Shown here: positions 1 through 64,000 of the stretch, one piece after another
Position numbering within the stretch: position 1 is the first letter of the stretch
Layout: each line of letters opens with the position of its first letter
From: Acetobacter orleanensis
GTDB lineage: Bacteria; Pseudomonadota; Alphaproteobacteria; Acetobacterales; Acetobacteraceae
Assembly (NCBI RefSeq): GCF_001581005.1
Contig: NZ_LHZV01000066.1
Location: 124,001-188,000 of the forward strand
DNA length: 64,000 bases
Direction: 5' to 3'
Notes under the pieces: generated by a model
Database searches by the model: none
Seen by the model: only the letters and a program-made list of their open reading frames with translations
Told to the model about the DNA's origin: nothing
Program-made: the position numbers and the translations under genes

Positions 1-761
1 CGCACGGAGGGGTGACGGGCTTTGATGGTCTGCACGATCTGGCGAGTGGGCGCGATAACATGCTTGCGGAATTCAGAAGGCGATAACAGGCCTGCCCAGG
101 AATCAAACAGCATGACAGCCTCAGCACCGGCTTCAATCTGGGCGCAGAGATAGGTTGCTGTCTGTTCTGTCAGAAGCGCCATCAGGCGATCAAACAAAGC
201 AGGTTCTGAAAACGCCATGGTCCGGGTCGTGGCAAATTCACGCGAGCCGCCGCCTTCCACCATGTAGCAGGCAACAGTGAAGGGAGAGCCGGTAAAGCCG
301 AGGAGCGTTGTCGCTCCGCCTTTAGCCGCACCTATATCGTCTGGTCCATCAAGAATGCGTCTCAGGCGGGACAATGTTTCCAGAACAGGAGCCGTTACCT
401 CTGCAATGCGTTCCGGGTCGAGTTTTGCCACATCAGCTTCACTGCGAATGGCACCCAGAACAGGGCCGGTGCCTTCTACAAACTCAAGAGACTGTCCCAT
501 TGCCCATGGCAGAATGAGAATGTCGGAAAACAGGATGGCGCCATCCATGCCAAAGCGACGGATAGGCTGCAAAGTCAGCTCTGTCGCAATATCTGGTGTC
601 ATGCAGCGTGTCAGAAAATCGGCTCTGGCGCGCATGGCCCGGAATTCGGGCAGGAAACGTCCTGCCTGCCGCATCAGCCACATTGGCGGTGGCCAGACAG
701 CCTCACCGTTCAATGTTCTGAGCAGGCGTTTGGAGGGGGGGATATCTGTCTTGCTGGTCAT
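1..761 (-). CDS. hemE: Uroporphyrinogen decarboxylase (partial, C-terminus outside window)
   Basis: HemE removes the four acetate carboxyls of uroporphyrinogen III to give coproporphyrinogen III in cytoplasmic heme synthesis. Reading leftward from the ATG at 759-761, the protein begins MTSKTDIPPSKRLLRTLNG and then has the family signature PPMWLMRQAGRFLPEFR near residues 25-41, whose arginines bind the substrate carboxylates. Further on are FSDILILPWAMG, GFTGSPFTVACYMVEGGGSR and LFDSWAGLLSP, all typical of HemE. About 253 codons of roughly 340 are present; the gene runs off the left edge with no frame break. It diverges from maf across a 368-bp non-coding gap. In Caulobacter and relatives hemE flanks the replication origin, which is relevant to that gap. 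Identification is secure. Confidence 0.95.
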   Translation of the reverse strand, partial: MTSKTDIPPSKRLLRTLNGEAVWPPPMWLMRQAGRFLPEFRAMRARADFLTRCMTPDIATELTLQPIRRFGMDGAILFSDILILPWAMGQSLEFVEGTGPVLGAIRSEADVAKLDPERIAEVTAPVLETLSRLRRILDGPDDIGAAKGGATTLLGFTGSPFTVACYMVEGGGSREFATTRTMAFSEPALFDRLMALLTEQTATYLCAQIEAGAEAVMLFDSWAGLLSPSEFRKHVIAPTRQIVQTIKARHPSV

Positions 762-1129
762 GGCCTGAAGTCCTGCACGTCTTTGTCCAACCTGTCCACG
801 GTCCTAAAATATAAAATAAAAGAATAGAAATGGATTTAGAGGTTAAAGGGTACTGTGGATGACGGGGTACCCACCATTCCAAAAATGTACCCCATCTTTC
901 CCACACTGTGTACAGATTACAGACCGTTGGAAATGCTAAGGTTTTCAGAGTTATCCAGAGTGTACCCAAATGGGGCTGTGTACAACTCACCGGTTCATGA
1001 CTCTTGTGAGTTGTGCACGGTACTCGGTACGGGCTTGTCACGATCACCGTACAATCCACATGTACCCCGGTACTCAGGAGAGTACTCACAGCCCCCTTAT
1101 TGCTTAGTACCTGAAAGAGACTCGCTTCG
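762..1129. other. oriC: Putative chromosomal replication origin (oriC), GTAC-rich
   Basis: This 368-bp region between divergent hemE and maf shows no plausible coding sequence. It opens with an AT-rich stretch (about 803-847) that could serve as the unwinding element. It holds near-matches to the DnaA box TTATNCACA with one mismatch at 854-862 (minus), 951-959 (plus) and 977-985 (minus), plus weaker ones at 897-905, 1011-1019 and 1052-1060. The tetranucleotide GTAC occurs 14 times between 850 and 1145, where about one is expected; the last copy lies just inside maf. GANTC methylation sites lie at 999 and 1119, with two more at 1153 and 1166. Origins next to hemE are known in Caulobacter and predicted for Rickettsia. 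The origin call is inference from position and motifs. Confidence 0.6.
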
Positions 1130-1762
1130 GTGCCAGATTTAGTACTCAAACCGACTCCAATACAGGACTCGCGCCATAAACTGGTGCTGGCGAGTGGTTC
1201 TGCCATTCGGCGCACCTTGCTGGAAAATGCCGGTCTGGCATTTTCCGTCATGTCTTCCTCCGTGGATGAAGAGCCTCTCAAACAGGCCGGATGGGCAGAG
1301 GGGGCCACACCGCAGACCGTTGCCCTCCGTCTGGCGGAAGCCAAGGCGCTTTCCCTCACCTGTGAAGATGCTTTTATAATCGGCGCGGACCAGATGCTGT
1401 CCTGTAACGGGAACTGGTATGACAAACCGGCTGACCTGAAAGCTGCCCGCCAGCAACTCCTGTCTTTGAGAGGGCAGACCCATACCCTGCATACGGCTGT
1501 GGTGGTGTGCCGAAACGGGCAGGTTTTATGGCAGCATGTTTCCGAGCCTCACCTTACCATGCGTCTGTTTTCAGAGGCTTTTCTGGATGCCTATCTAGCG
1601 GCGGAAGGAGAAGAGTGTCTGCACTCTGTTGGCGCATACCGGATTGAAGGTCCGGGCCTGCATCTTTTCGCCCGTATGGAGGGGGATCAGACAGCCATCC
1701 TCGGCCTCCCCCTTTTACCGTTGCTGGAAGGGCTGAGAGAGATGGGGGTGCTGTTTTCGTAA
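1130..1762 (+). CDS. maf: Maf-family nucleotide pyrophosphatase
   Basis: Maf proteins hydrolyse non-canonical or modified nucleoside triphosphates to monophosphates and were first described as septum formation inhibitors. The 210-residue protein has the N-terminal family signature LVLASGSAIRRTLLENAG (about residues 18-35), SSSVDEEP shortly after, and FIIGADQMLSC in the middle, whose Asp belongs to the active site. Length is normal. The start is GTG at 1130, preceded by GAAAGAG about 9 bases upstream; no better ATG precedes the conserved block. It is the first rightward gene beyond the putative origin. In many alphaproteobacteria maf is followed by coaE and dnaQ, but here tRNA-Ala comes next. 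Substrate preference cannot be read from the sequence. Confidence 0.9.
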   Translation: MPDLVLKPTPIQDSRHKLVLASGSAIRRTLLENAGLAFSVMSSSVDEEPLKQAGWAEGATPQTVALRLAEAKALSLTCEDAFIIGADQMLSCNGNWYDKPADLKAARQQLLSLRGQTHTLHTAVVVCRNGQVLWQHVSEPHLTMRLFSEAFLDAYLAAEGEECLHSVGAYRIEGPGLHLFARMEGDQTAILGLPLLPLLEGLREMGVLFS

Positions 1763-1844
1763 AATAGGGACTTGTCAGCAGTAGTCTCGTCTTGTATCAG
1801 GCGTGCACAAGCAAGCCACTTACGTGGCCTGACTGGAACAGTGT

Positions 1845-1920
1845 GGGGCCATAGCTCAGTTGGGAGAGCGCCTGAATGGCATTCAGGAGGTCGTCGGTTC
1901 GATCCCGATTGGCTCCACCA
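1845..1920 (+). tRNA. tRNA-Ala (anticodon GGC)
   Basis: A 76-nt cloverleaf with encoded CCA. The acceptor arm pairs GGGGCCA with TGGCTCC (one G-T pair), the D arm is AGCTCAGTTGGGAGAGC, the anticodon stem CCTGA/TCAGG encloses the loop ATGGCAT with anticodon GGC, and the T arm contains GGTTCGATCCC. It decodes GCC and GCT codons. Confidence 0.97.
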
Positions 1921-2068
1921 GTTCCTCATCATCCCTAAAAATTTATATGTCTAGAATTTGCTTCAGTCCAGAATGTCTGAGCATTCTTGTTCCTGTGCGG
2001 TTTGCTCAATAAGCCGGGCTATGTCGTTAGCCAGACTTAATGCGGCACCGTAGCAGCAGGAGTAAAGC

Positions 2069-2272
2069 ATGGCAGAAGAGAATTGGACTGAAGAAAGCCC
2101 AGAAGACGCGGAAGCAGATGCACGGGCAGACCAGATTTTTCAGCAAACCGGCATTGCTGAGCCTGCCGAGCCTAAAGGCAGTTTTCTGCTAACGGTTGTT
2201 CTGCCCGTTCTGATAGCAGGAGTGTTGCTGATTGCTGGCCTCTGGACGTTCTCTAGCTGGTTGGGAATTTAA
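2069..2272 (+). CDS. Small single-pass membrane protein, unknown function
   Basis: A 67-residue protein with a very acidic N-terminal half (many Glu and Asp in residues 3-35) and one predicted membrane helix at its C-terminus (about residues 39-63, rich in Leu, Val and Ile). The ATG at 2069 is preceded by AGGAGT eight bases upstream, a strong ribosome binding site, which supports real translation. It lies 22 bases before the Bcr-type exporter and is probably co-transcribed with it. The layout suggests an acidic domain in the cytoplasm anchored by the tail, but topology is inference. No family was recognised. Confidence 0.7.
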   Translation: MAEENWTEESPEDAEADARADQIFQQTGIAEPAEPKGSFLLTVVLPVLIAGVLLIAGLWTFSSWLGI

Positions 2273-2293
2273 CTGGCTGGGATTTTACAGACG

Positions 2294-3535
2294 ATGCCGC
2301 GTTTTTCACCTGCCCCATTCGTGCCGGGAACCGGCTTTACACTCTGGCTGATTGTGCTGCTTGGTCTGGTCACAGCTATCGGGCCGGTGGCGACGGATAT
2401 GTATCTTCCGGCCTTCCCACAATTGGAGCAGGATCTCGGTGGCGGGAAGGGCTCTGCTCAGTTCACGCTCGCAGCTTGGTTTTTGGGGTTAGCGCTGGGG
2501 CAGTTTTCTCAGGGACCGCTGTCTGACAGGTTTGGTCGGCGTGTGCCGCTTATGCTCGGTCTGCTGGTGTTTGCCGTAGCTTCGGCTGGTTGTGCGGTGG
2601 TGCAGGATTATTCCTTGTTCTGTGTCTGCCGGTTTGTTGCTGCCGTTGGCGGGTCTGCCAGCGCCGTAATTCCGCGCGCGATTGTGCGCGATGTGGCCAC
2701 AGGCAAAAAAGGGGCCAAACTGATGGCGCAGTTGACGCTGGTTTTTGGCGTCATGCCGGTTTTGGCCCCCAGTCTGGGCAGTCTGGTCCTGCAATTTGGC
2801 AACTGGCGGTGGATCTTCTGGATTGGCGCGTTCTATGCGCTGGCCGCTATTGTTGGCCTGTTTCTTTCCCTGCCCGATACGTTGCAACCGGGACGCCGAG
2901 TTGCGTTTTCACCCATCAGGATTTTTGCCCGTTACATCATGATCAGTCAGGAGCCGGTTTTTATCTCCAATGCTCTGATTGCCACGTTTTCAACCTTTGT
3001 GATGTTTGCCTATCTGGGCAGCGCCCCGGTGCTGTTTGAGCAGGTGCTACATTTCACTCCCGGTCAGTTTGGTGCCTTTTTCGGGGTGAATGCCGCAGCT
3101 TTCATTCTCGGCACACAGATCAATGGTCGGCTGGTGCATCGGGTGGCCATGCCGGTCCTGCTGGAAGTGGGGGTGCTGTGGGCACTGATAGCCGGAGGGT
3201 TGTTTACGGTGCTGGCTTTAACAGGCGTTGCCGGAGAACATCACGCTCTTCTAACCTGTGTGTTGATTTCCAGCATTACCGGAGCACTGGGTTTTATCGG
3301 CCCGAATGCGACTGTGATGTCTTTCCATCATCATGGCCAGCATGCGGGCAGTGCATCGGCTTTATTGGGAACCATGCAGTTCGGCATTGGTTCATTGAGT
3401 AGTGTTCTGGTGGGTCTGCTGCCCGGTGGCAGCGCCATACCAACAGCCATTGGTATGATGGTTGGTATTCTTGGAATGGCCGGTGCGGACCTCATGCGGC
3501 GGTGTGCTCCCGAAATCAGCGCCGAAGAGGACTAA
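2294..3535 (+). CDS. Bcr/CflA family multidrug efflux MFS transporter
   Basis: A 413-residue inner-membrane protein of the major facilitator superfamily with about twelve hydrophobic segments. It carries the DHA1 Bcr/CflA signature ATDMYLPAFPQL in the first helix region (about residues 33-44) and the MFS motif A-like GPLSDRFGRRVPL between helices 2 and 3. PRAIVRDVATG after helix 4 matches the conserved Bcr RDxxxG motif. Such proteins export drugs such as bicyclomycin or chloramphenicol, and some export cysteine or other small molecules, using the proton gradient. The substrate here is unknown. It follows the small membrane protein closely and precedes the amidohydrolase by 27 bases, so the three may form one transcript. 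Confidence 0.88.
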   Translation: MPRFSPAPFVPGTGFTLWLIVLLGLVTAIGPVATDMYLPAFPQLEQDLGGGKGSAQFTLAAWFLGLALGQFSQGPLSDRFGRRVPLMLGLLVFAVASAGCAVVQDYSLFCVCRFVAAVGGSASAVIPRAIVRDVATGKKGAKLMAQLTLVFGVMPVLAPSLGSLVLQFGNWRWIFWIGAFYALAAIVGLFLSLPDTLQPGRRVAFSPIRIFARYIMISQEPVFISNALIATFSTFVMFAYLGSAPVLFEQVLHFTPGQFGAFFGVNAAAFILGTQINGRLVHRVAMPVLLEVGVLWALIAGGLFTVLALTGVAGEHHALLTCVLISSITGALGFIGPNATVMSFHHHGQHAGSASALLGTMQFGIGSLSSVLVGLLPGGSAIPTAIGMMVGILGMAGADLMRRCAPEISAEED

Positions 3536-3562
3536 GCACCGTCTGACATAAAAGGACGGGTT

Positions 3563-5005
3563 ATGACGTGTCATTCAGAAAAGAAACGGGCAGTGCGGGG
3601 CGTATCCCGCCTGCTGCTGGCTGGTGTTGCCGGTGGTGTGATTAATGGTGTGGTCGGTCTGGGGAGTATCGGAGGGCAGGCGTATGCGCAGGCTCCTTCT
3701 CCCATTCTGCTGGAGCATGTGCGTCTCTTTGACGGCACCAGTAAGGTTGAGCAGGAAGATATGGCCGTTCTGGTGCAGGGCACACGGATTGTTTCCGTGG
3801 GGCAGACGGGGCACCTGACCGCGCCAAAAGATGTGAAGCGGATTAACCTGTCCGGCAAAACGCTTATCCCCGGCCTGATTACCGACCACAGCCATGTGGG
3901 TCTGGTGTCCGGCACCTCCGTCGGGGCTGAGAATTTTACAGTGCCCGTCATAAAAACGGCCTTGGACCAGTATGAACGCTATGGGGTGACGACGGTTACG
4001 GCCTTGGGCCTGACAAAATCCCCCCTGTTTGATGACCTCCGGCGCGCCCAGCATGCGGCCGGGGCAACGGGGGCTGACCTGTTCGGGGTGGATCAGGGTA
4101 TTGGCGTGCCCGGTGGTATGCCGCCAGAGGGCATGGTCAAGGTTGGGAAAGATCAGATCTTCCGCCCGGCAACAGTGGATGAGGCACAGCAGGCCGTACG
4201 CACCATGGCCAGCGAACATACGGACCTTGTGAAGATCTGGGTGGATGATTTCCGCAATGGTGTGTCCAGCCAGAAACCTCTGCCTGTTATGCAGTCCGAA
4301 ATCTGGCAGGCGGTTATCAAGGAAGCGCATAATCAGCATCTGCGGGTGGCCGCGCATATTCATGATCTGGATTACGGCAAACGGCTTGTCGGGGCTGGGG
4401 CGGATATTATCGCCCATGGTGTGCGGGATGAGCCGGTTGATGCGGCCTTTATCACCGCCATGAAAGACCGGGGCGTGTGGTATATCCCCACGATCAGTCT
4501 GGACGAGGCAACTTATCTGTTTGCCGAACAGCCGGAGATTCTGAATGATCCGGTTCTGAAAGCCGGACTGAATGCGGACTTGCAGAAACAGTTTTCCGAC
4601 CCCGCATGGCGGCAGAAAATAGCCAGTTCACCTCTGGCGCGGGCGTCTCACGCCGCTGTGGCGATGAACCAGAAAAATCTGCTCACCCTGTATCGGGCTG
4701 GCGTGAAAATTGGGTTTGGCACGGATTCCGGTGCGGCACCGGTGCGTATTCCCGGTTTTGCGGAACATAGGGAGTTACATCTGCTGGTGGAGGCCGGGCT
4801 GACCCCCCTTCAGGCGCTGACACTGGCCACCAGTCAGGCAGCGGCGTTGCTCAACCTGCCTGATCGCGGCGTGATTGCACCGGGCAAGCGGGCTGATTTT
4901 GTGGTGTTGGAGGCTGACCCTGCGGAGAATATTGCTGCTGTGGACCAGATTGCTGCCGTCTGGCGCGGGGGTGCGCGGGTTGCCGGTCCTCTGGTGCCAC
5001 GTTGA
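3563..5005 (+). CDS. Secreted metal-dependent amidohydrolase (imidazolonepropionase/prolidase-like)
   Basis: A 480-residue protein with a basic N-terminus and hydrophobic stretch ending in QAYAQAPS, consistent with Sec export and cleavage after about residue 43. The mature part has the amidohydrolase N-terminal beta-sandwich (VRLFDGTSKVEQEDMAVLVQ), the metal-binding DHSHVG (about 108-113), the VKIWVDD strand whose Lys can be carboxylated, AAHIHD, IIAHGVRD and finally GFGTDSGA with the catalytic Asp. It ends in the usual GKRADFVVLEADP segment. Relatives hydrolyse Xaa-Pro dipeptides, cyclic amides or lactones, so the exact substrate is not inferable. It converges with the leftward lipoprotein gene with only 7 bases between stops. 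Confidence 0.85.
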   Translation: MTCHSEKKRAVRGVSRLLLAGVAGGVINGVVGLGSIGGQAYAQAPSPILLEHVRLFDGTSKVEQEDMAVLVQGTRIVSVGQTGHLTAPKDVKRINLSGKTLIPGLITDHSHVGLVSGTSVGAENFTVPVIKTALDQYERYGVTTVTALGLTKSPLFDDLRRAQHAAGATGADLFGVDQGIGVPGGMPPEGMVKVGKDQIFRPATVDEAQQAVRTMASEHTDLVKIWVDDFRNGVSSQKPLPVMQSEIWQAVIKEAHNQHLRVAAHIHDLDYGKRLVGAGADIIAHGVRDEPVDAAFITAMKDRGVWYIPTISLDEATYLFAEQPEILNDPVLKAGLNADLQKQFSDPAWRQKIASSPLARASHAAVAMNQKNLLTLYRAGVKIGFGTDSGAAPVRIPGFAEHRELHLLVEAGLTPLQALTLATSQAAALLNLPDRGVIAPGKRADFVVLEADPAENIAAVDQIAAVWRGGARVAGPLVPR

Positions 5006-5012
5006 GTGGTGT

Positions 5013-5414
5013 TTAGTGCGGCTGCGGGGCTGACTGCTGCGGTTGTTCCCGCTTGCCGTAAATGGCCTGTGTTTCCGGAATGACGCTGTGGCCGTCCCCT
5101 GCTTCCAGCGGGCCGGTTGCGGCGTCGGACGGGGCCAGAGGTTCGTACCGGTCTTTCGGCTGGTTTTTATCCGGATTCTGGCCGTTATTGCGAGCCATGT
5201 CCTCACGCCGTTCCTGTTCCTGAGCCGCCCGGGCTTCCGCCGGAGCGGCTTCCGGCAGGAAGCGGCCCGGTCGTTCTGGCGGAACGTCGATATTATCGCC
5301 CTCAATCTCCACATGGCACCCGGCCAGTAAAGGAGCGGCCAGCACCAACGCTCCCAACTCCAGCATCAGGCGTGGAGCAGGTCTGCTTCGGAACGGAGGG
5401 GAGCGGCGTTTCAC
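5013..5414 (-). CDS. Small putative lipoprotein, unknown function
   Basis: A 133-residue protein with a long arginine-rich N-terminus, a hydrophobic segment and the lipobox LLAGC (Cys about residue 32), indicating lipid attachment by Lgt and LspA. The mature part is short, polar and proline/glutamine rich, with the acidic motif VEIEGDNIDVPPERPGR straight after the Cys and no recognisable domain. It is the last gene of a leftward cluster with the thioredoxin-like, Lon-domain and Trm112 genes, 31 bases after the Trm112 gene. The export assignment is solid; the function is unknown. Confidence 0.7.
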   Translation of the reverse strand: MKRRSPPFRSRPAPRLMLELGALVLAAPLLAGCHVEIEGDNIDVPPERPGRFLPEAAPAEARAAQEQERREDMARNNGQNPDKNQPKDRYEPLAPSDAATGPLEAGDGHSVIPETQAIYGKREQPQQSAPQPH

Positions 5415-5445
5415 GGAAGGGCGTTACCCGGGCCTTGCTGAGCGA

Positions 5446-5649
5446 TCAGCCTTCGAGGGAACGGGCTTCTTCCGGCAGCATGACAGGAATGCCATCGCGG
5501 ATGGGGAAGGCCAGTCTGGCCTGTGCGCTGATCAGTTCATTGGTCGTGGCATCGTAGGTCAGCGGGCCTTTGGTCACCGGGCAGACAAGAACGGAGAGGA
5601 GCCGCGGGTCGAGCGGAGGAGAAATTTCAGCACCAGACATGAGCATCAC
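5446..5649 (-). CDS. Trm112 family (UPF0434/YcaR-like) protein
   Basis: A 67-residue protein matching the bacterial Trm112/UPF0434 family: [18 protein letters not shown] near the start, then [20 protein letters not shown], which is the family's hallmark C-terminal segment. Eukaryotic and archaeal Trm112 activates methyltransferases through a zinc-binding fold. Here only one Cys of the usual pair is visible (VLVCPVTKG), as in many bacterial members, so zinc binding is doubtful. It lies 13 bases downstream of the Lon-domain gene in the same direction, a common alphaproteobacterial pairing. The partner methyltransferase is unknown. Confidence 0.87.
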
Positions 5650-5662
5650 CCATAAAAAATAT

Positions 5663-6364
5663 TCAGGAAGGCGGACCTTCCTCTTCAGGACCAGACAGGT
5701 CTAGCAGCATTTGCAACACACGCACACGGTCTGTCAGGCTGCCAGCATCAAGCAATGCCTGTTTTTCCGCCGGAGGAAAAGGACAGATCATGGGGAGTGT
5801 GACCAGCAGCGTATCATCCTCCATATGTTCAATAATCGACCAGCGGGCTGACAGGCCCTTCTGGCGGAAATAACGGCGGAGTGACTCCAGCAGTTTTTCC
5901 CGGTCGAATGGTTCTGACGGAATTTCACTCAGGTCCCCCACAAAAGAGGACACATCAATCCGGGCCTGCCGGTAGCCTCTGTGCAGACCCGTCTCCCGCA
6001 GGATCCGGAATCTGGCGACACCGCTCAGGGTGATGGCAAATGTGCCATCCGCCCGTTCCGTAAAGGAGGTTATCCGGCCCAGACACCCAATGCTGTAGAG
6101 AGGCGGGGCTTTCTCCACCTCTTCTTCATCTTCCTCCCCCCACAAAGGCTGGATCATGCCGATGAGCCTTTGGGACGCCAGAGCATCTTCCACGAGGGCC
6201 ACGTAGCGGGGCTCAAACACGTTCAGCGGCAGTTTGCCACGTGGGAGCAGCAACACACCGCTGAGCGGGAACAGGCCAATTTCCGCAGGGATATCGGCCA
6301 TTGTGAGGTCTGAAACTCTGGGAACGAGACGCAGAGCTTCATCGTCAGGCAGGAAGGATGCCAA
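5663..6364 (-). CDS. LON peptidase substrate-binding domain protein
   Basis: A stand-alone Lon N-terminal domain of up to 233 residues. The signature [25 protein letters not shown] (about residues 30-54) matches the N-terminal part of Lon, but no AAA or protease domain follows. Later segments [12 protein letters not shown] and [10 protein letters not shown] also fit. Such proteins are common in alphaproteobacteria and of unknown role, perhaps in substrate delivery or protein binding. The longest frame begins at a TTG (6362-6364) with no clear ribosome binding site. The ATG at 6299-6301, just before [10 protein letters not shown], is a plausible alternative. It sits between the thioredoxin-like and Trm112 genes in one leftward cluster. 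Confidence 0.87.
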
Positions 6365-6375
6365 GAGAAACCGTT

Positions 6376-7335
6376 TCAGGAAAACAGGAGAGAAGATAGC
6401 CGGCGGCGGGCGGCGAGTGTCGCCGGGTCATCTTGTCCCCATGCTTCAAAAAAGCGGAAAAGCTGGTGTTTGGCCGCACCCTCGTTCCAGTTCTGGTCCG
6501 CCCGGATAATGGATAGAAGTTCGTCTGCCGCTTCTTCTCGCTTCCCGGCCACGTTCAGGCCAGTCGCCAGTTCGCACCGGGCGGCGTAGTCATCCGGGTT
6601 GGCGGCAAGGCGGGCGCGGACCTCTTCCATTTCCTGCGCGGCTTTGCGGCCTTCCTTCTTGAGTTCCAGCGCAGCCCGTGCGCCCGCCACTTCCGGAGCG
6701 TCCTTGATTTTTTCAGGTACGTCCGCAAGGGCGGCGTCTGCTGCTTCTTCGTCATCCAGAGCCAGCATCGCACGGATCAGGCCGCCCCATGCTTTCGGGT
6801 TTTCAGGCTCTTCGCCCAGAACGGCGGAGAACAGTTCCGCTGCGTGGGCGGGCTGGTTGGTTTCCATGGCGACCGTTGCTTCCTGCAACAGTTCCGTTGC
6901 GGGCATCGTGCCGCCACCCGCAGCCTTCAGCACGCCTTCCACAAATTTTTTGATCTCGCTTTCCGGCAGCGCGCCCTGAAACAGGTCCAGAATCTGGCCT
7001 TTCCAGAAAACAGCCACCATCGGAATGGATTGCAGCGGCAGGCCAATCTGCGTGAGCTGGGCCGCAAGAGCGCGGTTGGCTTCAATATCGACTTTAACAA
7101 GGCGGACCTTGCCCTTTGCCGCCGTCACAACCTTTTCCAGCACCGGCGTCAGTTGTTTACACGGGCCACACCAGTCCGCCCAGAAATCCACCAGAATGGG
7201 AATGGACCGGCTGGCTTCAATCACATCCTGCATGAAGGTGGCTTGTGTGCCATCCGTAATCAGAGGCGTTTCAGCCTGCGGGCCGTTTGCCTGTCCCGGG
7301 GTAAGGGGGCTGGGCTGGCCAATAATATGGTCCAT
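6376..7335 (-). CDS. cnoX: Thioredoxin-TPR chaperedoxin-like protein (CnoX/YbbN type)
   Basis: A cytoplasmic protein of 319 residues from the preferred ATG at 7333-7335 (MDHIIGQPS), which has AAGGATG upstream; an in-frame start at 7395 is possible but less likely. The N-terminal thioredoxin domain has the active site FWADWCGPCKQLTPVL. The C-terminal half is alpha-helical and alanine-rich with TPR-like repeats (AELFSAVLGEEPENPKAWGG and similar) and ends in the tail FEAWGQDDPATLAARRRLSSLLFS typical of YbbN. In E. coli CnoX protects proteins from hypochlorous oxidation and hands them to GroEL; alphaproteobacterial members like this one keep the CGPC pair. It heads the leftward cluster. Confidence 0.88.
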   Translation of the reverse strand: MDHIIGQPSPLTPGQANGPQAETPLITDGTQATFMQDVIEASRSIPILVDFWADWCGPCKQLTPVLEKVVTAAKGKVRLVKVDIEANRALAAQLTQIGLPLQSIPMVAVFWKGQILDLFQGALPESEIKKFVEGVLKAAGGGTMPATELLQEATVAMETNQPAHAAELFSAVLGEEPENPKAWGGLIRAMLALDDEEAADAALADVPEKIKDAPEVAGARAALELKKEGRKAAQEMEEVRARLAANPDDYAARCELATGLNVAGKREEAADELLSIIRADQNWNEGAAKHQLFRFFEAWGQDDPATLAARRRLSSLLFS

Positions 7336-7561
7336 ACTGGTGTCATCCTTGCTCAAAACGGAGGGGGACGGCGTGGGGTCCACCCGGCGGCACAAACCGC
7401 ATTATCTTTCTAAATGGTCAATCCCCTGCCCCGGTGCAATGGGAATTGGCGCAAGAGGCACCATATCTGCATGGAATGAGGTGTCGGGCGGCCATTCCCT
7501 GATTGCATGAAGGGCGGCAAAGGCGGCATACAGGACAAAACAGGAACGGCAGCGGTATTTT

Positions 7562-10453
7562 ATGGACAATCCATCTTTTCCCAGTGCTCAGAAACTCAGT
7601 GTGCGTGGGGCACGGGCGCATAACCTCAAAAATGTTGATATCGACATTCCACGGGATTGTCTGACGGTGGTGACCGGGCTTTCCGGGTCCGGCAAGTCCT
7701 CTCTGGCGTTTGATACGATCTATGCTGAAGGCCAGCGCCGCTACGTGGAAAGCCTGTCCGCCTACGCCCGCCAGTTTCTGGAACTGATGGGCAAGCCGGA
7801 TGTGGATTCCATAGAAGGGCTTTCCCCCGCCATTTCCATCGAGCAGAAAACAACGTCCAAAAACCCGCGCTCCACCGTGGGTACCGTGACGGAAATTTAT
7901 GACTATATGCGTCTGCTCTGGGCGCGGGCGGGTGTGCCCTATTCTCCCGCCACGGGCCTGCCGATTGAAGCCCAGACCGTCAGCCAGATGGTGGACCGTG
8001 TCATGGCGCTGCCGGAAGGCACCCGCCTGCTGCTGCTCTCCCCCGTTATCCGTGACCGCAAGGGGGAATACCGCAAGGAACTGGCGGAGTTGCAGCGCAA
8101 GGGCTTTACCCGCGTAAAGGTGGATGGCGAGCTTTACGAAATTGCGGACGTCCCTGCCCTGAACCGCAAGCTGCGCCATACGGTGGAAGTGGTGGTGGAC
8201 CGTGTGGTGGTGAAAGAAGGGATTGAAACCCGTCTGGCGGATAGTTTTGAAACCGCTTTGAGCCTGTCCGACGGCATTGCCTACACGGAGGAGGTAATCA
8301 AGGACAAAAATGCCGAACCCGAACGGCTGGTCTTTTCTTCCCGCTTCTCCTGCCCTGTCAGCGGTTTTACGCTGGAAGAAATTGAACCACGCCTCTTTTC
8401 CTTCAACGCCCCGCAGGGGGCCTGTCCGTCCTGTGACGGGTTGGGGTCTGAAACCTTTTTCAATCCTGCCCTTGTTGTGCCGGATGTCTCAAAATCCTTG
8501 CAAAAAGGGGCGATTGCGCCCTGGAAAGATGCAAAATCTCCTCTGCTGGAACAGACATTGACCAGCTTAGCGGCGCATTTTGGCATCAGCATGGACACCC
8601 CATGGAAAGACCTGCCTGAATCGGCTCAGGACGGTATTCTGAACGGTGTTGATGAAAACATCGATTTTACCTATCAGGATGGCCGCAAGAGCTATACGGT
8701 CAGCAAACCGTTTGAAGGGGTTCTGGCCAGCCTCGCCCGGCGTCTGGCCAGCACGGACAGTATGTGGGTGCGGGAGGAACTGTCCCGCTATCAGTCTGAA
8801 AAACCGTGCCATGTCTGCCATGGTGCGCGCCTGAGGCCGGAGGCTCTGTCCGTCCATGTTGCCAATAAAACCATCGCTCAGGCCTGTGACCTGCCAATTG
8901 GTAAGGCGCTGGCGTGGTTTGAGACAGTCATGCCAACCCTAACCCCGCAAAAAGCTGAAATTGCCCGACGTATTCTGCGTGAAATTCAGGAACGCCTGAC
9001 CTTTCTGGATGATGTCGGGCTGGACTATCTGACCCTCTCCCGTAGTTCCGCCACCCTGTCCGGTGGGGAAAGCCAGCGGATCCGGCTGGCCAGCCAGATA
9101 GGCTCGGGCCTGACCGGCGTGCTGTATGTGCTGGATGAACCCTCCATCGGCCTGCATCAGCGTGATAATGAACGCCTGCTTGGAACGCTTGAGCGTTTGA
9201 AAAAGCTTGGAAATACGCTGATTGTTGTCGAACATGATGAAGACGCCATCAGAAGTGCGGACTGGCTTGTGGATATGGGGCCGGGCGCTGGCGTCAATGG
9301 CGGTACAGTCATTGCGGCGGGCACGCCGGAGCAGGTTGCCAAAGTGCCGGAGAGTCTGACAGGCGCGTATCTGTCCGGCCGTAAAAGCATCCCGGTGCCG
9401 GAACATAGGCGTCCGTATGACAAGAAAAAAGTCCTGACGGTGGAAGGCGCTACCGGACATAACCTGAAAAATGTCACGGCGCATTTCCCTCTGGGAACAT
9501 TTACCTGTGTGACAGGGGTTTCCGGCAGTGGAAAATCCACGCTGGTCATTGATACGCTCTATAAAGCTCTGTCCCGCCAGTTGATGGGGTCTTCCCAGTC
9601 TCCAGAGGCTTATAAGGAGATTAAAGGGATAGAGCTGCTCGATAAGATTATTGATATTGATCAGTCTCCTATTGGTCGCACACCCCGTTCCAACCCGGCA
9701 ACCTATACCGACCTGTTTACGCCTATCCGGGACTGGTTTGCAGAACTGCCGGAAAGTAAGGCGCGCGGGTACAAGCCGGGTCGGTTCTCCTTTAACGTGA
9801 AGGGTGGGCGGTGCGAGGCGTGTCAGGGTGATGGCGTTCTCAAGATCGAGATGCATTTCCTGCCAGATGTGTTCGTGACCTGTGATACCTGCAAAGGTAC
9901 GCGCTATAACCGTGAGACGCTGGACATCAAATTCCGTGGCAAATCCATTGCGGATGTGTTGGCCATGAGCGTGGATGAAGCCCTGCCCTATTTCTCGGCG
10001 CAGACCCGTATCCGGGACAGGCTGGCCATTTTGCAAAAAGTCGGTCTTGGCTATGTCGCCCTTGGCCAGCAGGCGACCACGCTTTCCGGTGGGGAAGCGC
10101 AGCGCGTGAAGCTGTCCAAGGAACTGGCGCGTCGGGCCACAGGCCGCACCGTATATATTCTGGATGAACCAACAACTGGCCTCCATACAGAAGACGTCAG
10201 AAAGCTTCTGGAAGTTCTGCATGTGCTGGTGGATCAGGGCAATACGGTTATTGTCATTGAGCATAATCTGGAAGTAATCAAAACGGCGGACTGGATTGTG
10301 GATGTCGGGCCGGAAGGCGGGGATGGTGGTGGCCGTATTGTTATAGAAGGCACACCGGAAGATGTTGCGGCCTGCCCGGAAAGCTATACGGGCCAGTTTC
10401 TTGCGCCACTGCTTAAATCCACCCCTGCAAAAACCAGAAAAAAGAAGAAATAA
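7562..10453 (+). CDS. uvrA: UvrABC excision nuclease subunit A
   Basis: The DNA damage sensor of nucleotide excision repair, an ATPase that loads UvrB. The 963-residue length is normal. Two ABC ATPase modules are present: Walker [20 protein letters not shown] near residue 40 and [16 protein letters not shown] in the second half, with signatures [12 protein letters not shown] and [12 protein letters not shown]. Zinc-binding cysteines are visible in the CPSCDGLG region and in CEACQGDG with [10 protein letters not shown]. The protein ends in a lysine-rich tail. The start ATG at 7562 leads directly into the conserved [13 protein letters not shown]. No clear LexA-type box was seen in the 140 bases upstream. 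The creatininase-like gene starts 3 bases after the stop. Confidence 0.98.
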
Positions 10454-10456
10454 GCT

Positions 10457-11317
10457 GTGTTGTTCAAAAAGAAGAAAAATAGGATTGTTGGGTCCGTTTT
10501 GTCCTGCCTTGTGCTGGGAGCCTCTGTGCTGTCTTCGTCCGCTTTTGCACAGAGCGTGGCGGGAGGACAATCTGGCAGCGCTGTCAGTTCCGTTCTGTTT
10601 GCAAAGCACACATGGACAGAAATTCAGTCCGGTGTGGCGGCGGGGGTGACGACCATCATCATCCCTGTTGGGGGTACGGAACAGAGTGGCCCCTACATTG
10701 CTGTGGGCAAACATAATGAACGCGCTGCTTATCTTGCGGAAAAGATTGCGGAAAAAACCGGAAAAACACTGGTAGCACCCGTTATTGCCTATGTGCCGGA
10801 GGGCAGCACGTCTCCACGGTCTTCCCATATGCGGTTTCCCGGCACGATTACGGTGCCACCAGATGTTTTTGAAAAACTTCTTGTGTCCGCCGGGGAGAGT
10901 TTTCAGGTGCAGGGCTTCCGGCTGATCGTTTTTATCGGGGATCATGGCGGGTATCAGAAATATCTTGAAAAAGCCGCGGCATTACTCAACCAGACATGGC
11001 ACGGGACAGGCGCGCGGGCCCTGTATGTCAGTGGTTTTTATACCGTGATCGCCCATCAATACGCAGACTGGCTGAAACAGCAGGGCTACGGGAAAGATGT
11101 AGGGCAGCATGCGGACATCAGCGACACCTCGCTGATGTTGGCGGTTGACCCCTCTATGGTCCGGCAGGATGCGCTCCACCATGCGGGAGCGCCTTCTCCG
11201 CAGGAAGGGATTTATGGTGGAGATCCACGCCGAGCTTCGGCCCCCCTCGGGCAGGCTGGCCTTACCATGCAGATTAACGCTGCCGTGCAGGCTATTCAGG
11301 CTGCACGGGGATTCTGA
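10457..11317 (+). CDS. Exported creatininase family protein
   Basis: A 286-residue protein starting at GTG 10457, just after the uvrA stop. The N-terminus is lysine-rich (MLFKKKKNR) followed by a hydrophobic stretch and SSAFAQS, a clear Sec signal with cleavage near residue 31. The mature part has creatininase-family landmarks: IIIPVGGTEQSGPYIAVGKHN (metal ligands Glu and His), APVIAYVPEG, RFPGTITV, FIGDHGGYQ and QHADISDTSLMLAV. Family members are zinc or manganese amidohydrolases acting on creatinine, formamides or similar. The canonical Asp after the first motif is replaced by His-Asn. The substrate is unknown; periplasmic location sets it apart from the second copy at 28613. Confidence 0.82.
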   Translation: MLFKKKKNRIVGSVLSCLVLGASVLSSSAFAQSVAGGQSGSAVSSVLFAKHTWTEIQSGVAAGVTTIIIPVGGTEQSGPYIAVGKHNERAAYLAEKIAEKTGKTLVAPVIAYVPEGSTSPRSSHMRFPGTITVPPDVFEKLLVSAGESFQVQGFRLIVFIGDHGGYQKYLEKAAALLNQTWHGTGARALYVSGFYTVIAHQYADWLKQQGYGKDVGQHADISDTSLMLAVDPSMVRQDALHHAGAPSPQEGIYGGDPRRASAPLGQAGLTMQINAAVQAIQAARGF

Positions 11318-11451
11318 GAGCGGAGTAGTTAAAGAACTTCTGTAAGAATAAATCTCAAGAACAAAGCTCCGTTGTGAGAATTCTGAAAATAGACGCTTAA
11401 TCACGCATATGCTAAAGCGTTGTCGCGTGATGATGACAGCACAAGAAAGGG

Positions 11452-12741
11452 ATGGGCTGTAATATTATGGTAGTAAAAAGACATCTGGCAGCCGCTACGG
11501 CTGTGTTTGTCGCTTTAGGCGCGGGGGCCAGTTTGGCCGTTGCGCAGGAAGCCAGTCAGTCCCCTGTGCAGACAACAGGGCCGTCTGCTACCCCGCAGCC
11601 TGCACCGGCGCCTGCCTTGCAGGGTTCCCCGACCCAGCCAGCGGTTCCTGCTGTTGCGCCCACAATCCAGACCATTCCGGGCATGCCGCCGGTCATCAAT
11701 CCGGCCAACCTGTATAGTGAGACCACGCCCGAGCATATCGCGCCGGAGGTGGCAAAGGATCTGGCCCGTGTTTACGTGCCAAACCTGCGCTCTAATGATG
11801 TGTCGGTTATTGATCCTGCAACGTCAAAAGTGGTGGACCGTTTCCCCGTTGGGAAAAGCCCGCAGCATGTGGTGCCGTCTTGGGACCTGCGGACTCTGTG
11901 GGTCACTAACAATGCCGAAGGCACCACCAACGGCAGCCTGACTCCCATTGACCCCCGCACAGGCAAACCCGGTCAGGCCATTGCGGTGGATGACCCCTAC
12001 AATATGTATTTCACGCCGGATGGCAAATCCGCCATTGTGGTGGCAGAAGCCCGCAAGCGGCTGGATTTCCGTGACCCGCATACCATGGCGCTCCAGCAGT
12101 CCGTGGAAACGCCGGACTGCAAGGGCGTGAACCATGCGGATTTCTCCATCGATGGCCGCTACGCCATTTTCACCTGTGAGTTTGGTGGGCATCTGGTCAA
12201 GGTTGATACCGTCAACAAGACCGTGCTGGGCTACCTGAAGCTGTCCAGTGGTGGCATGCCGCAGGATATTCTGGTCTCCCCGAATGGGAAGACGTTCTAC
12301 GTGGCCGACATGATGGCGGATGGCGTGTTCCTTGTGGATGGTGATAGCTTCAAGGAAATCGGTTTTATCCCGACAGGGATAGGCACACATGGTCTGTATC
12401 CCAGCCGGGATGGCACGAAAATGTATGTCGCCAACCGTGGGTCTCACAAAATCCATGGGAAGCCGCACAGCAAGGCGGGTGGTGTTACGGTGATTGATTT
12501 TGCCACTAACAAGATTGTGGCAAACTGGCCTATTCCTGAAGGCGGCAGCCCGGACATGGGCAACGTGAGCGCGGACGGCAAAACCCTTTGGCTCTCTGGC
12601 CGTTTTGATGATGTTGTTTATCAGATCAACACGGAAAATGGTTCCATGCAGAAAATCCCGGTCGGGGCTGAGCCACACGGCCTGACAGTCTGGCCGCAGC
12701 CGGGCCGCTATTCTATCGGTCATACAGGTATTTTGCGCTAA
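11452..12741 (+). CDS. Exported YVTN-type beta-propeller protein
   Basis: A 429-residue protein with a signal peptide (KRHLAAATAVFVALGAGASLAVAQ), then a Pro/Ala/Gln-rich linker (about residues 45-80), then repeated propeller blades such as ARVYVPNLRSNDVSVIDPAT, TLWVTNNAEGTTNGSLTPIDP, KMYVANRGSHKIHGK and TLWLSGRFDDVVYQI. The YVTN family often binds proteins, metals or cofactors at the periphery of periplasmic redox systems; no catalytic motif is visible. The ATG at 11452 or the one at 11467 could start it; AGAAAGG lies directly before the first, so spacing favours the second only weakly. A strong two-way terminator follows. Confidence 0.8.
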   Translation: MGCNIMVVKRHLAAATAVFVALGAGASLAVAQEASQSPVQTTGPSATPQPAPAPALQGSPTQPAVPAVAPTIQTIPGMPPVINPANLYSETTPEHIAPEVAKDLARVYVPNLRSNDVSVIDPATSKVVDRFPVGKSPQHVVPSWDLRTLWVTNNAEGTTNGSLTPIDPRTGKPGQAIAVDDPYNMYFTPDGKSAIVVAEARKRLDFRDPHTMALQQSVETPDCKGVNHADFSIDGRYAIFTCEFGGHLVKVDTVNKTVLGYLKLSSGGMPQDILVSPNGKTFYVADMMADGVFLVDGDSFKEIGFIPTGIGTHGLYPSRDGTKMYVANRGSHKIHGKPHSKAGGVTVIDFATNKIVANWPIPEGGSPDMGNVSADGKTLWLSGRFDDVVYQINTENGSMQKIPVGAEPHGLTVWPQPGRYSIGHTGILR

Positions 12742-12771
12742 CACGGCGCAACGCGCGCATACGTGTGAAAA

Positions 12772-12817
12772 CCAGAAAAAACCCCTTCCTTTTTGTTAAG
12801 GAAGGGGTTTTTTCTGG
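12772..12817. terminator. Bidirectional rho-independent terminator
   Basis: A stem of about 20 perfect base pairs (arms at 12772-12791 and 12798-12817) with a six-base loop. Its A and T runs lie inside the arms, so it can end transcription both of the beta-propeller gene from the left and of aldA from the right. Confidence 0.9.
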
Positions 12818-12932
12818 GGCTATTTTTCAGGGCACAAGGTCTGAAAAACAGACTGCCTGCAAAGGGTAAAGAAACATTGAGCAGAGACGCCTGATTTTTT
12901 CAGGTCTGTCTCCACTCTGTTCCGTTAAGGCC

Positions 12933-14393
12933 TCAGGCGTTCAGGTAAATTGTCTTGGTCTGCACGTAGGCTTCAAGACCGTATTTTCCATCTTCACCGC
13001 CAAGGCCACTGTCTTTGTAACCGTGATGGAAACCCTGCGGGGCTTCACCACCTTCACGATTGACATAGACTTCCCCGAAATTCAGGTCGGAGCTGATGCG
13101 CATGATCTTTTTGAGATCCTGCGTAAAGACATAGGCAGACAGACCATACCGGCAGTCATTCGCCTGACGCAGAGCATCCTCAAAGTCCTTCACTTTGGTC
13201 AGCAGCATGACGGGGCCGAAAACCTCGTTCTGCACAATATCCATGCCTTCCTTCACATTGGTCAGCAAAGTTGGTGCGTAGAAGTAGCCTTTATCATAAA
13301 TACCACCTTTCAGACGCTCCCCACCCGTTTGCAGTTTGGCTCCCTGAGAGACGGCTTTTTCCACCATGGCATGAACTTTTTCCAGTTCTTGCTTACTCAC
13401 TTTCGGCCCCATATCCGTTTCGGCATCAAGGGGGTTACCAACTTTGAGTTGGGCAATTTTCTTTGTCACCAGATCAGCAAATTTGTCATAAACCGCTTCA
13501 TGAATATAGGTGCGCTCATTGCTGGTGCATACCTGTCCACCATTGGTGAAGCGGGCCAGAACGGCGGCTGTGGCGGCTTTTTCCAGATCTGCATCCTCCA
13601 TCACGATAAACGGTGCTTTACCGCCTAACTCCAGCCGGACTTCCTTGAGCGTATCCGCAGCGGCCGCCATGATTTTCTTGCCGGTGGCGGTGCTGCCCGT
13701 CATGGTGATCAGCCGAACATCGGGGTGTTCCACCAACGGGGTGCCAACGCCTTTGCCGTCACCCGGTACCACATTCAGGACACCTACCGGGAAAATACCG
13801 GCTTCTTCCGCCAAACGCGTGGCTTCCAGAGCGGCCAGAGGTGCGAGTTCATGCGGTTTGATAACAATGGTGTTGCCTGCCGCCAGTGCGGGTCCAACTT
13901 TACGGGCGAACAGGGCCAGCGGGAAGTTCCAAGCAGAAATGCCGCCAATCACACCGTGCGGAATTTTTTCAATCAGGATTTTTTCTCCCGGACGGCTACC
14001 CGGAATAATATCCCCTTCCAGCCGACGGGTATTTTCCGCTGCAAAGCGAAGCAGTCCTGCCGCAAAGGCGACTTCCGTTTTGGCTTCTTTAAGTGGTTTG
14101 CCCATCTCGCTGGTAATCAGGTGAGCAAGGCGGTCAGCATTTTTATCAATCAGAGTCTTAAAGGCGTAGAGCGCATCGGCCCGTTCTTCCGCTGTTTTGC
14201 GGCTCCACGCCGGAAACGCTTTTGATGCCGCCGCGACGGCAGTTTTAACATCCTGTTCCGCGCCATTGGCGACGACGGCTATGAGTTCTCCCGTTGCCGG
14301 ATTGTGAATGTCCAGCGTTTGGCCCCCGCTGGGTTTTGTCCAAGCGCCATTGATAAACAGATTATAGTGCGGTGTTGTCTGCGAAGAAGACAT
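12933..14393 (-). CDS. aldA: Lactaldehyde/glycolaldehyde dehydrogenase (AldA-like)
   Basis: An NAD-dependent aldehyde dehydrogenase of 486 residues. It has SAWNFPL, GSTATGKKI, the catalytic Glu in LELGGKAPF and the catalytic Cys in FTNGGQVCTSNERT. The C-terminus, FGEVYVNREGGEAPQGFHHG followed by KDSGLGGEDGKYGLEAY, resembles E. coli AldA, which oxidises lactaldehyde and glycolaldehyde, more than generic succinate-semialdehyde dehydrogenases. The substrate remains inferred. It diverges from a LysR-type regulator whose start is 171 bases away, with a candidate operator between them. This arrangement suggests local control by that regulator. Confidence 0.83.
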   Translation of the reverse strand: MSSSQTTPHYNLFINGAWTKPSGGQTLDIHNPATGELIAVVANGAEQDVKTAVAAASKAFPAWSRKTAEERADALYAFKTLIDKNADRLAHLITSEMGKPLKEAKTEVAFAAGLLRFAAENTRRLEGDIIPGSRPGEKILIEKIPHGVIGGISAWNFPLALFARKVGPALAAGNTIVIKPHELAPLAALEATRLAEEAGIFPVGVLNVVPGDGKGVGTPLVEHPDVRLITMTGSTATGKKIMAAAADTLKEVRLELGGKAPFIVMEDADLEKAATAAVLARFTNGGQVCTSNERTYIHEAVYDKFADLVTKKIAQLKVGNPLDAETDMGPKVSKQELEKVHAMVEKAVSQGAKLQTGGERLKGGIYDKGYFYAPTLLTNVKEGMDIVQNEVFGPVMLLTKVKDFEDALRQANDCRYGLSAYVFTQDLKKIMRISSDLNFGEVYVNREGGEAPQGFHHGYKDSGLGGEDGKYGLEAYVQTKTIYLNA

Positions 14394-14506
14394 TGAAAAT
14401 CACCTTTTTAAAGCAGGAGGAAACAGCGGATAATCAGACAATCTCGTTTCCGGAGTTACTGATCAAAACGTCTGTGCTGTTGATAGTTCCCACCTTCTCA
14501 TAAGTC

Positions 14507-14519
14507 TTCATGCAATGAA
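14507..14519. promoter_or_regulatory. Candidate LysR-type operator (T-N11-A dyad)
   Basis: The 13-base sequence TTCATGCAATGAA is a near-perfect dyad (arms TTCAT and ATGAA) of the T-N11-A form bound by LysR-type regulators. It lies between divergent aldA and the LysR gene, 46 bases before the latter's start codon. Confidence 0.45.
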
Positions 14520-14564
14520 AAGTGATTATAAAAGAGTAAAATGCTCATTTAAAGTGATCATAAT

Positions 14565-15434
14565 ATGTACACGCCAAAACTCTCTCACCTCCGGTTTTTC
14601 TGCGCCATTGTGGAAGCAGGCTCTCTTGCTGCTGCGGCGCGGCGTATGCATTGTGTGGCGTCCAACCTCACGATGCGGCTGAAGGAACTGGAGGCTGACC
14701 TCGGGCAGGACCTGTTTGTGCGGGAGCGCAAAAAGCTTCTCATTACCCCCGCAGGACGACTGTTTTATAAGGAAGCGAAAGATATTGTCAGCCGTGCGGA
14801 CCGCCTGCCGCAATTATGGGCCCAAACCCTGCCGCGCGGCATTTTGAATATCGGGGCGCTAGATGTCGCGTTTTTGAGGCTGCTCCCCCAGTGTGTGCCC
14901 CGGTTTATCCGTGATTACCCCGGTATCCAGCTAAATATTCTGCAAAAACCCAGTTTTAGTCTTGAACGGATGCTGGTGAGTGATGAGATTGATCTGGCGC
15001 TGACAGACGGGCCGGTTGAAAATACGCTGCTGGAAGGTACTTTTGCGTTTTCCGAGACCCTGCATCTTGTTGTGCCCGAGCATGTCCGAAAAATCACGCC
15101 GGATGTGATAGAACATTCCGATATCTACCTCTTTGACAAAGACTGCTTTTACAGGCGCTGTGCTGAAAACTGGCTGGAAAGTAAAAATTATCATCCTCGT
15201 TCCATTGTTACACTGGAATCTTATGCCCTGATTATGGCGTGTCTGAAAACAGGGGCAGGTCTGTCTTTCATGCCAGAAAGTGTCCTCAGGCAGTTCCGGA
15301 AAGAAGGGGAAAACCTTAGAACATTCAGGCTGGATGGGCTTGGGCCGACGGATGTGTATTTTGTGTGGAGAAAACACGCGAAAAGCCAGATTATCGAAAC
15401 ATTTATTGAAATGGCGCGGGCGATTGAACAATAG
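14565..15434 (+). CDS. LysR family transcriptional regulator
   Basis: A 289-residue regulator with the LysR winged helix-turn-helix at residues 5-65: LSHLRFFCAIVEAGSLAAAARRM, then LTMRLKELEADLGQDLFVRERK and LLITPAGRLFYKEA, followed by an effector-binding domain with normal spacing. The arrangement, divergent from aldA with a T-N11-A dyad between, suggests it controls aldA and itself. The effector is unknown. The ATG at 14565 has no strong ribosome binding site, but the next in-frame starts would remove part of the DNA-binding helix. The intergenic region is visibly AT-rich. Confidence 0.9.
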   Translation: MYTPKLSHLRFFCAIVEAGSLAAAARRMHCVASNLTMRLKELEADLGQDLFVRERKKLLITPAGRLFYKEAKDIVSRADRLPQLWAQTLPRGILNIGALDVAFLRLLPQCVPRFIRDYPGIQLNILQKPSFSLERMLVSDEIDLALTDGPVENTLLEGTFAFSETLHLVVPEHVRKITPDVIEHSDIYLFDKDCFYRRCAENWLESKNYHPRSIVTLESYALIMACLKTGAGLSFMPESVLRQFRKEGENLRTFRLDGLGPTDVYFVWRKHAKSQIIETFIEMARAIEQ

Positions 15435-15559
15435 GCTCTCAATGCCTTTTAGACCTCGACAGAGTTCTGCCAGAGTGCTTCATAATCGTAACGAAATAAT
15501 GCGCGCCGCCCGCTGCCGTCTGGCTCTTGGGTGTGCTGCATCTGGTGGGAGATTTGGGT

Positions 15560-17593
15560 ATGTCATTACGGAACCGTTTTTTATCCAGCGTCGGGCTGAC
15601 AGTCCCGCGTCTTGCCGTGATGGGGCTGGCACTGGTGAGCCTGTCTCAGCAAGGGCAGGCCGCGCAGCCTGAGGTTTCTGTCCAGCCCCAGCCGCAGCCT
15701 CTGCCGCTCCCTCCTGCTGTGCCCACGCCGCAGGATGTGCCTTTTGGTAGCACGCTCTCTCTGGCTGTTGATGGTACGGACCTCGCGCGCCATATTCTCA
15801 GCATGAAGGAGACAATCCCTCTTCCTGCGCGTATCGCGCAGAAGGGTGGGGATTTTGTGCTCCTCTATCCCATGTGGCTACCCGGAAACCACTCTCCCAG
15901 CGGCACGATTGATCAGTTGGGCGGACTGATCGTGAAGGCGGATGGCAAGATCATCCCGTGGCTGCGTGATACGGTAACAGTCAGTGCCTTCCATGTTGAC
16001 GTGCCCAAGGGCACCAAAGAGCTGGACGTGTCGTACCAGTTGCTCACGCCGGTTTCTTCAAAAGAGGGCCGTGTTGTCATGACGGATACTATGGAGAACG
16101 TGCAGTGGGCTGACGTTTCTCTCTATCCGGCCGGATATTTCACACGGCAGATTATGGTGCATCCAAGCGTGACCTTTCCGGCAGGCTGGTCCTACGGAAC
16201 TGCTCTGCGGTCTGACGGCACAGGGGCAGCCAGCAAGGTCTCCTTCCAGCCGGTTTCTTTTAACACGTTGGTTGATTCGCCAATTTTCGCGGGAAAATAT
16301 TTCCGCAAATTTGATCTGACACAGGATGACAAGGTCTCCGTCACGTTGAATGTCATGGCGGATCATCCGGAAGATCTGGCCGCGACGGATGCACAGATAC
16401 AGGCGCACAAAAATCTTGTGAAACAGGCAAACCTGCTGTTTGGATCACATCATTACGCGCATTATGACTTCCTTCTTGCGCTAACAAACAAGCTGGGCGG
16501 TATTGGGCTGGAACATCATCAGTCCAGTGAAAACAGTGGCCCCAGAGGCTATTTTACGCATTGGGATAAAACCTTCGGGATGCGCGATTTGCTGGCCCAT
16601 GAATTTACACATTCATGGAATGGCAAATACCGCCGGCCAGATGGGCTGTGGGCGCCGGATTTCAACACACCGCAGCGCGGTACGGGCCTGTGGGTGTATG
16701 AAGGCCAGACACAATACTGGGGTTATATTCTGGCGGCTCGTGCCGGGCTGATGACCGTGCCGCAGGTAAAGGATGCGCTGGCTCAGGTAGCTGCAACCTA
16801 TGACAACCGGCAGGGCCGACAGTGGCGCCCGCTGATTGACACAACCAATGATCCGATTATCGCCCAGCGTGCTCCACAGTCATGGAGAAGTTGGCAGCGG
16901 AGTGAGGATTACTATTCAGAAGGCCAACTGATCTGGCTGGATGCGGATACGCTTATCCGCAAATTTTCCGGCAACACAAAAAGCCTGAACGATTTTGCGA
17001 AAGCGTTTTTCGGCACAAATAACGGCAGTATCGTGACCAGCACCTATAGTTTTGATGATGTGGTGAAAACACTGAACGCCGTGCAGCCGTATGACTGGGC
17101 AAAATTCCTGCGTGAGCGGCTCTATAACACCAGCACACATGCGCCGCTGGACGGGTTTACGCGTGGGGGCACCAATGTTGTTTATACTGAAAAGCCGTCA
17201 GACTACGTAAAATCCTATTCTGATTTACGGCATGTTTCTGACTTCCTGTTCTCTCTGGGTCTGGCGGTAAGCAAGAAAGGCTCAGTAAGTGAGGTACTGT
17301 GGGGGAGCCCCGCTTGGCAGGCCGGGATCACGCGTGATCAGGATCTTCTGGCTGTAAATGGAGAATCCTATGAGCCTGATATGCTTCAGGACGTGATTAC
17401 CAGTGCCAAAAATAAGGATGCTGCTCCCATAGAACTGCTGTTGCGGGATGGTGAGCACTATCATACGGTGTCTGTCACCTATCATGGCGGCTTGCGGTAT
17501 CCGCATCTTGAAGGGAATACGCAGCTTCTGGATACCATGCTGGCACCGCTTGGTGACCAGAAGGATACCGCCAGATCCGGCGCAGGAAAATAA
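15560..17593 (+). CDS. M61 family metallopeptidase with PDZ domain
   Basis: A 677-residue exported peptidase starting at ATG 15560, with GGGAG upstream; a TTG at 15527 is less likely. The N-terminus (MSLRNRFLSSVGLTVPRLAV, then a hydrophobic stretch to GQAAQP) is a signal peptide. The catalytic zinc motif is LLAHEFTHSWNGKYRRP, in which HExxH supplies two ligands and the active Glu. EGQTQYWG shortly after carries the third ligand, as in glycyl aminopeptidases of family M61. A PDZ-like segment (VLWGSPAWQAGITRDQDLLAVNG) lies near the C-terminus. Such enzymes cleave N-terminal Gly or Ala in the periplasm. The gene ends 64 bases before the DUF2075 gene. Confidence 0.9.
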   Translation: MSLRNRFLSSVGLTVPRLAVMGLALVSLSQQGQAAQPEVSVQPQPQPLPLPPAVPTPQDVPFGSTLSLAVDGTDLARHILSMKETIPLPARIAQKGGDFVLLYPMWLPGNHSPSGTIDQLGGLIVKADGKIIPWLRDTVTVSAFHVDVPKGTKELDVSYQLLTPVSSKEGRVVMTDTMENVQWADVSLYPAGYFTRQIMVHPSVTFPAGWSYGTALRSDGTGAASKVSFQPVSFNTLVDSPIFAGKYFRKFDLTQDDKVSVTLNVMADHPEDLAATDAQIQAHKNLVKQANLLFGSHHYAHYDFLLALTNKLGGIGLEHHQSSENSGPRGYFTHWDKTFGMRDLLAHEFTHSWNGKYRRPDGLWAPDFNTPQRGTGLWVYEGQTQYWGYILAARAGLMTVPQVKDALAQVAATYDNRQGRQWRPLIDTTNDPIIAQRAPQSWRSWQRSEDYYSEGQLIWLDADTLIRKFSGNTKSLNDFAKAFFGTNNGSIVTSTYSFDDVVKTLNAVQPYDWAKFLRERLYNTSTHAPLDGFTRGGTNVVYTEKPSDYVKSYSDLRHVSDFLFSLGLAVSKKGSVSEVLWGSPAWQAGITRDQDLLAVNGESYEPDMLQDVITSAKNKDAAPIELLLRDGEHYHTVSVTYHGGLRYPHLEGNTQLLDTMLAPLGDQKDTARSGAGK

Positions 17594-17657
17594 GAGACTA
17601 TTTGATAGTCTGGAGAGTTTTTTACAAATTTCTTCAGGCTATCAGCAAGGAGGGCGC

Positions 17658-18908
17658 GTGAAAGAGACTGGTTTATCCGATCATTATGAAAATGATGCCG
17701 CGGAGAAATTATCCCCTGAAAAGCGCCTTTCACCAGAACAGCAGAACCTGAAAAACGCTATCAAGGCGTTTTGTATTACGCATCAGCAGGATACTCATGC
17801 GGTTTTTGTAATTGAAGGGGATGCTGGAACCGGGAAAAGCATCGTTATCAATTCTATTTTTAACGAAATACAGGCGCTTTCTCGTGGAGCTGATAAAAAC
17901 AGTCCTTTCTGGAAGACAGACAACTCTCTTGTCGTGAACCATCCAGAAATGATGAAATTGTATAAAAACATTTCTGAATCTTATCCGGCTTTGAAAAAGA
18001 AGGATTTTGAGCGCCCCACTACGTTTATAAATAGAATGCATAAAGTCGGGAAAACGGCAGATATTCTCTTTGTAGATGAAGCACATCTTCTTTTGATAAA
18101 AAGCGACAAATACAACAGATTTGAGCAAAACAATCATCTAGAAGAACTCATAAAGCTCTCTAGAATTACAGTTCTGGTTTTTGATGAAAAGCAGGTTTTG
18201 AAATTCAAGAGTTGCTGGAGCAAGAGTCTTTTAAACTCTTTGTTGAAAGACATTCCGTGTCAGACGTATCACCTCAGAACGCAGTTCCGGATGCAGGCGG
18301 GGCAGGATGTGCTCGACTGGATTGAGGGGTTTTGTCATAAAACAATTCTCCCCATGCCGCATAAACAGGCGTTTGATTTCCGGTTTTTTGCAGATGCGCA
18401 GGATCTTTATGACGCAATCCAAAAGGAAAATAGCCGCCACGGCCTTTCCCGCATGGTCGCGACCTATGATTATCCTTATCGGCTGGATGGGCAGGACCAT
18501 TTTATCCATGAAGGGCGTTTTACCCTCCGGTGGGATCGGTCCAAGCCGGATGAAAAGCTGCCATGGGCTGAGCGGCCTGATACGATCGATGAAGTTGGGT
18601 CTGTCTATACCGTGCAGGGATTTGACCTGAATTATGTCGGGCTGATTTTAGGCCCCTCCGTGCTGTATGACCCGGTGACAGATGGCATCCGTATCGACAC
18701 AAATCTGTATGAAGACGGCGCTGCCTTTGCCGGGCGAGACGGGATTCAGGACCCGGATGGCACCAAAGAACGCATTATGCTGAATGCGATCAATGTGCTG
18801 ATGACACGTGCGGTGCACGGCTTGTTTATTTACGCGAGCGATCCGGCTTTGCGGGAAAGACTCATGCAAGCGCAGACCAGCAGCACTCAGGCGCGTGAAA
18901 GCGTCTGA
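17658..18908 (+). CDS. DUF2075 helicase-like ATPase, compositionally mosaic
   Basis: A 416-residue protein of the DUF2075 (Schlafen-like DNA/RNA helicase) group. I chose GTG 17658 because AAGGAGG lies at 17647-17653 directly upstream and an upstream start would overlap the peptidase gene. Walker A is IEGDAGTGKS (residues 52-61). Walker B is ILFVDEAHLLL. Later motifs are VYTVQGFDLNYVGLILGPS and NVLMTRAVHGLFIYASDP, as in superfamily 1 helicases. The first half is AT-rich: bases 18061-18120 are 30 percent GC and 18121-18180 are 33 percent, while the second half resembles the neighbours. That suggests recent transfer or recombination. Some relatives sit in defence contexts, but no partner gene is seen here. 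Confidence 0.8.
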   Translation: MKETGLSDHYENDAAEKLSPEKRLSPEQQNLKNAIKAFCITHQQDTHAVFVIEGDAGTGKSIVINSIFNEIQALSRGADKNSPFWKTDNSLVVNHPEMMKLYKNISESYPALKKKDFERPTTFINRMHKVGKTADILFVDEAHLLLIKSDKYNRFEQNNHLEELIKLSRITVLVFDEKQVLKFKSCWSKSLLNSLLKDIPCQTYHLRTQFRMQAGQDVLDWIEGFCHKTILPMPHKQAFDFRFFADAQDLYDAIQKENSRHGLSRMVATYDYPYRLDGQDHFIHEGRFTLRWDRSKPDEKLPWAERPDTIDEVGSVYTVQGFDLNYVGLILGPSVLYDPVTDGIRIDTNLYEDGAAFAGRDGIQDPDGTKERIMLNAINVLMTRAVHGLFIYASDPALRERLMQAQTSSTQARESV

Positions 18909-19136
18909 TCAGAACGATTTTCCGGGTATGCATGGCTGCCCGGCTCGCCGGGAGCAAGGCTGCTCTGCAAGGGCTTCTTTAAAGAATATTGGCCTGTTTT
19001 CCTGCAGGGCACAGAAAAAACCGCGGGCGTTCGACCAAAACAGAGTGTTTTCTTGCAATACAGGACTTGTCCTGTCCGCATTGTGGTGCCACCTGTTTCA
19101 CACAGACACGTAGCAGACGATCAGGATCAGGTTGCC

Positions 19137-19700
19137 ATGTTTATTGAAACTGAAGACACCCCTAACCCCGCCACGCTGAAGTTCCTTCCCGGCCGCACCG
19201 TGATGGGCGACGCCGGAACGGCTGATTTTATTGATGCGGATGCCGTGCAGGGCCGCTCCCCGCTGGCAGAAGCGCTGTTTGCTCTGCCCGGCGTCTCCCG
19301 CGTGTTTATGGGGTATGACTTTGTCTCCGTGACCAAGTCCGATCAGGAAGATTGGGCCGAGTTGCGTCCGCTGGTGCTGACAGCCCTGATGGACCATTTC
19401 GTATCCGGCGCGCCGGTTGTGGCGGAAGGCGTTGGGATTACGGAAGAAGCCATTGCGCCGGAAGATATGGAGATCGTCACCCAGATCAAGGAACTGCTGG
19501 ACACGCGCGTTCGCCCCGCAGTGGCGGGGGATGGCGGGGACATTGTCTTCCGTGGCTACAAGGATGGCATTGTGCGCCTGACCATGCAGGGGGCTTGTTC
19601 TGGTTGCCCCTCTTCCCGCGCAACGCTGAAGCATGGTGTTGAAAACATGCTGCGGCATTACGTGCCGGAAGTTGTCTCCGTGGAGCAGGTTGAAGGGTAA
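19137..19700 (+). CDS. NifU-like Fe-S scaffold/carrier protein (Nfu type)
   Basis: A 187-residue protein starting at ATG 19137 (MFIETEDTPNPATLKFLPG), with AGGA upstream. The N-terminal Nfu_N domain (TEDTPNPATLKF, then LAEALFALPGVSRVFMGYDF) is followed by the C-terminal NifU domain containing VAGDGGDIVF and the cluster-binding CSGCPSS, where the CxxC pair binds an Fe-S cluster at a dimer interface. These proteins deliver 4Fe-4S clusters to apoproteins such as aconitase and lipoate synthase. The 228 bases between the DUF2075 gene and this start hold no gene I can support. Confidence 0.93.
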   Translation: MFIETEDTPNPATLKFLPGRTVMGDAGTADFIDADAVQGRSPLAEALFALPGVSRVFMGYDFVSVTKSDQEDWAELRPLVLTALMDHFVSGAPVVAEGVGITEEAIAPEDMEIVTQIKELLDTRVRPAVAGDGGDIVFRGYKDGIVRLTMQGACSGCPSSRATLKHGVENMLRHYVPEVVSVEQVEG

Positions 19701-19759
19701 GGTCGTCCTTCAGTCTCTTCCCGTCTCAGAACCTGTGACCTAAAAGAGGTATAAACAGC

Positions 19760-19849
19760 CTGCTCCCGCGCAGACACGGGGGAGCGGATGTTCTGACATG
19801 GACAACATGAAGGCCCGTAGCGGAAACCCCGCATACGCGGGGGAGCAGA
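19760..19849. CRISPR. Two-repeat CRISPR-like remnant (type I-E-like)
   Basis: Two 29-base units at 19760-19788 and 19821-19849 match at 21 of 29 positions, sharing GGGGGAGC near the 3' end and a GC-rich dyad (CCCCGC ATAC GCGGGG in the second). The period is 61 bases and the gap 32 bases, the exact geometry of type I-E arrays, and the second unit resembles the I-E form CGG...CCCCGC...GCGGGG. No further units lie 61 bases on either side and no cas gene is in the window. The second unit overlaps the leader of the next gene. It may be a decayed array or a pair of GC-rich hairpins. Confidence 0.42.
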
Positions 19850-19861
19850 GGCGGAACTAAT

Positions 19862-20443
19862 ATGCTGGATAATAGCGGGCTGGATCTTCTTTTCCAAAAG
19901 GCGCGCACGCCTCGGCGTTGGATGGCCCGGCCGGTGGAGCCCGCGTTGTTGCGCCGCCTGTATAGTCTGGTGAGCCTCGGCCCCACTTCCGGCAATTGTA
20001 GCCCCGCCCGGTTTGTTTTTATTACGGCTTCGGAAGGCCGGGAGCGCCTGCGCCCGGCGCTTTCCGCAGGCAATGTGAACCGCGTGATGGGCGCGCCGGT
20101 TATTGCCATTGTGGCGTATGATCCCCTGTTTTTTGATGAACTGCCGCGTCTTGCCCCCAATGAGGAACTTCGCTCGTGGTTTGCGGCGGATGTCGGGCTG
20201 GCGGAAGAAACCGCTTTCCGGAATGGTACGCTGGAAGGGGCCTATATGATTACGGCCGCCCGTGCTCTCGGGTTGGATGCGCTGCCTATTTCCGGGTTTG
20301 ACCAGAGCATGGTGGAAGATAGTTTTCTGGCCGAAGAGGGCTGGCGCGCAAATTTCCTGCTCTGCCTTGGCTATGGGGATATCGAACACCTTCCCCCCCG
20401 CGCGCCGCGACTGGGGTTTGATGAAGCGTGCCGCCTGCTGTGA
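19862..20443 (+). CDS. RutE/HadB-like malonic semialdehyde reductase (nitroreductase family)
   Basis: A 193-residue flavin reductase. The N-terminus LFQKARTPRRWMARPVEPALLRRLYSL and SLGPTSGNCSPARFVFI match the RutE branch of the nitroreductase family, which binds FMN and reduces 3-oxopropanoate formed in pyrimidine breakdown. GTLEGAYMITAARALGLDALPISGFD is also conserved. None of the other rut genes is nearby, so the physiological substrate could instead be another small aldehyde or nitro compound. The upstream leader carries the CRISPR-like repeat, whose AGAGG may act as the ribosome binding site. tsaB begins two bases after the stop. Confidence 0.85.
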   Translation: MLDNSGLDLLFQKARTPRRWMARPVEPALLRRLYSLVSLGPTSGNCSPARFVFITASEGRERLRPALSAGNVNRVMGAPVIAIVAYDPLFFDELPRLAPNEELRSWFAADVGLAEETAFRNGTLEGAYMITAARALGLDALPISGFDQSMVEDSFLAEEGWRANFLLCLGYGDIEHLPPRAPRLGFDEACRLL

Positions 20444-20445
20444 GG

Positions 20446-21138
20446 ATGCCTGAACGGATTCTGGTGCTGGACGGCAGCCCGGCTGGAGACGCCGCCTGTG
20501 GTCTGGCGGCCTGCCTGACTCCTGCTTCTGATGGTGGGTTGACCCTTCTCGCGCACGCAAGTGCTGCGGGAAAGCAGGCGGCGGAAAATATCAGCCTTCT
20601 GGCGGCAGAAGCCCTGCAACAGGCTGGTTGGGGGGCAGGTTATTCTGTGCAGCCCGATTTGGTAGCCGTCGTGACGGGCCCCGGCTCCTTTACCGGCCTG
20701 CGCGCCTCCTGCGCCATGGCGGCAGGGTATGCCATTGGGGCGGGTTGCCCGCTGGTGGGGGTTACTCGTGGGGAAGCACTGCGTTCGGACCTTGAGGCAG
20801 AATGTGCTCGGCATGGGGAACTGGCAGGCTGGCTTCTGGTAACCGCAGCGCGGCGCGGCCGTGTGTTTGTGGAACGGGCCGACGGCGTGCAGGCGGTCGC
20901 ACTGGCAGACTGGTCTCCTCTGCCCGGTCGGTGGTTGGTGGCGGGAGATGCTGCGGCTACCCTCCCGGTGGAGGGCGCTGTTATTTCTGGCCTGACACAG
21001 CCAACTGCCATCCAGATTGCGGCGGCAGCCGTTGCAAGGCTGACAGGCAAGCTCGCGCCGCGGGATGCCCTGCCGTTATATGTTGACCCACCAGAAGCCA
21101 AGCTTCCGGCGGCTGGTTTACGGTCTGCGCCGGTTTGA
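20446..21138 (+). CDS. tsaB: tRNA threonylcarbamoyladenosine synthesis protein TsaB
   Basis: A 230-residue member of the TsaB/YeaZ family, the partner of TsaD and TsaE in making t6A at position 37 of tRNAs that read ANN codons. ILVLDGSPAGDAACGL at the start is the ASKHA nucleotide-fold first strand, and the diagnostic PGSFTGLRASCAMAAGYA follows near residues 78-95. ATG 20446 is preferred because it places the conserved strand at the usual distance; an in-frame GTG at 20428 overlapping the previous gene is an alternative. Its stop overlaps the TTG start of rimI, a common tsaB-rimI pairing. Confidence 0.92.
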   Translation: MPERILVLDGSPAGDAACGLAACLTPASDGGLTLLAHASAAGKQAAENISLLAAEALQQAGWGAGYSVQPDLVAVVTGPGSFTGLRASCAMAAGYAIGAGCPLVGVTRGEALRSDLEAECARHGELAGWLLVTAARRGRVFVERADGVQAVALADWSPLPGRWLVAGDAAATLPVEGAVISGLTQPTAIQIAAAAVARLTGKLAPRDALPLYVDPPEAKLPAAGLRSAPV

Positions 21139-21602
21139 GCCAGACAGTTTTCGAGCCTGTGGAGATTGTTGAAGCGACTTTGGCCCACGGCGCAGTGCTG
21201 GCAGCCCTGCACGCACACAGTTTTTCAGCGGAGGATGTGTGGGACGAAGAAGCCTTGAAGCAGCTTCTTCCCATGCCGGGCGTCGTGACGGCCCTTGCGC
21301 TGCGGGATGACCAGCCCGCAGGTTTTCTCATGATCCGCTGCGTGGCGGACGAAGCTGAAATCCTGACCCTCTGTGTTGCCACAGCATACCGCCAGCAAGG
21401 CATTGCGCGGCAGCTTTTGACATGGGGTGTGATGGAAGCGCAGGACAGGGGCGCGGACCATATGTTTCTGGAAGTCTCTGTAAAAAACACTGCTGCGCAG
21501 GCGCTTTATGCAGGCACTGGATTTGTGCAGGCTGGAAAGAGGCGCGCTTATTACCCGGATGGATCAGATGCGCTGGTGCTGATGCATAGTTGGGGCGGGT
21601 AA
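21135..21602 (+). CDS. rimI: Ribosomal protein S18 alanine N-acetyltransferase (RimI-like)
   Basis: A 155-residue GNAT acetyltransferase. AEILTLCVATAYRQQGIARQLL forms the beta4 strand and the acetyl-CoA pyrophosphate-binding loop (here RQQGIA), and LEVSVKNTAAQALYAGTGFVQAGKRRAYY is the typical RimI C-terminal part. RimI acetylates the N-terminus of ribosomal protein S18. Assignment rests on this sequence and on the overlap with tsaB: the start is TTG in a TTGA overlap with the tsaB stop, implying coupled translation. A terminator follows before convergent purD. Confidence 0.9.
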   Translation: MSQTVFEPVEIVEATLAHGAVLAALHAHSFSAEDVWDEEALKQLLPMPGVVTALALRDDQPAGFLMIRCVADEAEILTLCVATAYRQQGIARQLLTWGVMEAQDRGADHMFLEVSVKNTAAQALYAGTGFVQAGKRRAYYPDGSDALVLMHSWGG

Positions 21603-21654
21603 GCCGGAACGCATCTGTTCTGGTGGAAGTTCAGACTCTGTTTGCGTGTGTGGG

Positions 21655-21699
21655 CCTGAAAAAAATCGTGTGACGCTCATAAAAACTGGAGCGTCACAC
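21655..21699 (-). terminator. Rho-independent terminator of purD
   Basis: An 11-bp perfect stem (arms 21668-21678 and 21689-21699, GTGTGACGCTC and its complement). On the minus strand it is followed by a run of T (A run at 21659-21665 on the plus strand), so it ends purD and may also stop rimI readthrough. Confidence 0.85.
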
Positions 21700-21712
21700 A
21701 TATCGAAAAGCC

Positions 21713-22981
21713 TTAAAGTGCGCGAGCCCCAATGTCGGTGCGCCATGCTGCGCCATCCCACGAGATAGCTTTCACGCCTGCATAGGCACGGTCCCGCGCC
21801 TGCTGCACATTGTCTCCAAGAGCGCAGACAGACAGAACGCGGCCCCCGGTCACAACCAGCTCTCCGGCAGTGTTTTCTTTAGTGCCAGCCTGAAACACGC
21901 GCACACCTTCGAGTGCTTCAGCATCAGCGATGCCGGAAATAACAGCGCCGGTTTCAGGCTGTGCGGGATAGCCGCGTGCGGCCATGACGACGCTGATGGC
22001 GGCCTGATCGGAGAAGGTGACGGGGGTTGTGTCCAGCCTGTCTTCCGCAAGGGCCGCCAGTGCGGGCAGCAGGTCGGAGGTCAGGCGGAGCAGAAGCGCC
22101 TGTGCTTCCGGGTCCCCAAAGCGGACATTATATTCAATGAGTTGCGGGCCGGTTTCCGTCAGCATCAGGCCAGCGAAAATCACGCCCCGGAAAGGGGTGC
22201 CCCGGCGGACCATTTCTTTCAGCATGGGGCGCACAAGCAGATCCAGCGCGGCTTCCTGCGCGGCACGGTCAAACCCGCGCGGCGGAGAGACCGCGCCCAT
22301 GCCGCCGGTGTTGGGGCCGGTATCGCCATCGCCAATGCGCTTATGGTCGTGTGCGGCACCAATCAGCATGGCTGTCTCGCCCGAGCAGAAGGCGAAGAGA
22401 GAGACTTCCTCCCCCACCAGACAGTCTTCAATCACCACGCTACGGCCAGCCTCGCCCATGCTGCCCTGCGTCATCATCTCTCGCACGGCGTCCTGCGCTT
22501 CCGCAACGGTTTGCGCCACAACCACGCCTTTGCCCGCAGCCAGCCCATCGGCTTTCACCACAATCGGCGCGCCGCGTTCCGCGATATAGGTAATGGCGGC
22601 CTCTGCACTGGTAAAGCGTTCACCCCGGGCGGTGGGTACGCCCGCAGCATAGCAGACTTCCTTGCTGAAACTCTTACTGCCTTCCAGACGGGCCGCAGCC
22701 TGCGTGGGGCCTGCGCAGGCCAGACCGGCTACGGCACAGGCATCCGCCAGACCGGCGACCAGCGGGGCTTCCGGGCCGGGAACAATCAGGTCAATCTGCT
22801 GTTCTTTGGCAAAAGCGACCAGAGCGGGTACGTCGCTCGCGCCAATGGCCACATTGGTGCCAAGCTCCGCCGTGCCGGGGTTGCCGGGGGCAATGAACAA
22901 AGCCGTCAGTTTGGGGGACCGCGCCAGTGTTGCAGCCAGTGCATGTTCTCGGCCGCCGGACCCAACCAGAAGTACCCGCAT
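21713..22981 (-). CDS. purD: Phosphoribosylamine-glycine ligase
   Basis: GAR synthetase, which joins glycine to phosphoribosylamine using ATP in purine synthesis. The 422-residue protein starts at the ATG 22979-22981 with the canonical MRVLLVGSGGREHALA; a longer start five codons upstream is unlikely. The ATP-grasp domain is seen in PIVVKADGLAAGKGVVVA and EYNVRFGDPEAQALLLRL, which binds the metal-ATP. ARLEGSKSFSKEVCYAAGVPTA is also diagnostic. It diverges from xseA, with 66 bases between the two start codons. Confidence 0.97.
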   Translation of the reverse strand: MRVLLVGSGGREHALAATLARSPKLTALFIAPGNPGTAELGTNVAIGASDVPALVAFAKEQQIDLIVPGPEAPLVAGLADACAVAGLACAGPTQAAARLEGSKSFSKEVCYAAGVPTARGERFTSAEAAITYIAERGAPIVVKADGLAAGKGVVVAQTVAEAQDAVREMMTQGSMGEAGRSVVIEDCLVGEEVSLFAFCSGETAMLIGAAHDHKRIGDGDTGPNTGGMGAVSPPRGFDRAAQEAALDLLVRPMLKEMVRRGTPFRGVIFAGLMLTETGPQLIEYNVRFGDPEAQALLLRLTSDLLPALAALAEDRLDTTPVTFSDQAAISVVMAARGYPAQPETGAVISGIADAEALEGVRVFQAGTKENTAGELVVTGGRVLSVCALGDNVQQARDRAYAGVKAISWDGAAWRTDIGARAL

Positions 22982-23047
22982 ATTTTTCTCTCTCACTCTG
23001 TCAGCTCTGCTCTTTCAGGGTGAGCGTCTGTAGCATAGGTTGGGCGA

Positions 23048-24508
23048 ATGATCGAAGGGCTTGCACCAGAGGCATCTTCCGGCGGGAATGTGCCGGAATA
23101 TAGTGTCTCCGAAATTTCCGGGGCTATCAGGCGTACGCTTGAGGGCACGTTTGGCCGTGTGCGGGTGCGCGGAGAAATTACCGAATTTAAACGCTACCCC
23201 TCCGGGCACCTCTATTTTTCGCTGAAAGATGAGCGTGGCAAGATTTCCGGCGTGGTCTGGCGCGGGTCAGTCTCCCGCCTTGGGCTGGCGCCGGAAAACG
23301 GGCTGGAAATTATCGCTACGGGCAAAATTTCCGCTTACGGCGAACGCTCCAGCTACCAGCTTGTGGTGGAGCGGATGGAGTATGCGGGAGAAGGCGCGCT
23401 GCTGGCCCGCATTGAACGCCTGCGCCTGAAGCTGGCGGAAGAGGGGGTGTTTGACGCAGAGCGCAAACGCCCCCTTCCCTTGCTGCCGCGTGTGATCGGG
23501 GTGGTGACATCCGCACAGGGGGCTGTGCTGCATGATATCTGCACGACCCTCAGCCGCCGCTTTCCCCGCCCGGTGCTGGTGTGGCCGGTGGCGGTGCAGG
23601 GTGAAGGCTCAGCCGCCCAGATTACGGCTGCTATTAACGGGTTTTCCGCGCTGGATGGTCATGGCGGGGTGCCGCGCCCGGATGTGCTGATTGTGGCGCG
23701 GGGTGGCGGGTCTCTGGAAGACCTGATGGCGTTTAATGATGAAGCCGTGGTGCGGGCCGCTGCGGCCTGTAGCATCCCGCTGATTTCCGCCGTGGGGCAT
23801 GAGACAGATACCACGCTGATCGATTTTGCATCAGACCGCCGCGCCCCAACGCCCACGGCGGCAGCGGAACTGGCCGTGCCCGTGCGCACGGACCTGCTGG
23901 CGGAACTGGGGCATCGGGGCGCGCGGGCGCTGGGGGCGTTGTCCCGCATGATGCAGACAGCCCGCCTGCGGCTGGACCGGGCTGCGGCGGCTTTGCCCGA
24001 TCTGCCCGGCCTGCTGGGCACGGCGCGTATGATGCTGGATGACCGGGGCCGTAGACTGGATGTGGCCCTGCCCGGCTTTGTGCAGGGGCGGCGGGCCGCA
24101 CTGGTAGGGGTGGAGCGGCATATGCCCGCAGTGGCAACGCTGCTGTCTGCCCGTAATACCCGGCTGGCTCTGCTTGGCAGCGCCTTGCAGACAGGTCTGC
24201 GGCAGGCGTTCCAGAGGCAGGAAGCCCGTCTGGTGCGGTTGCGGATTTCCCCTGCCCCGCTGGCGGCGCTGGTGCGGGAGCGACGTGCCGCGCTGGCAGG
24301 CGTGGGAGGGCAGCTGGAAGCTGTTTCTCCGCAGGCGGTGCTGGCGCGGGGCTACGCTCTGGTTACTGCCGGAGGGCAACCCGTGACATCCGCCCGTGGG
24401 CTGAAAGTGGGGGAGGATGTTGTGCTGACATTTGGTGATGGCCAGCGTGATGCCGTGATCACCCGGAAAAAGCCTGCCAAAACGGAACAGACAACTCTGG
24501 AACTTTAG
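23048..24508 (+). CDS. xseA: Exodeoxyribonuclease VII large subunit
   Basis: XseA is the catalytic subunit of the single-strand-specific exonuclease ExoVII, involved in repair. The 486-residue protein has an N-terminal OB fold (YSVSEISGAIRRTLEGTFG, VRGEITEFKRYPSGHLYFSL), then LPLLPRVIGVVTSAQGAVLHDI, the catalytic-domain motif DVLIVARGGGSLEDLMAFNDE and PLISAVGHETDTTLIDFASD, followed by a long helical region with many Arg and Ala and the C-terminal LARGYALVT. The small subunit gene xseB is not in the window. The start ATG at 23048 gives a short extra N-terminus before the conserved block. Confidence 0.96.
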   Translation: MIEGLAPEASSGGNVPEYSVSEISGAIRRTLEGTFGRVRVRGEITEFKRYPSGHLYFSLKDERGKISGVVWRGSVSRLGLAPENGLEIIATGKISAYGERSSYQLVVERMEYAGEGALLARIERLRLKLAEEGVFDAERKRPLPLLPRVIGVVTSAQGAVLHDICTTLSRRFPRPVLVWPVAVQGEGSAAQITAAINGFSALDGHGGVPRPDVLIVARGGGSLEDLMAFNDEAVVRAAAACSIPLISAVGHETDTTLIDFASDRRAPTPTAAAELAVPVRTDLLAELGHRGARALGALSRMMQTARLRLDRAAAALPDLPGLLGTARMMLDDRGRRLDVALPGFVQGRRAALVGVERHMPAVATLLSARNTRLALLGSALQTGLRQAFQRQEARLVRLRISPAPLAALVRERRAALAGVGGQLEAVSPQAVLARGYALVTAGGQPVTSARGLKVGEDVVLTFGDGQRDAVITRKKPAKTEQTTLEL

Positions 24509-24652
24509 GAAAGAAGACAGAGGAACTGTAAGAGAAGACAGGCGGCCCAGTTGAGCTTGAATTCCGATCCTGTCTATGGTGTCAGACAGTGCAGAACGCA
24601 CAGTAAAGAAACGGGGGCTGTGAGGCCCAACCTGCTTTTGGGGAATGTCCAC

Positions 24653-25012
24653 ATGTCCATACGTTTTCTTCCCGCAGTCGGATGCTGTCTTGCTCTAGGG
24701 CTGCTGGCCGGGTGTGCAGCACAGCCCGCAGTGCAGCCCTCAGCACAACAGAAAATCCCACTTCAGACCTTTCCGCAAAATATGGCTATCCAGCAGGGAA
24801 ACCCTGCCGATGAAAGCAAACTGACGAATGACCCCTCCGCTCCGGCCAACACGCCCTTGTGCGGCGTGGCGGCGCGGGAAAGTCAGGCCATGGCGGCGCA
24901 GAATTATCCCGAACCGCTGACAAGCGGGAACAGTTGCGTGCAGAATGCCTGCTTCAATACCCAGAGCGGCACGTATATTGCCGCGGATGGCACGCAGCGC
25001 GTCTGCCGGTAA
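24653..25012 (+). CDS. Small cysteine-containing putative lipoprotein
   Basis: A 119-residue protein from ATG 24653 (MSIRFLPAVGCCLALGLLAGCAAQ), in which LLAGC is a clear lipobox. A longer frame starting at 24551 would hide the signal peptide and is rejected. The mature part is rich in Gln, Pro and Asn and has four further cysteines (LCGVA, NSCVQNACF, RVCR), which may form disulfides in the periplasm. The repeated look of CVQNACFNTQSG and YIAADGTQRVC is typical of small Acetobacter envelope proteins, but no named family was recognised. It lies between xseA and tRNA-Leu. Confidence 0.72.
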   Translation: MSIRFLPAVGCCLALGLLAGCAAQPAVQPSAQQKIPLQTFPQNMAIQQGNPADESKLTNDPSAPANTPLCGVAARESQAMAAQNYPEPLTSGNSCVQNACFNTQSGTYIAADGTQRVCR

Positions 25013-25112
25013 GGTCCGGTCAGCCCATGTCCCGCTGCGTGGGGCATAGGGGGCTTGATCAGAGGATGTGGCCTTTCCTGCCAGCCATTTTGCTGATAGG
25101 GAGAGCCCTGCC

Positions 25113-25197
25113 GCGAGAGTGACGGAATCGGTAGACGTAGTCGGCTCAAAATCGACCGCCGCAAGGCATAGGGGTTCGAGTCCCCTCTCTCGCACCA
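25113..25197 (+). tRNA. tRNA-Leu (anticodon CAA)
   Basis: An 85-nt class II tRNA with encoded CCA. The acceptor arm pairs GCGAGAG with CTCTCGC, the anticodon loop is CTCAAAA with anticodon CAA, a long variable arm (CCGCCGCAAGGCAT) follows, and the T arm contains GGTTCGAGTCC. It reads TTG codons. Confidence 0.96.
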
Positions 25198-25228
25198 TAT
25201 TTGTCTCACTTCCTTTAAACCGGACAGG

Positions 25229-26419
25229 GTGATGACCTCCACACAATCCGCAAATTTCTCCCGTCCGGCTTCTCGCCCCGTGAACCCGTGTTTTTCCTCC
25301 GGCCCCTGCGCCAAACGGCCGGGATGGACCGTGTCCGCGCTGGATAATGCGTTTACAGGCCGTTCTCACCGCTCTGCGGAGGGGCGGGCGAGACTGGCGG
25401 AAGTGATTGACCGCTCCGCAGCCCTTCTAGGTGTTCCAGAAGGCTGGCGCGTGGGCATTGTTCCGGCTTCCGACACGGGCGCTGTGGAAATGGCGCTGTG
25501 GTCCCTGTTGGGCGCACGCCCGGTGGATGTGCTGGCGTTTGAAAGTTTTTCCTCCTTATGGGCGCAGGACATTGTCTCCCAGCTTCAGCTTGAAAATGCC
25601 CGTGTTCTGAAAGCCGAGTATGGGCAGTTGCCTGACCTCACGCAGGTGGACTGGACGCACGACGTGGTTCTGGCATGGAATGGCACCACGTCCGGCGTGT
25701 GCTTGCCCTCTGCCGATTTTATTCCGGCCCAGCATGACGGATTGGTGATCTGTGATGCGACCTCCGCCGCCTTTGCGATGGACCTGCCATGGGACCGGCT
25801 GGATGTGGTGACATGGTCTTGGCAGAAAGCTCTGGGCGGTGAGGCCGCGCACGGAATGCTCGCCCTGTCCCCCCGCGCGGTGGCACGGCTGGAGAGTTTT
25901 GAAGCTCCGCGTCCGCTACCGAAAATTTTCCGTCTGACGAGCAAAGGCAAGTTGATTGAAGGAATATTCCGTGGGGATACCATCAACACGCCGTCCATGC
26001 TGTGCGTGGAAGATGCGCTGGACAGCCTGAAATGGGCTGAGTCGATTGGCGGGTTGCCCGGCCTTAAAGCGCGCAGTCAGGCAAATCTGGCGGAAGTGAC
26101 GGCGTGGGAAGCCAGAACGGACTGGGTGGAGTTTCTTGCCCGGAATGATGCCGAGCGGTCATCCACCGCCATCTGTCTGCGCATCGTAGCCCCGTGGTTT
26201 TTAGCACTGGAACGGTCCGAGCAGATGAAGGCTGTCAAACAGATGGTCGCGCTGCTGGATGAGGAAGGCGTTGCGTTTGACATCGCTAGCTATCGGGATG
26301 CGCCACCGGGATTGCGGATCTGGGGTGGGGCGACGGTTGAGGCCTCGGACATCCGCGCCCTTCTGCCTTGGCTGGACTGGGCGTTTGCGCAGATTACACC
26401 GCTAACCTGTTTCGCCTGA
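25229..26419 (+). CDS. serC: Phosphoserine aminotransferase
   Basis: A PLP enzyme of 396 residues that makes phosphoserine from phosphohydroxypyruvate and glutamate in serine synthesis; it also acts in the DXP-independent pyridoxal route in some bacteria. The sequence is of the alphaproteobacterial branch: [70 protein letters not shown] and the lysine-bearing [19 protein letters not shown]. No serA follows, unlike in many relatives. It starts 31 bases after tRNA-Leu. Confidence 0.93.
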
Positions 26420-26515
26420 GTCACGTTTTCTCTCAAAACAGGGTGGACGAACCGCCAGAACCAACGCATCGTCTCGGTCTCGGCTTACACAGCAAAGACC
26501 AGACAGAAGTGCAGG

Positions 26516-28525
26516 ATGATGGTGCGATATCAGACTAGTTCAGAACAGAAAACCGGCTGGAAAAAAAGAAGTCTTTGGGCCGGTGTCGCCCTGTCCGGGG
26601 TGATGCTGGCGGCAGGTCTTCCGTCAGCACGGGCCGCGGCACCAGCGGCTGAGGCAGCCGCCCCGGCGCATGATCCGCTGAGTGTGCAAACAGGGAGCGA
26701 TATTCCTGCAAGTGTTCACGCGCCTATTGACCAGCAGCGCGACTATATCAAGCGGGAAGTCATGGTCCCCATGCGGGACGGTGTGAAGCTTTATACCGTT
26801 ATTGTTATTCCAAAAAATGCTCGCAATGCTCCCATCCTTTTAACGCGAACACCTTATAATGCAGGCCGCCGTACCGACCGTGTGTCCAACGCCCTGACCA
26901 TGCGGGAAGCACTGCCGCAAGGGGATGACGTTTTTGTGGAGGGCGGGTATATCCGCGTATTTCAGGATATTCGCGGGAAATACGGTTCTCAGGGTGATTA
27001 TGTGATGACGCGCCCCCCGCGCGGCCCACTGAACCCCACCAAAACGGATGAAACGACTGATGCGTGGGATACGGTAGACTGGCTGGTGCATAACGTGCCG
27101 GAGTCCAACGGGCGCGTTGGCATGACCGGCTCTTCCTATGAGGGCTTTACGGTTGTCATGGCGCTTCTGGACCCTCACCCGGCACTGAAGGTAGCCGCGC
27201 CGGAAAGCCCGATGGTGGATGGCTGGATGGGGGATGACTGGTTCCATTACGGCGCTTTTCGTCAGGGGTCGTTCGACTACTTTACCGGCCAGATGACGGC
27301 GCGCCGGTCAGGCGACAGTATCCCACGCAAAAATGCTGATGATTACACGAATTTCCTGAAAGCAGGCTCCGCCGGAAGCTTTGCTACACAGGCGGGGCTG
27401 GACCAGTACCCCTTCTGGCAGCGGGTGCATGCGCATCCTTCTTATGATGCATTCTGGCAGGCGCAGGCGCTGGATAAACTGCTGGTGCAACGCAAGCCAA
27501 CTGTCCCGATGTTGTGGGAACAGGGCTTGTGGGATCAGGAGGATATGTGGGGCGCCATTCACGCATGGCAGGCGCTGAAAGACGCAGACGTTAAAGCCCC
27601 GAACACGTTGGTCATGGGGCCGTGGCGGCATAGTGGTGTAAACTATAATGGGTCCACCCTTGGTCCGCTGGAGTTTGAAGGGGATACCGCGCACCAGTAT
27701 CGGCGGGATGTGTTCAGACCGTTCTTTGATGAATATCTGAAACCCGGCAGCCCGACCGTACGCCTACCGGACGCGATTATTTACAATACTGGTAACCAGA
27801 AGTGGGATTATTACCGCTCATGGCCATCGGTGTGTGAAAGCAACTGCACCGGCGGTCTGACCCCGCTTTATCTGGCAGACGGGCATGGGCTGAGCTTTAC
27901 CCACCCGGCAACGGAGGGTGCGGATAATTATGTGTCTGACCCTGCGCATCCTATCCCGTTCCTCGCCCGGCCGTTTGCGTTTGAGCAGGGCGACCGCTGG
28001 AAACCGTGGCTGGTGCAGGACCAGCGGGAAGCAGAATCTCGCCCGGATGTGCTGACGTATGAAACGGAGGTTCTGGATGAACCCGTGCATGTAAGCGGTG
28101 TGCCAGTCGCAGACCTTTTTGCCGCTACTACAGGGACGGACTCGGACTGGGTGGTGAAGCTGATTGACGTTCAGCCCGCCATGACGCCGGATGATCCTAA
28201 AATGGGGGGATATGAACTCCCCATTTCCATGGATATTTTCCGCGGCCGCTACCGGAAAGATTTTGCAAAACCGGAAGCACTCCAGCCGAATACGACGTTG
28301 CATTATCACTTTACTCTGCCTGCCGTGAACCATGTGTTTGCAAAAGGGCATCGGATTATGGTGCAGATCCAGTCCTCATGGTTCCCGCTCTATGACAGAA
28401 ACCCGCAGAAGTTTGTGCCGAATATTTTTGACGCCAAACCTGCGGATTATACGCAGGCAACCCAAAGCATCCATCACGGTGGCGCAGACGCAACATCTAT
28501 CCTGCTGCCTGTTGTAAAGCAGTAA
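26516..28525 (+). CDS. aehA: Alpha-amino acid ester hydrolase (CocE/NonD family)
   Basis: A 669-residue exported serine hydrolase. Residues 1-40 form a signal peptide (SLWAGVALSGVMLAAGLPSARA). The alpha/beta-hydrolase nucleophile motif is GSSYEGF with Ser near residue 207; the acid and base fall in the GLWDQED and GPWRHSG regions. The C-terminal jelly-roll domain of the X-Pro dipeptidyl-peptidase type follows. From memory the whole sequence closely matches the Acetobacter turbidans enzyme, which hydrolyses and transfers alpha-amino acyl groups of esters and beta-lactams such as cephalexin and ampicillin; its 667 residues fit. The natural role may be peptide or ester scavenging. A hairpin and T run follow the stop. 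Confidence 0.93.
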   Translation: MMVRYQTSSEQKTGWKKRSLWAGVALSGVMLAAGLPSARAAAPAAEAAAPAHDPLSVQTGSDIPASVHAPIDQQRDYIKREVMVPMRDGVKLYTVIVIPKNARNAPILLTRTPYNAGRRTDRVSNALTMREALPQGDDVFVEGGYIRVFQDIRGKYGSQGDYVMTRPPRGPLNPTKTDETTDAWDTVDWLVHNVPESNGRVGMTGSSYEGFTVVMALLDPHPALKVAAPESPMVDGWMGDDWFHYGAFRQGSFDYFTGQMTARRSGDSIPRKNADDYTNFLKAGSAGSFATQAGLDQYPFWQRVHAHPSYDAFWQAQALDKLLVQRKPTVPMLWEQGLWDQEDMWGAIHAWQALKDADVKAPNTLVMGPWRHSGVNYNGSTLGPLEFEGDTAHQYRRDVFRPFFDEYLKPGSPTVRLPDAIIYNTGNQKWDYYRSWPSVCESNCTGGLTPLYLADGHGLSFTHPATEGADNYVSDPAHPIPFLARPFAFEQGDRWKPWLVQDQREAESRPDVLTYETEVLDEPVHVSGVPVADLFAATTGTDSDWVVKLIDVQPAMTPDDPKMGGYELPISMDIFRGRYRKDFAKPEALQPNTTLHYHFTLPAVNHVFAKGHRIMVQIQSSWFPLYDRNPQKFVPNIFDAKPADYTQATQSIHHGGADATSILLPVVKQ

Positions 28526-28557
28526 AAACACAGCCCTCTTTAAAGAGCTGTTCAGGC

Positions 28558-28600
28558 AGAAGAATTTTTTGACAGAAAATTCTTCTTCCTTATTTTTTGA
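28558..28600 (+). terminator. Probable terminator of aehA
   Basis: An 11-bp perfect stem (arms AGAAGAATTTT at 28558-28568 and its complement at 28576-28586) with a 7-base loop, followed by a T-rich tract to about 28599. It lies just before the next gene's start, so it could also act as an attenuator in that leader. Confidence 0.65.
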
Positions 28601-28612
28601 AAGAACGCAGAT

Positions 28613-29431
28613 ATGGCTCAAACCAAATTTCACATGGCGCACCTGACCGCATCTGAAATGCGGGAGGCTGTGGCCCGATCTCCTGTTATTCTTTTACCGC
28701 TCGGCAGTTTTGAAGATCAGGGGCCCCATATGCCCATGGGGGATTATCTGCTGGCGGATGCCATGGCCGAGAAAATTGCCAGACAAGCTGCCGCTGCGGG
28801 GTATGAGACCTACATCGCGCCAGTTCTGCCGTTTGGTGGGACAGATTATTTTGGATATATGCCGGGTGGTATCGCCTTATCCCAAACAACAGTGCAGGCG
28901 GTTTTGCAGGACATGCTGCACAGTCTGCTCCGGCATGGTCTGACACGCCTGATTATTCTGAATGGACATGGCGGAAACTGCACCATGATTCATGATGTGA
29001 CACGGAGTATTTTACTCCGGGAGGATGTTGTAATTCCAAGTTTTTACTTGTGGCGCGTTGCAGCGGGGTTTTTACCCGAGCTTATTGGGGCTGATGTAGC
29101 CGCGCGGTCAGGCGGGCATGGGGCTAATCCGCTAACAAGTATCGGGATGCATCTGTTGCCTGATCTGGTGCGGGAAGATCGTATTCCACAAACACATACG
29201 GATAAATCGGCATGGGGACTTAAAGTTTCAGATTTTGGAACGCTTGATCTGGATGGAGCACTTATTTCCGTTCCGTTTGAGGGAGATAGAACCGCGTCTG
29301 ATGGCGTTGCGCGGGGAGACCCACGCCTCTGTTCTGCTGAAACAGGCGCGGGTCTGACCAAGAAACTGGTGGAAACCGGCGTTCGGCTGGTAGCGCATAT
29401 GGTGCAGCAGGGCCAGAAAAAAGCTATATAG
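28613..29431 (+). CDS. Cytoplasmic creatininase family protein
   Basis: A 272-residue creatininase-family hydrolase without a signal peptide. It has ILLPLGSFEDQGPHMPMGDY, where Glu and Asp are metal ligands, APVLPFGGTDYFGYMPGGIAL, LIILNGHGGNCTMIHDVTRSI with the HGGN motif, and SGGHGANPLTSIG. The family includes creatininase, formamide hydrolases and coenzyme-related enzymes. The substrate is unknown. It is the second family member here and is clearly distinct from the exported one at 10457, which lacks the GDY motif. It starts 87 bases after aehA in the same direction, past a terminator-like hairpin. Confidence 0.82.
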   Translation: MAQTKFHMAHLTASEMREAVARSPVILLPLGSFEDQGPHMPMGDYLLADAMAEKIARQAAAAGYETYIAPVLPFGGTDYFGYMPGGIALSQTTVQAVLQDMLHSLLRHGLTRLIILNGHGGNCTMIHDVTRSILLREDVVIPSFYLWRVAAGFLPELIGADVAARSGGHGANPLTSIGMHLLPDLVREDRIPQTHTDKSAWGLKVSDFGTLDLDGALISVPFEGDRTASDGVARGDPRLCSAETGAGLTKKLVETGVRLVAHMVQQGQKKAI

Positions 29432-29656
29432 AAACAATCATGATATAGAATTGAAAAGAAAGAATGCTGGTTCGATGTTCTGAGATTGTTTCACATATCA
29501 GAGTTTAGGCTGGCAGAGCATATGTGTTTGGCTGAGTCGGTGAATGTTACGGTCGCTATGTCGTGACATCTGCATAAAAAGAGAGCGTATGGATGCCCAT
29601 TCTTATGCAGACAATATAGAAGGTTTATAAATGTAATTGTCAAAACAGATTTTTAT

Positions 29657-29692
29657 AAAAAAGGCGACAGAAAAATCTCTGTCGCCTTTTTT
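29657..29692. terminator. Bidirectional terminator
   Basis: Arms of 15 bases (29657-29671 and 29678-29692) pair perfectly around a six-base loop, with A and T runs at the outer ends. It separates the rightward creatininase-like gene from the leftward aldehyde dehydrogenase. The rest of 29432-29715 is AT-rich and shows no gene. Confidence 0.9.
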
Positions 29693-29715
29693 GTGTCGTT
29701 TAAGAAGATAGAAAC

Positions 29716-31113
29716 TCAGGCTGGCGCATCAATCGGCACGACATTGATGAGCTTTTTATTGATAAACTCTTCAATGCCCATCATGGCCAATTCCCGCCCA
29801 TAGCCGGAGCGTTTAACGCCACCAAAGGGTAGATCCGGCTTGGTCCATGTCGGGTGGTTGATATAGACCATGCCGGTGTAAATCTGTTTGGCAATTTCTA
29901 CACCGCGCTTTGTGTCCTGCGTAAAGACGGAACCGCCCAGCCCATATGGCGTATCATTGGCCAGATCAATGGCTTCCTGTTCATTTTTCACGGTGAAGAA
30001 CAGCGCCACAGGGCCAAAAAATTCCTGATAGAAAGACGGGTTATCACGTGTGACGTTGGTCAGGATTGTTGTCTGGACAAACGCGCCCTGCTGAGGGGGC
30101 TTGGGGCCGACACGATGGGCTTTTGCACCATGTTTTACAGCGTTTTCAACCTGCTGATTGAGCTGGTCCGCTGCGGACTGGGAGGACATGGGCGGCACAC
30201 CGGTAGCGTCATCAGACGGGTCACCCGGTATGAGTTTGCCTAGTTCTTCACTAAATCGTTTGAAAAACTGGTCTGCAAGGCTTTCCTGCACAATAATGCG
30301 CTTGGACGCGACACAGCACTGGCCACCATTGTTCATCCGGCCCCAGACTGCCCATTTGACGGATTTTTCAAGGTCCGCGTCATCCAGAACAATAAAGGCA
30401 TCACTGCCGCCCAGTTCCATGGTGGTTTTTTTCAGGTTCTTGCCTGCCTGCGCGGCAACGGAAGCCCCTGCTCCTTCACTCCCTGTCAGGGCAATGCCCT
30501 GAATGCGAGGGTCATCAATCAGTTTTTCGAGCTGCTGACGTGTGGCGAACAGGTTTGTGTAAAGACCTGCTGGAGCCCCCGCATCATGGAACAGCTTTTC
30601 AAAAGCTGCGGCACACTGAGGTACAATAGAGGCGTGTTTGACCACAACCACATTCCCCGCCATCAGATGGGGGCCAGCAACGCGGGCTAACTGGTAATAG
30701 GGGAAATTCCATGGCTCAATGGCTAGAAGGACACCAAGGGGCTGGTTGACGACCATGGCGTCATCCCCACGCTCGCTGCCACCGGGAATTTTCTGGGGTG
30801 CTAGAAATTCTTCGGCATTTTTAGCATAGTACTCAAGAATGTCAGCGGAAAGAGCGACTTCCCCCAGTGCTTCCCGCTTGAGTTTTCCCATTTCCAGCGT
30901 GAGCAGCTTTGCGTACTCTTCGCTTTGTGCCCGCAGGATGCTGGCGGCTTTGTGTAGAATGCTGGCACGGTCCGCAAAGGACTTTCCGCGCCAGCTTTTG
31001 TAGGTTTTCTCTGCCTGTGAGAGCAGAGACTCCAGTTCAGCATCTTTCAGGTCAGGAAAAGTGGCGATCGTCTCGTTGGTGTACGGATTAACGGTTTTAT
31101 AAGCCATAGTCAT
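29716..31113 (-). CDS. NAD(P)-dependent succinate-semialdehyde dehydrogenase-like (Sad/YneI type)
   Basis: A 465-residue aldehyde dehydrogenase of the Sad branch. It opens YKTVNPYTNETIATFPDL without the longer N-terminus of AldA, and has IEPWNFPYYQLARV, the catalytic Glu in MELGGSDAFIVLDD, the catalytic Cys in NNGGQCCVASKRI and the C-terminal PFGGVKRSGYGRELAMMGIEEF. These oxidise succinate semialdehyde or other short aldehydes in the cytoplasm. The ATG at 31113 or a second two codons on could start it. It lies 36 bases after the alcohol dehydrogenase gene in the same direction, so alcohol and aldehyde oxidation may be linked. Confidence 0.88.
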   Translation of the reverse strand: MTMAYKTVNPYTNETIATFPDLKDAELESLLSQAEKTYKSWRGKSFADRASILHKAASILRAQSEEYAKLLTLEMGKLKREALGEVALSADILEYYAKNAEEFLAPQKIPGGSERGDDAMVVNQPLGVLLAIEPWNFPYYQLARVAGPHLMAGNVVVVKHASIVPQCAAAFEKLFHDAGAPAGLYTNLFATRQQLEKLIDDPRIQGIALTGSEGAGASVAAQAGKNLKKTTMELGGSDAFIVLDDADLEKSVKWAVWGRMNNGGQCCVASKRIIVQESLADQFFKRFSEELGKLIPGDPSDDATGVPPMSSQSAADQLNQQVENAVKHGAKAHRVGPKPPQQGAFVQTTILTNVTRDNPSFYQEFFGPVALFFTVKNEQEAIDLANDTPYGLGGSVFTQDTKRGVEIAKQIYTGMVYINHPTWTKPDLPFGGVKRSGYGRELAMMGIEEFINKKLINVVPIDAPA

Positions 31114-31149
31114 GAACCTTTCCGAATACCTCAGAAAAGTTAGGAAAAG

Positions 31150-32178
31150 TCAGGCCCGAAAGTCGATCACAATCCGGCCTTCAACCTTACCTTCCTCAAG
31201 GCGTTCAAAAATAGAGTTTATATTCTCCAGCCGGTCTGTCTGCGTGACGGATTTCACTTTCCCATCTGCAAAGAAGGAGAGAGCCTCAATCATATCAAGA
31301 CGCGTCCCGACAATGGATCCGCGGATGGTGGTGCCATTCATCACCATATCGAAGATCGAGATAGGAAAATCACCCGGTGGCAGCCCATTCAGAACAAGCG
31401 TTCCCCCGGCTCGGACATACCCCATGGCCTGCGAAAAAGCCTTGGTGGACACGGCAGTAATCAGGCCGCCATGCACGCCGCCAACTTCCTTCTGCATAAA
31501 AGCCGCCGGGTCTGTCTCTTTAGCGTTAACGGTCAGCGCTGCGCCGAGGTTCCGGGCTGTCGCAAGTTTTTCATCATCAATATCGACGGCCACCACATTC
31601 AGCCCCATAGCCACGCCATATTGCACCGCCATTTGGCCAAGGCCGCCCACTCCGGAAATAGCAACCCAGTTTCCCGGCTTGGTATCGGTCATTTTTAGAC
31701 CTTTATAGACTGTCAGCCCCGCGCACAGCACCGGGGCGACCTGCACAGGGTCTACGCCTTTGGGGAGAAGTGCGACGTAATTGGGGTCTGCCACCACATA
31801 TTCCGCAAAGCAGCCATTAACGGAGTAACCGGTATCTTCCTGTTTTGCGCAGAGGGTTTCCCAACCGCCGAGGCAGTGTTCGCAGTGCCCACAGGCGGAA
31901 TACAGCCACGGTACGCCAACGGTATCCCCTTCCTTAACATGCGTGACGGTGCTCCCAGCTTTGACAACAGTGCCAACCCCTTCATGACCGGGGATAAACG
32001 GCAGGGTCGGCTTTTTCGGCCAGTCGCCCTCAGCGGCGTGCAGGTCTGTATGGCACACGCCGCAAGCAATCATTTTCACCAGAATCTGGTCGGGGCGGAT
32101 AGCGGGGATATCCAGCTCCTCAATCGTCAGTGGTTTGCCAAAAGCATGCACTACTGCGGCTTTCATTTTGCCCGACAT
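31150..32178 (-). CDS. adhP: Zinc-dependent alcohol dehydrogenase, AdhP type
   Basis: A 342-residue medium-chain alcohol dehydrogenase. The catalytic zinc site is visible in ACGVCHTDLHAAEGDW and PGHEGVGTVV; the structural zinc uses the cysteines in YSACGHCEHCLGGWETLC. The Rossmann motif is GVGGLGQMAVQYG. The pattern best fits propanol-preferring AdhP, which converts primary alcohols to aldehydes with NAD. In acetic acid bacteria bulk ethanol oxidation is periplasmic and PQQ-dependent, so this cytoplasmic enzyme probably serves assimilation or balance. It precedes the aldehyde dehydrogenase gene. Confidence 0.9.
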   Translation of the reverse strand: MSGKMKAAVVHAFGKPLTIEELDIPAIRPDQILVKMIACGVCHTDLHAAEGDWPKKPTLPFIPGHEGVGTVVKAGSTVTHVKEGDTVGVPWLYSACGHCEHCLGGWETLCAKQEDTGYSVNGCFAEYVVADPNYVALLPKGVDPVQVAPVLCAGLTVYKGLKMTDTKPGNWVAISGVGGLGQMAVQYGVAMGLNVVAVDIDDEKLATARNLGAALTVNAKETDPAAFMQKEVGGVHGGLITAVSTKAFSQAMGYVRAGGTLVLNGLPPGDFPISIFDMVMNGTTIRGSIVGTRLDMIEALSFFADGKVKSVTQTDRLENINSIFERLEEGKVEGRIVIDFRA

Positions 32179-32376
32179 GATTTCAATCCCTTTTTATTGT
32201 CGTTGCTGGAAGAAAACTCCAGAGACCCCCGTCTTTGTTAATGCGGGGTGCGCCTCTGTTATCAGGAATCTCTTCTCCTCACTAGGCAGACTGTGGCGTA
32301 AAGCCGCATTGATATGGGTCAAAAAACTCCTGTCAGGCAGGCTTTTCTGGACAGAGTTCTGGCATAGAGTCTGGCC

Positions 32377-33930
32377 TCAGCGGTCTTTTTTAAGCTGGCC
32401 AAAGGGTGCCCAACAGCGCCCATCCCGTGCCAGAAGAGCATCTGCTCCGGCTGGACCTGTGCTGCCCGCCTCGTAAAACTCTGGGGGTGAGCCCGCTTTG
32501 TTCCATGCCTCCAGAACCGGATTGACCGCTCTCCAGCCAGCCTCAATATTATCAGCCCGCTGGAAGAGCGTGGCGTTTCCTTGCAAGCAATCATAAAGCA
32601 GGGTTTCATATCCCACATTCGGGATGGCCCCGAAGGCACTCTGGTAGCGGAACGCGGCGACCACTTCTTCCACCACGGTTTCCGGGCCGGGGTGTTTGGC
32701 ATTGAAGTGTAGGTCGGCACCTTTCTCCGGTCGGATATTATAGACAAACCGGTTGGGGGTTTGCTGTGTGCCGTCCGCCGTGTGGAACAGCGGGTGCGGC
32801 GTCTGTTTGAACTGCACCACAATTTCCGTCACGTTGGAATTCAGGGCTTTGCCGGTGCGCAGATAAAAGGGCACCCCGGCCCAGCGCCATGTATCAATTT
32901 CGATTTTCAGGGCAGCGTAGGTCTCGGTTGTGCTGTCGGGAGAAACCCCGGGGCTGTCGCGATAGGCGGCTATTTTACGTCCCGCCACGTTGCCCGCCGC
33001 ATACTGGCCGCGCACGGCATTTTCCGGGCTGATGGGGCGGATGGCGTCAAACACCTGCTGTTTGGCATTACGGATGGCTTCTGCCTTCAGAGAAGAGGGC
33101 GGCTCCATGGCAACCAGCGCGAGCAACTGGAACAGGTGGTTGGGCACCATGTCCCGCAGCGCTCCGGTAGCATCATAAAACACGCCGCGTCCTTCAACAG
33201 AGAGTGTTTCAGCCGCGGTAATCTGGATGTGGTCAATATAGTCGCGCCGCCAGAGCGGGTCGAACAGCAGATTGCTGAAGCGAAGTGCCAGCAGATTCTG
33301 CACGGTTTCCTTCCCGAGGAAATGGTCCACGCGGTAAATCTGCGTCTCTTTCAAAAAAGACAGGAGATGTGCGTTGAGCGTTTGGGCAGAGTGTAGGTCG
33401 GTCCCGAATGGTTTTTCCACCACCAGACGCCGGAAACGGTCAGGCGCTTCCTCCATCAGTCCCGCCTTCGCCAGACTTTGTGCCGCCGGGCCAAAAAAGC
33501 GTGGCTGTGTGGCGAGGTAGAAAACGGCGTTACGCTCGCCGATTTCAGGGGCGAGCGTTCGGAGAGCCTCAACCGAGGTGAAGTCCAGCGCATGGTAGCT
33601 CATGCGGGAGGTAAGCCATGACCATGCCTCTTCGTTCAGGCTGATCGTATAGAATTCCGCGTGTTTATCCTGCGTGAAACTTTCCATTTTGGCGCGCAGG
33701 GACGCAATCCAGCTTTTGGTGCTTTGCTTTTCAAGGCTGATGCCGAGGATTCTGAAATCATCCGGCAGGAATCCATTGCAGGCCAGATCATACAGCGCAG
33801 GCACCAGCAGCCGGTGAGCGAGGTCTCCCGCCGCGCCGAGGATCACCAGCGTTCCGGCCGGAGCCGGATGAATGGCCGCAGGTGCCACAAGGGAGGCGGT
33901 TGTGCGGGAAGAGTGGGGAGATGAACTCAT
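32377..33930 (-). CDS. zwf: Glucose-6-phosphate 1-dehydrogenase
   Basis: Zwf oxidises glucose 6-phosphate to 6-phosphogluconolactone with NADP or NAD, entering the pentose phosphate pathway. The protein is 517 residues with an N-terminal Rossmann motif LVILGAAGDLAHRLLVPALYDL and the active-site signature YRVDHFLGKETVQN (substrate Lys and catalytic His). VVEKPFGTDL and the later WAGVPFYLRTGKAL are also diagnostic. The first 25 or so residues are a Ser/Thr/Ala-rich extension. It diverges from asd. Acetic acid bacteria generally lack phosphofructokinase, so this route carries most sugar flux. Confidence 0.97.
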   Translation of the reverse strand: MSSSPHSSRTTASLVAPAAIHPAPAGTLVILGAAGDLAHRLLVPALYDLACNGFLPDDFRILGISLEKQSTKSWIASLRAKMESFTQDKHAEFYTISLNEEAWSWLTSRMSYHALDFTSVEALRTLAPEIGERNAVFYLATQPRFFGPAAQSLAKAGLMEEAPDRFRRLVVEKPFGTDLHSAQTLNAHLLSFLKETQIYRVDHFLGKETVQNLLALRFSNLLFDPLWRRDYIDHIQITAAETLSVEGRGVFYDATGALRDMVPNHLFQLLALVAMEPPSSLKAEAIRNAKQQVFDAIRPISPENAVRGQYAAGNVAGRKIAAYRDSPGVSPDSTTETYAALKIEIDTWRWAGVPFYLRTGKALNSNVTEIVVQFKQTPHPLFHTADGTQQTPNRFVYNIRPEKGADLHFNAKHPGPETVVEEVVAAFRYQSAFGAIPNVGYETLLYDCLQGNATLFQRADNIEAGWRAVNPVLEAWNKAGSPPEFYEAGSTGPAGADALLARDGRCWAPFGQLKKDR

Positions 33931-34045
33931 GTTTCTTTGATCCTTGCGTGAGGGAAGGGCACGCTCTGCAATTTCTTTTTTGCCCGGTTTGGTCTAGATT
34001 TCTTGCCCGGTCAGGCTTTGGCGGGAATGAGTAAAGGGAAGAGTT

Positions 34046-35068
34046 ATGGGGTATCGGGTTGCAGTTGTGGGCGCCACCGGAGCAGTCGGGCGTGAAATTT
34101 TAAAGACACTGGCCGAGCGGGAGTTCCCCGTTGACGATATTGTAGCACTGGCATCACCACGCTCCGCCGGGCGGGAGCTGTCGTTTGGGGACCGTGTGCT
34201 TAAGGTCCAGAACCTTGAAACATTTGATTTCAAGGGCTGGGATGTCGGGCTGTTTTCCCCCGGTGGGGCCGTGTCCGCCAAATATGCGCCGATTGCTGCC
34301 AAAGCGGGGTGCGTGGTGATTGATAACACATCCCATTTCCGGATGGACCCGGATGTGCCGCTGGTGGTGCCGGAAGTGAACCCGGATGCGCTCAAGCGGA
34401 TGAAGCGCAATATTATTGCTAACCCGAACTGCTCTACTATTCAGATGGTTGTGGCTCTCAAGCCGCTGCATGACCTGTTCACGCTCAAACGTGTTGTGGT
34501 GTCCACCTATCAGGCGGTTTCCGGGGCCGGGAAAGACGGAATGGACGAACTGTTTTCCCAGACGCGCGGCAGCTTTGTGACTGACCCGCCGAAGATCGAA
34601 CAGTTTCAGAAGCAGATTGCCTTTAACTGCATTCCGCAAATTGATCGCTTCATGGAAGATGGCGCGACCAAGGAAGAGTGGAAAATGGCCGTGGAGACGA
34701 GAAAAATTCTCGATCCTGACGTTTCCGTGATTGCAACCTGTGTTCGGGTGCCGGTGTTTATCGGTCATTCCGAAGCTGTTGTGGCGGAATTTGCCGAGCC
34801 TGTGGATCTGGCCCGTGCGCGGGAAGCCCTGCGTGAGGCGGAGGGGGTGATTCTGCGCGATGAGCGCGAAGATGGCGGCTATGTGACTCCAATTGAGTGC
34901 GTTGGAGAAGATGCAAGCTATGTCTCACGTCTTCGTGTCGACCCGACTGTGCCCAACGGTCTCGCTTTCTGGTGTGTGTCCGATAATCTGCGGAAAGGTG
35001 CGGCTCTGAACGCGGTTCAGATTGCCGAGACGATGATTGCCCTAGACCTCCTGCCCAGACACGGCTGA
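34046..35068 (+). CDS. asd: Aspartate-semialdehyde dehydrogenase
   Basis: Asd reduces aspartyl phosphate to the semialdehyde, the branch point to lysine, threonine, methionine and diaminopimelate. The 340-residue protein starts MGYRVAVVGATGAVGREILK, the NADP-binding loop, and has the catalytic Cys in NPNCSTIQMVVALKPLHD, then STYQAVSGAGKDGMDEL and the substrate site in CVRVPVFIGHSEAV. GAAG-type ribosome binding bases (GGGAAGAG) lie just before the ATG. It precedes sdhC by 140 bases with a GC-rich hairpin around 35080-35095, so whether it shares a transcript with the sdh genes is open. Confidence 0.97.
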   Translation: MGYRVAVVGATGAVGREILKTLAEREFPVDDIVALASPRSAGRELSFGDRVLKVQNLETFDFKGWDVGLFSPGGAVSAKYAPIAAKAGCVVIDNTSHFRMDPDVPLVVPEVNPDALKRMKRNIIANPNCSTIQMVVALKPLHDLFTLKRVVVSTYQAVSGAGKDGMDELFSQTRGSFVTDPPKIEQFQKQIAFNCIPQIDRFMEDGATKEEWKMAVETRKILDPDVSVIATCVRVPVFIGHSEAVVAEFAEPVDLARAREALREAEGVILRDEREDGGYVTPIECVGEDASYVSRLRVDPTVPNGLAFWCVSDNLRKGAALNAVQIAETMIALDLLPRHG

Positions 35069-35208
35069 GTGAGGTCGCCCCGGCTCGCGGGCTCGTGTTG
35101 GCTGGTTGAATTGACCGGTCCGCAGGTTGGGGCGTAGGACAAATTTCGATGCAGAAACGCCGGTCTGAGCCGGTGTAAGGGATAGACGGACAGGATACGA
35201 GGCTGACA

Positions 35209-35682
35209 ATGCAGGATATCCGCAAGGCCCTATACGTAGGGACCCGAAGTGACGGCAGACTCATTGAGCGGCCTATGTCGCCGCATCTGCAAATTTACCG
35301 CTATCGCTTGTCCATGGTTCTTTCGATTTCGAACCGCTTGACGGGCGTTGCCGCAACCGGCGGTGCTGCTCTGGGCGTGTTCTGGCTGGCTGCTGCCGCC
35401 AAGGGACCAAAAGCGTTCGCCACAGCACGCAAAGTGACAGGGAACCCGGTCGGCCAGCTGCTGCTGGTGGGGTGGCTGGCGTCCGTTGTGTATCACACGG
35501 TGGGCGGCATCCGGCACCTGATCTGGGATTCCGGTAAACGGTATGACAAGGAACAACTCAACAAGGATGGCCCGGTTGCCGTTGGTGTAACCGCCGGTGT
35601 CAGCACTGTGCTGGCTGCGGGCCTTCTGGGCGTTGCCGCTAAACGGGCGCGCGCTCTGGCCAAAGCAGGGAAGGCATCCTGA
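35209..35682 (+). CDS. sdhC: Succinate dehydrogenase cytochrome b556 subunit
   Basis: A membrane anchor and heme b subunit of complex II, 157 residues. RPMSPHLQIYRYRLSMVLSISNRLTGVA is the SdhC signature, where the Ser and Arg lie near the quinone site, and the heme-ligand His is in YHTVGGIRHLIWD. Three membrane helices are apparent. The N-terminal 20 residues and the extended alanine/lysine-rich C-terminus (AAKRARALAKAGKAS) are longer than in E. coli. The stop is one base before the sdhD start. Confidence 0.95.
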   Translation: MQDIRKALYVGTRSDGRLIERPMSPHLQIYRYRLSMVLSISNRLTGVAATGGAALGVFWLAAAAKGPKAFATARKVTGNPVGQLLLVGWLASVVYHTVGGIRHLIWDSGKRYDKEQLNKDGPVAVGVTAGVSTVLAAGLLGVAAKRARALAKAGKAS

Positions 35683-35683
35683 T

Positions 35684-36097
35684 ATGACTGATTCCGCTCC
35701 TCATATCGAGGTCATGCGCTCACAGCTGGGCCGTGCCCGTGGGCTTGGGGCCGGTGGGTCCGGCACCGCGCACTGGTGGGCCGAGCGTGTGTCTGCGGCG
35801 TCTCTGCTGCCGCTTTCAACATGGTTTATCGTCCAGATGTTCCGCCTTGGCGGCGCAGACCACGCGGCCGTTGTAAAATGGGGCGGCAAGCCGGTGAACG
35901 CCACCATGCTGACCGCGCTTATCATCACGACATTCTACCATGCGCAGCTTGGCCTGCAGGTGATTGTGGATGACTACGTTCACGGCAAGGCGCATCTGCC
36001 AACCCGTATTCTGGTCAAGCTCTTCACCTCCCTGCTGGGGCTGCTGGGCGTTGTTGCCGTGATCAAATTTGTGGCTGCCGGTAATCGGCGGTCCTGA
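35684..36097 (+). CDS. sdhD: Succinate dehydrogenase hydrophobic membrane anchor subunit
   Basis: A 137-residue membrane anchor partner of SdhC from ATG 35684; a longer frame reaching into sdhC is rejected. It begins MTDSAPHIEVMRSQLGRARG, then GSGTAHWWAERVSAASLLPLSTWF, typical of alphaproteobacterial SdhD, with the heme-facing His in TTFYHAQLGLQVIVDDYVHG. Three hydrophobic helices are present. It lies between sdhC and sdhA in the standard CDAB order, 98 bases before sdhA. Confidence 0.94.
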   Translation: MTDSAPHIEVMRSQLGRARGLGAGGSGTAHWWAERVSAASLLPLSTWFIVQMFRLGGADHAAVVKWGGKPVNATMLTALIITTFYHAQLGLQVIVDDYVHGKAHLPTRILVKLFTSLLGLLGVVAVIKFVAAGNRRS

Positions 36098-36195
36098 TCA
36101 GTTCTGAACCCGGTGCCGCCTGCTTGCGCCGCATGTCGCGGCGGCACGAAACCTGAAGATATGACAGGCCGAACGCACATGGGAGCGCCGTCACG

Positions 36196-38007
36196 ATGAA
36201 TGCCAATACCTCTCCGTCCCGGGGAGCTTACCGGATTGTCGACCACGCTTATGATGTCGTGGTTGTAGGAGCAGGCGGTTCCGGCCTGCGTGCCACGCTG
36301 GGCATGGGGGCTGCTGGCCTCAAAACGGCCTGCGTGACCAAGGTTTTCCCGACACGAAGCCACACGGTGGCCGCTCAGGGCGGTATCGGGGCTTCTCTGG
36401 GGAACATGGCCGAGGATAACTGGCGCTGGCATATGTATGACACCGTAAAAGGGTCAGACTGGCTGGGCGATCAGGACGCCATTGAATTTATGTGCCGCGA
36501 GGCTGTGCCCGCCGTGCAGGAACTGGAACATTTTGGTGTGCCGTTCTCCCGCACGGAAGATGGCAAGATCTACCAGCGCCCCTTTGGCGGCCATATGAGC
36601 GATTACGGCAAGGCCCCGGTGCCGCGTGCCTGCGCCGCCGCGGACCGTACGGGCCATGCTATTCTGCACACGCTGTATCAGCAGTGCCTGAAGCATAACG
36701 TTGAATTCTTTGTTGAATACTTCGCCATTGATCTGATCATGGATGAAGACGGCGCATGCCGTGGCGTGATGGCATGGTGTCAGGATGACGGCACGATCCA
36801 TCGCTTCAACGCCAAGATGGTTGTGCTGGCAACGGGTGGTTATGGCCGCGCCTATCAGTCCTGCACGTCTGCCCATACCTGCACGGGGGATGGCAACGCC
36901 ATGGCCATGCGGGCGGGTGTGCCCACACAGGATATGGAGTTTGTGCAGTTCCACCCGACGGGTATTTACCCGGCTGGCTGTTTGCTGACAGAAGGCTGCC
37001 GTGGTGAAGGTGGCTATCTGACCAACTCCGAAGGCGAACGCTTTATGGAGCGTTATGCACCGACGGCAAAAGATCTTGCCTCGCGTGACGTGGTGTCCCG
37101 CGCCATGACGATCGAGATCAAGGAAGGCCGTGGCTGCGGGCCGAAGAAAGACCATATCATGATGCATCTTGAGCATCTTGGGTCTGACCTTCTGCACCAA
37201 CGTCTGCCGGGTATTCTGGAAACGGCGCGGATTTTTGCCGGTGTGGACGTAACAAAAGAGCCGGTGCCGGTTCTGCCAACGGTTCATTACAATATGGGTG
37301 GTATTCCCACCAATATTCATGGGGAAGTCGTTCGTCCGACCGAGAAAGATCCGGATGCGGTTGTTCCCGGCCTGATGGCTGTGGGTGAAGCGGCCTGCGT
37401 GTCCGTGCATGGCGCGAACCGTCTGGGCACGAACTCCCTGCTGGATCTGATTGTGTTTGGGCGCGCTGCTTCCAAACGCGCTGCGGAAATTGTCAAACCG
37501 AGCGATTTCATCAAGCCGCTCCCGCCGGGTGCTGGAGATGCGGCGCTCGACCGTCTGGACAAGCTGCGTTACGCCAAAGGCAACACCAAAGTCTCCGTCA
37601 TGCGGGACCGTTTGCAGCGTGATATGCAGGCCCATGCGGCAGTTTTCCGGACTGAGGAAAGTCTACAGGAAGGCGTTGATAAAATTCACAAGATCTGGGC
37701 TGATCTTGGGGATATCTCCGTCGCTGACTCGTCCCTGATCTGGAACAGTGACCTGATGGAAGCGCTGGAGTTTGAAAATCTTCTGGCCAATGCAACGGTT
37801 ACGCTGGAAAGCGGGCTGGCCCGGCATGAAAGCCGCGGCGCGCATGCGCGGGATGATTTCCCCAAACGTGATGACAAGGAGTGGATGAAGCACTCCGTTT
37901 CCTGGCTGGATGAAAAAGGCAGCGTGACGCTGACTTACCGTCCGGTACATATGAAGACCCTGACGGATGACGTGCAGGTCTTCCCACCCAAAGAGCGCGT
38001 TTACTGA
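36196..38007 (+). CDS. sdhA: Succinate dehydrogenase flavoprotein subunit
   Basis: The catalytic subunit that oxidises succinate to fumarate, 603 residues, attached to the inner face of the membrane. The FAD-binding motif is [20 protein letters not shown], the covalent flavin His is in [18 protein letters not shown], and the active-site segments [17 protein letters not shown] and [13 protein letters not shown] are present, as is [20 protein letters not shown] near the end of the FAD domain. Length and order are normal. The gene sits 36 bases before sdhB. Confidence 0.98.
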
Positions 38008-38043
38008 GCCGACGGGTAGAACGGGCGAAAAAGGGAGGCGAAC

Positions 38044-38826
38044 ATGGTCGAACTCAGACTGCCGCGCAACAGCGAGATCGGGACAGGCAAAACCTATCCC
38101 GCGCCAGCCGGTGCAAAAAACGTCAAAACGTTCAGGGTTTATCGCTGGACGCCGGATGATGACAGAAATCCGGTTGTGGATTCCTATGAAGTGGATCTGG
38201 ACACCATCGGGCCAATGGTGCTGGACGCCATTATCCACATCAAGAACGATGTGGACCCGACACTGACATTCCGCAGGTCCTGCCGTGAAGGGATTTGCGG
38301 CTCCTGCGCGATGAATATTGATGGTGAAAACACGCTGGCGTGTCTTAAGCCGATCAAGGATATTCCGGGAGATGTGCGCATCTACCCGCTGCCGCATATG
38401 CCGATTGTCAAGGATCTGGTGTCCAACCTTGATGGCGCTTATGCGCAGCTACGGTCCATCAGCCCGTGGTTGCAGTCAGACAGTGCCCCGCCGCCGGATG
38501 CCGAGCGTAAGCAGAGCATTGAAGAGCGCGCCAAGCTGGATGGCATGTGGGAATGTATCCTGTGCTTCTGCTGCACAACGTCCTGCCCGTCTTACTGGTG
38601 GAACGGGGATAAATATCTGGGCCCGGCTGTGCTGTTGGCCGCGTATCGCTGGATTGCGGATAGCCGTGACGAGCACACCGGAGAGCGGCTGGATGCGCTG
38701 GATGATACCTTCAAGCTTTATGCCTGCCGTACCATTATGAACTGCACCCAGACCTGTCCGAAAGGGCTTAATCCTGCCAAGGCGATCGGCCGGATTAAAG
38801 AACTTCAGATTGAACGGAAAGCCTGA
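38044..38826 (+). CDS. sdhB: Succinate dehydrogenase iron-sulfur subunit
   Basis: The electron-transfer subunit of complex II, 260 residues with three Fe-S clusters. The 2Fe-2S cysteines are in [23 protein letters not shown], the 4Fe-4S in [16 protein letters not shown] and the 3Fe-4S in the [17 protein letters not shown] region. [15 protein letters not shown] is the standard C-terminus. A GGAGG-like ribosome binding site (GGGAGGCGAAC) precedes the ATG. A strong terminator follows, closing the operon. Confidence 0.98.
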
Positions 38827-38865
38827 AATTCAGGCTCTCTGTGGCCCACGTGGCCTTGTGAGTAT

Positions 38866-38910
38866 CAGAAAAACCCGATGCACCATGCTGGTGCGTCGGG
38901 TTTTCTGTTT
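38866..38910 (+). terminator. Rho-independent terminator of the sdh operon
   Basis: Arms at 38866-38885 and 38889-38907 pair over about 19 bases with one mismatch around a short loop, followed by TTTTC. It lies 40 bases after the sdhB stop. Confidence 0.88.
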
Positions 38911-38969
38911 TCAGACTTAAAAACCTCTTAAAAAGAACACTTATGACAAATGTTGAAAATTCGGATAAC

Positions 38970-39032
38970 TTGACTATTCGAATTCATATCGAAACAAAAA
39001 TTTAATAATTGGGACTATTTTATATAATAGTC
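38970..39032 (+). promoter_or_regulatory. Promoter with repeated GACTATT half-sites
   Basis: A perfect -10 box TATAAT lies at 39023-39028, inside a dyad whose arms are GACTATT (39013-39019) and AATAGTC (39026-39032). A third GACTATT lies at 38972-38978. The start codon of the glycosyltransferase gene is at 39054 with AAGGA upstream. A -35 match is weak. The dyad over the -10 box looks like a repressor site; this is inference. Confidence 0.45.
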
Positions 39033-39053
39033 GCGCAAGACAAGGAAACGAGC

Positions 39054-40565
39054 GTGCCAGAAAGAGATAGCAGAACCAGTCTGTTTTTCTCGGATATCAT
39101 GCCCCGGACAATGGCTCCGGGCCTTATTACAGGGTTGAAATATTTTCTGCTCGGCGTTGTTGTGCTGTATGTGCTGAGTTACTGCATTATTCCGTTTTCG
39201 GATGGTGATCCGGCTTGTTATGTACTGCTTGGGCGCGGCCTGTTCCGGGATTATGTTCTGCCGTACAGCTATGCGTTTGATCATAAACCCTTGGGCGTCT
39301 ATCTGTTTTATGGCCTGTGGGACAGGCTGACGCCCATTGCGGTCGGGAAATTTACGCTTTTGGCGCTGCTGCTCAGCGCGGTGTTTGTTTCGATTGGTCG
39401 GGTGTTCGGGTCTTTCAGCCGCCGACTTGCCTTTGTTATCCTGATTATCTGCGGCGCGATTTTTGACCTGTTATCCGGAAATACGGAACTTGTTCTGGTT
39501 GTGAGCGAAGCGCTGATTCTGGCGCTGATGCTCAAGGGAACGGAGACAGGAAAAATAGTCCCGTTTTTTGTAGCGGGCCTGATTGCGGCTCTGGTTATCA
39601 ATGTGAATTATTTGGCCGTAGTGTGTCTTCTGGGGCCTGTGGCGCTGCTTCTCTTCTCCCCCGGATGGTTCCGGCTTTCCCGGTGCGTGGTGGTCGTTTT
39701 TGGGGGAATAGTCGGTCTGGTCGCATTGTTCTCGCCTTACCTGATTGTCGGGCACGGGGCTTTGCAGGCCTATTTTTCCATGCAGAGAAATTTTCTGCAT
39801 AATTATGGCGGCGTCTTGTCCGACCGGTTGCTGAATGTGTTTTGGATGACGTTCTATCTGGGGCTCACCCTGCCAATTCTGCTGGCATGGCTCAGGCGTT
39901 TTCCTTTTCATCTGGCTGACGCGGAATCCCGCAAAACCATGATCCTGCCAGTGTGGTTTGCCTCATCCTTCCCTGCAACGCTGCTGTCGGGGCATCCGTA
40001 TCAGCATTATTTCATTCTGTGTTTTGCTCCAGCCACGCTCATGCTGGCCATTCTGTTCCGTGAACGGGCCTTTCCCTCTCGCCTTGCGCTCATGCCGCTC
40101 TGGGTCTCCGCCCTGTTTTTCATGGGCACGGAGATCAGAAGGAATGTGAATATCTCAATCTATACGTCGCGCGTGGATTATGCGCGGATTGCCCGGGAGG
40201 TCGGTCAGGCACGCGTTCTGAATATCAGGGCGTTTCACGCGGTTTTTTATCAGTCTGATCTTAGGCCGTTTGATGTGTATCTGTTCGACAATCATATCGA
40301 TATCCTCTTCCGGCAGGACGCATGGAAGCGCTATATGCAGGACTTGGAGCAACGGCCTGCCTACGTGGTCACGCCTTATATCGGCTGCGAAAGGCACGAG
40401 GTTGAAGCCCCGGTTTGCCAGTGGCTGCATGACCATTACACTCTGATCTATACGGCCAATGTCCGGCACCATAACAGGAACAGCCCGAACAAATTTTCCC
40501 TCTCACTCTACAAACTTCAGGGCTTACCTGAACAGCCAGCGGTGGTGCCTCCGGCTGGTCTGTGA
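39054..40565 (+). CDS. Polytopic membrane glycosyltransferase-like protein (GT39/ArnT-like)
   Basis: A 503-residue inner-membrane protein with about ten to eleven hydrophobic segments. I chose GTG 39054 because AAGGA lies ten bases upstream. The first periplasmic loop reads SDGDPACYVLLGRGLF, then LPYSYAFDHKPLGVYLFYG, the D-P-Y-G-DxKP pattern of PMT, ArnT and other polyprenyl-phosphate sugar transferases, in which the first Asp is catalytic. The C-terminal periplasmic part carries CERHEVEAPVCQWLHDHY. The sugar and acceptor are unknown; the envelope is the likely site. It follows the sdh terminator and stands alone, with its own promoter-like region. Confidence 0.75.
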   Translation: MPERDSRTSLFFSDIMPRTMAPGLITGLKYFLLGVVVLYVLSYCIIPFSDGDPACYVLLGRGLFRDYVLPYSYAFDHKPLGVYLFYGLWDRLTPIAVGKFTLLALLLSAVFVSIGRVFGSFSRRLAFVILIICGAIFDLLSGNTELVLVVSEALILALMLKGTETGKIVPFFVAGLIAALVINVNYLAVVCLLGPVALLLFSPGWFRLSRCVVVVFGGIVGLVALFSPYLIVGHGALQAYFSMQRNFLHNYGGVLSDRLLNVFWMTFYLGLTLPILLAWLRRFPFHLADAESRKTMILPVWFASSFPATLLSGHPYQHYFILCFAPATLMLAILFRERAFPSRLALMPLWVSALFFMGTEIRRNVNISIYTSRVDYARIAREVGQARVLNIRAFHAVFYQSDLRPFDVYLFDNHIDILFRQDAWKRYMQDLEQRPAYVVTPYIGCERHEVEAPVCQWLHDHYTLIYTANVRHHNRNSPNKFSLSLYKLQGLPEQPAVVPPAGL

Positions 40566-40616
40566 ACCGATTATTTCGGTTTGCTTTGCGCACGGAGCCT
40601 CCGGCATAACAGGCGC

Positions 40617-41069
40617 ATGATGATGCTTCGTGACGCCTGCCCGGCGGATATCCCTCGGATTACCAGCATTTATAACCATGCCGTTGCGCAGACGACGGCC
40701 ATCTGGAATGACACGGTGGTGGATGAGGCCAACCGTCTGGCATGGCTGCTGGAACGCCAGCAGGCAGGCTATCCTGTTCTGGTGGCCGTGACGGCGGGCG
40801 ATGAGGTGGCGGGCTATGCCACCTTTGGTCCATGGCGGGCGTGGGATGGATACCGGCATACGGTGGAACATTCTGTTTATGTGCATCCACTGGCGCAGCG
40901 GCAGGGAGTTGGTCTGGCTTTGATGACCGCGCTTATTGAGCGCGCCCGCGTGCAGGGCAAGCATGTGATGGTAGCCGGGATTGATGCCGCTAATAGTGGC
41001 TCGGTCGCGTTACACAGACAACTCGGGTTTGAAGCGACAGGTGTGATGAAAGAGGTTGGCTGGACCTGA
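40617..41069 (+). CDS. GNAT acetyltransferase (phosphinothricin/methionine sulfoximine type), frameshifted at C-terminus
   Basis: The reading frame encodes 150 residues of a Pat/MddA-type N-acetyltransferase: RDACPADIPRITSIYNHAV, YATFGPWRAWDGYRHTVEHS, VHPLAQRQGVGLAL (acetyl-CoA loop) and IDAANSGSVALHRQLGFEATGV. It stops after MKEVGWT, although the family continues with about GWKFGRWLDLxFMQ. That continuation, WLDLTFFCLKLDDRP, exists immediately downstream in another frame from 41057. The junction sequence TTGGCTGG fits a 19-base deletion between two short direct repeats. The original frame would end at TGA 41126-41128. The product lacks its last strands and may be inactive. ATG 40617, 40620 or 40623 could start it. 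Confidence 0.75.
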   Translation: MMMLRDACPADIPRITSIYNHAVAQTTAIWNDTVVDEANRLAWLLERQQAGYPVLVAVTAGDEVAGYATFGPWRAWDGYRHTVEHSVYVHPLAQRQGVGLALMTALIERARVQGKHVMVAGIDAANSGSVALHRQLGFEATGVMKEVGWT

Positions 41070-41096
41070 CGTTTTTTTGCCTGAAGCTGGATGATC

Positions 41097-41126
41097 GCCC
41101 CTGCCCCTGCCCCTGCCCCTGCCCCT
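41097..41126. repeat. Hexanucleotide tandem repeat (GCCCCT)5
   Basis: Five perfect copies of GCCCCT lie at 41097-41126. In the ancestral frame of the GNAT gene they encode alternating Cys-Pro and end directly at a TGA stop. The present frame stops earlier, so the tract is now untranslated, just upstream of the phosphatase gene. Confidence 0.9.
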
Positions 41127-41169
41127 GATGGTCAGCTTTGTCTGAAAAGATTGACGCTGAGGAAGCAGG

Positions 41170-41874
41170 GTGAGACACCAGACCTTTCTATGGAACGGAG
41201 CAGCGCAGTTCGTGTTTGACGGCCATCTTTCCTCCTTTGCCGGTCGTACGCAGGCATGGACAGACAGTTTATTTGTGGATCACGCCATTTTCCGGCTGGT
41301 CTGGACAAATTTCCACGCTGTCGTGCCGGGTAAGGTCTATCGCTGTAATCATCCAACACCCGCTCGCCTGAAATGGGCCATGCGGCGGTTTAACCTGCGT
41401 ACGCTGGTTAATCTGCGCGGCCACCGGAAATGTGGGTCCGATGCCTTATCCCGCAACGCTGCGGCCCGGCTTGGGCTGGCCCATGTGGACATGGCGTTTG
41501 AAAGCCGGGGTGCCCCGCACCGGGACCGTATCCTGCGTTTTGCGGGCCTGTATCAGCAGATTGCCTTCCCAATGCTCATGCACTGCAAATCCGGAGCGGA
41601 CCGCGCAGGGCTGGCCTCCGGGCTGGTGATTATGTTTGAAGGCGGCACGGCGGAGCGCGCGCTGAAAGAATTGTCTTGGCGGTTTGGGCATTTCCGCCAA
41701 TCTCGCACAGGCATTCTGGATGCATTTTTCCTGCGCTATCAGGCTGAAGCTGAAGGGCGGATTCCGTTTCTGGACTGGGTGCGGGATGAGTATGATGAAG
41801 CCGCGTTAAAGCGTGACTTTGTCGCCGGAAAAATAGCCTCTTTCATGACAGATCAGGTTTTGCGCCGAGAGTAG
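41170..41874 (+). CDS. Dual-specificity/tyrosine phosphatase-like protein
   Basis: A 234-residue cytoplasmic protein. The signature MLMHCKSGADRAGLASGLVI contains the CX5R phosphatase loop (Cys-Lys-Ser-Gly-Ala-Asp-Arg) of the cysteine phosphatases. The preceding strand FNLRTLVNLRGHRK and the conserved ARLGLAHVDM match bacterial DSP-like and DUF442-related phosphatases. The general-acid Asp is not certain. The start is GTG 41170 with AGGAAG upstream. It may act on phosphotyrosine, phosphoinositides or a small phosphate ester. It lies 22 bases before the EamA transporter gene, likely one transcript. Confidence 0.8.
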   Translation: MRHQTFLWNGAAQFVFDGHLSSFAGRTQAWTDSLFVDHAIFRLVWTNFHAVVPGKVYRCNHPTPARLKWAMRRFNLRTLVNLRGHRKCGSDALSRNAAARLGLAHVDMAFESRGAPHRDRILRFAGLYQQIAFPMLMHCKSGADRAGLASGLVIMFEGGTAERALKELSWRFGHFRQSRTGILDAFFLRYQAEAEGRIPFLDWVRDEYDEAALKRDFVAGKIASFMTDQVLRRE

Positions 41875-41896
41875 AGGAACCGGAGAGTAAGAGATT

Positions 41897-42826
41897 ATGG
41901 ATGCGCATTCTGCTCCGGCCTCGCCGGGTCACGCCTTGGGTGCATCCCACCCGCCGGTGCCGGTGTTTGTCGCAGCGTTGGCAATTTTATCGTGGGCCAG
42001 CGCGTATCCGGTTGTGCGTCTGGCGTTGCAGTTTTTGCCCCCTATTCCGCTGGCTGCCGCGCGTTATGCGCTGGCGGCTGTCCTTGCGTTGATATGGGTT
42101 GGCGTAACCCGGCCCCTTTTGCCGCGTGTGCAGGACCTCCCGCGCTTTGTGGTGTGCGGAGCGATAGGAATTTCCCTTTATAATATCCTCTTCAATGTGG
42201 GGGAGCAGACGGTCTCCGCTGGTGCGGCAAGTTTGCTGATCAGCTTTTCGCCCTTGATTTCAGCCCTGCTTGCTGTGGGGATAATGGGCGAGAGGCTGTC
42301 TATCTGGGGCTGGGTTGGTTCGCTCATCAGTTTTTGCGGTGTTGTGCTGGTGGCGCAGCATCAGCCGGGCGGACTGACGTTTGGCGCGGGTGCCGTGGAT
42401 GTGCTGGGGGCCGCGTTTGCCGCGGCACTTTATAATACCGTGCAGAAGAAGCTTGTTTTCACCTATGGCGCTTTGGCAACAACCGCATATGTGCTGATTA
42501 TTGGCGCGCTGTTGCTCACACCATGGCTTCCGCAGGCCATCAGTAGTTTGCGGGCGGCCCCGGTGACTGGCTGGCTTCTGGTTGCGCAGCTTGCGGTGTT
42601 TCCGGCCATTCTGGGCTATGCGGCTTGGGCGTATGTTGTTGGCAGGATTGGCGTTGCCCGTTCCTCCGGTTTTATCTATCTGCTTGCCCCTACAACCTTG
42701 GTGTTGGCGTTGCTGATAGCGGGAGAAGTTCCGGACCTGCGCACCATGGCTGGCGGTGCCATTATTCTAGCAGGCGTTGCGCTGATGAATACGTTGGGGC
42801 GCGTGAAAACCAGAGCGCGCGTATAA
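41897..42826 (+). CDS. DMT superfamily transporter (EamA domains)
   Basis: A 309-residue inner-membrane protein with about ten helices arranged as two EamA repeats: FVAALAILSWASAYPVVRLA in the first helix and LGAAFAAALYNTVQKKLVF at the start of the second repeat. It has the EamA patterns GISLYNILFNVGEQTVSAG and AWAYVVGRIGVARSSGFIYL, including the second-repeat segment near the end. The substrate cannot be read; relatives export amino acids, purines or other metabolites. It follows the phosphatase gene and is closed by a terminator. Confidence 0.87.
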   Translation: MDAHSAPASPGHALGASHPPVPVFVAALAILSWASAYPVVRLALQFLPPIPLAAARYALAAVLALIWVGVTRPLLPRVQDLPRFVVCGAIGISLYNILFNVGEQTVSAGAASLLISFSPLISALLAVGIMGERLSIWGWVGSLISFCGVVLVAQHQPGGLTFGAGAVDVLGAAFAAALYNTVQKKLVFTYGALATTAYVLIIGALLLTPWLPQAISSLRAAPVTGWLLVAQLAVFPAILGYAAWAYVVGRIGVARSSGFIYLLAPTTLVLALLIAGEVPDLRTMAGGAIILAGVALMNTLGRVKTRARV

Positions 42827-42860
42827 AAAACGCCGGGAAGCTGAGCCCCCGGCGTTTTTT
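42825..42860. terminator. Bidirectional terminator
   Basis: Arms of 13 bases (42825-42837 and 42848-42860) pair perfectly around a ten-base loop, with A6 at one end and T6 at the other. It separates the rightward EamA gene from leftward pgk. Confidence 0.92.
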
Positions 42861-42895
42861 GTCTTTCTAAAACCACCCTGAAAAACAGGACGGTT

Positions 42896-44119
42896 TTAGA
42901 TGGGAATGGTCCGCTCCAGCGTGGTGCTGAGTGCGGTCAGGCCCGGCAAAATCTTGCCTTCCAGCCATTCCAGAAACGCACCGCCTGCGGTGGAAACATA
43001 GGTCATGTCATCCAGCACACCGGCATGGCGCAGGGCGGAAACAGTGTCCCCCCCTCCGGCAATGGTTTTCAGGCTGCCAGCTTTGGTCAGACGTGCTGCT
43101 TCCTGCGCGACGGCATTAGTGCCTTCATCAAACGGCGGCAGTTCGAACACGCCCAGAGGGCCGTTCCAAACCAGCGTTTTCAGGCCAGCCAGCTTGGCTT
43201 TCAGCAGTTTGACCGTTTCCGGCCCGACATCCAGCGCCATCCAGCCGTCCGGGATTTCCGTCACGGGGGCGAGTAGCGTGGGGGCGCCAGCCATGAAATC
43301 CTCGGAGAGGACAACATCTACCGGCAGAACCAGATCGCAGTTCTTTTCCTGCGCCTTGGCGATAATCTGCCGGGCGGTGTCCAGCATGTCCTCTTCCTTG
43401 AGGGACTTGCCGACGTTGTAGCCTTTGGCTGCGAGGAACGTGTTGGCCATCGCCCCGCCCACAACCAGAACATCCACGCGTTCCAGCATGTTTTCCAGCA
43501 GCGCGAGTTTGGTGGACACTTTCGCGCCGCCGACAATCGCGCCAACCGGATGCTCGGGGTTTTCAAGGGCTGCGTCCAGCGCGGAGAGTTCCGCTTCCAT
43601 TAGACGCCCGGCGTAGGACGGCAGATGTCCGGCGACGCCTGCGGTGGAGGCATGGGCACGGTGCGCTGCGGAGAACGCATCATTCACATACACATCGCCC
43701 AGCTTAGCCAGTTCGGCGGCCAGATCCGGTGCGTTGGTTTCCTCACCGGGGTAGAAGCGGGTGTTTTCCAGCAGCAGCACTTCCCCATCTTTCATGGAGC
43801 GCGCTGCGGTTTCTGCCTGCGGGCCGATGCAGTCATGCATGAAGCTGACCGGCTTGCCCAGCGCCGTGGCCAGAGCCGTGGCCATGGGTTCCAGAGACAG
43901 GCCGGGCACAACCTTGCCCTTCGGGCGGTCAAAATGGCTCAGCACGATCACGCGCCCGCCTTTGTCGGCCAGTTCCCGGATGGTGGGCACAATGCGCTCA
44001 ATGCGCGTCATGTCCGAAATCTTCCCGTCCTGCATAGGGACGTTCAGATCCGCTCTCAGAAGGATGCGCTTGCCCTGCGGGTCAAGCTTATCCAGCGTGT
44101 TGAAAGGGAGAATGGCCAT
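42896..44119 (-). CDS. pgk: Phosphoglycerate kinase
   Basis: Pgk interconverts 1,3-bisphosphoglycerate and 3-phosphoglycerate with ATP formation. From the ATG 44117-44119 the protein has 407 residues and starts [20 protein letters not shown]. It has [49 protein letters not shown] and [13 protein letters not shown], all canonical. An upstream in-frame start is rejected because it lies inside gap. The start overlaps the gap stop as TGATG, so translation is likely coupled. A terminator follows at 42825-42860. Confidence 0.97.
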
Positions 44120-45141
44120 CAGAGGGACCCGAACAGAGCGGCTGTGTCGGACATACGGTTGGAGAAGCCCCACTCATTGTCATACCATGCGCAGATACGG
44201 ACCAGTTTGCCGCCGTCAACCAGAGTGGTCTGGGTGGCGTCAAAGGTGGAAGAGGCCAGCGCGTGGTTGAAGTCGGAGCTGACCAGCGGGGCATCGGAAT
44301 AATCCAGAATGCCTTTGAGCGGACCAGAGGACGCTGCGGCCTTGATGGCGGCGTTCACCTCTTCCACAGAACCCGGCACTTTTTTCGGCACGAAGTCGAG
44401 TGAGACGAGGGAGACGTTGGCTGTCGGCACGCGAATGGCGGTGCCATCCAGCTTGCCTTTCAACTGCGGCAGAACCAGACCCACGGCACGGGCGGCCCCC
44501 GTGGACGTTGGGATCATGTTCAGAGCGGCGGCGCGGGCGCGGCGCAGGTCGTTGTGCAGGGTGTCCACCGTGCGCTGGTCACCCGTGTAGGAGTGGATGG
44601 TGACCATGTAGCCGCGTTCAATACCAAAGGCGTCTTCCAGCACTTTGGCAACGGGAGCCAGACAGTTGGTGGTGCAGGAGGCGTTGGAGATCACCGTCAT
44701 ATCCGGTGTCAGCACGTTCTGGTTCACACCGTAAACAATGGTGGCGTCCGCATCCGTGCCCGGCGCGGAAATAATCACCTTACGGGCACCGGCGGCCAGA
44801 AGCTGACCAGCCTTTTCCTTGGAGGTGAACAGGCCCGTGCATTCCATGGCCACATCCACGCCCTGAAACGGCACTTTGGAAGGGTCACGCTCGGCGGAGA
44901 CGGTAATCGGGTCCCATGTGCGGCCATGCGCTGTGATGATCAGCTTGTTGCCGTCAACCTTGACCTCAGCCGGCAGGCGGCCATGCACGCTGTCATAGCT
45001 CAGCAGGTGGGCGTTATCGGCCACGCTGCCCAGATCGTTAATGGCGACTGGCACAACATCCGTCCGCCCGCTTTCAATAATACCGCGCAGGACAAGCCGG
45101 CCAATACGTCCGAATCCGTTGATTGCAATTTTGACTGCCAT
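44119..45141 (-). CDS. gap: Glyceraldehyde-3-phosphate dehydrogenase
   Basis: A 340-residue glycolytic enzyme that makes 1,3-bisphosphoglycerate with NAD. It starts [18 protein letters not shown] (after MA), has the catalytic Cys in [13 protein letters not shown], then [18 protein letters not shown] and [20 protein letters not shown], and the C-terminal [18 protein letters not shown]. The residue after the first fingerprint suggests NAD specificity. It lies 29 bases after the transketolase-like gene and overlaps pgk, forming a leftward operon tkt-like/gap/pgk. Confidence 0.98.
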
Positions 45142-45170
45142 GGTTTTTCCAAACTCCGTTTATTTTTATT

Positions 45171-47198
45171 CTATGGTCTTGTCGTTAACGGTCCCCGAAC
45201 GCGGGTTCGGGGCTGGTCCGGCGTGCGCAGGGAGGCTCCCCGTTCAACACCTGAGGCAAGAAGGCGCGTTAGCACCTTTTCGCAGATCGCCTCAACAGTA
45301 ATGCCAAAGCGTTCGTACAAAGCGTTGGCCGGGGCGGACGTGCCGAAATCATCCATGCCAACAAAAACTCCTTCTTCACCAAGCCACCGCTCCCAGCCAA
45401 AGCCGGAGGCGGCCTCAATCCCCACGCGCAGGCCAGCGGTACCCAGCACGGTCCTGCGGTAACTGGCGGGCTGTTCCGCAAACAGTTCCCAGCAGGGAAT
45501 GGAGACAACGGTGGCCCGAATATCTTTCCGGGCAAGATGGTGCGACGCTTTGAGCGCGATGGCAACCTCCGGCCCGGAGGCAATCAGCGTGACCTGCGGC
45601 ATCTCGTCCTGCTTCACCACATACCCCCCGCATGAAGGGGTGCCGAAGGCAGGGGCAGGAAGCGGGCCATGCTGGTTTTCATACGGGCAGAGCAGCAGCA
45701 TGGCGGGCCCGCCCTGCCAGTTGAGGGCTGCGTCCCAGCAGGCCGTGGTCTCCCGAGCATCACACGGGCGGAAAACGGCCAGATGGGGCATAGCCCGCAG
45801 GCTGGCGAGCTGTTCCACGGGCTGCCAGCCGCCGCCGCCATCGCCCAGCGCAAGGCCGTCTCCGGTCAGCAGATACAACACTTTACGGCGCATGAGGGCG
45901 GCCATGCGCAGGGCGGAGCGCATGCGGTCCACCGTCATCATGCTGGCAGCGCAGCAGGGGAGCAGGCCTCCGTGCAAGGCAATACCATTGAGCATGCCTG
46001 CCATGCCATGATCCTGAATGCCGCAGGACTGCTCTCCTGCCAGCAGCAGTGTGTGGGCCTGCTGGGGGGCTAGCTGAGTGGTTGCCATGGTGGGTGGCAG
46101 CGTGGCGGGCTGGGGGATCGGGGTGGCCATATCTTGCCGATAGGCTGAGGATGCGGTCAGGCAGACCAATTCCGGCAGAATTTCAGACAAGGCCCGCAGC
46201 CCGGCAAGTCCGGCATCCTGTGTGGACTGCCCCTCCGAAAGGTGCATCTGCCAGTGGAAAGTCCGTTGCCAGTCTTCATCAAACAGAGTTGGGCGCTGGT
46301 TTTGCATTTCCCGCTCAAAGGCGGCGCGCTGGCGGTGGCGCGCAAAGCGGCGCAACCATGAGCGTCGGGTTGTGGCCCCGCGCCGGGCGGTGGGGCTCCA
46401 TGGGCCGGTCAGTTCTTCTTCCGCTGGGAGGTGTGGGCCGGGGAGCGTATCTGTCAGGTCACAAGGCAGGTCAGGGGGCAGGCAGGCGATCAGGGTGGGT
46501 TTGCGCGCGCGCAGGGTGGCCGCAAGGGCGGAACTGATGGCCGCGGCATTCCCGGCATCAACTTTGCGCACGGTCCAGCCGGAGGCGCTGAACCGGGTGA
46601 GCGAATCGGAAAAATCCCTGTTATCCGGGCCTGCGGGAGGGGTGACGAGAACAGCTAGTCTGTCCAGTCCGAAGCGTCCGGCAAGTTGGGCGGCTTCCAT
46701 AGCCACACCGGTGGCAAGGTCTGTATCCTGCGCCAGTACCCATGTGCGGTGGTTGACCAGCGAGCGCCCAAACCGGCGGGCGAGAGTCTGTTCCGCAAAC
46801 GCCATGCCGACAGCCGCCGCCACACCCTGCCCTGCTGGCCCCGGAGCAACCTCCACCGCCGGGTGACGGCCATATTCAAGCGGGGTATCGGACTCCGTGG
46901 CGGAGCCGGTCAGAGTCAGCATAGCGCGCAGCAGCGGCTGCATGGTGGTGGAGGGCACCACAAATCGGTCTCGGTCCGGCCAGTTGGGGGCGCTGGGGTC
47001 AAACCGCAGAACGCGGCACCAGAGGGCTGTGACGGGCAGGCACATCCTGTTCAGCAGGGTGCGGGCATGGGGGGGCAGGTGTTCATCATTCAGCAGCAGG
47101 CGTGCCGCGCGGCTCATTCTGGCTACAGCATTTTGCTGAGCGGAGAGGTGAACCTCGGCCTGATGGGCGGTCGGGTCTGCCGAAGGGACTGGTGCCAT
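45171..47198 (-). CDS. Catalytically degenerate transketolase homologue
   Basis: A 675-residue protein that aligns with transketolase throughout: PNWPDRDRFV, PGPAGQGVAAAVGMAFAE, GMLNGIALHGGLLPCCA, RMAALMRRKVLYLLTGDGLA, QPVEQLASLR, FRPCD and GMDDFGTSAPANALYERFG. But conserved catalytic and cofactor sites are changed. The SGHPGAP motif is missing. The HGS His is Thr85. GDG of the thiamine-diphosphate motif reads QDT (157-159), and its Asn falls on Pro. The catalytic Glu in GVREFGM is Asp396, and the THQP His is Trp458. It is therefore probably inactive. The frame is intact and it heads the gap-pgk operon; a functional transketolase should lie elsewhere. The last 26 residues extend past the usual end. 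Confidence 0.85.
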   Translation of the reverse strand: MAPVPSADPTAHQAEVHLSAQQNAVARMSRAARLLLNDEHLPPHARTLLNRMCLPVTALWCRVLRFDPSAPNWPDRDRFVVPSTTMQPLLRAMLTLTGSATESDTPLEYGRHPAVEVAPGPAGQGVAAAVGMAFAEQTLARRFGRSLVNHRTWVLAQDTDLATGVAMEAAQLAGRFGLDRLAVLVTPPAGPDNRDFSDSLTRFSASGWTVRKVDAGNAAAISSALAATLRARKPTLIACLPPDLPCDLTDTLPGPHLPAEEELTGPWSPTARRGATTRRSWLRRFARHRQRAAFEREMQNQRPTLFDEDWQRTFHWQMHLSEGQSTQDAGLAGLRALSEILPELVCLTASSAYRQDMATPIPQPATLPPTMATTQLAPQQAHTLLLAGEQSCGIQDHGMAGMLNGIALHGGLLPCCAASMMTVDRMRSALRMAALMRRKVLYLLTGDGLALGDGGGGWQPVEQLASLRAMPHLAVFRPCDARETTACWDAALNWQGGPAMLLLCPYENQHGPLPAPAFGTPSCGGYVVKQDEMPQVTLIASGPEVAIALKASHHLARKDIRATVVSIPCWELFAEQPASYRRTVLGTAGLRVGIEAASGFGWERWLGEEGVFVGMDDFGTSAPANALYERFGITVEAICEKVLTRLLASGVERGASLRTPDQPRTRVRGPLTTRP

Positions 47199-47388
47199 TC
47201 GCCTGCCTTCCGTGACGGTCTTGCCTTTGCGGCAATGCTTCTTGTCGTGCCCTGCTCAATAACGGCGGACGGAGGCGAGAGCAAGTTTCGCTGGGTACCA
47301 TACAGGCTTTACCTTGCGTCTGCCGCAAAGGGGCGCGAAAGAGAGGGTAAGAGTGTTTTCTGCTGTCTGAACCGGAGTTCTGCCCGTT

Positions 47389-47865
47389 ATGCTGTCTGTT
47401 TCCCGCTTTACAGAAAAGGGACCGTTGTTTCGGGTGGCGTTTGTCGCGAGTATTGCGCTGTGCCTGAGCGGGTGCAAGCTGGTGGACCAGAAAACCTTTA
47501 ATGCGCGGGCAGGTAAACCGCCCGTGCCGTATATTCCCCCGGCCCCGCCCGGCCCACCGCCCGTGCCGCCGCTGATCGAGCTTGTAGCTGGAACCTCCCC
47601 CAAGGAATGGAGCGGGCCGGTTGCGCAGATTGTGCATAAAGCACTCCTCAGCAAGCCCGATATCCTGTTTGTGGTGCAGTGTCTGGTGCCGCCGGGGAAG
47701 GACTCCGAGACCGACCAGCAGGCTCTCGTGCAGTTGGTGCAGGGTGACGGACAGGCTGTGACACAGGCCATTATTAAAGATGGGGCTTCCCCCGCGCAGG
47801 TGGAAATGGCCGCCATGCCGGATTCGACCGTGACGAACTCCGTCATCAGGGTGTATGTGAAATAA
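47389..47865 (+). CDS. Small putative lipoprotein with proline-rich linker
   Basis: A 158-residue protein with a signal peptide (FRVAFVASIALCLSGC) ending in the lipobox LSGC, Cys near residue 29. A very proline-rich linker follows (VPYIPPAPPGPPPVPPLIEL, residues about 46-65), then a globular part with DILFVVQCLVPPGKDSETDQ and VEMAAMPDSTVTNSVIRVYV. The proline linker suggests a spacer from the outer membrane. The last domain resembles no family I can name. It is transcribed toward hemA, whose start lies about 110 bases on. Confidence 0.7.
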   Translation: MLSVSRFTEKGPLFRVAFVASIALCLSGCKLVDQKTFNARAGKPPVPYIPPAPPGPPPVPPLIELVAGTSPKEWSGPVAQIVHKALLSKPDILFVVQCLVPPGKDSETDQQALVQLVQGDGQAVTQAIIKDGASPAQVEMAAMPDSTVTNSVIRVYVK

Positions 47866-47908
47866 CCCTGACAAGTTTATGTGAAGACCGGCTTTACGTG
47901 AAAACTGG
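47852..47908 (+). repeat. Three TGTGAA-centred direct repeats before hemA
   Basis: Two 16-base copies at 47876-47891 and 47893-47908 match at 13 positions (TTTATGTGAAGACCGG and TTTACGTGAAAACTGG), and a partial third lies at 47852-47867 over the end of the lipoprotein gene. They sit 65 to 120 bases before the hemA start and might be protein-binding sites. Confidence 0.4.
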
Positions 47909-47972
47909 CCAGACGGCCGACGGGCCCGTGCCGAGCCCCGACCGTTTCTGACGACGCGAGGAGAGTAGAAGC

Positions 47973-49235
47973 GTGGGATTAATCAAAAACGCTCGGCATC
48001 CGTTTTATGAGCATTGTCATACGGCATTGAACAGCATCCGGCAGCAGGGGCGCTACCGCACATTTACCCCGCTGGCGCGCCTTGCTGACCGCTTCCCTCT
48101 TTATGAGGAAGACCTGCCTGCCCTGCCGGAAGGGCGGGAGGTGATTGTCTGGTCCACCAATGACTATCTAGGCATGGGCGTGGTGCCGGAAGTGCAGGAG
48201 GCCGCCATTGCCGCCATCCGTGAGCATGGCGCTGGCGCCGGTGGCACCCGGAATATCGCTGGGACCAGCCCGCTGCATACCGCGTTGGAAGCGGAAATGG
48301 CGTCTCTGCACGGCAAGGAAGCCGGATTACTATTTGGCTCCGGCTATGTCTCCAATCAGGCCAGCCTTCAGACCATCCTGACCTCCATGCCCGGCTGGAT
48401 CTGCTTTTCAGACCGCCTGAACCATGCCTCCATGATTGCAGGCATCAAGGGCGCGCGTGGCTCTCAGACAGTCATTTTTGAGCATAATGATCTAGCGGAC
48501 CTTGAGGCAAAACTGGCCGAAGCCCCGGCGGACGCCCCCAAGCTGATCGCGTTTGAAAGCGTGTATTCCATGGACGGCGATATTTCCGATATTGCCGGGA
48601 TCTGCGCTCTGGCCCGCAAATATAACGCCCTGACCTATCTGGATGAGGTGCATGCCGTCGGCCTGTATGGTGAGGAAGGCGGCGGCATTTCCCAGCGCGA
48701 TGGGATGGCCGATCAGGTTGATATTATTGAAGGCACGCTCGCCAAGGGTTTTGGCGTGCACGGCGGCTATATCACGGCCTCCACCGAGATCGTGGACTTC
48801 CTGCGTTCCACGGCATCGGGCTTCATTTTCACCACGGCTCTGCCGCCGTCCGTTGTGGGGGCGGCGCTGACCAGTGTGCGCAAGGTCCGCGCAGAAAACT
48901 GGCGGCGTGAGAAAATGTTTGAGCGGGTGAACACCTTCCGCGCCCGTCTGCGGGCTGCCGGGGTACCGTTCACCATGACGCCGAGCCACATCGTGCCCAT
49001 TCCGGTTGGGGATGCGGAACGTTGCAAGCGTATCTGCCGTCGTCTTCTGGTGGAATACGGGCAGTATGCCACGCCCATCAATTATCCTACGGTGCCGCAG
49101 GGCACGGAGCGCCTGCGGCTGACGCCGGGGCCGTTCCACACGGATGAGATGATGGATGAAATGGTGCGCGCTCTGGCACACCTGCTGCGGGAAGAAGGCG
49201 TGATGCCTGCCCGCCAGACCGAAGACGCGGCCTAA
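47973..49235 (+). CDS. hemA: 5-aminolevulinate synthase
   Basis: A PLP enzyme of 420 residues that condenses glycine and succinyl-CoA to 5-aminolevulinate, the C4 heme route of alphaproteobacteria. The start is GTG 47973 with GAGGAGAG at 47958-47965. Landmarks are [67 protein letters not shown] with the PLP Asp, and the Lys-bearing [16 protein letters not shown]. The C-terminal [20 protein letters not shown] is typical. hemE at the left end of the window belongs to the same pathway. A hairpin follows the stop. Confidence 0.97.
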
Positions 49236-49251
49236 AAAAACGCTTTTCATC

Positions 49252-49277
49252 CCCCTCCGGCCTGTAAACCGGAGGGG
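49252..49277. terminator. Hairpin terminator between hemA and the DsbA-like gene
   Basis: A perfect 9-bp stem (CCCCTCCGG at 49252-49260, complement at 49269-49277) with an eight-base loop. A run of seven A at 49234-49240 gives a T run on the minus strand. The genes converge here. Confidence 0.7.
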
Positions 49278-49286
49278 TGAAAGAGG

Positions 49287-50063
49287 TCAGTGAGCTTTAC
49301 GCAGCCGGTCGAGCGCTGCTTTCAGGTCCCGCTCGGACGCTGCACCGGGGATGATTTCACGGTCGCCGATAATAAAGGTTGGCGTCCCTTCCAGATCAAT
49401 CGCCCGCGCCAGTTCCATATTTTTGCTGAGTGCTGTGGTCACGGCCGGGCTTTTCATATCTTTTTGCAGGCGGTCCGCATCCAGCCCGAGATTTTCTGCA
49501 ATACGGCGGATGCGCTCCAAAGACGGGGCTGAGGAATCGGCCATCAGGGCTTTCTGGAACGGGATATATTTGCCCTGAAGACCCGCCGCCATAATGGCCT
49601 GCGCATCCATCACGCTGTTGGCCCCCAGCACGGGGATGATTTTTTCAACCAGACGCAGGTCCGGTTCCGTGCTGACCAGATGGTCCAGATCGGCCAGTAC
49701 CTTGCGGCAGTACGGGCAGCGGGGGTCATAAAATTCGACCACTTCCAGCTTGCCTGTTTTGTTGCCCAGCACGACATCGGTTGAACTCTGCCCGTAATCG
49801 GCCCTGTGCTGGCGCACGGTGTCCAGCGCGGAGGACGCCTTTTTGGCGGCAGCCTGCGCCTGTAGGGAACTGATGGCGTCTGACAGAATGGTCGGGTCTG
49901 TCTTCAGCGCAGTGCGCATGATGTCAACAATTTCAGCCCTTTGGGCGGGGCTGAAGCTGGAGGAGTCCGCATGCGCGGAAACCGCGGCACCGCAGAGCAG
50001 GAAGAGGCTTGCGGCTCCGGCCAGAGCGGCGCGCCTGAAAGAAAGGGTTATCAGCTTTTTCAT
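49287..50063 (-). CDS. DsbA family periplasmic thiol-disulfide oxidoreductase
   Basis: A 258-residue exported protein with a signal peptide (SFRRAALAGAASLFLLCGAAVSAHA). The mature protein begins with a helical region of about 70 residues, then the thioredoxin-like domain with FYDPRCPYCRKVLADLDHL, where CPYC is the active site. The cis-Pro loop is in EGTPTFIIGDREIIPGA. The layout matches the ScsC/BdbD/Com1 branch, whose N-terminal helices can drive oligomer formation. Such proteins make or shuffle disulfides in the periplasm; the redox partner is not in the window. It diverges from the gamma-glutamyltransferase-like gene. Confidence 0.88.
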   Translation of the reverse strand: MKKLITLSFRRAALAGAASLFLLCGAAVSAHADSSSFSPAQRAEIVDIMRTALKTDPTILSDAISSLQAQAAAKKASSALDTVRQHRADYGQSSTDVVLGNKTGKLEVVEFYDPRCPYCRKVLADLDHLVSTEPDLRLVEKIIPVLGANSVMDAQAIMAAGLQGKYIPFQKALMADSSAPSLERIRRIAENLGLDADRLQKDMKSPAVTTALSKNMELARAIDLEGTPTFIIGDREIIPGAASERDLKAALDRLRKAH

Positions 50064-50219
50064 GGTGCTTTTATATTTAAAGCAGAACTGTTGTGATGGA
50101 AATGGCGCGTGCGTGTTGCTGCCCGCCCGGAACGGCGGTAATCCAGAACAGAGTTATCAGACGCCCCGTGTGCGGGCAGACCAGAGCAATGGAGACACCA
50201 AGGCGTGCCCGAGCATTTC

Positions 50220-51626
50220 ATGAAGACCTGTTCAGCCCGGATGGCAGCCCTGCTGATGGCCTGTTCCCTGACGTCTTGCGGTATCTTCGGGCATGATGGT
50301 CCGACCCAGCCGCCTACAATCGCGGGTTTTGTGGGTGAGGTTGTGGCGGATGAACCGCAGGCGGCTCTGGTCGCGCGGGATGTGCTGGCGCAGGGCGGTA
50401 ACGCGGCGGATGCGGCGGCGGCTCTGGGGCTGGCGCTGTCCGTGACGCTGCCTTCCCGTGCATCTCTGGGGGCTGGCGGAGCCTGTCTGGCTTGGCGTCC
50501 GGGGGATGCGCAGGGGCAGGCGTTCCTGTTCCTCCCGCGTGCAGGGCAGACCGATGCGCGGTCCGACCGCCCGGCGTCCGTGCCCATGCTGGCACGTGGT
50601 CTGTATCTGATGCAGATGCGCTACGGGCATATTGATTTTGCGGATCTGATTGTTCCGGCCCGTAATCTGGCGACAGACGGCGTGCCGGTGGGTGGGCTTT
50701 TGGCGTCCGATCTGGCCGCTGTGCATGCGCCCCTTCTGGCGGATGACACAACCCGCGCCATTTTTGCCAACAGCAACGGGACCGTGCTTGGCGCGAATGA
50801 CCTGATGGTACAGCCGCGTCTGGCCGGTGCGCTGGAGCGCATGCGTATTGCTGGCGTGGGGGATCTTTATAACGGGTCACTGGCACAGAGCTTCATACGC
50901 GCGTCTCAGGCCGCAGGCGCCGGGCTGACCTCATCTGACATGCGCGCCAATCTCGCTCAGGCCGAACAGCCGTTGACTCTGCGGTCTGGCGGGCTGGAGA
51001 TCAGCTTCCTGCCGCCCCCCGCCGATGGCGGGCTGGGAACCGCTGCTGCCTATAGCTCTATGGATGAGCATGGTCATGCGGGTGTGCGGGCGGAAGCCGT
51101 TGTGTCCGGCTGGCGTGCCCACCAGAATGGCAAAGGTGCCGCCATGACCGTGGCTGATGCGCAGGCTCTGCTGAAGAGCGGGAATCTGCCGTCCGGCTCA
51201 GCACTGCCGCCTCTCCCTGCGTCCACGTCTTTTGTCGTGACGGACCGCACGGGCGAGACGGTAAGCTGTGGCCTGACCATGAACAACCTGTTCGGCACGG
51301 GCCGTGTGGCCGGGTCCACCGGCATTGTGCTTGCGGCTTCTCCTGTACGCCGTCCGCTGCCATTGCTGACAGCAGCCATTGCGCATCAGGACGTGACCCA
51401 GTTCCGGGCGGCGGCCACAGCCTCTGGCCAGAACGTGGCGGCGGATACCGCGGCAGTGGCTCTGCGGGCTGCCATTGCAGGCCAGCGCCCCACGGTTACG
51501 GAGGGTATGGGCCGCGCCAACTTCGTCTCCTGTCCTGCCGGACTTCCGGGGGATTCTGGAGCGTGTTTCGGCTGGACCGATCCGCGTGGCTCTGGCCTTG
51601 CGGTCTCTTCAGGCCATACCAAATAG
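50220..51626 (+). CDS. Gamma-glutamyltransferase-like lipoprotein, nucleophile Thr replaced
   Basis: A 468-residue protein from ATG 50220; GTG 50205 is the alternative. The N-terminus MKTCSARMAALLMACSLTSCG ends in a lipobox. The family motif ARDVLAQGGNAADAAAALGLAL, RASLGAGGACLAW and FLPRAG (substrate Arg) match the large subunit. In canonical enzymes a Thr opening TTHYSVVD is the nucleophile exposed by self-cleavage; here the segment reads STSFVVTDRTG with Ser in that place. The oxyanion Ser pair is not seen in VRRPLPLLTAAI. It is about 100 residues shorter than usual. It may be inactive or have another role. It precedes recA. Confidence 0.75.
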   Translation: MKTCSARMAALLMACSLTSCGIFGHDGPTQPPTIAGFVGEVVADEPQAALVARDVLAQGGNAADAAAALGLALSVTLPSRASLGAGGACLAWRPGDAQGQAFLFLPRAGQTDARSDRPASVPMLARGLYLMQMRYGHIDFADLIVPARNLATDGVPVGGLLASDLAAVHAPLLADDTTRAIFANSNGTVLGANDLMVQPRLAGALERMRIAGVGDLYNGSLAQSFIRASQAAGAGLTSSDMRANLAQAEQPLTLRSGGLEISFLPPPADGGLGTAAAYSSMDEHGHAGVRAEAVVSGWRAHQNGKGAAMTVADAQALLKSGNLPSGSALPPLPASTSFVVTDRTGETVSCGLTMNNLFGTGRVAGSTGIVLAASPVRRPLPLLTAAIAHQDVTQFRAAATASGQNVAADTAAVALRAAIAGQRPTVTEGMGRANFVSCPAGLPGDSGACFGWTDPRGSGLAVSSGHTK

Positions 51627-51653
51627 TATTTGTCGTATAAGCGGCAGGAGGCA

Positions 51654-51680
51654 AGGCGGCTTCGGGCCGCCTGTTTCCGG
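51654..51680 (+). terminator. Short terminator-like hairpin
   Basis: A 7-bp GC-rich stem (AGGCGGC at 51654-51660 with its complement 51666-51672) around the loop TTCGG, followed by a weak T tract. It may end the gamma-glutamyltransferase-like transcript just before the recA promoter. Confidence 0.5.
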
Positions 51681-51681
51681 C

Positions 51682-51710
51682 TTGAAATGTTCTTGTTTTG
51701 TTTCTATAAG
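51682..51710 (+). promoter_or_regulatory. recA promoter with LexA-box-like site
   Basis: TTGAAA (51682-51687) and TATAAG (51705-51710) are spaced by 17 bases, a good sigma70-type promoter. Inside the spacer lies GTTC-N7-GTTT (51689-51703), one base off the alphaproteobacterial SOS box GTTC-N7-GTTC. This placement would let LexA block the promoter. Confidence 0.6.
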
Positions 51711-51848
51711 AGCGAACAGAAACCAAGCTTAATGTGCCTGAGCGGATATCTGGCCCTGATGCCGGTCATTGCCCGGCGCGCGGCTTTTATGGCACGTCTT
51801 GAAACAGTGCAGCACTCCCGGCCTCAGCCGAGGCCACAGGAAAGGTGA

Positions 51849-52877
51849 ATGATGGATAAGGCAAAAGCTCTTGAAGGCGCGCTCGGGCAGATCGAACGGG
51901 CTTTTGGAAAAGGGTCTGTCATGCGGCTGGGGCAGCGCCCGAAAGAACAGGCGGATGTGGTGCCCAGTGGCTCTCTGGGGTTGGATATTGCTTTGGGAAT
52001 TGGCGGTCTGCCGCGCGGCCGTGTGATTGAAATTTACGGGCCGGAAAGCTCGGGTAAAACCACGCTGGCTCTCCACGCCATTGCAGAAGCCCAGAAGCGG
52101 GGCGGCACCTGTGCGTTTATTGATGCCGAGCACGCGCTGGACCCCGGCTACGCCAAGAAACTGGGCGTGGATATTGATAATCTGCTGATCAGCCAGCCTG
52201 ATGCGGGTGAGCAGGCGCTTGAAATTGCGGATACGCTGGTGCGGTCGGGCGCGATTGATGTGCTGGTGGTGGACAGTGTGGCCGCTCTAGTGCCGCGTGC
52301 GGAACTGGAAGGCGATATGGGCGACAGCCACGTTGGCCTGCATGCCCGCCTGATGAGTCAGGCGCTGCGCAAGCTGACCGGCTCAGTTGCGCGCTCCAAC
52401 ACCATGATGATCTTCCTGAACCAGATTCGTCTGAAAATCGGGGTGATGTTTGGCAACCCGGAAACCACCACGGGCGGGAATGCACTGAAGTTCTATGCCT
52501 CTGTGCGTCTGGATATCCGCCGCATCGGGTCCATCAAGGACAAGGACGAAGTGGTGGGCAACCAGACACGGGTGAAGGTGGTCAAGAACAAGATGGCCCC
52601 GCCGTTCCGTCAGGTTGAGTTTGACATCATGTATGGTGAAGGCATCAGTAAGGTCGGGGAACTGATTGATCTGGGTGTTAAGGCCGGTGTGGTGGAGAAA
52701 TCCGGCGCATGGTTCTCCTATGACAGCCAGCGCATTGGTCAGGGGCGTGAAAACTCCAAGCAGTTCCTGCGTGACCATCCTGAAATGGCGGATGAAATTG
52801 AACGCAAGGTGCGCGAGCATTCCGGGATTGTGGCGGAAGCCATGATGCTGGCTCCCGACGAGCACGTGGAAGAGTAA
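51849..52877 (+). CDS. recA: Recombinase RecA
   Basis: RecA forms filaments on single-stranded DNA, drives strand exchange and activates LexA self-cleavage. The 342-residue protein has the normal N-terminus [23 protein letters not shown], Walker [17 protein letters not shown], the Walker B Asp in [17 protein letters not shown], and [21 protein letters not shown] with [14 protein letters not shown]. The C-terminus is acidic (DEHVEE). Two ATGs (51849, 51852) are possible starts. The promoter 140 bases upstream has a LexA-like site, consistent with SOS induction. Confidence 0.98.
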
Positions 52878-52905
52878 ACTCCGGGCCCGGCCTTAGATCC
52901 CGGCT

Positions 52906-53418
52906 TCAGACTGGTCGGGATAAAAAGCTGGCTTCGGGGTCATACGAGGCCAGCACAGCTTTCTCGGCGTCTGAAATATCTTCCGGGGTAAAACCCTGTC
53001 GCAGCCAGAAGGCGCGGGCGGGGCCGGTGGCCGTCAGGCTGAGGATGGGCAGGTTTGCCGCGCGGGCCGCATGTTCTGCCAGAACAATGGCGTCTTTGGC
53101 TCTCCCCTGCCCCCGTACCGTTTCATCCAGCGCGAGATCATGCAGATACCAGCTTTCCGGGTGGGCTGGCAGGCTGCCAAGTAAGCAGTTGAGGCGTGGT
53201 GAGAGTTTACCTGCCCATGGGTGGCTGATCAGATAGCCGTGCACCCCGCTGGCATTGGCCAGCACGAAGCAGCCTTCCGGGGCCAGTGCCAGCCGTTCTC
53301 CAAAAATAGCATCATCTTCCGGATAATCGGGGTGGATGCGTGCCGCGAGCATGATGGTGGCGGCAAGATCGTCTGGCCTCATGGAACGCCAGATGGTATC
53401 TGCGTGAGAGTTTATCAT
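52906..53418 (-). CDS. GNAT family N-acetyltransferase
   Basis: A 170-residue acetyltransferase from the ATG 53416-53418 (MINSHADTIWRSMRPDDLAA); a 21-residue longer start is possible. The GNAT beta4-alpha3 region is WYLHDLALDETVRGQGRAKDAIVLAEHAA, where RGQGRA binds acetyl-CoA. The C-terminal strand is PARAFWLRQGFTPED. The substrate is not recognisable; relatives acetylate amines or protein N-termini. It converges with recA, 28 bases apart, and diverges from the ModE-like gene. Confidence 0.82.
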   Translation of the reverse strand: MINSHADTIWRSMRPDDLAATIMLAARIHPDYPEDDAIFGERLALAPEGCFVLANASGVHGYLISHPWAGKLSPRLNCLLGSLPAHPESWYLHDLALDETVRGQGRAKDAIVLAEHAARAANLPILSLTATGPARAFWLRQGFTPEDISDAEKAVLASYDPEASFLSRPV

Positions 53419-53510
53419 GAAAACAGTGCTGACGCCTGATATCGGGTGAGAAAAAGCATGATGTCTCATGGTATCACGCATAAAACGACAACGCGAACGC
53501 GGGCTGGCGA

Positions 53511-53870
53511 ATGACAGAGCGGTTGAGACTGACCTTGCGGGTGGACGCGGATGGCAAACCTGCCCTCGGGCATGGCAAAATCCGGCTGCTTGAACAACTG
53601 GCGGAAACAGGGTCTATTTCCGCGGCGGGACGTGCCATGGGCATGTCCTACCGTCGGACATGGTTGCTGGTGGACAGTCTGAACCAGATGTTCCGTGAAC
53701 CTCTGGTGGTGACCCGGCCCGGTGGTGGTGGCGGCGCGTTTCTGACAGCAGAGGGTGAGGCCGTTGTGCGTTGCTATCGGGATATCGAAAAACAGGCGGC
53801 GCAGGCTTCTGCGGTGTATTTAGCGGAACTTGAAAAACTCTTAACATCACAAGCCGTGGAATGCCCTTAA
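53511..53870 (+). CDS. ModE N-terminal-domain-like winged-helix regulator
   Basis: A 119-residue protein consisting of the winged helix-turn-helix of ModE: GHGKIRLLEQLAETGSISAAGRAMGMSYRRTWLLVDSLNQMF, with FREPLVVTRPGGGGGAFLTAEGEAVV as the wing. The molybdate-binding (MOP) domains of full ModE are absent, as in many stand-alone members annotated as molybdenum-dependent or LysR-like regulators. No modABC genes are in the window. Its target could be the adjacent opgGH operon 78 bases downstream or the divergent GNAT gene. Confidence 0.82.
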   Translation: MTERLRLTLRVDADGKPALGHGKIRLLEQLAETGSISAAGRAMGMSYRRTWLLVDSLNQMFREPLVVTRPGGGGGAFLTAEGEAVVRCYRDIEKQAAQASAVYLAELEKLLTSQAVECP

Positions 53871-53947
53871 AAAGCCGTATCGCACGGCAAGTTTGTTATT
53901 AAAGAAATTTTTAGCCCATCCATCAAACGGGCATTCGGGAGTCTGGT

Positions 53948-55492
53948 GTGTCTTCATCTGTACAGCGGCGGGACTTAATTCGGATTGGCGCGGGGGCAAC
54001 ACTCGCAACTCTGGCCGGGGGTGCGGCCCGTCAGGCCCGGGCGGAAGGGCTTGAAGGAGCAACGGGCACGTTTGATGACATGACGGTGCGGCAGATAGCC
54101 CGGCGTCTTGCCAGCGCGCCGTATCACGGACCAGACCAGACTTTACCCAAAGCGCTGGATAATCTGAATTTTGACCAGTTCCGCAGCATTGCCTACCGGG
54201 ATGACCGGACCTTGTGGCATGGCGACAATCTGGTGTTTGATGTCGCGTTTTTCCCGCGTGGATTCCTCTACCGCCCCCGCATTGAGATTTTTGAAATTCT
54301 CGACGGTAAATCGGCTCCTGTTCCCTATTCCTCTGATCTGTTCACCTATGGGGACTCAACCCTGAAAGTGGATGACAATCTCGGCTTTGCCGGTCTGCGC
54401 CTGCGCACAGCCATCAACACGCCGGGTGTGATGGAGGAATTCTGCGTTTTTCTGGGGGCGTCCTATTTCCGCGCCGTTGCCAAGGGGCAGAGTTATGGCC
54501 TGTCCGCCAGAGGCTTCGCGGATGGCACAGGTGACCCGAAAGGTGAGGAATTTGCCCTGTTCCGTGCCTTCTGGCTTGAAAAGCCGCAGCCGGGAGTGAA
54601 GGCTGTTGTGGTGCATGCGCTGCTGGACAGCCCCTCCGTCGCGGGGGCTTTCCGCTTCACCATCCGTCCGGGGGACACAACGGTGTTTGACGTTCAGTCC
54701 ACCCTTTACCCGCGCACCAAAATTGACCAGTCTGGCATCGCACCGCTGACTGGCATGTTCTATTTTGACGCCAACGACCACAACCACGTGGATGACTGGC
54801 GTCCGGCCGCGCATGATAGCGAAGCCCTCCAGATGTGGACCGGTGCCGGGCAGGAACTGTTCCGCCCGCTGCGCAACCCGCTGGATTTACAGTTCTCGGC
54901 CTTTACTGATGATTCTCCACGTGGCTTCGGCCTGATGCAGCGCCGCCGGAATTTCCATGATTTTGAAGATCTGGCCCTGAATTACGAAAAGCGCCCGTCT
55001 CTATGGATTGAACCGATAGGAGACTGGGGGCAGGGCTGGGTTGATCTGGTGGAAATCCCGACGCCGAATGAGGTGAATGATAATATCGTCTCCTTCTGGC
55101 GGCCAAAAACCCCACTGGAAGCCGGGAGGGAATATAGTTTTACCTACCGCATGTACTGGGGGTGGGATGCGCCCTTCCCCACGCCACTGGCCCGTATTGG
55201 GGCCACGCGTGTTGGCGCGGTTGTTGATGATAAAAATGCCCGCTTCTTTGCCATTGATTTCATGGGTGTGCCGTTTGAACGGCTGCCAAAAGACACAAAA
55301 TTCCATCTGGAACCGAAATTTTCTGGCGGTAAGATACGGAATGTGGTTGTGGAGCCAAACCCGAATATCAATGGCTGGCGCACAACCTTTGAATTTGCCC
55401 CCGGGGATGAAAAAGTGGTGGAGCTGAGTGCTGTTCTGGCGACGGACAGCGGCCCGGTCTCGGAAGAATGGGTGTATCGTTGGACGCCGTAA
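53948..55492 (+). CDS. opgG: Periplasmic glucan biosynthesis protein (OpgG/OpgD family)
   Basis: A 514-residue periplasmic protein required for osmoregulated periplasmic glucan synthesis. The N-terminus has a twin-arginine signal (QRRDLIRIGAGATLATLAGG), which fits OpgD more than OpgG; the family cannot be split with certainty. FDDMTVRQIARRLASAPYHG, FDQFRSIAYRDDRTLWHGD, FFPRGFLYRPRIEIFEI and WIEPIGDWGQGWVDLVEIPT are family landmarks. The start is GTG 53948. The stop overlaps the opgH start (TAATG), so the two genes are coupled. Glucans of this kind help the cell at low osmolarity. Confidence 0.93.
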   Translation: MSSSVQRRDLIRIGAGATLATLAGGAARQARAEGLEGATGTFDDMTVRQIARRLASAPYHGPDQTLPKALDNLNFDQFRSIAYRDDRTLWHGDNLVFDVAFFPRGFLYRPRIEIFEILDGKSAPVPYSSDLFTYGDSTLKVDDNLGFAGLRLRTAINTPGVMEEFCVFLGASYFRAVAKGQSYGLSARGFADGTGDPKGEEFALFRAFWLEKPQPGVKAVVVHALLDSPSVAGAFRFTIRPGDTTVFDVQSTLYPRTKIDQSGIAPLTGMFYFDANDHNHVDDWRPAAHDSEALQMWTGAGQELFRPLRNPLDLQFSAFTDDSPRGFGLMQRRRNFHDFEDLALNYEKRPSLWIEPIGDWGQGWVDLVEIPTPNEVNDNIVSFWRPKTPLEAGREYSFTYRMYWGWDAPFPTPLARIGATRVGAVVDDKNARFFAIDFMGVPFERLPKDTKFHLEPKFSGGKIRNVVVEPNPNINGWRTTFEFAPGDEKVVELSAVLATDSGPVSEEWVYRWTP

Positions 55493-57633
55493 TGACGCAG
55501 CCTGAACTCCGGACGCACCCGTTTCAGGCGCTTCCGCCAGAAGCACCGCTGGCCATGCCGGTGCAGGATCTGCATGCCGCGCCGGATATGGAAGGACGGG
55601 GCAGAACGCCCTCAACCTCCCCGGCGACCATTGCCCTGCGGCGGTTTCTCGTGATTGGGTCCGCGCTGGCCCTGACAGCCTTTGGCGCGTGGCGCACCCA
55701 TAAAGTGCTGGATGCCAACGGTGTTTCCACCCTCGGCGTCATCATGCTGGTGCTGTTTGTCGCCCTGTTTTTGTGGATTGCGCTGGCGTTTACCTCCTCA
55801 CTGGCCGGTTTCTTTTCTCTTATTACGCGGGGGGGATTGGGGCTAGGTATTACCCGCTCCGGCCCGCTCCCTACCCTTCATTCCCGCACAGCCCTGCTGC
55901 TGCCAACCTATAATGAGCCCCCGCATCGCGTGATGGCTGGACTGAAAGCCATTTACACCAGCCTGTGTGAAACCGGGCAGGTCGATGCGTTTGATGTGTT
56001 TATTCTCTCCGACACAACCAACCCTGATGTGTGGGTGGAAGAGGAAGCGGCCTTTCTGGCGCTACGGGCGCAGACGGGTGGGGAAAACCGGATTTTCTAT
56101 CGCCGTCGCCATAATAATGTGGAACGCAAGGCCGGGAATGTCGGAGAATGGGTGCGTCGCTTTGGCGCGGCCTATGACCAGATGGTGACGCTGGACGCGG
56201 ACTCCGTCATGTCTGGCGAGACTCTGGTGCGCATGGCTGGAGCCATGGAGCGCAACCCCGGTGTGGGGCTGATCCAGACCCTGCCGGTTATTGTCGGTGG
56301 AACCACACTATTTGCCCGACTCCAGCAATTTGCAGGCCGTGTCTATGGGCCGGTGATTGCGCATGGTATTGCTTGGTGGCATGGCTCGGAAGGCAATTAC
56401 TGGGGCCATAATGCCATTATCCGCACAAAGGCCTTTGCCGGGCAGGCGGGCCTGCCGCATGTGCCGGGGCGTAAGCCGTTTGGCGGCCATATTCTGAGCC
56501 ATGACTTTGTGGAAGCGGCTCTTATGCGCCGGGGTGGCTGGGCGATCCACATGGTGCCGGGGCTGGATGGGTCTTATGAAGAAAGTCCGCCCTCACTGAC
56601 GGATGTTGCTATTCGTGACCGCCGGTGGTGTCAGGGAAACTTGCAGCATGTGAAAGTGCTGCCCACTAAAAAACTGCACTGGATCAGCCGGATGCATATG
56701 GTGGTGGGGATTGGTGCGTATGTCACCTCCCCGCTCTGGCTGGTGTTCCTGCTGACCGGGATTTTGATCTCCCTTCAGGCACATTTTGAGCGCCCGGAAT
56801 ATTTTGGCGATACCAAAATCCTCTACCCACACTGGCCGCATGTGGACCCGGTGCAGGCGAAGTATGTGTTTATCGGCACCATGGCGATTCTGCTGGCCCC
56901 CAAGATGCTGGCCTATATTGCCCTGGTAGCTGATCGTGCGACTTGCCGGGGGTGTGGTGGGCTGATCCGTGCCGCGGCTTCCGTGCTGGTGGAAACGCTG
57001 ATTGGTGGTCTGATTGCGCCGATTGCCATGCTGATTCAGACATCGGGTGTGATTTCCATTCTCTCTGGACATGATTCCGGCTGGAACACCCAGAAGCGCG
57101 ATGATGGTGGCGTTCCGTTGATGGTTGTTGTGCGCCAATACGCCAAATTTACCATTTTCGGTTTGTTGCTGGGCATTGGTGCGTGGGTCGTTTCCCCGTC
57201 CCTGTTCTTCTGGATGACGCCTGTGTTGCTGGGATTGGTCTTTTCCATACCGCTTGTTGTCATGACGAGCAGCCGCGATGTGGGGCAGAGTTTTAAAAAA
57301 GCCGGTCTGCTTCTGGTACCGGAAGAAACGCATCCGCCAGACGTTCTGGTAAAAACCGAGCGGGCTGTTGAGGAAGATCACGGTCCGTCCCTGCCCTCTG
57401 ATGCCCTGCGCGCGCTGCGGGCGGATGCCGGGTTGTTGCACGCTCATGCTGCTATGCTGCCGCCTGCCCGTAAGCCGGGCGATCCGATCAACCCGGATCA
57501 ACTGGTCGGGTTGCTGAAAGTATCTGAAGCACCGAATCTGTCAGAGCTTGAAGCAAGGCTGACAGTGAAGGAAAAAGCCGCTGTTCTGGGTTGTGCGGAA
57601 GGTATTGCCGCCATCAACCGCCTGCCTGCCTAA
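55492..57633 (+). CDS. opgH: Glucans biosynthesis glucosyltransferase H
   Basis: A 713-residue inner-membrane GT2 glucosyltransferase that makes the glucan backbone from UDP-glucose and passes it to the periplasm. The start is ATG 55492, overlapping the opgG stop; an in-frame start 24 bases upstream is less likely. About six to eight membrane helices flank the catalytic part, which has ALLLPTYNEPPHRVMAGL, VTLDADSVMSGETLVRMAG (DxD-like), ILSHDFVEAALMRRGGW with the catalytic Asp region and RDRRWCQGNLQH corresponding to the QxxRW motif. The C-terminus is helical and polar. It closes the operon. Confidence 0.94.
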   Translation: MTQPELRTHPFQALPPEAPLAMPVQDLHAAPDMEGRGRTPSTSPATIALRRFLVIGSALALTAFGAWRTHKVLDANGVSTLGVIMLVLFVALFLWIALAFTSSLAGFFSLITRGGLGLGITRSGPLPTLHSRTALLLPTYNEPPHRVMAGLKAIYTSLCETGQVDAFDVFILSDTTNPDVWVEEEAAFLALRAQTGGENRIFYRRRHNNVERKAGNVGEWVRRFGAAYDQMVTLDADSVMSGETLVRMAGAMERNPGVGLIQTLPVIVGGTTLFARLQQFAGRVYGPVIAHGIAWWHGSEGNYWGHNAIIRTKAFAGQAGLPHVPGRKPFGGHILSHDFVEAALMRRGGWAIHMVPGLDGSYEESPPSLTDVAIRDRRWCQGNLQHVKVLPTKKLHWISRMHMVVGIGAYVTSPLWLVFLLTGILISLQAHFERPEYFGDTKILYPHWPHVDPVQAKYVFIGTMAILLAPKMLAYIALVADRATCRGCGGLIRAAASVLVETLIGGLIAPIAMLIQTSGVISILSGHDSGWNTQKRDDGGVPLMVVVRQYAKFTIFGLLLGIGAWVVSPSLFFWMTPVLLGLVFSIPLVVMTSSRDVGQSFKKAGLLLVPEETHPPDVLVKTERAVEEDHGPSLPSDALRALRADAGLLHAHAAMLPPARKPGDPINPDQLVGLLKVSEAPNLSELEARLTVKEKAAVLGCAEGIAAINRLPA

Positions 57634-57665
57634 CAGGTTTTTAAAAATCCCGAACTGGGTTTGAG

Positions 57666-57708
57666 AAAAAGGAAGAGGATCGGAACCCGTGATCTTCTTC
57701 CTTTTTTT
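57666..57708 (+). terminator. Rho-independent terminator of opgGH
   Basis: A 16-bp stem (AAAAAGGAAGAGGATC at 57666-57681 with 57691-57706, one G-T pair) and a nine-base loop, ending in a T run. It lies 33 bases after the opgH stop. Confidence 0.88.
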
Positions 57709-57770
57709 ATGTCGAGAGCCTCAGCGCATATCTGAAAAATCTGTCCAGAAAACATACAAAAATCAGAAAG

Positions 57771-57850
57771 AAGTTTTTGGTGAAGCTTTTTTCAAAAAGC
57801 TTCAGAAGACGCCCCCTGTTTGAAAAAAAAGGCGACACCCAAAAATTTTT
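57771..57850. repeat. Composite palindromic intergenic element
   Basis: An 80-base element with nearly matching ends (TTTTTGGTG at 57774-57782 and CACCCAAAAATTTTT at 57836-57850). Inside are a perfect dyad with 11-base arms at 57781-57804 (TGAAGCTTTTT and its complement) and a second hairpin near 57811-57834 (CGCC and GGCG). Very similar sequences are, from memory, scattered between genes in other acetic acid bacteria, which suggests a mobile or structural repeat. It sits between opgH and nagA. Confidence 0.6.
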
Positions 57851-57871
57851 TCTAATTTTTACTCTTTCTGT

Positions 57872-58975
57872 TCAAACAATACGCGCACCGCCAACCCAGA
57901 CTTCCTGAACCATGAAGGCGGAATCCAGCACGACGAAATCCGCGCGTTTGCCCACGTCCAGTGTGCCGCGGTCTGCAAGACCGAGATACCGGGCCGGATT
58001 GGTGCTGAGCAGAGCGGCGGCTTCCAGAAGCGGCGTGCCAGCCTGAAGAGCGTTGCGCAAGGCCTGATCCAGCGTCAGCACGCTGCCAGCTAGAGTCCCA
58101 TCCGGTAGGCGGGCTGCGCCGTCTTTAACCATCACGTCCTGCCCGCCCAACTGGCTTGGGCCTTCCGGTAGGCCGGTGGCGCGCATAGCGTCGGTTACAA
58201 AAACCAGCCTACCGCCCATGACCCGATGTGCGAGCCGGAAGGTTGCAGGGTGGACATGGTGTGTATCGAAAATCATTTCCGCGTAGGCATCGCTGCACAT
58301 CAGGGCCGTAACGGGTCCGGGCTTGCGGCTGGTAATGGGGGCCATGGCGTTAAACAGATGCGTGCCCCCGGCTACGCCGCCAACAGCGCAAATCTGGCAG
58401 ATTGCCGCGTTGGTTTCTTCATACTCCGCCACGGTGTGGCCGAGGCTGATGCGCACGCCCGCTTCTGCAAACTGCTTGATGGCTGTCTGCGCGTGTGGCA
58501 GTTCCGGGGCGAGCGTTACAACCTTTACACAGCCTGTCCCCACCGCTTCGGCCACGCGGTCTGCTGTGGGGGGAATGGCATAAGGCGGCTGCGCGCCCAG
58601 CTTATGCGGGCTGACAAACGGGCCTTCCAGATGCGCGCCATGCACAACCGGACCCCCGGGGATTTGTGTGCTGACCACTTCCGCTACGGCGTACAGCGCA
58701 TCCATGACATCTGCCCAAGGTCGCGTGATGGTGGTGGGCAGAATGGTGGTGGTGCCATGCTGGGCGTGGAAGCGAGAGAGCGTGTGAATGGCCTGCACGC
58801 CATCCATTGTATCGGCCCCGTTGCCGCCGTGCACATGGCCGTCAATAAAGCCCGGCAGAATATACCGGTCTGGCACCGTATTATGGGCCGCAACAGCATG
58901 GATCTGGTCAGAGAAAGACAGGCGACCGGGCATAACCCGGTCCGCAAGAACAAGATGTCCGTCAAGATCTGGCAT
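57872..58975 (-). CDS. nagA: N-acetylglucosamine-6-phosphate deacetylase
   Basis: A 367-residue metal-dependent amidohydrolase that deacetylates GlcNAc 6-phosphate. It has LPGFIDGHVHGGNGADTMDG (metal His pair), GAHLEGPFVSPHKLGAQPPY with the metal Glu, LGHTVAEYEE, VAGGTHLFNAMAPI and the catalytic Asp in FVTDAMRATGL. The C-terminal GKRADFVVLD is standard. Length is normal. The kinase gene upstream in the same direction could supply the phosphorylated sugar, giving a small amino-sugar salvage set; nagB is not in the window. Confidence 0.93.
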   Translation of the reverse strand: MPDLDGHLVLADRVMPGRLSFSDQIHAVAAHNTVPDRYILPGFIDGHVHGGNGADTMDGVQAIHTLSRFHAQHGTTTILPTTITRPWADVMDALYAVAEVVSTQIPGGPVVHGAHLEGPFVSPHKLGAQPPYAIPPTADRVAEAVGTGCVKVVTLAPELPHAQTAIKQFAEAGVRISLGHTVAEYEETNAAICQICAVGGVAGGTHLFNAMAPITSRKPGPVTALMCSDAYAEMIFDTHHVHPATFRLAHRVMGGRLVFVTDAMRATGLPEGPSQLGGQDVMVKDGAARLPDGTLAGSVLTLDQALRNALQAGTPLLEAAALLSTNPARYLGLADRGTLDVGKRADFVVLDSAFMVQEVWVGGARIV

Positions 58976-59273
58976 GGCTAAGGCTCCTGTTTATAAAAAC
59001 TTTTTACGGGGTCGAGAGTGAAAGTGTTTCGGTAGAAATTAGGTGTGTCTTGGTGAAGAAAAATAGAGAGAAATAAAAATAAAAAATCCTGTTGGAAGAA
59101 AGATTTTTATTTGAATGGCTTGGTGATGTGGGAATCGAAACATTTCCAGTGATGATTTTAAATGAACTGTTCTGAGTTTTTAAGAGGTGTTTCCTTCTGG
59201 AGGGAGTTTTTTGAAAAAAACACGGTGTTTAGATATTGAAGTTATCACTAAGAAAAAGAGTTTTTTAAAATAG
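58976..59273. other. AT-rich intergenic region without gene
   Basis: This 298-base gap between the kinase gene and nagA is strikingly AT-rich. It contains a dyad at 59217-59229 (AAACACGGTGTTT) with a T-rich tract on the minus strand that may terminate the kinase transcript, and no credible coding frame. A nagA promoter probably lies near its left end. Confidence 0.5.
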
Positions 59274-60248
59274 CTAACAGTCCAGTCCGCGCGCGAGGCG
59301 GTCAATCCATGCGGTATCAATCGACCATCCAGCCAATCTGGCGGCCTGCACAATACCGCCACCAATGGGCGGCAGACGCGGGGGCTGGGGTATTCCGCAT
59401 AAATCTGTAAGAGTGGCCCGGAGCAAAGCACTTTTGAAGACGCTGCCCGCGTAACTCCACGGCAGGTTCTGCTCAGGGAAGCGTGCCCGCGCGGTCTGGA
59501 CAAGTGTGGCGAGATGGTGCGCTGCCTGTGTGATAAGCGCATGTGAGACCGCACAACCGGCCTCCGCCATCTCATCAATCAGGCGCGCGCACTGGGCGAC
59601 AGCAGGGCGTGGGCGTTCCTGCTGATTATACCATCCGAGCAGGGCATCGAGTGCTTGCGGGTTTTCGTCGGGCCAGCCCATCGCGGCGCAAATCTGTTGT
59701 GCGAAGGGGTTTGCCTCTGGGGCACGACCGTCCATAGCCTGACAGACCCGTTGCAGGGCTTTCCGGCCAATCCAGTAGGCGCTGCCTTCATCACCAAAAA
59801 CTGGCCCCCAACCGCCGACGCGGGCCGTCTGGCCAGCCCCGTCTGACGCCCACGCCATGGAGCCTGTGCCGGAGAGCAGGAGAACACCGGCCTCGCCTGC
59901 AAAGGCACCTATGCAGGCCATATCAACATCATTGGTCAGGCTGATGGGCGTGTCCGGGCATAGCTGATGCACATGGGCGCGGAGCAGGTGGCCTGTCTCC
60001 CGGTTTTCCCCATATCCGGCAATGCCAAACGCTGCGGCCTCAAGGCCGGGGGTGAGAGGGGTTACAAGGTGGGTAAGGATCGTCTGCCAGTCAGGCTGGT
60101 CAAACGGGTTGCACCCTTTGGTGGTGTGCACCGCCTGCACCGTGGCATCCCGCCCAACCCGAACCGCCAGTGTTTTTGTGCCGCCCCCATCAACCGCGAG
60201 AATGGCGGCGCTTTGCGAGGCGGGGTCGGGCGCAAAAATGTCAGACAT
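59274..60248 (-). CDS. BadF/BadG-type sugar kinase (N-acetylglucosamine kinase-like)
   Basis: A 324-residue ATPase of the BadF/BadG/BcrA/BcrD group with the ASKHA fold. Phosphate-binding loops are LAVDGGGTKTLAVRVG near the start and LLLSGTGSMAWA in the middle, with LTNDVDMACIGAF and GWGPVFGDEGSAYWIG. The GDEGS motif matches GlcNAc kinases of this family (NagK and MurK types). Together with nagA downstream it suggests phosphorylation of GlcNAc or anhydro sugars from wall recycling or the medium. The substrate is inferred from fold and context. Confidence 0.84.
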   Translation of the reverse strand: MSDIFAPDPASQSAAILAVDGGGTKTLAVRVGRDATVQAVHTTKGCNPFDQPDWQTILTHLVTPLTPGLEAAAFGIAGYGENRETGHLLRAHVHQLCPDTPISLTNDVDMACIGAFAGEAGVLLLSGTGSMAWASDGAGQTARVGGWGPVFGDEGSAYWIGRKALQRVCQAMDGRAPEANPFAQQICAAMGWPDENPQALDALLGWYNQQERPRPAVAQCARLIDEMAEAGCAVSHALITQAAHHLATLVQTARARFPEQNLPWSYAGSVFKSALLRATLTDLCGIPQPPRLPPIGGGIVQAARLAGWSIDTAWIDRLARGLDC

Positions 60249-60411
60249 GGTGCTGTGTTCTGGTCAAAAAAGCACTCTTTGCAAAACGGTACTGTGCGAC
60301 AGAGCCCTGAGATTATATCGTTTTCAAAACGTGCGCTATGGGAAACTCAGACGGGTGGAGGACGGTCAGACTGTCGGTTTGTCGGCAGAGTGACTGGATA
60401 AACAGGGCCGC

Positions 60412-60852
60412 TCAGTCCGCAGCAGAGGACGATGCGGGACCATCCGGCACACTGCCCAGACGTTCACAGGCCTGTGCTAGTGCCTTTGCCGGGTTAGGGC
60501 TTTCGCAAAGCTGCCGCACGTCGGGCGAGCAGAGTTCAATGGAATTTTCAAAATCAGATTCCAGCACGTCCTGCGCGATTGCCAAATCCTGATCTTCCGT
60601 GCGGGTCTGTTCTTCCTGCAACTGGGCCTGTGTTTTGTGCAGTTCCTTCAGGGAGTCGATGCAGGCGGGGCTGGCGGCTTCCGGCTTGAACTGGAGGATG
60701 GCCAGTTCCTTCTGGAGTTGGGCATTGGGCACGGTGCTCCGTACGGAGGAGGAATTATCGCCCTCCTCAGCGTGCGCGTAAAAAGGGGCTGCGGTCAGGG
60801 CGGAAGCCAGCAGGACCATGGCGGCATGGGGGAACAGGCTGAATTTTGGCAC
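60412..60852 (-). CDS. Small exported protein, unknown function
   Basis: A 146-residue protein with a signal peptide (FPHAAMVLLASALTAAPFYAHA). The mature part is acidic and probably helical (ELHKTQAQLQEEQTRTEDQDLAIAQDV looks coiled-coil), with three or four cysteines in PACIDSL, IELCSPDVRQLCESP and QACERLG that may form disulfides. It ends in a Ser/Ala/Asp tail. No family was recognised. It diverges from the SRP RNA gene, so its promoter may lie in the 120 bases between. Confidence 0.68.
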   Translation of the reverse strand: MPKFSLFPHAAMVLLASALTAAPFYAHAEEGDNSSSVRSTVPNAQLQKELAILQFKPEAASPACIDSLKELHKTQAQLQEEQTRTEDQDLAIAQDVLESDFENSIELCSPDVRQLCESPNPAKALAQACERLGSVPDGPASSSAAD

Positions 60853-60976
60853 GCGCAGACTCTCTGAAGGGCAAGGAAGAAGGGTCAGACCTTATACGTC
60901 CTACCCTGCCCTTTCCCGCAAGGCAAAGAGCGAAAAGGGAGGGGTGGCTGGGCAGGGTTGGCAGGAAGGACAATTT

Positions 60977-61092
60977 GGTGCTATCTCTCCTCCCGGAAAG
61001 TCGGCAGTGGACGTGCGCCTTGCTAACCTGGTCAGGTCCGGAAGGAAGCAGCCCTAGTGAGTTTCGACCGGGTCATTGTTCGGCTTTCCACC
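60977..61092 (+). ncRNA. ffs: Signal recognition particle RNA, small bacterial type (4.5S)
   Basis: The conserved SRP RNA core TCAGGTCCGGAAGGAAGCAG occurs at about 61032-61051, with the apical GGAA tetraloop region and the Ffh-binding internal loops. The ends GGTGCTATCTCTCC (from 60977) and GGCTTTCCACC (to 61092) pair to form the long stem, and TTTT follows. It partners with Ffh to target membrane proteins. It lies directly before dnaX, a common arrangement. Exact ends are approximate. Confidence 0.92.
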
Positions 61093-61148
61093 TTTTCCGC
61101 TCAGGGCTTCAGGCCACAGGAGCGTGAGTTTTTTTCCTCGGAACTGTC

Positions 61149-63245
61149 ATGACCGATAAGACCGACGCGCACCTCTCCCGGGATGACGGGTTGCCCGATC
61201 CCGTGATGGAAGGCCCCGGTCTGTTTGGCGATGCGGCTCCTGCCGTGCCTGCGCCGGCCCCGGCCTCCCCGCCGCAGAACACCTCTCCCTACCGCGTTCT
61301 GGCGCGCAAATATCGCCCCACGACGTTTGATGACCTGATTGGTCAGGAAGCCATGGTCCGCACCCTGCGGAACGCCTTTGCGCTGGGGCGCGTGGCGCAT
61401 GCCTTTATGCTGACAGGTGTGCGCGGGGTGGGGAAAACGACCACGGCCCGGATTATCGCCCGCGCGCTTAACTGTGTCGGGCCGGATGGCAAGGGTGGGC
61501 CAACGGCGGACCCGTGCGGCGTGTGCGCCAACTGCGTCGCTATTCTGAACGACCGGCACCCCGACGTGCTGGAAATGGACGCCGCCTCCCGCACCGGCGT
61601 GGATGATGTGCGCGAGATTATTGAGGCCACGCGGTTCCGCCCCATGCAGGGCCGCATGAAGGTCTTTATTATCGACGAAGTGCATATGCTCTCTCGCAAT
61701 GCCTTCAACGCGCTGCTCAAAACGCTGGAAGAACCGCCCGCGCAAGTCACGTTCATTTTTGCCACCACGGAACTGCGCAAGGTGCCGGTGACGGTGTTGT
61801 CGCGCTGCCAGCGGTTTGACTTGCGCCGTGTGCCACAGGCTGATCTGGCGGTCCTCTTCGCCCGGATTGCCGAAAAAGAGCATGTCCGGTTGTCTGATGA
61901 TGCGCTGGCGCTGATTGCCCGCGCAGCCGACGGGTCTGTGCGGGACGGGCTGTCTCTGCTGGATCAGGCCATCGCGCAGGGGGAGGGTGAGGCCGAGATT
62001 GGTGCCTCCGTCGTCAGTGACATGCTGGGGCTGGCGGACCGGCAGGTTGTGTTTGACCTGCTGGAAGCCGTTCTGACCGGCAAGCCCGATCAGGCTCTGG
62101 CGCTGGCGGATGCGGCTCATGCCCGTGGGGCGGATCTGGGGCTGGTTCTGGGCGATATGCTGGAGTTGGTCCATACCATTTCGCGTCTGCGGGCCGTGCC
62201 TTCCCTACGGGACTCGGCCGATATGCCGGAAGCCGAGCGGGTGCGCGGCACCGAGATGGCGGAAGCCCTGCCCGTGCCGGTGCTGATGCGCGCATGGCAG
62301 ATGCTGGTGAAGGGGCTGAAGGAAGTGGAAATGGCACCAGACCGCCGGGCCGCGGCGGACATGGTGCTGATCCGGTTGTGTTACGTGGCGGACCTGCCCT
62401 CACCGGAAGATCTGGTGCGGCGTCTGTCTGGGCAGGGCGGGGGCGGGGCTGTGGCTCCTTCTCCCACCGGGGCTTCTAGCGGGCCTGCGGGCGCGCCTGC
62501 CGGGCCGGAGGGGAGTCCCCCTTCCGCTCTGAACGAGGCCCGGTCTGGCGGCGGCAGATCGGGTGGACAGGATAGCCCGCCACCTCTGCGTATGGTTGTC
62601 GGACAGTCCGGCGCGGTGCGGGTCCCTGCGGTTGCGTCTGCTGTCGCCGTGCAGGAGGAGCCTGTCGCGGATATTGCCCTGTCTCCCACTCCGGTTCCCA
62701 CGGCAGCTCAAATTCCAGCCCCGGCCCTTGTGCCGGAGCCTGTCGCGGAACCGGAGCCGCAAGGACCTGTGGTGCCGCGCACATGGCGCGAGGCTGTGGC
62801 CCTGGTCAAAGAGCGGCGGGAGGCTCTGCTGCATGGCAATCTGCGCAATGGCGTGCATGCGGTGTCTTTTGCCCCCGGTGCCATTACCATGCGTATGCAG
62901 CCGGGATTACCGGCGGACCTTCCGCGCCACTTTCAGAAAGTGCTGGAAAGTGCTTCTGGCATGTCTTGGCGTATTCGCCTGTCTCAGGAGGATGGCGAGC
63001 CAACTCTGGATGAGCAGGGGGCGGAAATTATCCAGTTTCAGCGGCGCACCGCACAGGCGCACCCGCTGGTTAAAGCCATTCTGGCGGTTTTCCCGGATGC
63101 GGAACTGGGGGACGTGCAGGATCATGCTCTGGATGAGTATGGTCTGCCACCAGAGGAACCGCCCGAACTTGTCTTCGCCCCGCTTGACGCTGAACTGCTG
63201 GACGAGGATGAACGACCTTCCGACCCCGGTCTTTCAATAGACTAG
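61149..63245 (+). CDS. dnaX: DNA polymerase III subunits gamma and tau
   Basis: The clamp-loader ATPase, 698 residues. YRVLARKYRPTTFDDLIGQEAMVRTLRNAF starts the core, with Walker A GVRGVGKTTTARIIARALNC, zinc cysteines in CGVCANCVAI, Walker B IIDEVHMLSRNAFNALLKTLEEPP and the arginine-finger SRC motif in LSRCQRFDLRR. The middle is a Pro/Ala/Gly-rich linker (about residues 425-540), then a tau-type C-terminal domain. No obvious slippery sequence for a gamma frameshift was seen. It follows the SRP RNA gene and precedes ybaB and recR, a conserved order. Confidence 0.97.
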   Translation: MTDKTDAHLSRDDGLPDPVMEGPGLFGDAAPAVPAPAPASPPQNTSPYRVLARKYRPTTFDDLIGQEAMVRTLRNAFALGRVAHAFMLTGVRGVGKTTTARIIARALNCVGPDGKGGPTADPCGVCANCVAILNDRHPDVLEMDAASRTGVDDVREIIEATRFRPMQGRMKVFIIDEVHMLSRNAFNALLKTLEEPPAQVTFIFATTELRKVPVTVLSRCQRFDLRRVPQADLAVLFARIAEKEHVRLSDDALALIARAADGSVRDGLSLLDQAIAQGEGEAEIGASVVSDMLGLADRQVVFDLLEAVLTGKPDQALALADAAHARGADLGLVLGDMLELVHTISRLRAVPSLRDSADMPEAERVRGTEMAEALPVPVLMRAWQMLVKGLKEVEMAPDRRAAADMVLIRLCYVADLPSPEDLVRRLSGQGGGGAVAPSPTGASSGPAGAPAGPEGSPPSALNEARSGGGRSGGQDSPPPLRMVVGQSGAVRVPAVASAVAVQEEPVADIALSPTPVPTAAQIPAPALVPEPVAEPEPQGPVVPRTWREAVALVKERREALLHGNLRNGVHAVSFAPGAITMRMQPGLPADLPRHFQKVLESASGMSWRIRLSQEDGEPTLDEQGAEIIQFQRRTAQAHPLVKAILAVFPDAELGDVQDHALDEYGLPPEEPPELVFAPLDAELLDEDERPSDPGLSID

Positions 63246-63362
63246 GCCAGAGATAAGGCCAAAGACAGGGCCGGACAAACGGCCGGATTTCCGGCTACAA
63301 CTGGAGTAAGGCGCACCGACGGCGCCGGGCTGTATGGATGCAGCCAGATAAGGAGAGATGCT

Positions 63363-63686
63363 GTGAAAAATCTTGCCGGACTGATGAAGCAGGCCACTCA
63401 GATGCAGGCGAAAATGGAAGCCATGCAGAGCTCACTGGAAGCCATGAATATTGAAGGCTCCGCAGGGGCGGGTATGGTGAAAGTGGTGCTGAGCGGGAAG
63501 GGCGACATGCGCTCCATCCAGATAGACCCCAAACTGGCTGACCCGGCAGAAATGGAAATGTTGCAGGACCTGATTATGGCTGCCTGCGCCGATGCCCGCA
63601 CCAAGCTGGATACAAAAGCCGCTGAAGAAATGCAGAAAGTGACGGGTGGTCTGAACCTGCCTGCCGGCATGAAGCTGCCGTTCTGA
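63363..63686 (+). CDS. ybaB: YbaB/EbfC nucleoid-associated protein
   Basis: A 107-residue DNA-binding protein of the YbaB/EbfC family, which forms dimers with a tweezer-like shape. It starts [22 protein letters not shown] from GTG 63363 with AAGGAGAG upstream, and has [20 protein letters not shown] and [17 protein letters not shown]. In many bacteria it sits between dnaX and recR, as here. Role: nucleoid organisation or gene regulation. Confidence 0.96.
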
Positions 63687-63702
63687 CCTGACGGAGCGCG
63701 GC

Positions 63703-64000
63703 ATGGGCGGGCATGAGATAGAGCAGCTTATCAGGCTATTGGGGCGGTTGCCGGGGTTTGGCCCGCGTTCTGCCCGCCGTATTGCCCTGTTCCTGCTGCG
63801 GGATACACAGGCCCGTCTGGTACCGCTGGCCCGTGCGCTGGAGCGTGCGGGTGAGGCTGTAAAAACCTGTTCTACCTGCGGTAATCTGGACACCGTGGAC
63901 CCATGCCATATCTGCACCGACCCATTGCGGGACTCCGGCGTGGTGTGTGTGGTGGAAACGGTGGGAGACCTCTGGGCGCTGGAGCGTGCCGGAGTGCATC
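63703..64000 (+). CDS. recR: Recombination mediator RecR (partial, C-terminus outside window)
   Basis: RecR helps RecFOR load RecA at gaps. From ATG 63703, with GGAG upstream, the protein begins MGGHEIEQLIRLLGRLPGFG, then PRSARRIALFLLR (helix-hairpin-helix) and the zinc finger CSTCGNLDTVDPCHICTD, followed by VCVVETVGDLWALERAG, the start of the Toprim domain. About half the gene is present; it runs off the right edge with an open frame. It follows ybaB by 16 bases in the dnaX-ybaB-recR set. Confidence 0.96.
   Translation, partial: MGGHEIEQLIRLLGRLPGFGPRSARRIALFLLRDTQARLVPLARALERAGEAVKTCSTCGNLDTVDPCHICTDPLRDSGVVCVVETVGDLWALERAGVH

Follow-up and report, generated by a model that had tools for sequence, protein, structure and literature searches.

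What does a dense cluster of the tetranucleotide GTAC signify in the gap between the divergent hemE and maf genes of Acetobacter orleanensis? The window analysed here, a stretch of 64,000 nucleotides (G000:C3:124001-188000), belongs to a 3.0-Mb draft genome of 67 contigs (G000), and the HemE part encoded in it is 94–97% identical to those of A. cerevisiae, A. malorum and A. farinalis. An initial annotation had listed 14 GTAC sites in the gap, had put the chance expectation at about one, and had proposed that the gap is a replication origin. Each of the 14 positions proved exact (Table 1), and chance indeed predicts few: the rest of the window holds 52 GTAC, or 0.245 per 300 bp, and with this background rate the Poisson term for 14 sites is ~2.5e-20. 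When 184 kb of the contig are scanned at 50-bp intervals, all eight of the most GTAC-dense 300-bp stretches fall in the gap, with up to 13 sites, and GTAC is depleted overall in the same 184 kb (164 observed against 267 expected from trinucleotides). The longest maf ORF begins with a GTG at 1130, to the left of the last GTAC, so the site at 1142 may be within maf; the Maf domain match starts at residue 17. Downstream of maf is a tRNA-Ala gene (ggc; window positions 1845-1920), and a tRNA-Leu gene (caa) is found at 25113-25197.

Table 1. Features in and around the hemE-maf gap, in window coordinates.
Feature	Position	Strand	Basis or remarks
hemE (uroporphyrinogen decarboxylase), 5' part, cut by window edge	3..761	-	ORF, PF01208
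hemE-maf gap, proposed oriC, with GTAC cluster	762..1145	.	14 sites, skew turn, conservation in relatives
GTAC sites (n = 14)	850, 867, 887, 910, 962, 980, 1020, 1027, 1049, 1062, 1070, 1082, 1107, 1142
AT-rich stretch, candidate unwinding element	805..840	.	sequence; A/G-rich counterpart aligned in displayed relatives
DnaA-box-like TGTGGATGA	854..862	-	1 mismatch; directly after GTAC 850
DnaA-box-like TTTCCCACA	897..905	+	2 mismatches
DnaA-box-like TTATCCAGA	951..959	+	1 mismatch
DnaA-box-like TGTGTACAA	977..985	-	2 mismatches; sole box containing a GTAC (980)
DnaA-box-like CAATCCACA	1052..1060	+	2 mismatches; between GTAC 1049 and 1062
maf, divergent from hemE, start codon uncertain	1130..1762	+	ORF, PF02545

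Several features mark the gap as a probable origin. GC skew changes sign there: the two 8-kb stretches that meet at contig position 124001 have values of -0.086 on the left and +0.057 on the right, with 14 of 15 8-kb bins negative on the left and 8 of 8 positive on the right. In a relative, G161 (hemE at 2.326 Mb), samples of 20 kb also show the skew turning near hemE, with -0.053 at 2.16 Mb and +0.042 at 2.34 Mb; the sample at 1.98 Mb is an exception, positive amid negatives, and the opposite turn falls between 0.36 and 0.54 Mb. The AT-rich stretch and the DnaA-box-like sites of the initial annotation are present as well, the latter numbering five at up to two mismatches to TTATCCACA, two of them with a single mismatch and none perfect. 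A skew turn, an AT-rich element and DnaA-box-like sites, here weak boxes, are the features of hemE-type alphaproteobacterial origins, and they support the origin proposal; the hemE-maf gap is very likely the chromosomal oriC. Plasmid copies of the origin were sought and none was found. The dnaA gene of G000 is on a different contig (C56). We rejected the dnaA promoter as a second target, as regions upstream of dnaA have 0-2 GTAC each and no cluster (21 loci scanned, 19 scored), and any control therefore seems to act at oriC. Separately, contig C35 of G155, a 1.7-Mb Acetobacter genome, carries a DnaA domain frame (L282, L283) with three TGA, one TAG and one TAA that continues in another frame, which may be a frameshift, decay or an assembly error.

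The cluster is kept in relatives. The hemE-maf gap contains 6-16 GTAC in 79 of the 80 named loci, and the remaining one (L081), which has no maf match, has 15 GTAC in 600 bp. With the skew turning at the gap and the cluster retained in relatives, both observations that had been singled out as able to overturn the origin proposal came out in its favour. Conservation also extends to individual sites: 13 of the 14 window sites are intact in 20 or 21 of the 21 closest loci (site 962 in 7), and in these loci GTAC blocks are intact at a rate of 0.935, against 0.517 for 206 other four-base blocks. What the sites have in common is the four bases alone. Over 318 GTAC sites from 28 origins, spacing is irregular and the flanks are near background, so that the flank preferences noted initially (CC or TC after, TG before) survive as a weak tendency of at most 0.26 bit of relative entropy per column, in origins that are related. 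By these alignments the selected unit looks like the palindrome GTAC itself. A conserved bare 4-mer fits the target of a methyltransferase better than a protein site of greater length, and a long protein-binding site is disfavoured by the flank statistics.

Two genes of the PF01555 family are conserved in G000 and in each of 18 further Acetobacter genomes, 19 in all. One appears to be CcrM-like, by length, DPPY motif and resemblance. The other, at G000:C7:29867-30709, encodes an apparently solitary methyltransferase of 281 aa (hereafter MTase) that is 30% identical to the CcrM-like protein of the same genome and has TSPPY where the latter has DPPY. Of 35 MTase sequences, 34 carry the extended motif TSPPYN, which we take to suggest an m4C product; the one without it is a non-orthologue in G162. 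Within the family the distribution of the MTase is bimodal: all 120 genomes match somehow, 79 with E<1e-100 and 41 no better than 5e-21. Class-wide, 4 of 289 genomes pass 1e-25, namely G000, two other Acetobacteraceae and one distant match (29% identity). Genes for a Tim44-domain protein and a cytochrome c peroxidase are both nearby in 26 of the 30 MTase loci kept (L148 has one of the two, L150-L152 neither). Distances between MTases rise with those between HemE proteins (r=0.91 at n=15, a value that 0 of 2000 permutations reached), both sets average 0.33, and the MTase thus behaves as a vertically inherited gene. No endonuclease gene was found among the MTase neighbours named by Pfam, and the phage R.RsaI protein introduced below had no match in the 120 family genomes, in a search run without a positive control.

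Further genes of this kind were seen in passing. G186 carries a second MTase copy (58%), and G000 itself has a third PF01555-like frame of 452 aa with a divergent 248-aa ORF adjoining it (L122, G000:C22:28000-33000), perhaps a restriction-modification island. MTases ~50% identical to the Acetobacter one are encoded by an uncultured phage (L293, LR756511.1, 573937-579719 of a 595-kb record) and by a plasmid of Paracoccus alcaliphilus (L213, NZ_CP067127.1); these are a possible source of the captured gene. Four relatives of the MTase in IMG/VR are weak.

The presence of the MTase coincides with that of the cluster. The region upstream of hemE was read in 36 of the 79 MTase-positive genomes, G000 included, and 34 of these have 4-16 GTAC in 500 bp, as against 0-2 in each of 41 MTase-negative genomes. 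As the cluster of the remaining two positives lies elsewhere (see below), it is present in 36/36 positives examined and missing upstream of hemE in 41/41 negatives; a genome-wide scan of negatives for GTAC triples covered G164 and G213, the latter with 12 places that hold spaced triples. The lowest positives are two genomes of genus g141, with 4 and 6 GTAC, and in G170 of this genus no spaced triple was found at the place upstream of hemE. A HemE tree of 44 of 70 loci (minus-strand loci left out) needs two changes of the MTase label, and the 77 genome counts are therefore not independent tests. Dense GTAC clusters occur at the origin in many species, and we infer their assignment to the MTase. 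In the hemE upstream regions of MTase-negatives (L153-L182, L218-L228), the words TCCACA and TTATCC are frequent, as are TGATCC variants; these are ordinary DnaA-box origins. An excess of GATC in them was set aside as a signal, since it probably reflects the TGATCC DnaA-box variants.

The genomes that depart from the common arrangement are informative. G177 and G267 have 0 and 1 GTAC, respectively, upstream of hemE, and their clusters are found 26 and 20 kb away (L229, G177:C21:57500-62500; L230, G267:C12:40200-45200) with the same surrounding motifs; the one in G177 adjoins an ORF that we take to encode a GMC-type oxidoreductase. A cluster away from hemE and maf goes with something else, most simply the origin, which presumably relocated along with it. 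At least G199, G203 and G238, congeners of G177, have a similar cluster. One observation speaks against a strict link: G177 retains its cluster despite a TAA in its MTase frame (G177:C1:219570-220364), a stop that may be real or an assembly error.

In G164 the MTase is missing, the hemE-maf gap has 0 GTAC, and the genome as a whole holds one spaced triple, although such triples are not a sensitive detector, given that MTase-positive G168 has only two. In a HemE plus Maf tree of 34 rows, in which G164 is the sole MTase-negative because in the other negatives the locus ends within Maf, G164 is grouped with MTase-positive G198 (98/98), the pair being nested in a clade with Gluconobacter (100/97); in a HemE-only tree of 44 rows its group is weakly supported (66/97). 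G198 has 8 GTAC upstream of hemE (L201). In the corresponding 500 bp G164 has 14 perfect TTATCCACA boxes, whereas the window gap contains none and the 115 upstream regions counted as positive average 0.06 (a set that includes the 80 named loci, assumed to be MTase-positive, and both relocated-origin loci). This contrast is the strongest single argument for the enzyme and the cluster as one system, and it hints at a trade-off between the GTAC system and the strength of DnaA boxes.

The likely target of the MTase is indicated by its relatives. One in cyanophage Syn19, 44% identical over 95% of the protein, overlaps a gene annotated R.RsaI; another, in phage ACG-2014j (46%), lies directly after a 36%-identical R.RsaI; and in phage ACG-2014f the MTase is without an R.RsaI neighbour. 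The Syn19 R.RsaI protein has no PHROGs or NCBIfam hit, so that its name rests on the depositors' annotation. The MTase thereby shares a sequence subfamily with enzymes paired with a depositor-annotated R.RsaI, at 44-46% compared with the 30% to the CcrM-like protein. A middle part around GHFKPxNSxRF is common to the MTase and its Syn19 relative and largely absent from the CcrM-like protein, and it is this part that reads the target in such enzymes. M.RsaI yields m4C in GTAC (PMC6256690). We consider it very probable that the GTAC sites are the targets of the MTase, with GTAm4C as the predicted product.

How might such a mark serve the origin? We propose, with a probability of about 0.68 for the reading as a whole, that the GTAC sites of oriC are targets of a solitary M.RsaI-type MTase and gate DnaA in the manner of Dam and SeqA. 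The vertically inherited enzyme, encoded elsewhere in the genome, would methylate these sites; after initiation they would be hemimethylated until the MTase catches up. With about a dozen GTAC set among weak DnaA boxes, methylation state could control the access of DnaA, either directly or through a putative reader, and hemimethylation would delay the next initiation and hence set its timing. In keeping with such a role, 119 of 155 DnaA-box-like sites (at most two mismatches) from 28 origins, related and not independent, are no more than 4 bp away from a GTAC, whereas 500 random placements averaged 83.1 and never exceeded 106. This would be functionally like Dam/SeqA with GATC in E. coli, whose oriC has 11 GATC in about 245 bp. 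We infer GTAC as the methylation target, the base modified, its hemimethylation, the reader and the effect on initiation. Methylation of GTAC probably matters for initiation, and for a sequestration-like logic we see even odds. A bolder version, which we put forward tentatively and at slightly less than an even chance, is that these bacteria run a cytosine-methylation clock of their own beside CcrM: a captured RsaI-type MTase would write GTAm4C, a reader of hemimethylated GTAC or DnaA would read it, weak DnaA boxes would suffice, and the G164 origin would have been rebuilt with its 14 consensus boxes after loss of the MTase.

Other proteins might be imagined at these sites. The initial annotation had considered the site of a lineage-specific regulator, an idea that stands in spirit as a lineage-specific factor, although the best candidate is a DNA methyltransferase. 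GTAC could instead be the core site of a lineage-specific origin protein with the MTase as bystander or modulator: positions are fixed, the recurring motif contexts at origins include TGTGTACAA and ATGTACCCC, and DnaA-box-like sites are often close by, as described above. We think this unlikely, because the near-featureless flanks and irregular spacing leave little to read beyond the 4-bp palindrome, and the absence of the MTase where the cluster is absent, G164 included, is left unexplained. A variant DnaA box had also been suggested; DnaA itself would then bind the sites, and methylation would play no part. The conserved TGTGTACAA does resemble the DnaA box TGTGGATAA, and in G164 consensus boxes for DnaA take the place of the GTAC seen in its relatives; but just 1 of the 14 window sites is inside a box-like match at up to two mismatches (TGTGTACAA, at 977), flanks are near background and the conserved unit is the 4-mer, which makes this idea very improbable.

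Nor need the cluster concern replication, given its place within a divergent promoter region, where it could regulate transcription of hemE or maf. That the clusters of G177 and G267 lie 20-26 kb from hemE, which itself is left with 0 and 1 GTAC, and that the skew turns at the gap make such a role extremely improbable. Shared ancestry is a more general concern, since the contrast between positives and negatives is mostly one split of two large groups, with two changes on the tree; MTase and cluster could then be functionally unrelated, or the cluster a compositional accident. However, GTAC is 6.84-fold over base composition in origins and below trinucleotide expectation outside them (0.82 in MTase-positives and 0.74 in negatives, a depletion that, being alike in both, is not tied to the MTase), the cluster is kept across gaps spanning 30% to 64% G+C, and G164 lost both MTase and cluster. 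We judge an explanation by ancestry or composition alone to be quite improbable.

The proposed system fits a known kind. In the available text of Blow et al. 2016, clusters of orphan-MTase motifs, each at a putative origin and each correlated with the MTase, are described for GATC, for TTAA in Arthrobacter, for CTCGAG in Nocardia and for CTAG in Haloarchaea (the legend prints this last motif as CTAG, the running text as m4CATG); neither GTAC nor Acetobacter occurs in the main text as available (PMC4752239). The likeness lies in a conserved, here putatively orphan, MTase, an origin motif cluster and the correlation of the two; here, by comparison, the motif is GTAC, the enzyme of M.RsaI type, the class Alphaproteobacteria and the origin hemE-type, with nested co-loss and relocation of the cluster with the origin in addition. 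Dam of Enterobacteria is a solitary MTase whose palindromic 4-bp target clusters at the origin where the enzyme is present (PMC4752239, available text), and SeqA is described as sequestering hemimethylated oriC (PMC13076061, available text). The MTase family and target differ here, the predicted mark is m4C rather than m6A, the origin is hemE-type and a CcrM-like MTase coexists, so that our claim is one of working like Dam/SeqA and not of membership.

The RsaI restriction-modification system of Rhodobacter blasticus and the cyanophage pairs share the MTase subfamily, a comparison made through the phage MTases (44-46%) and not M.RsaI itself; unlike these mobile systems, the present MTase is conserved and vertically inherited. 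Solitary MTases kept across lineages and yielding m4C in GTAC are reported for two archaeal orphan groups, HG10 in Nitrososphaerales and HG18 in a Methanomicrobiales group; they belong to another domain of life, are likened here by description and not by sequence, and have no origin cluster reported for them in the available text (PMC10609329). CcrM, with its GANTC target, is also an orphan cell-cycle MTase of family PF01555 but, as seen above, a distinct protein, and the window gap has only 2 GANTC. In the open-access literature, none of the papers among the matches listed dealt with GTAC methylation or with clusters of GTAC at origins in Acetobacteraceae; a mention of an A. pasteurianus methylome proved to be no more than a reference, and papers on a halovirus MTase and on nanopore motifs contributed nothing. 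To the known orphan-MTase systems with origin motifs, the present one would add an enzyme family, a target, a bacterial class, an origin type, co-loss and relocation.

For acetic acid bacteria the GTAC cluster offers a sequence tag for the origin, which two genome papers, in their available text, place otherwise: near dnaA in A. pasteurianus 386B (PMC3751514) and at position 1,582,749 in A. cerevisiae KSO5 (PMC13209655). If the proposed reading is true, methylation-marked origins were invented separately in this lineage, with a predicted cytosine rather than adenine mark. The hosts are easily grown food-fermentation bacteria, and G164, a natural co-loss with a rebuilt origin, provides a ready comparison for the role of the mark.
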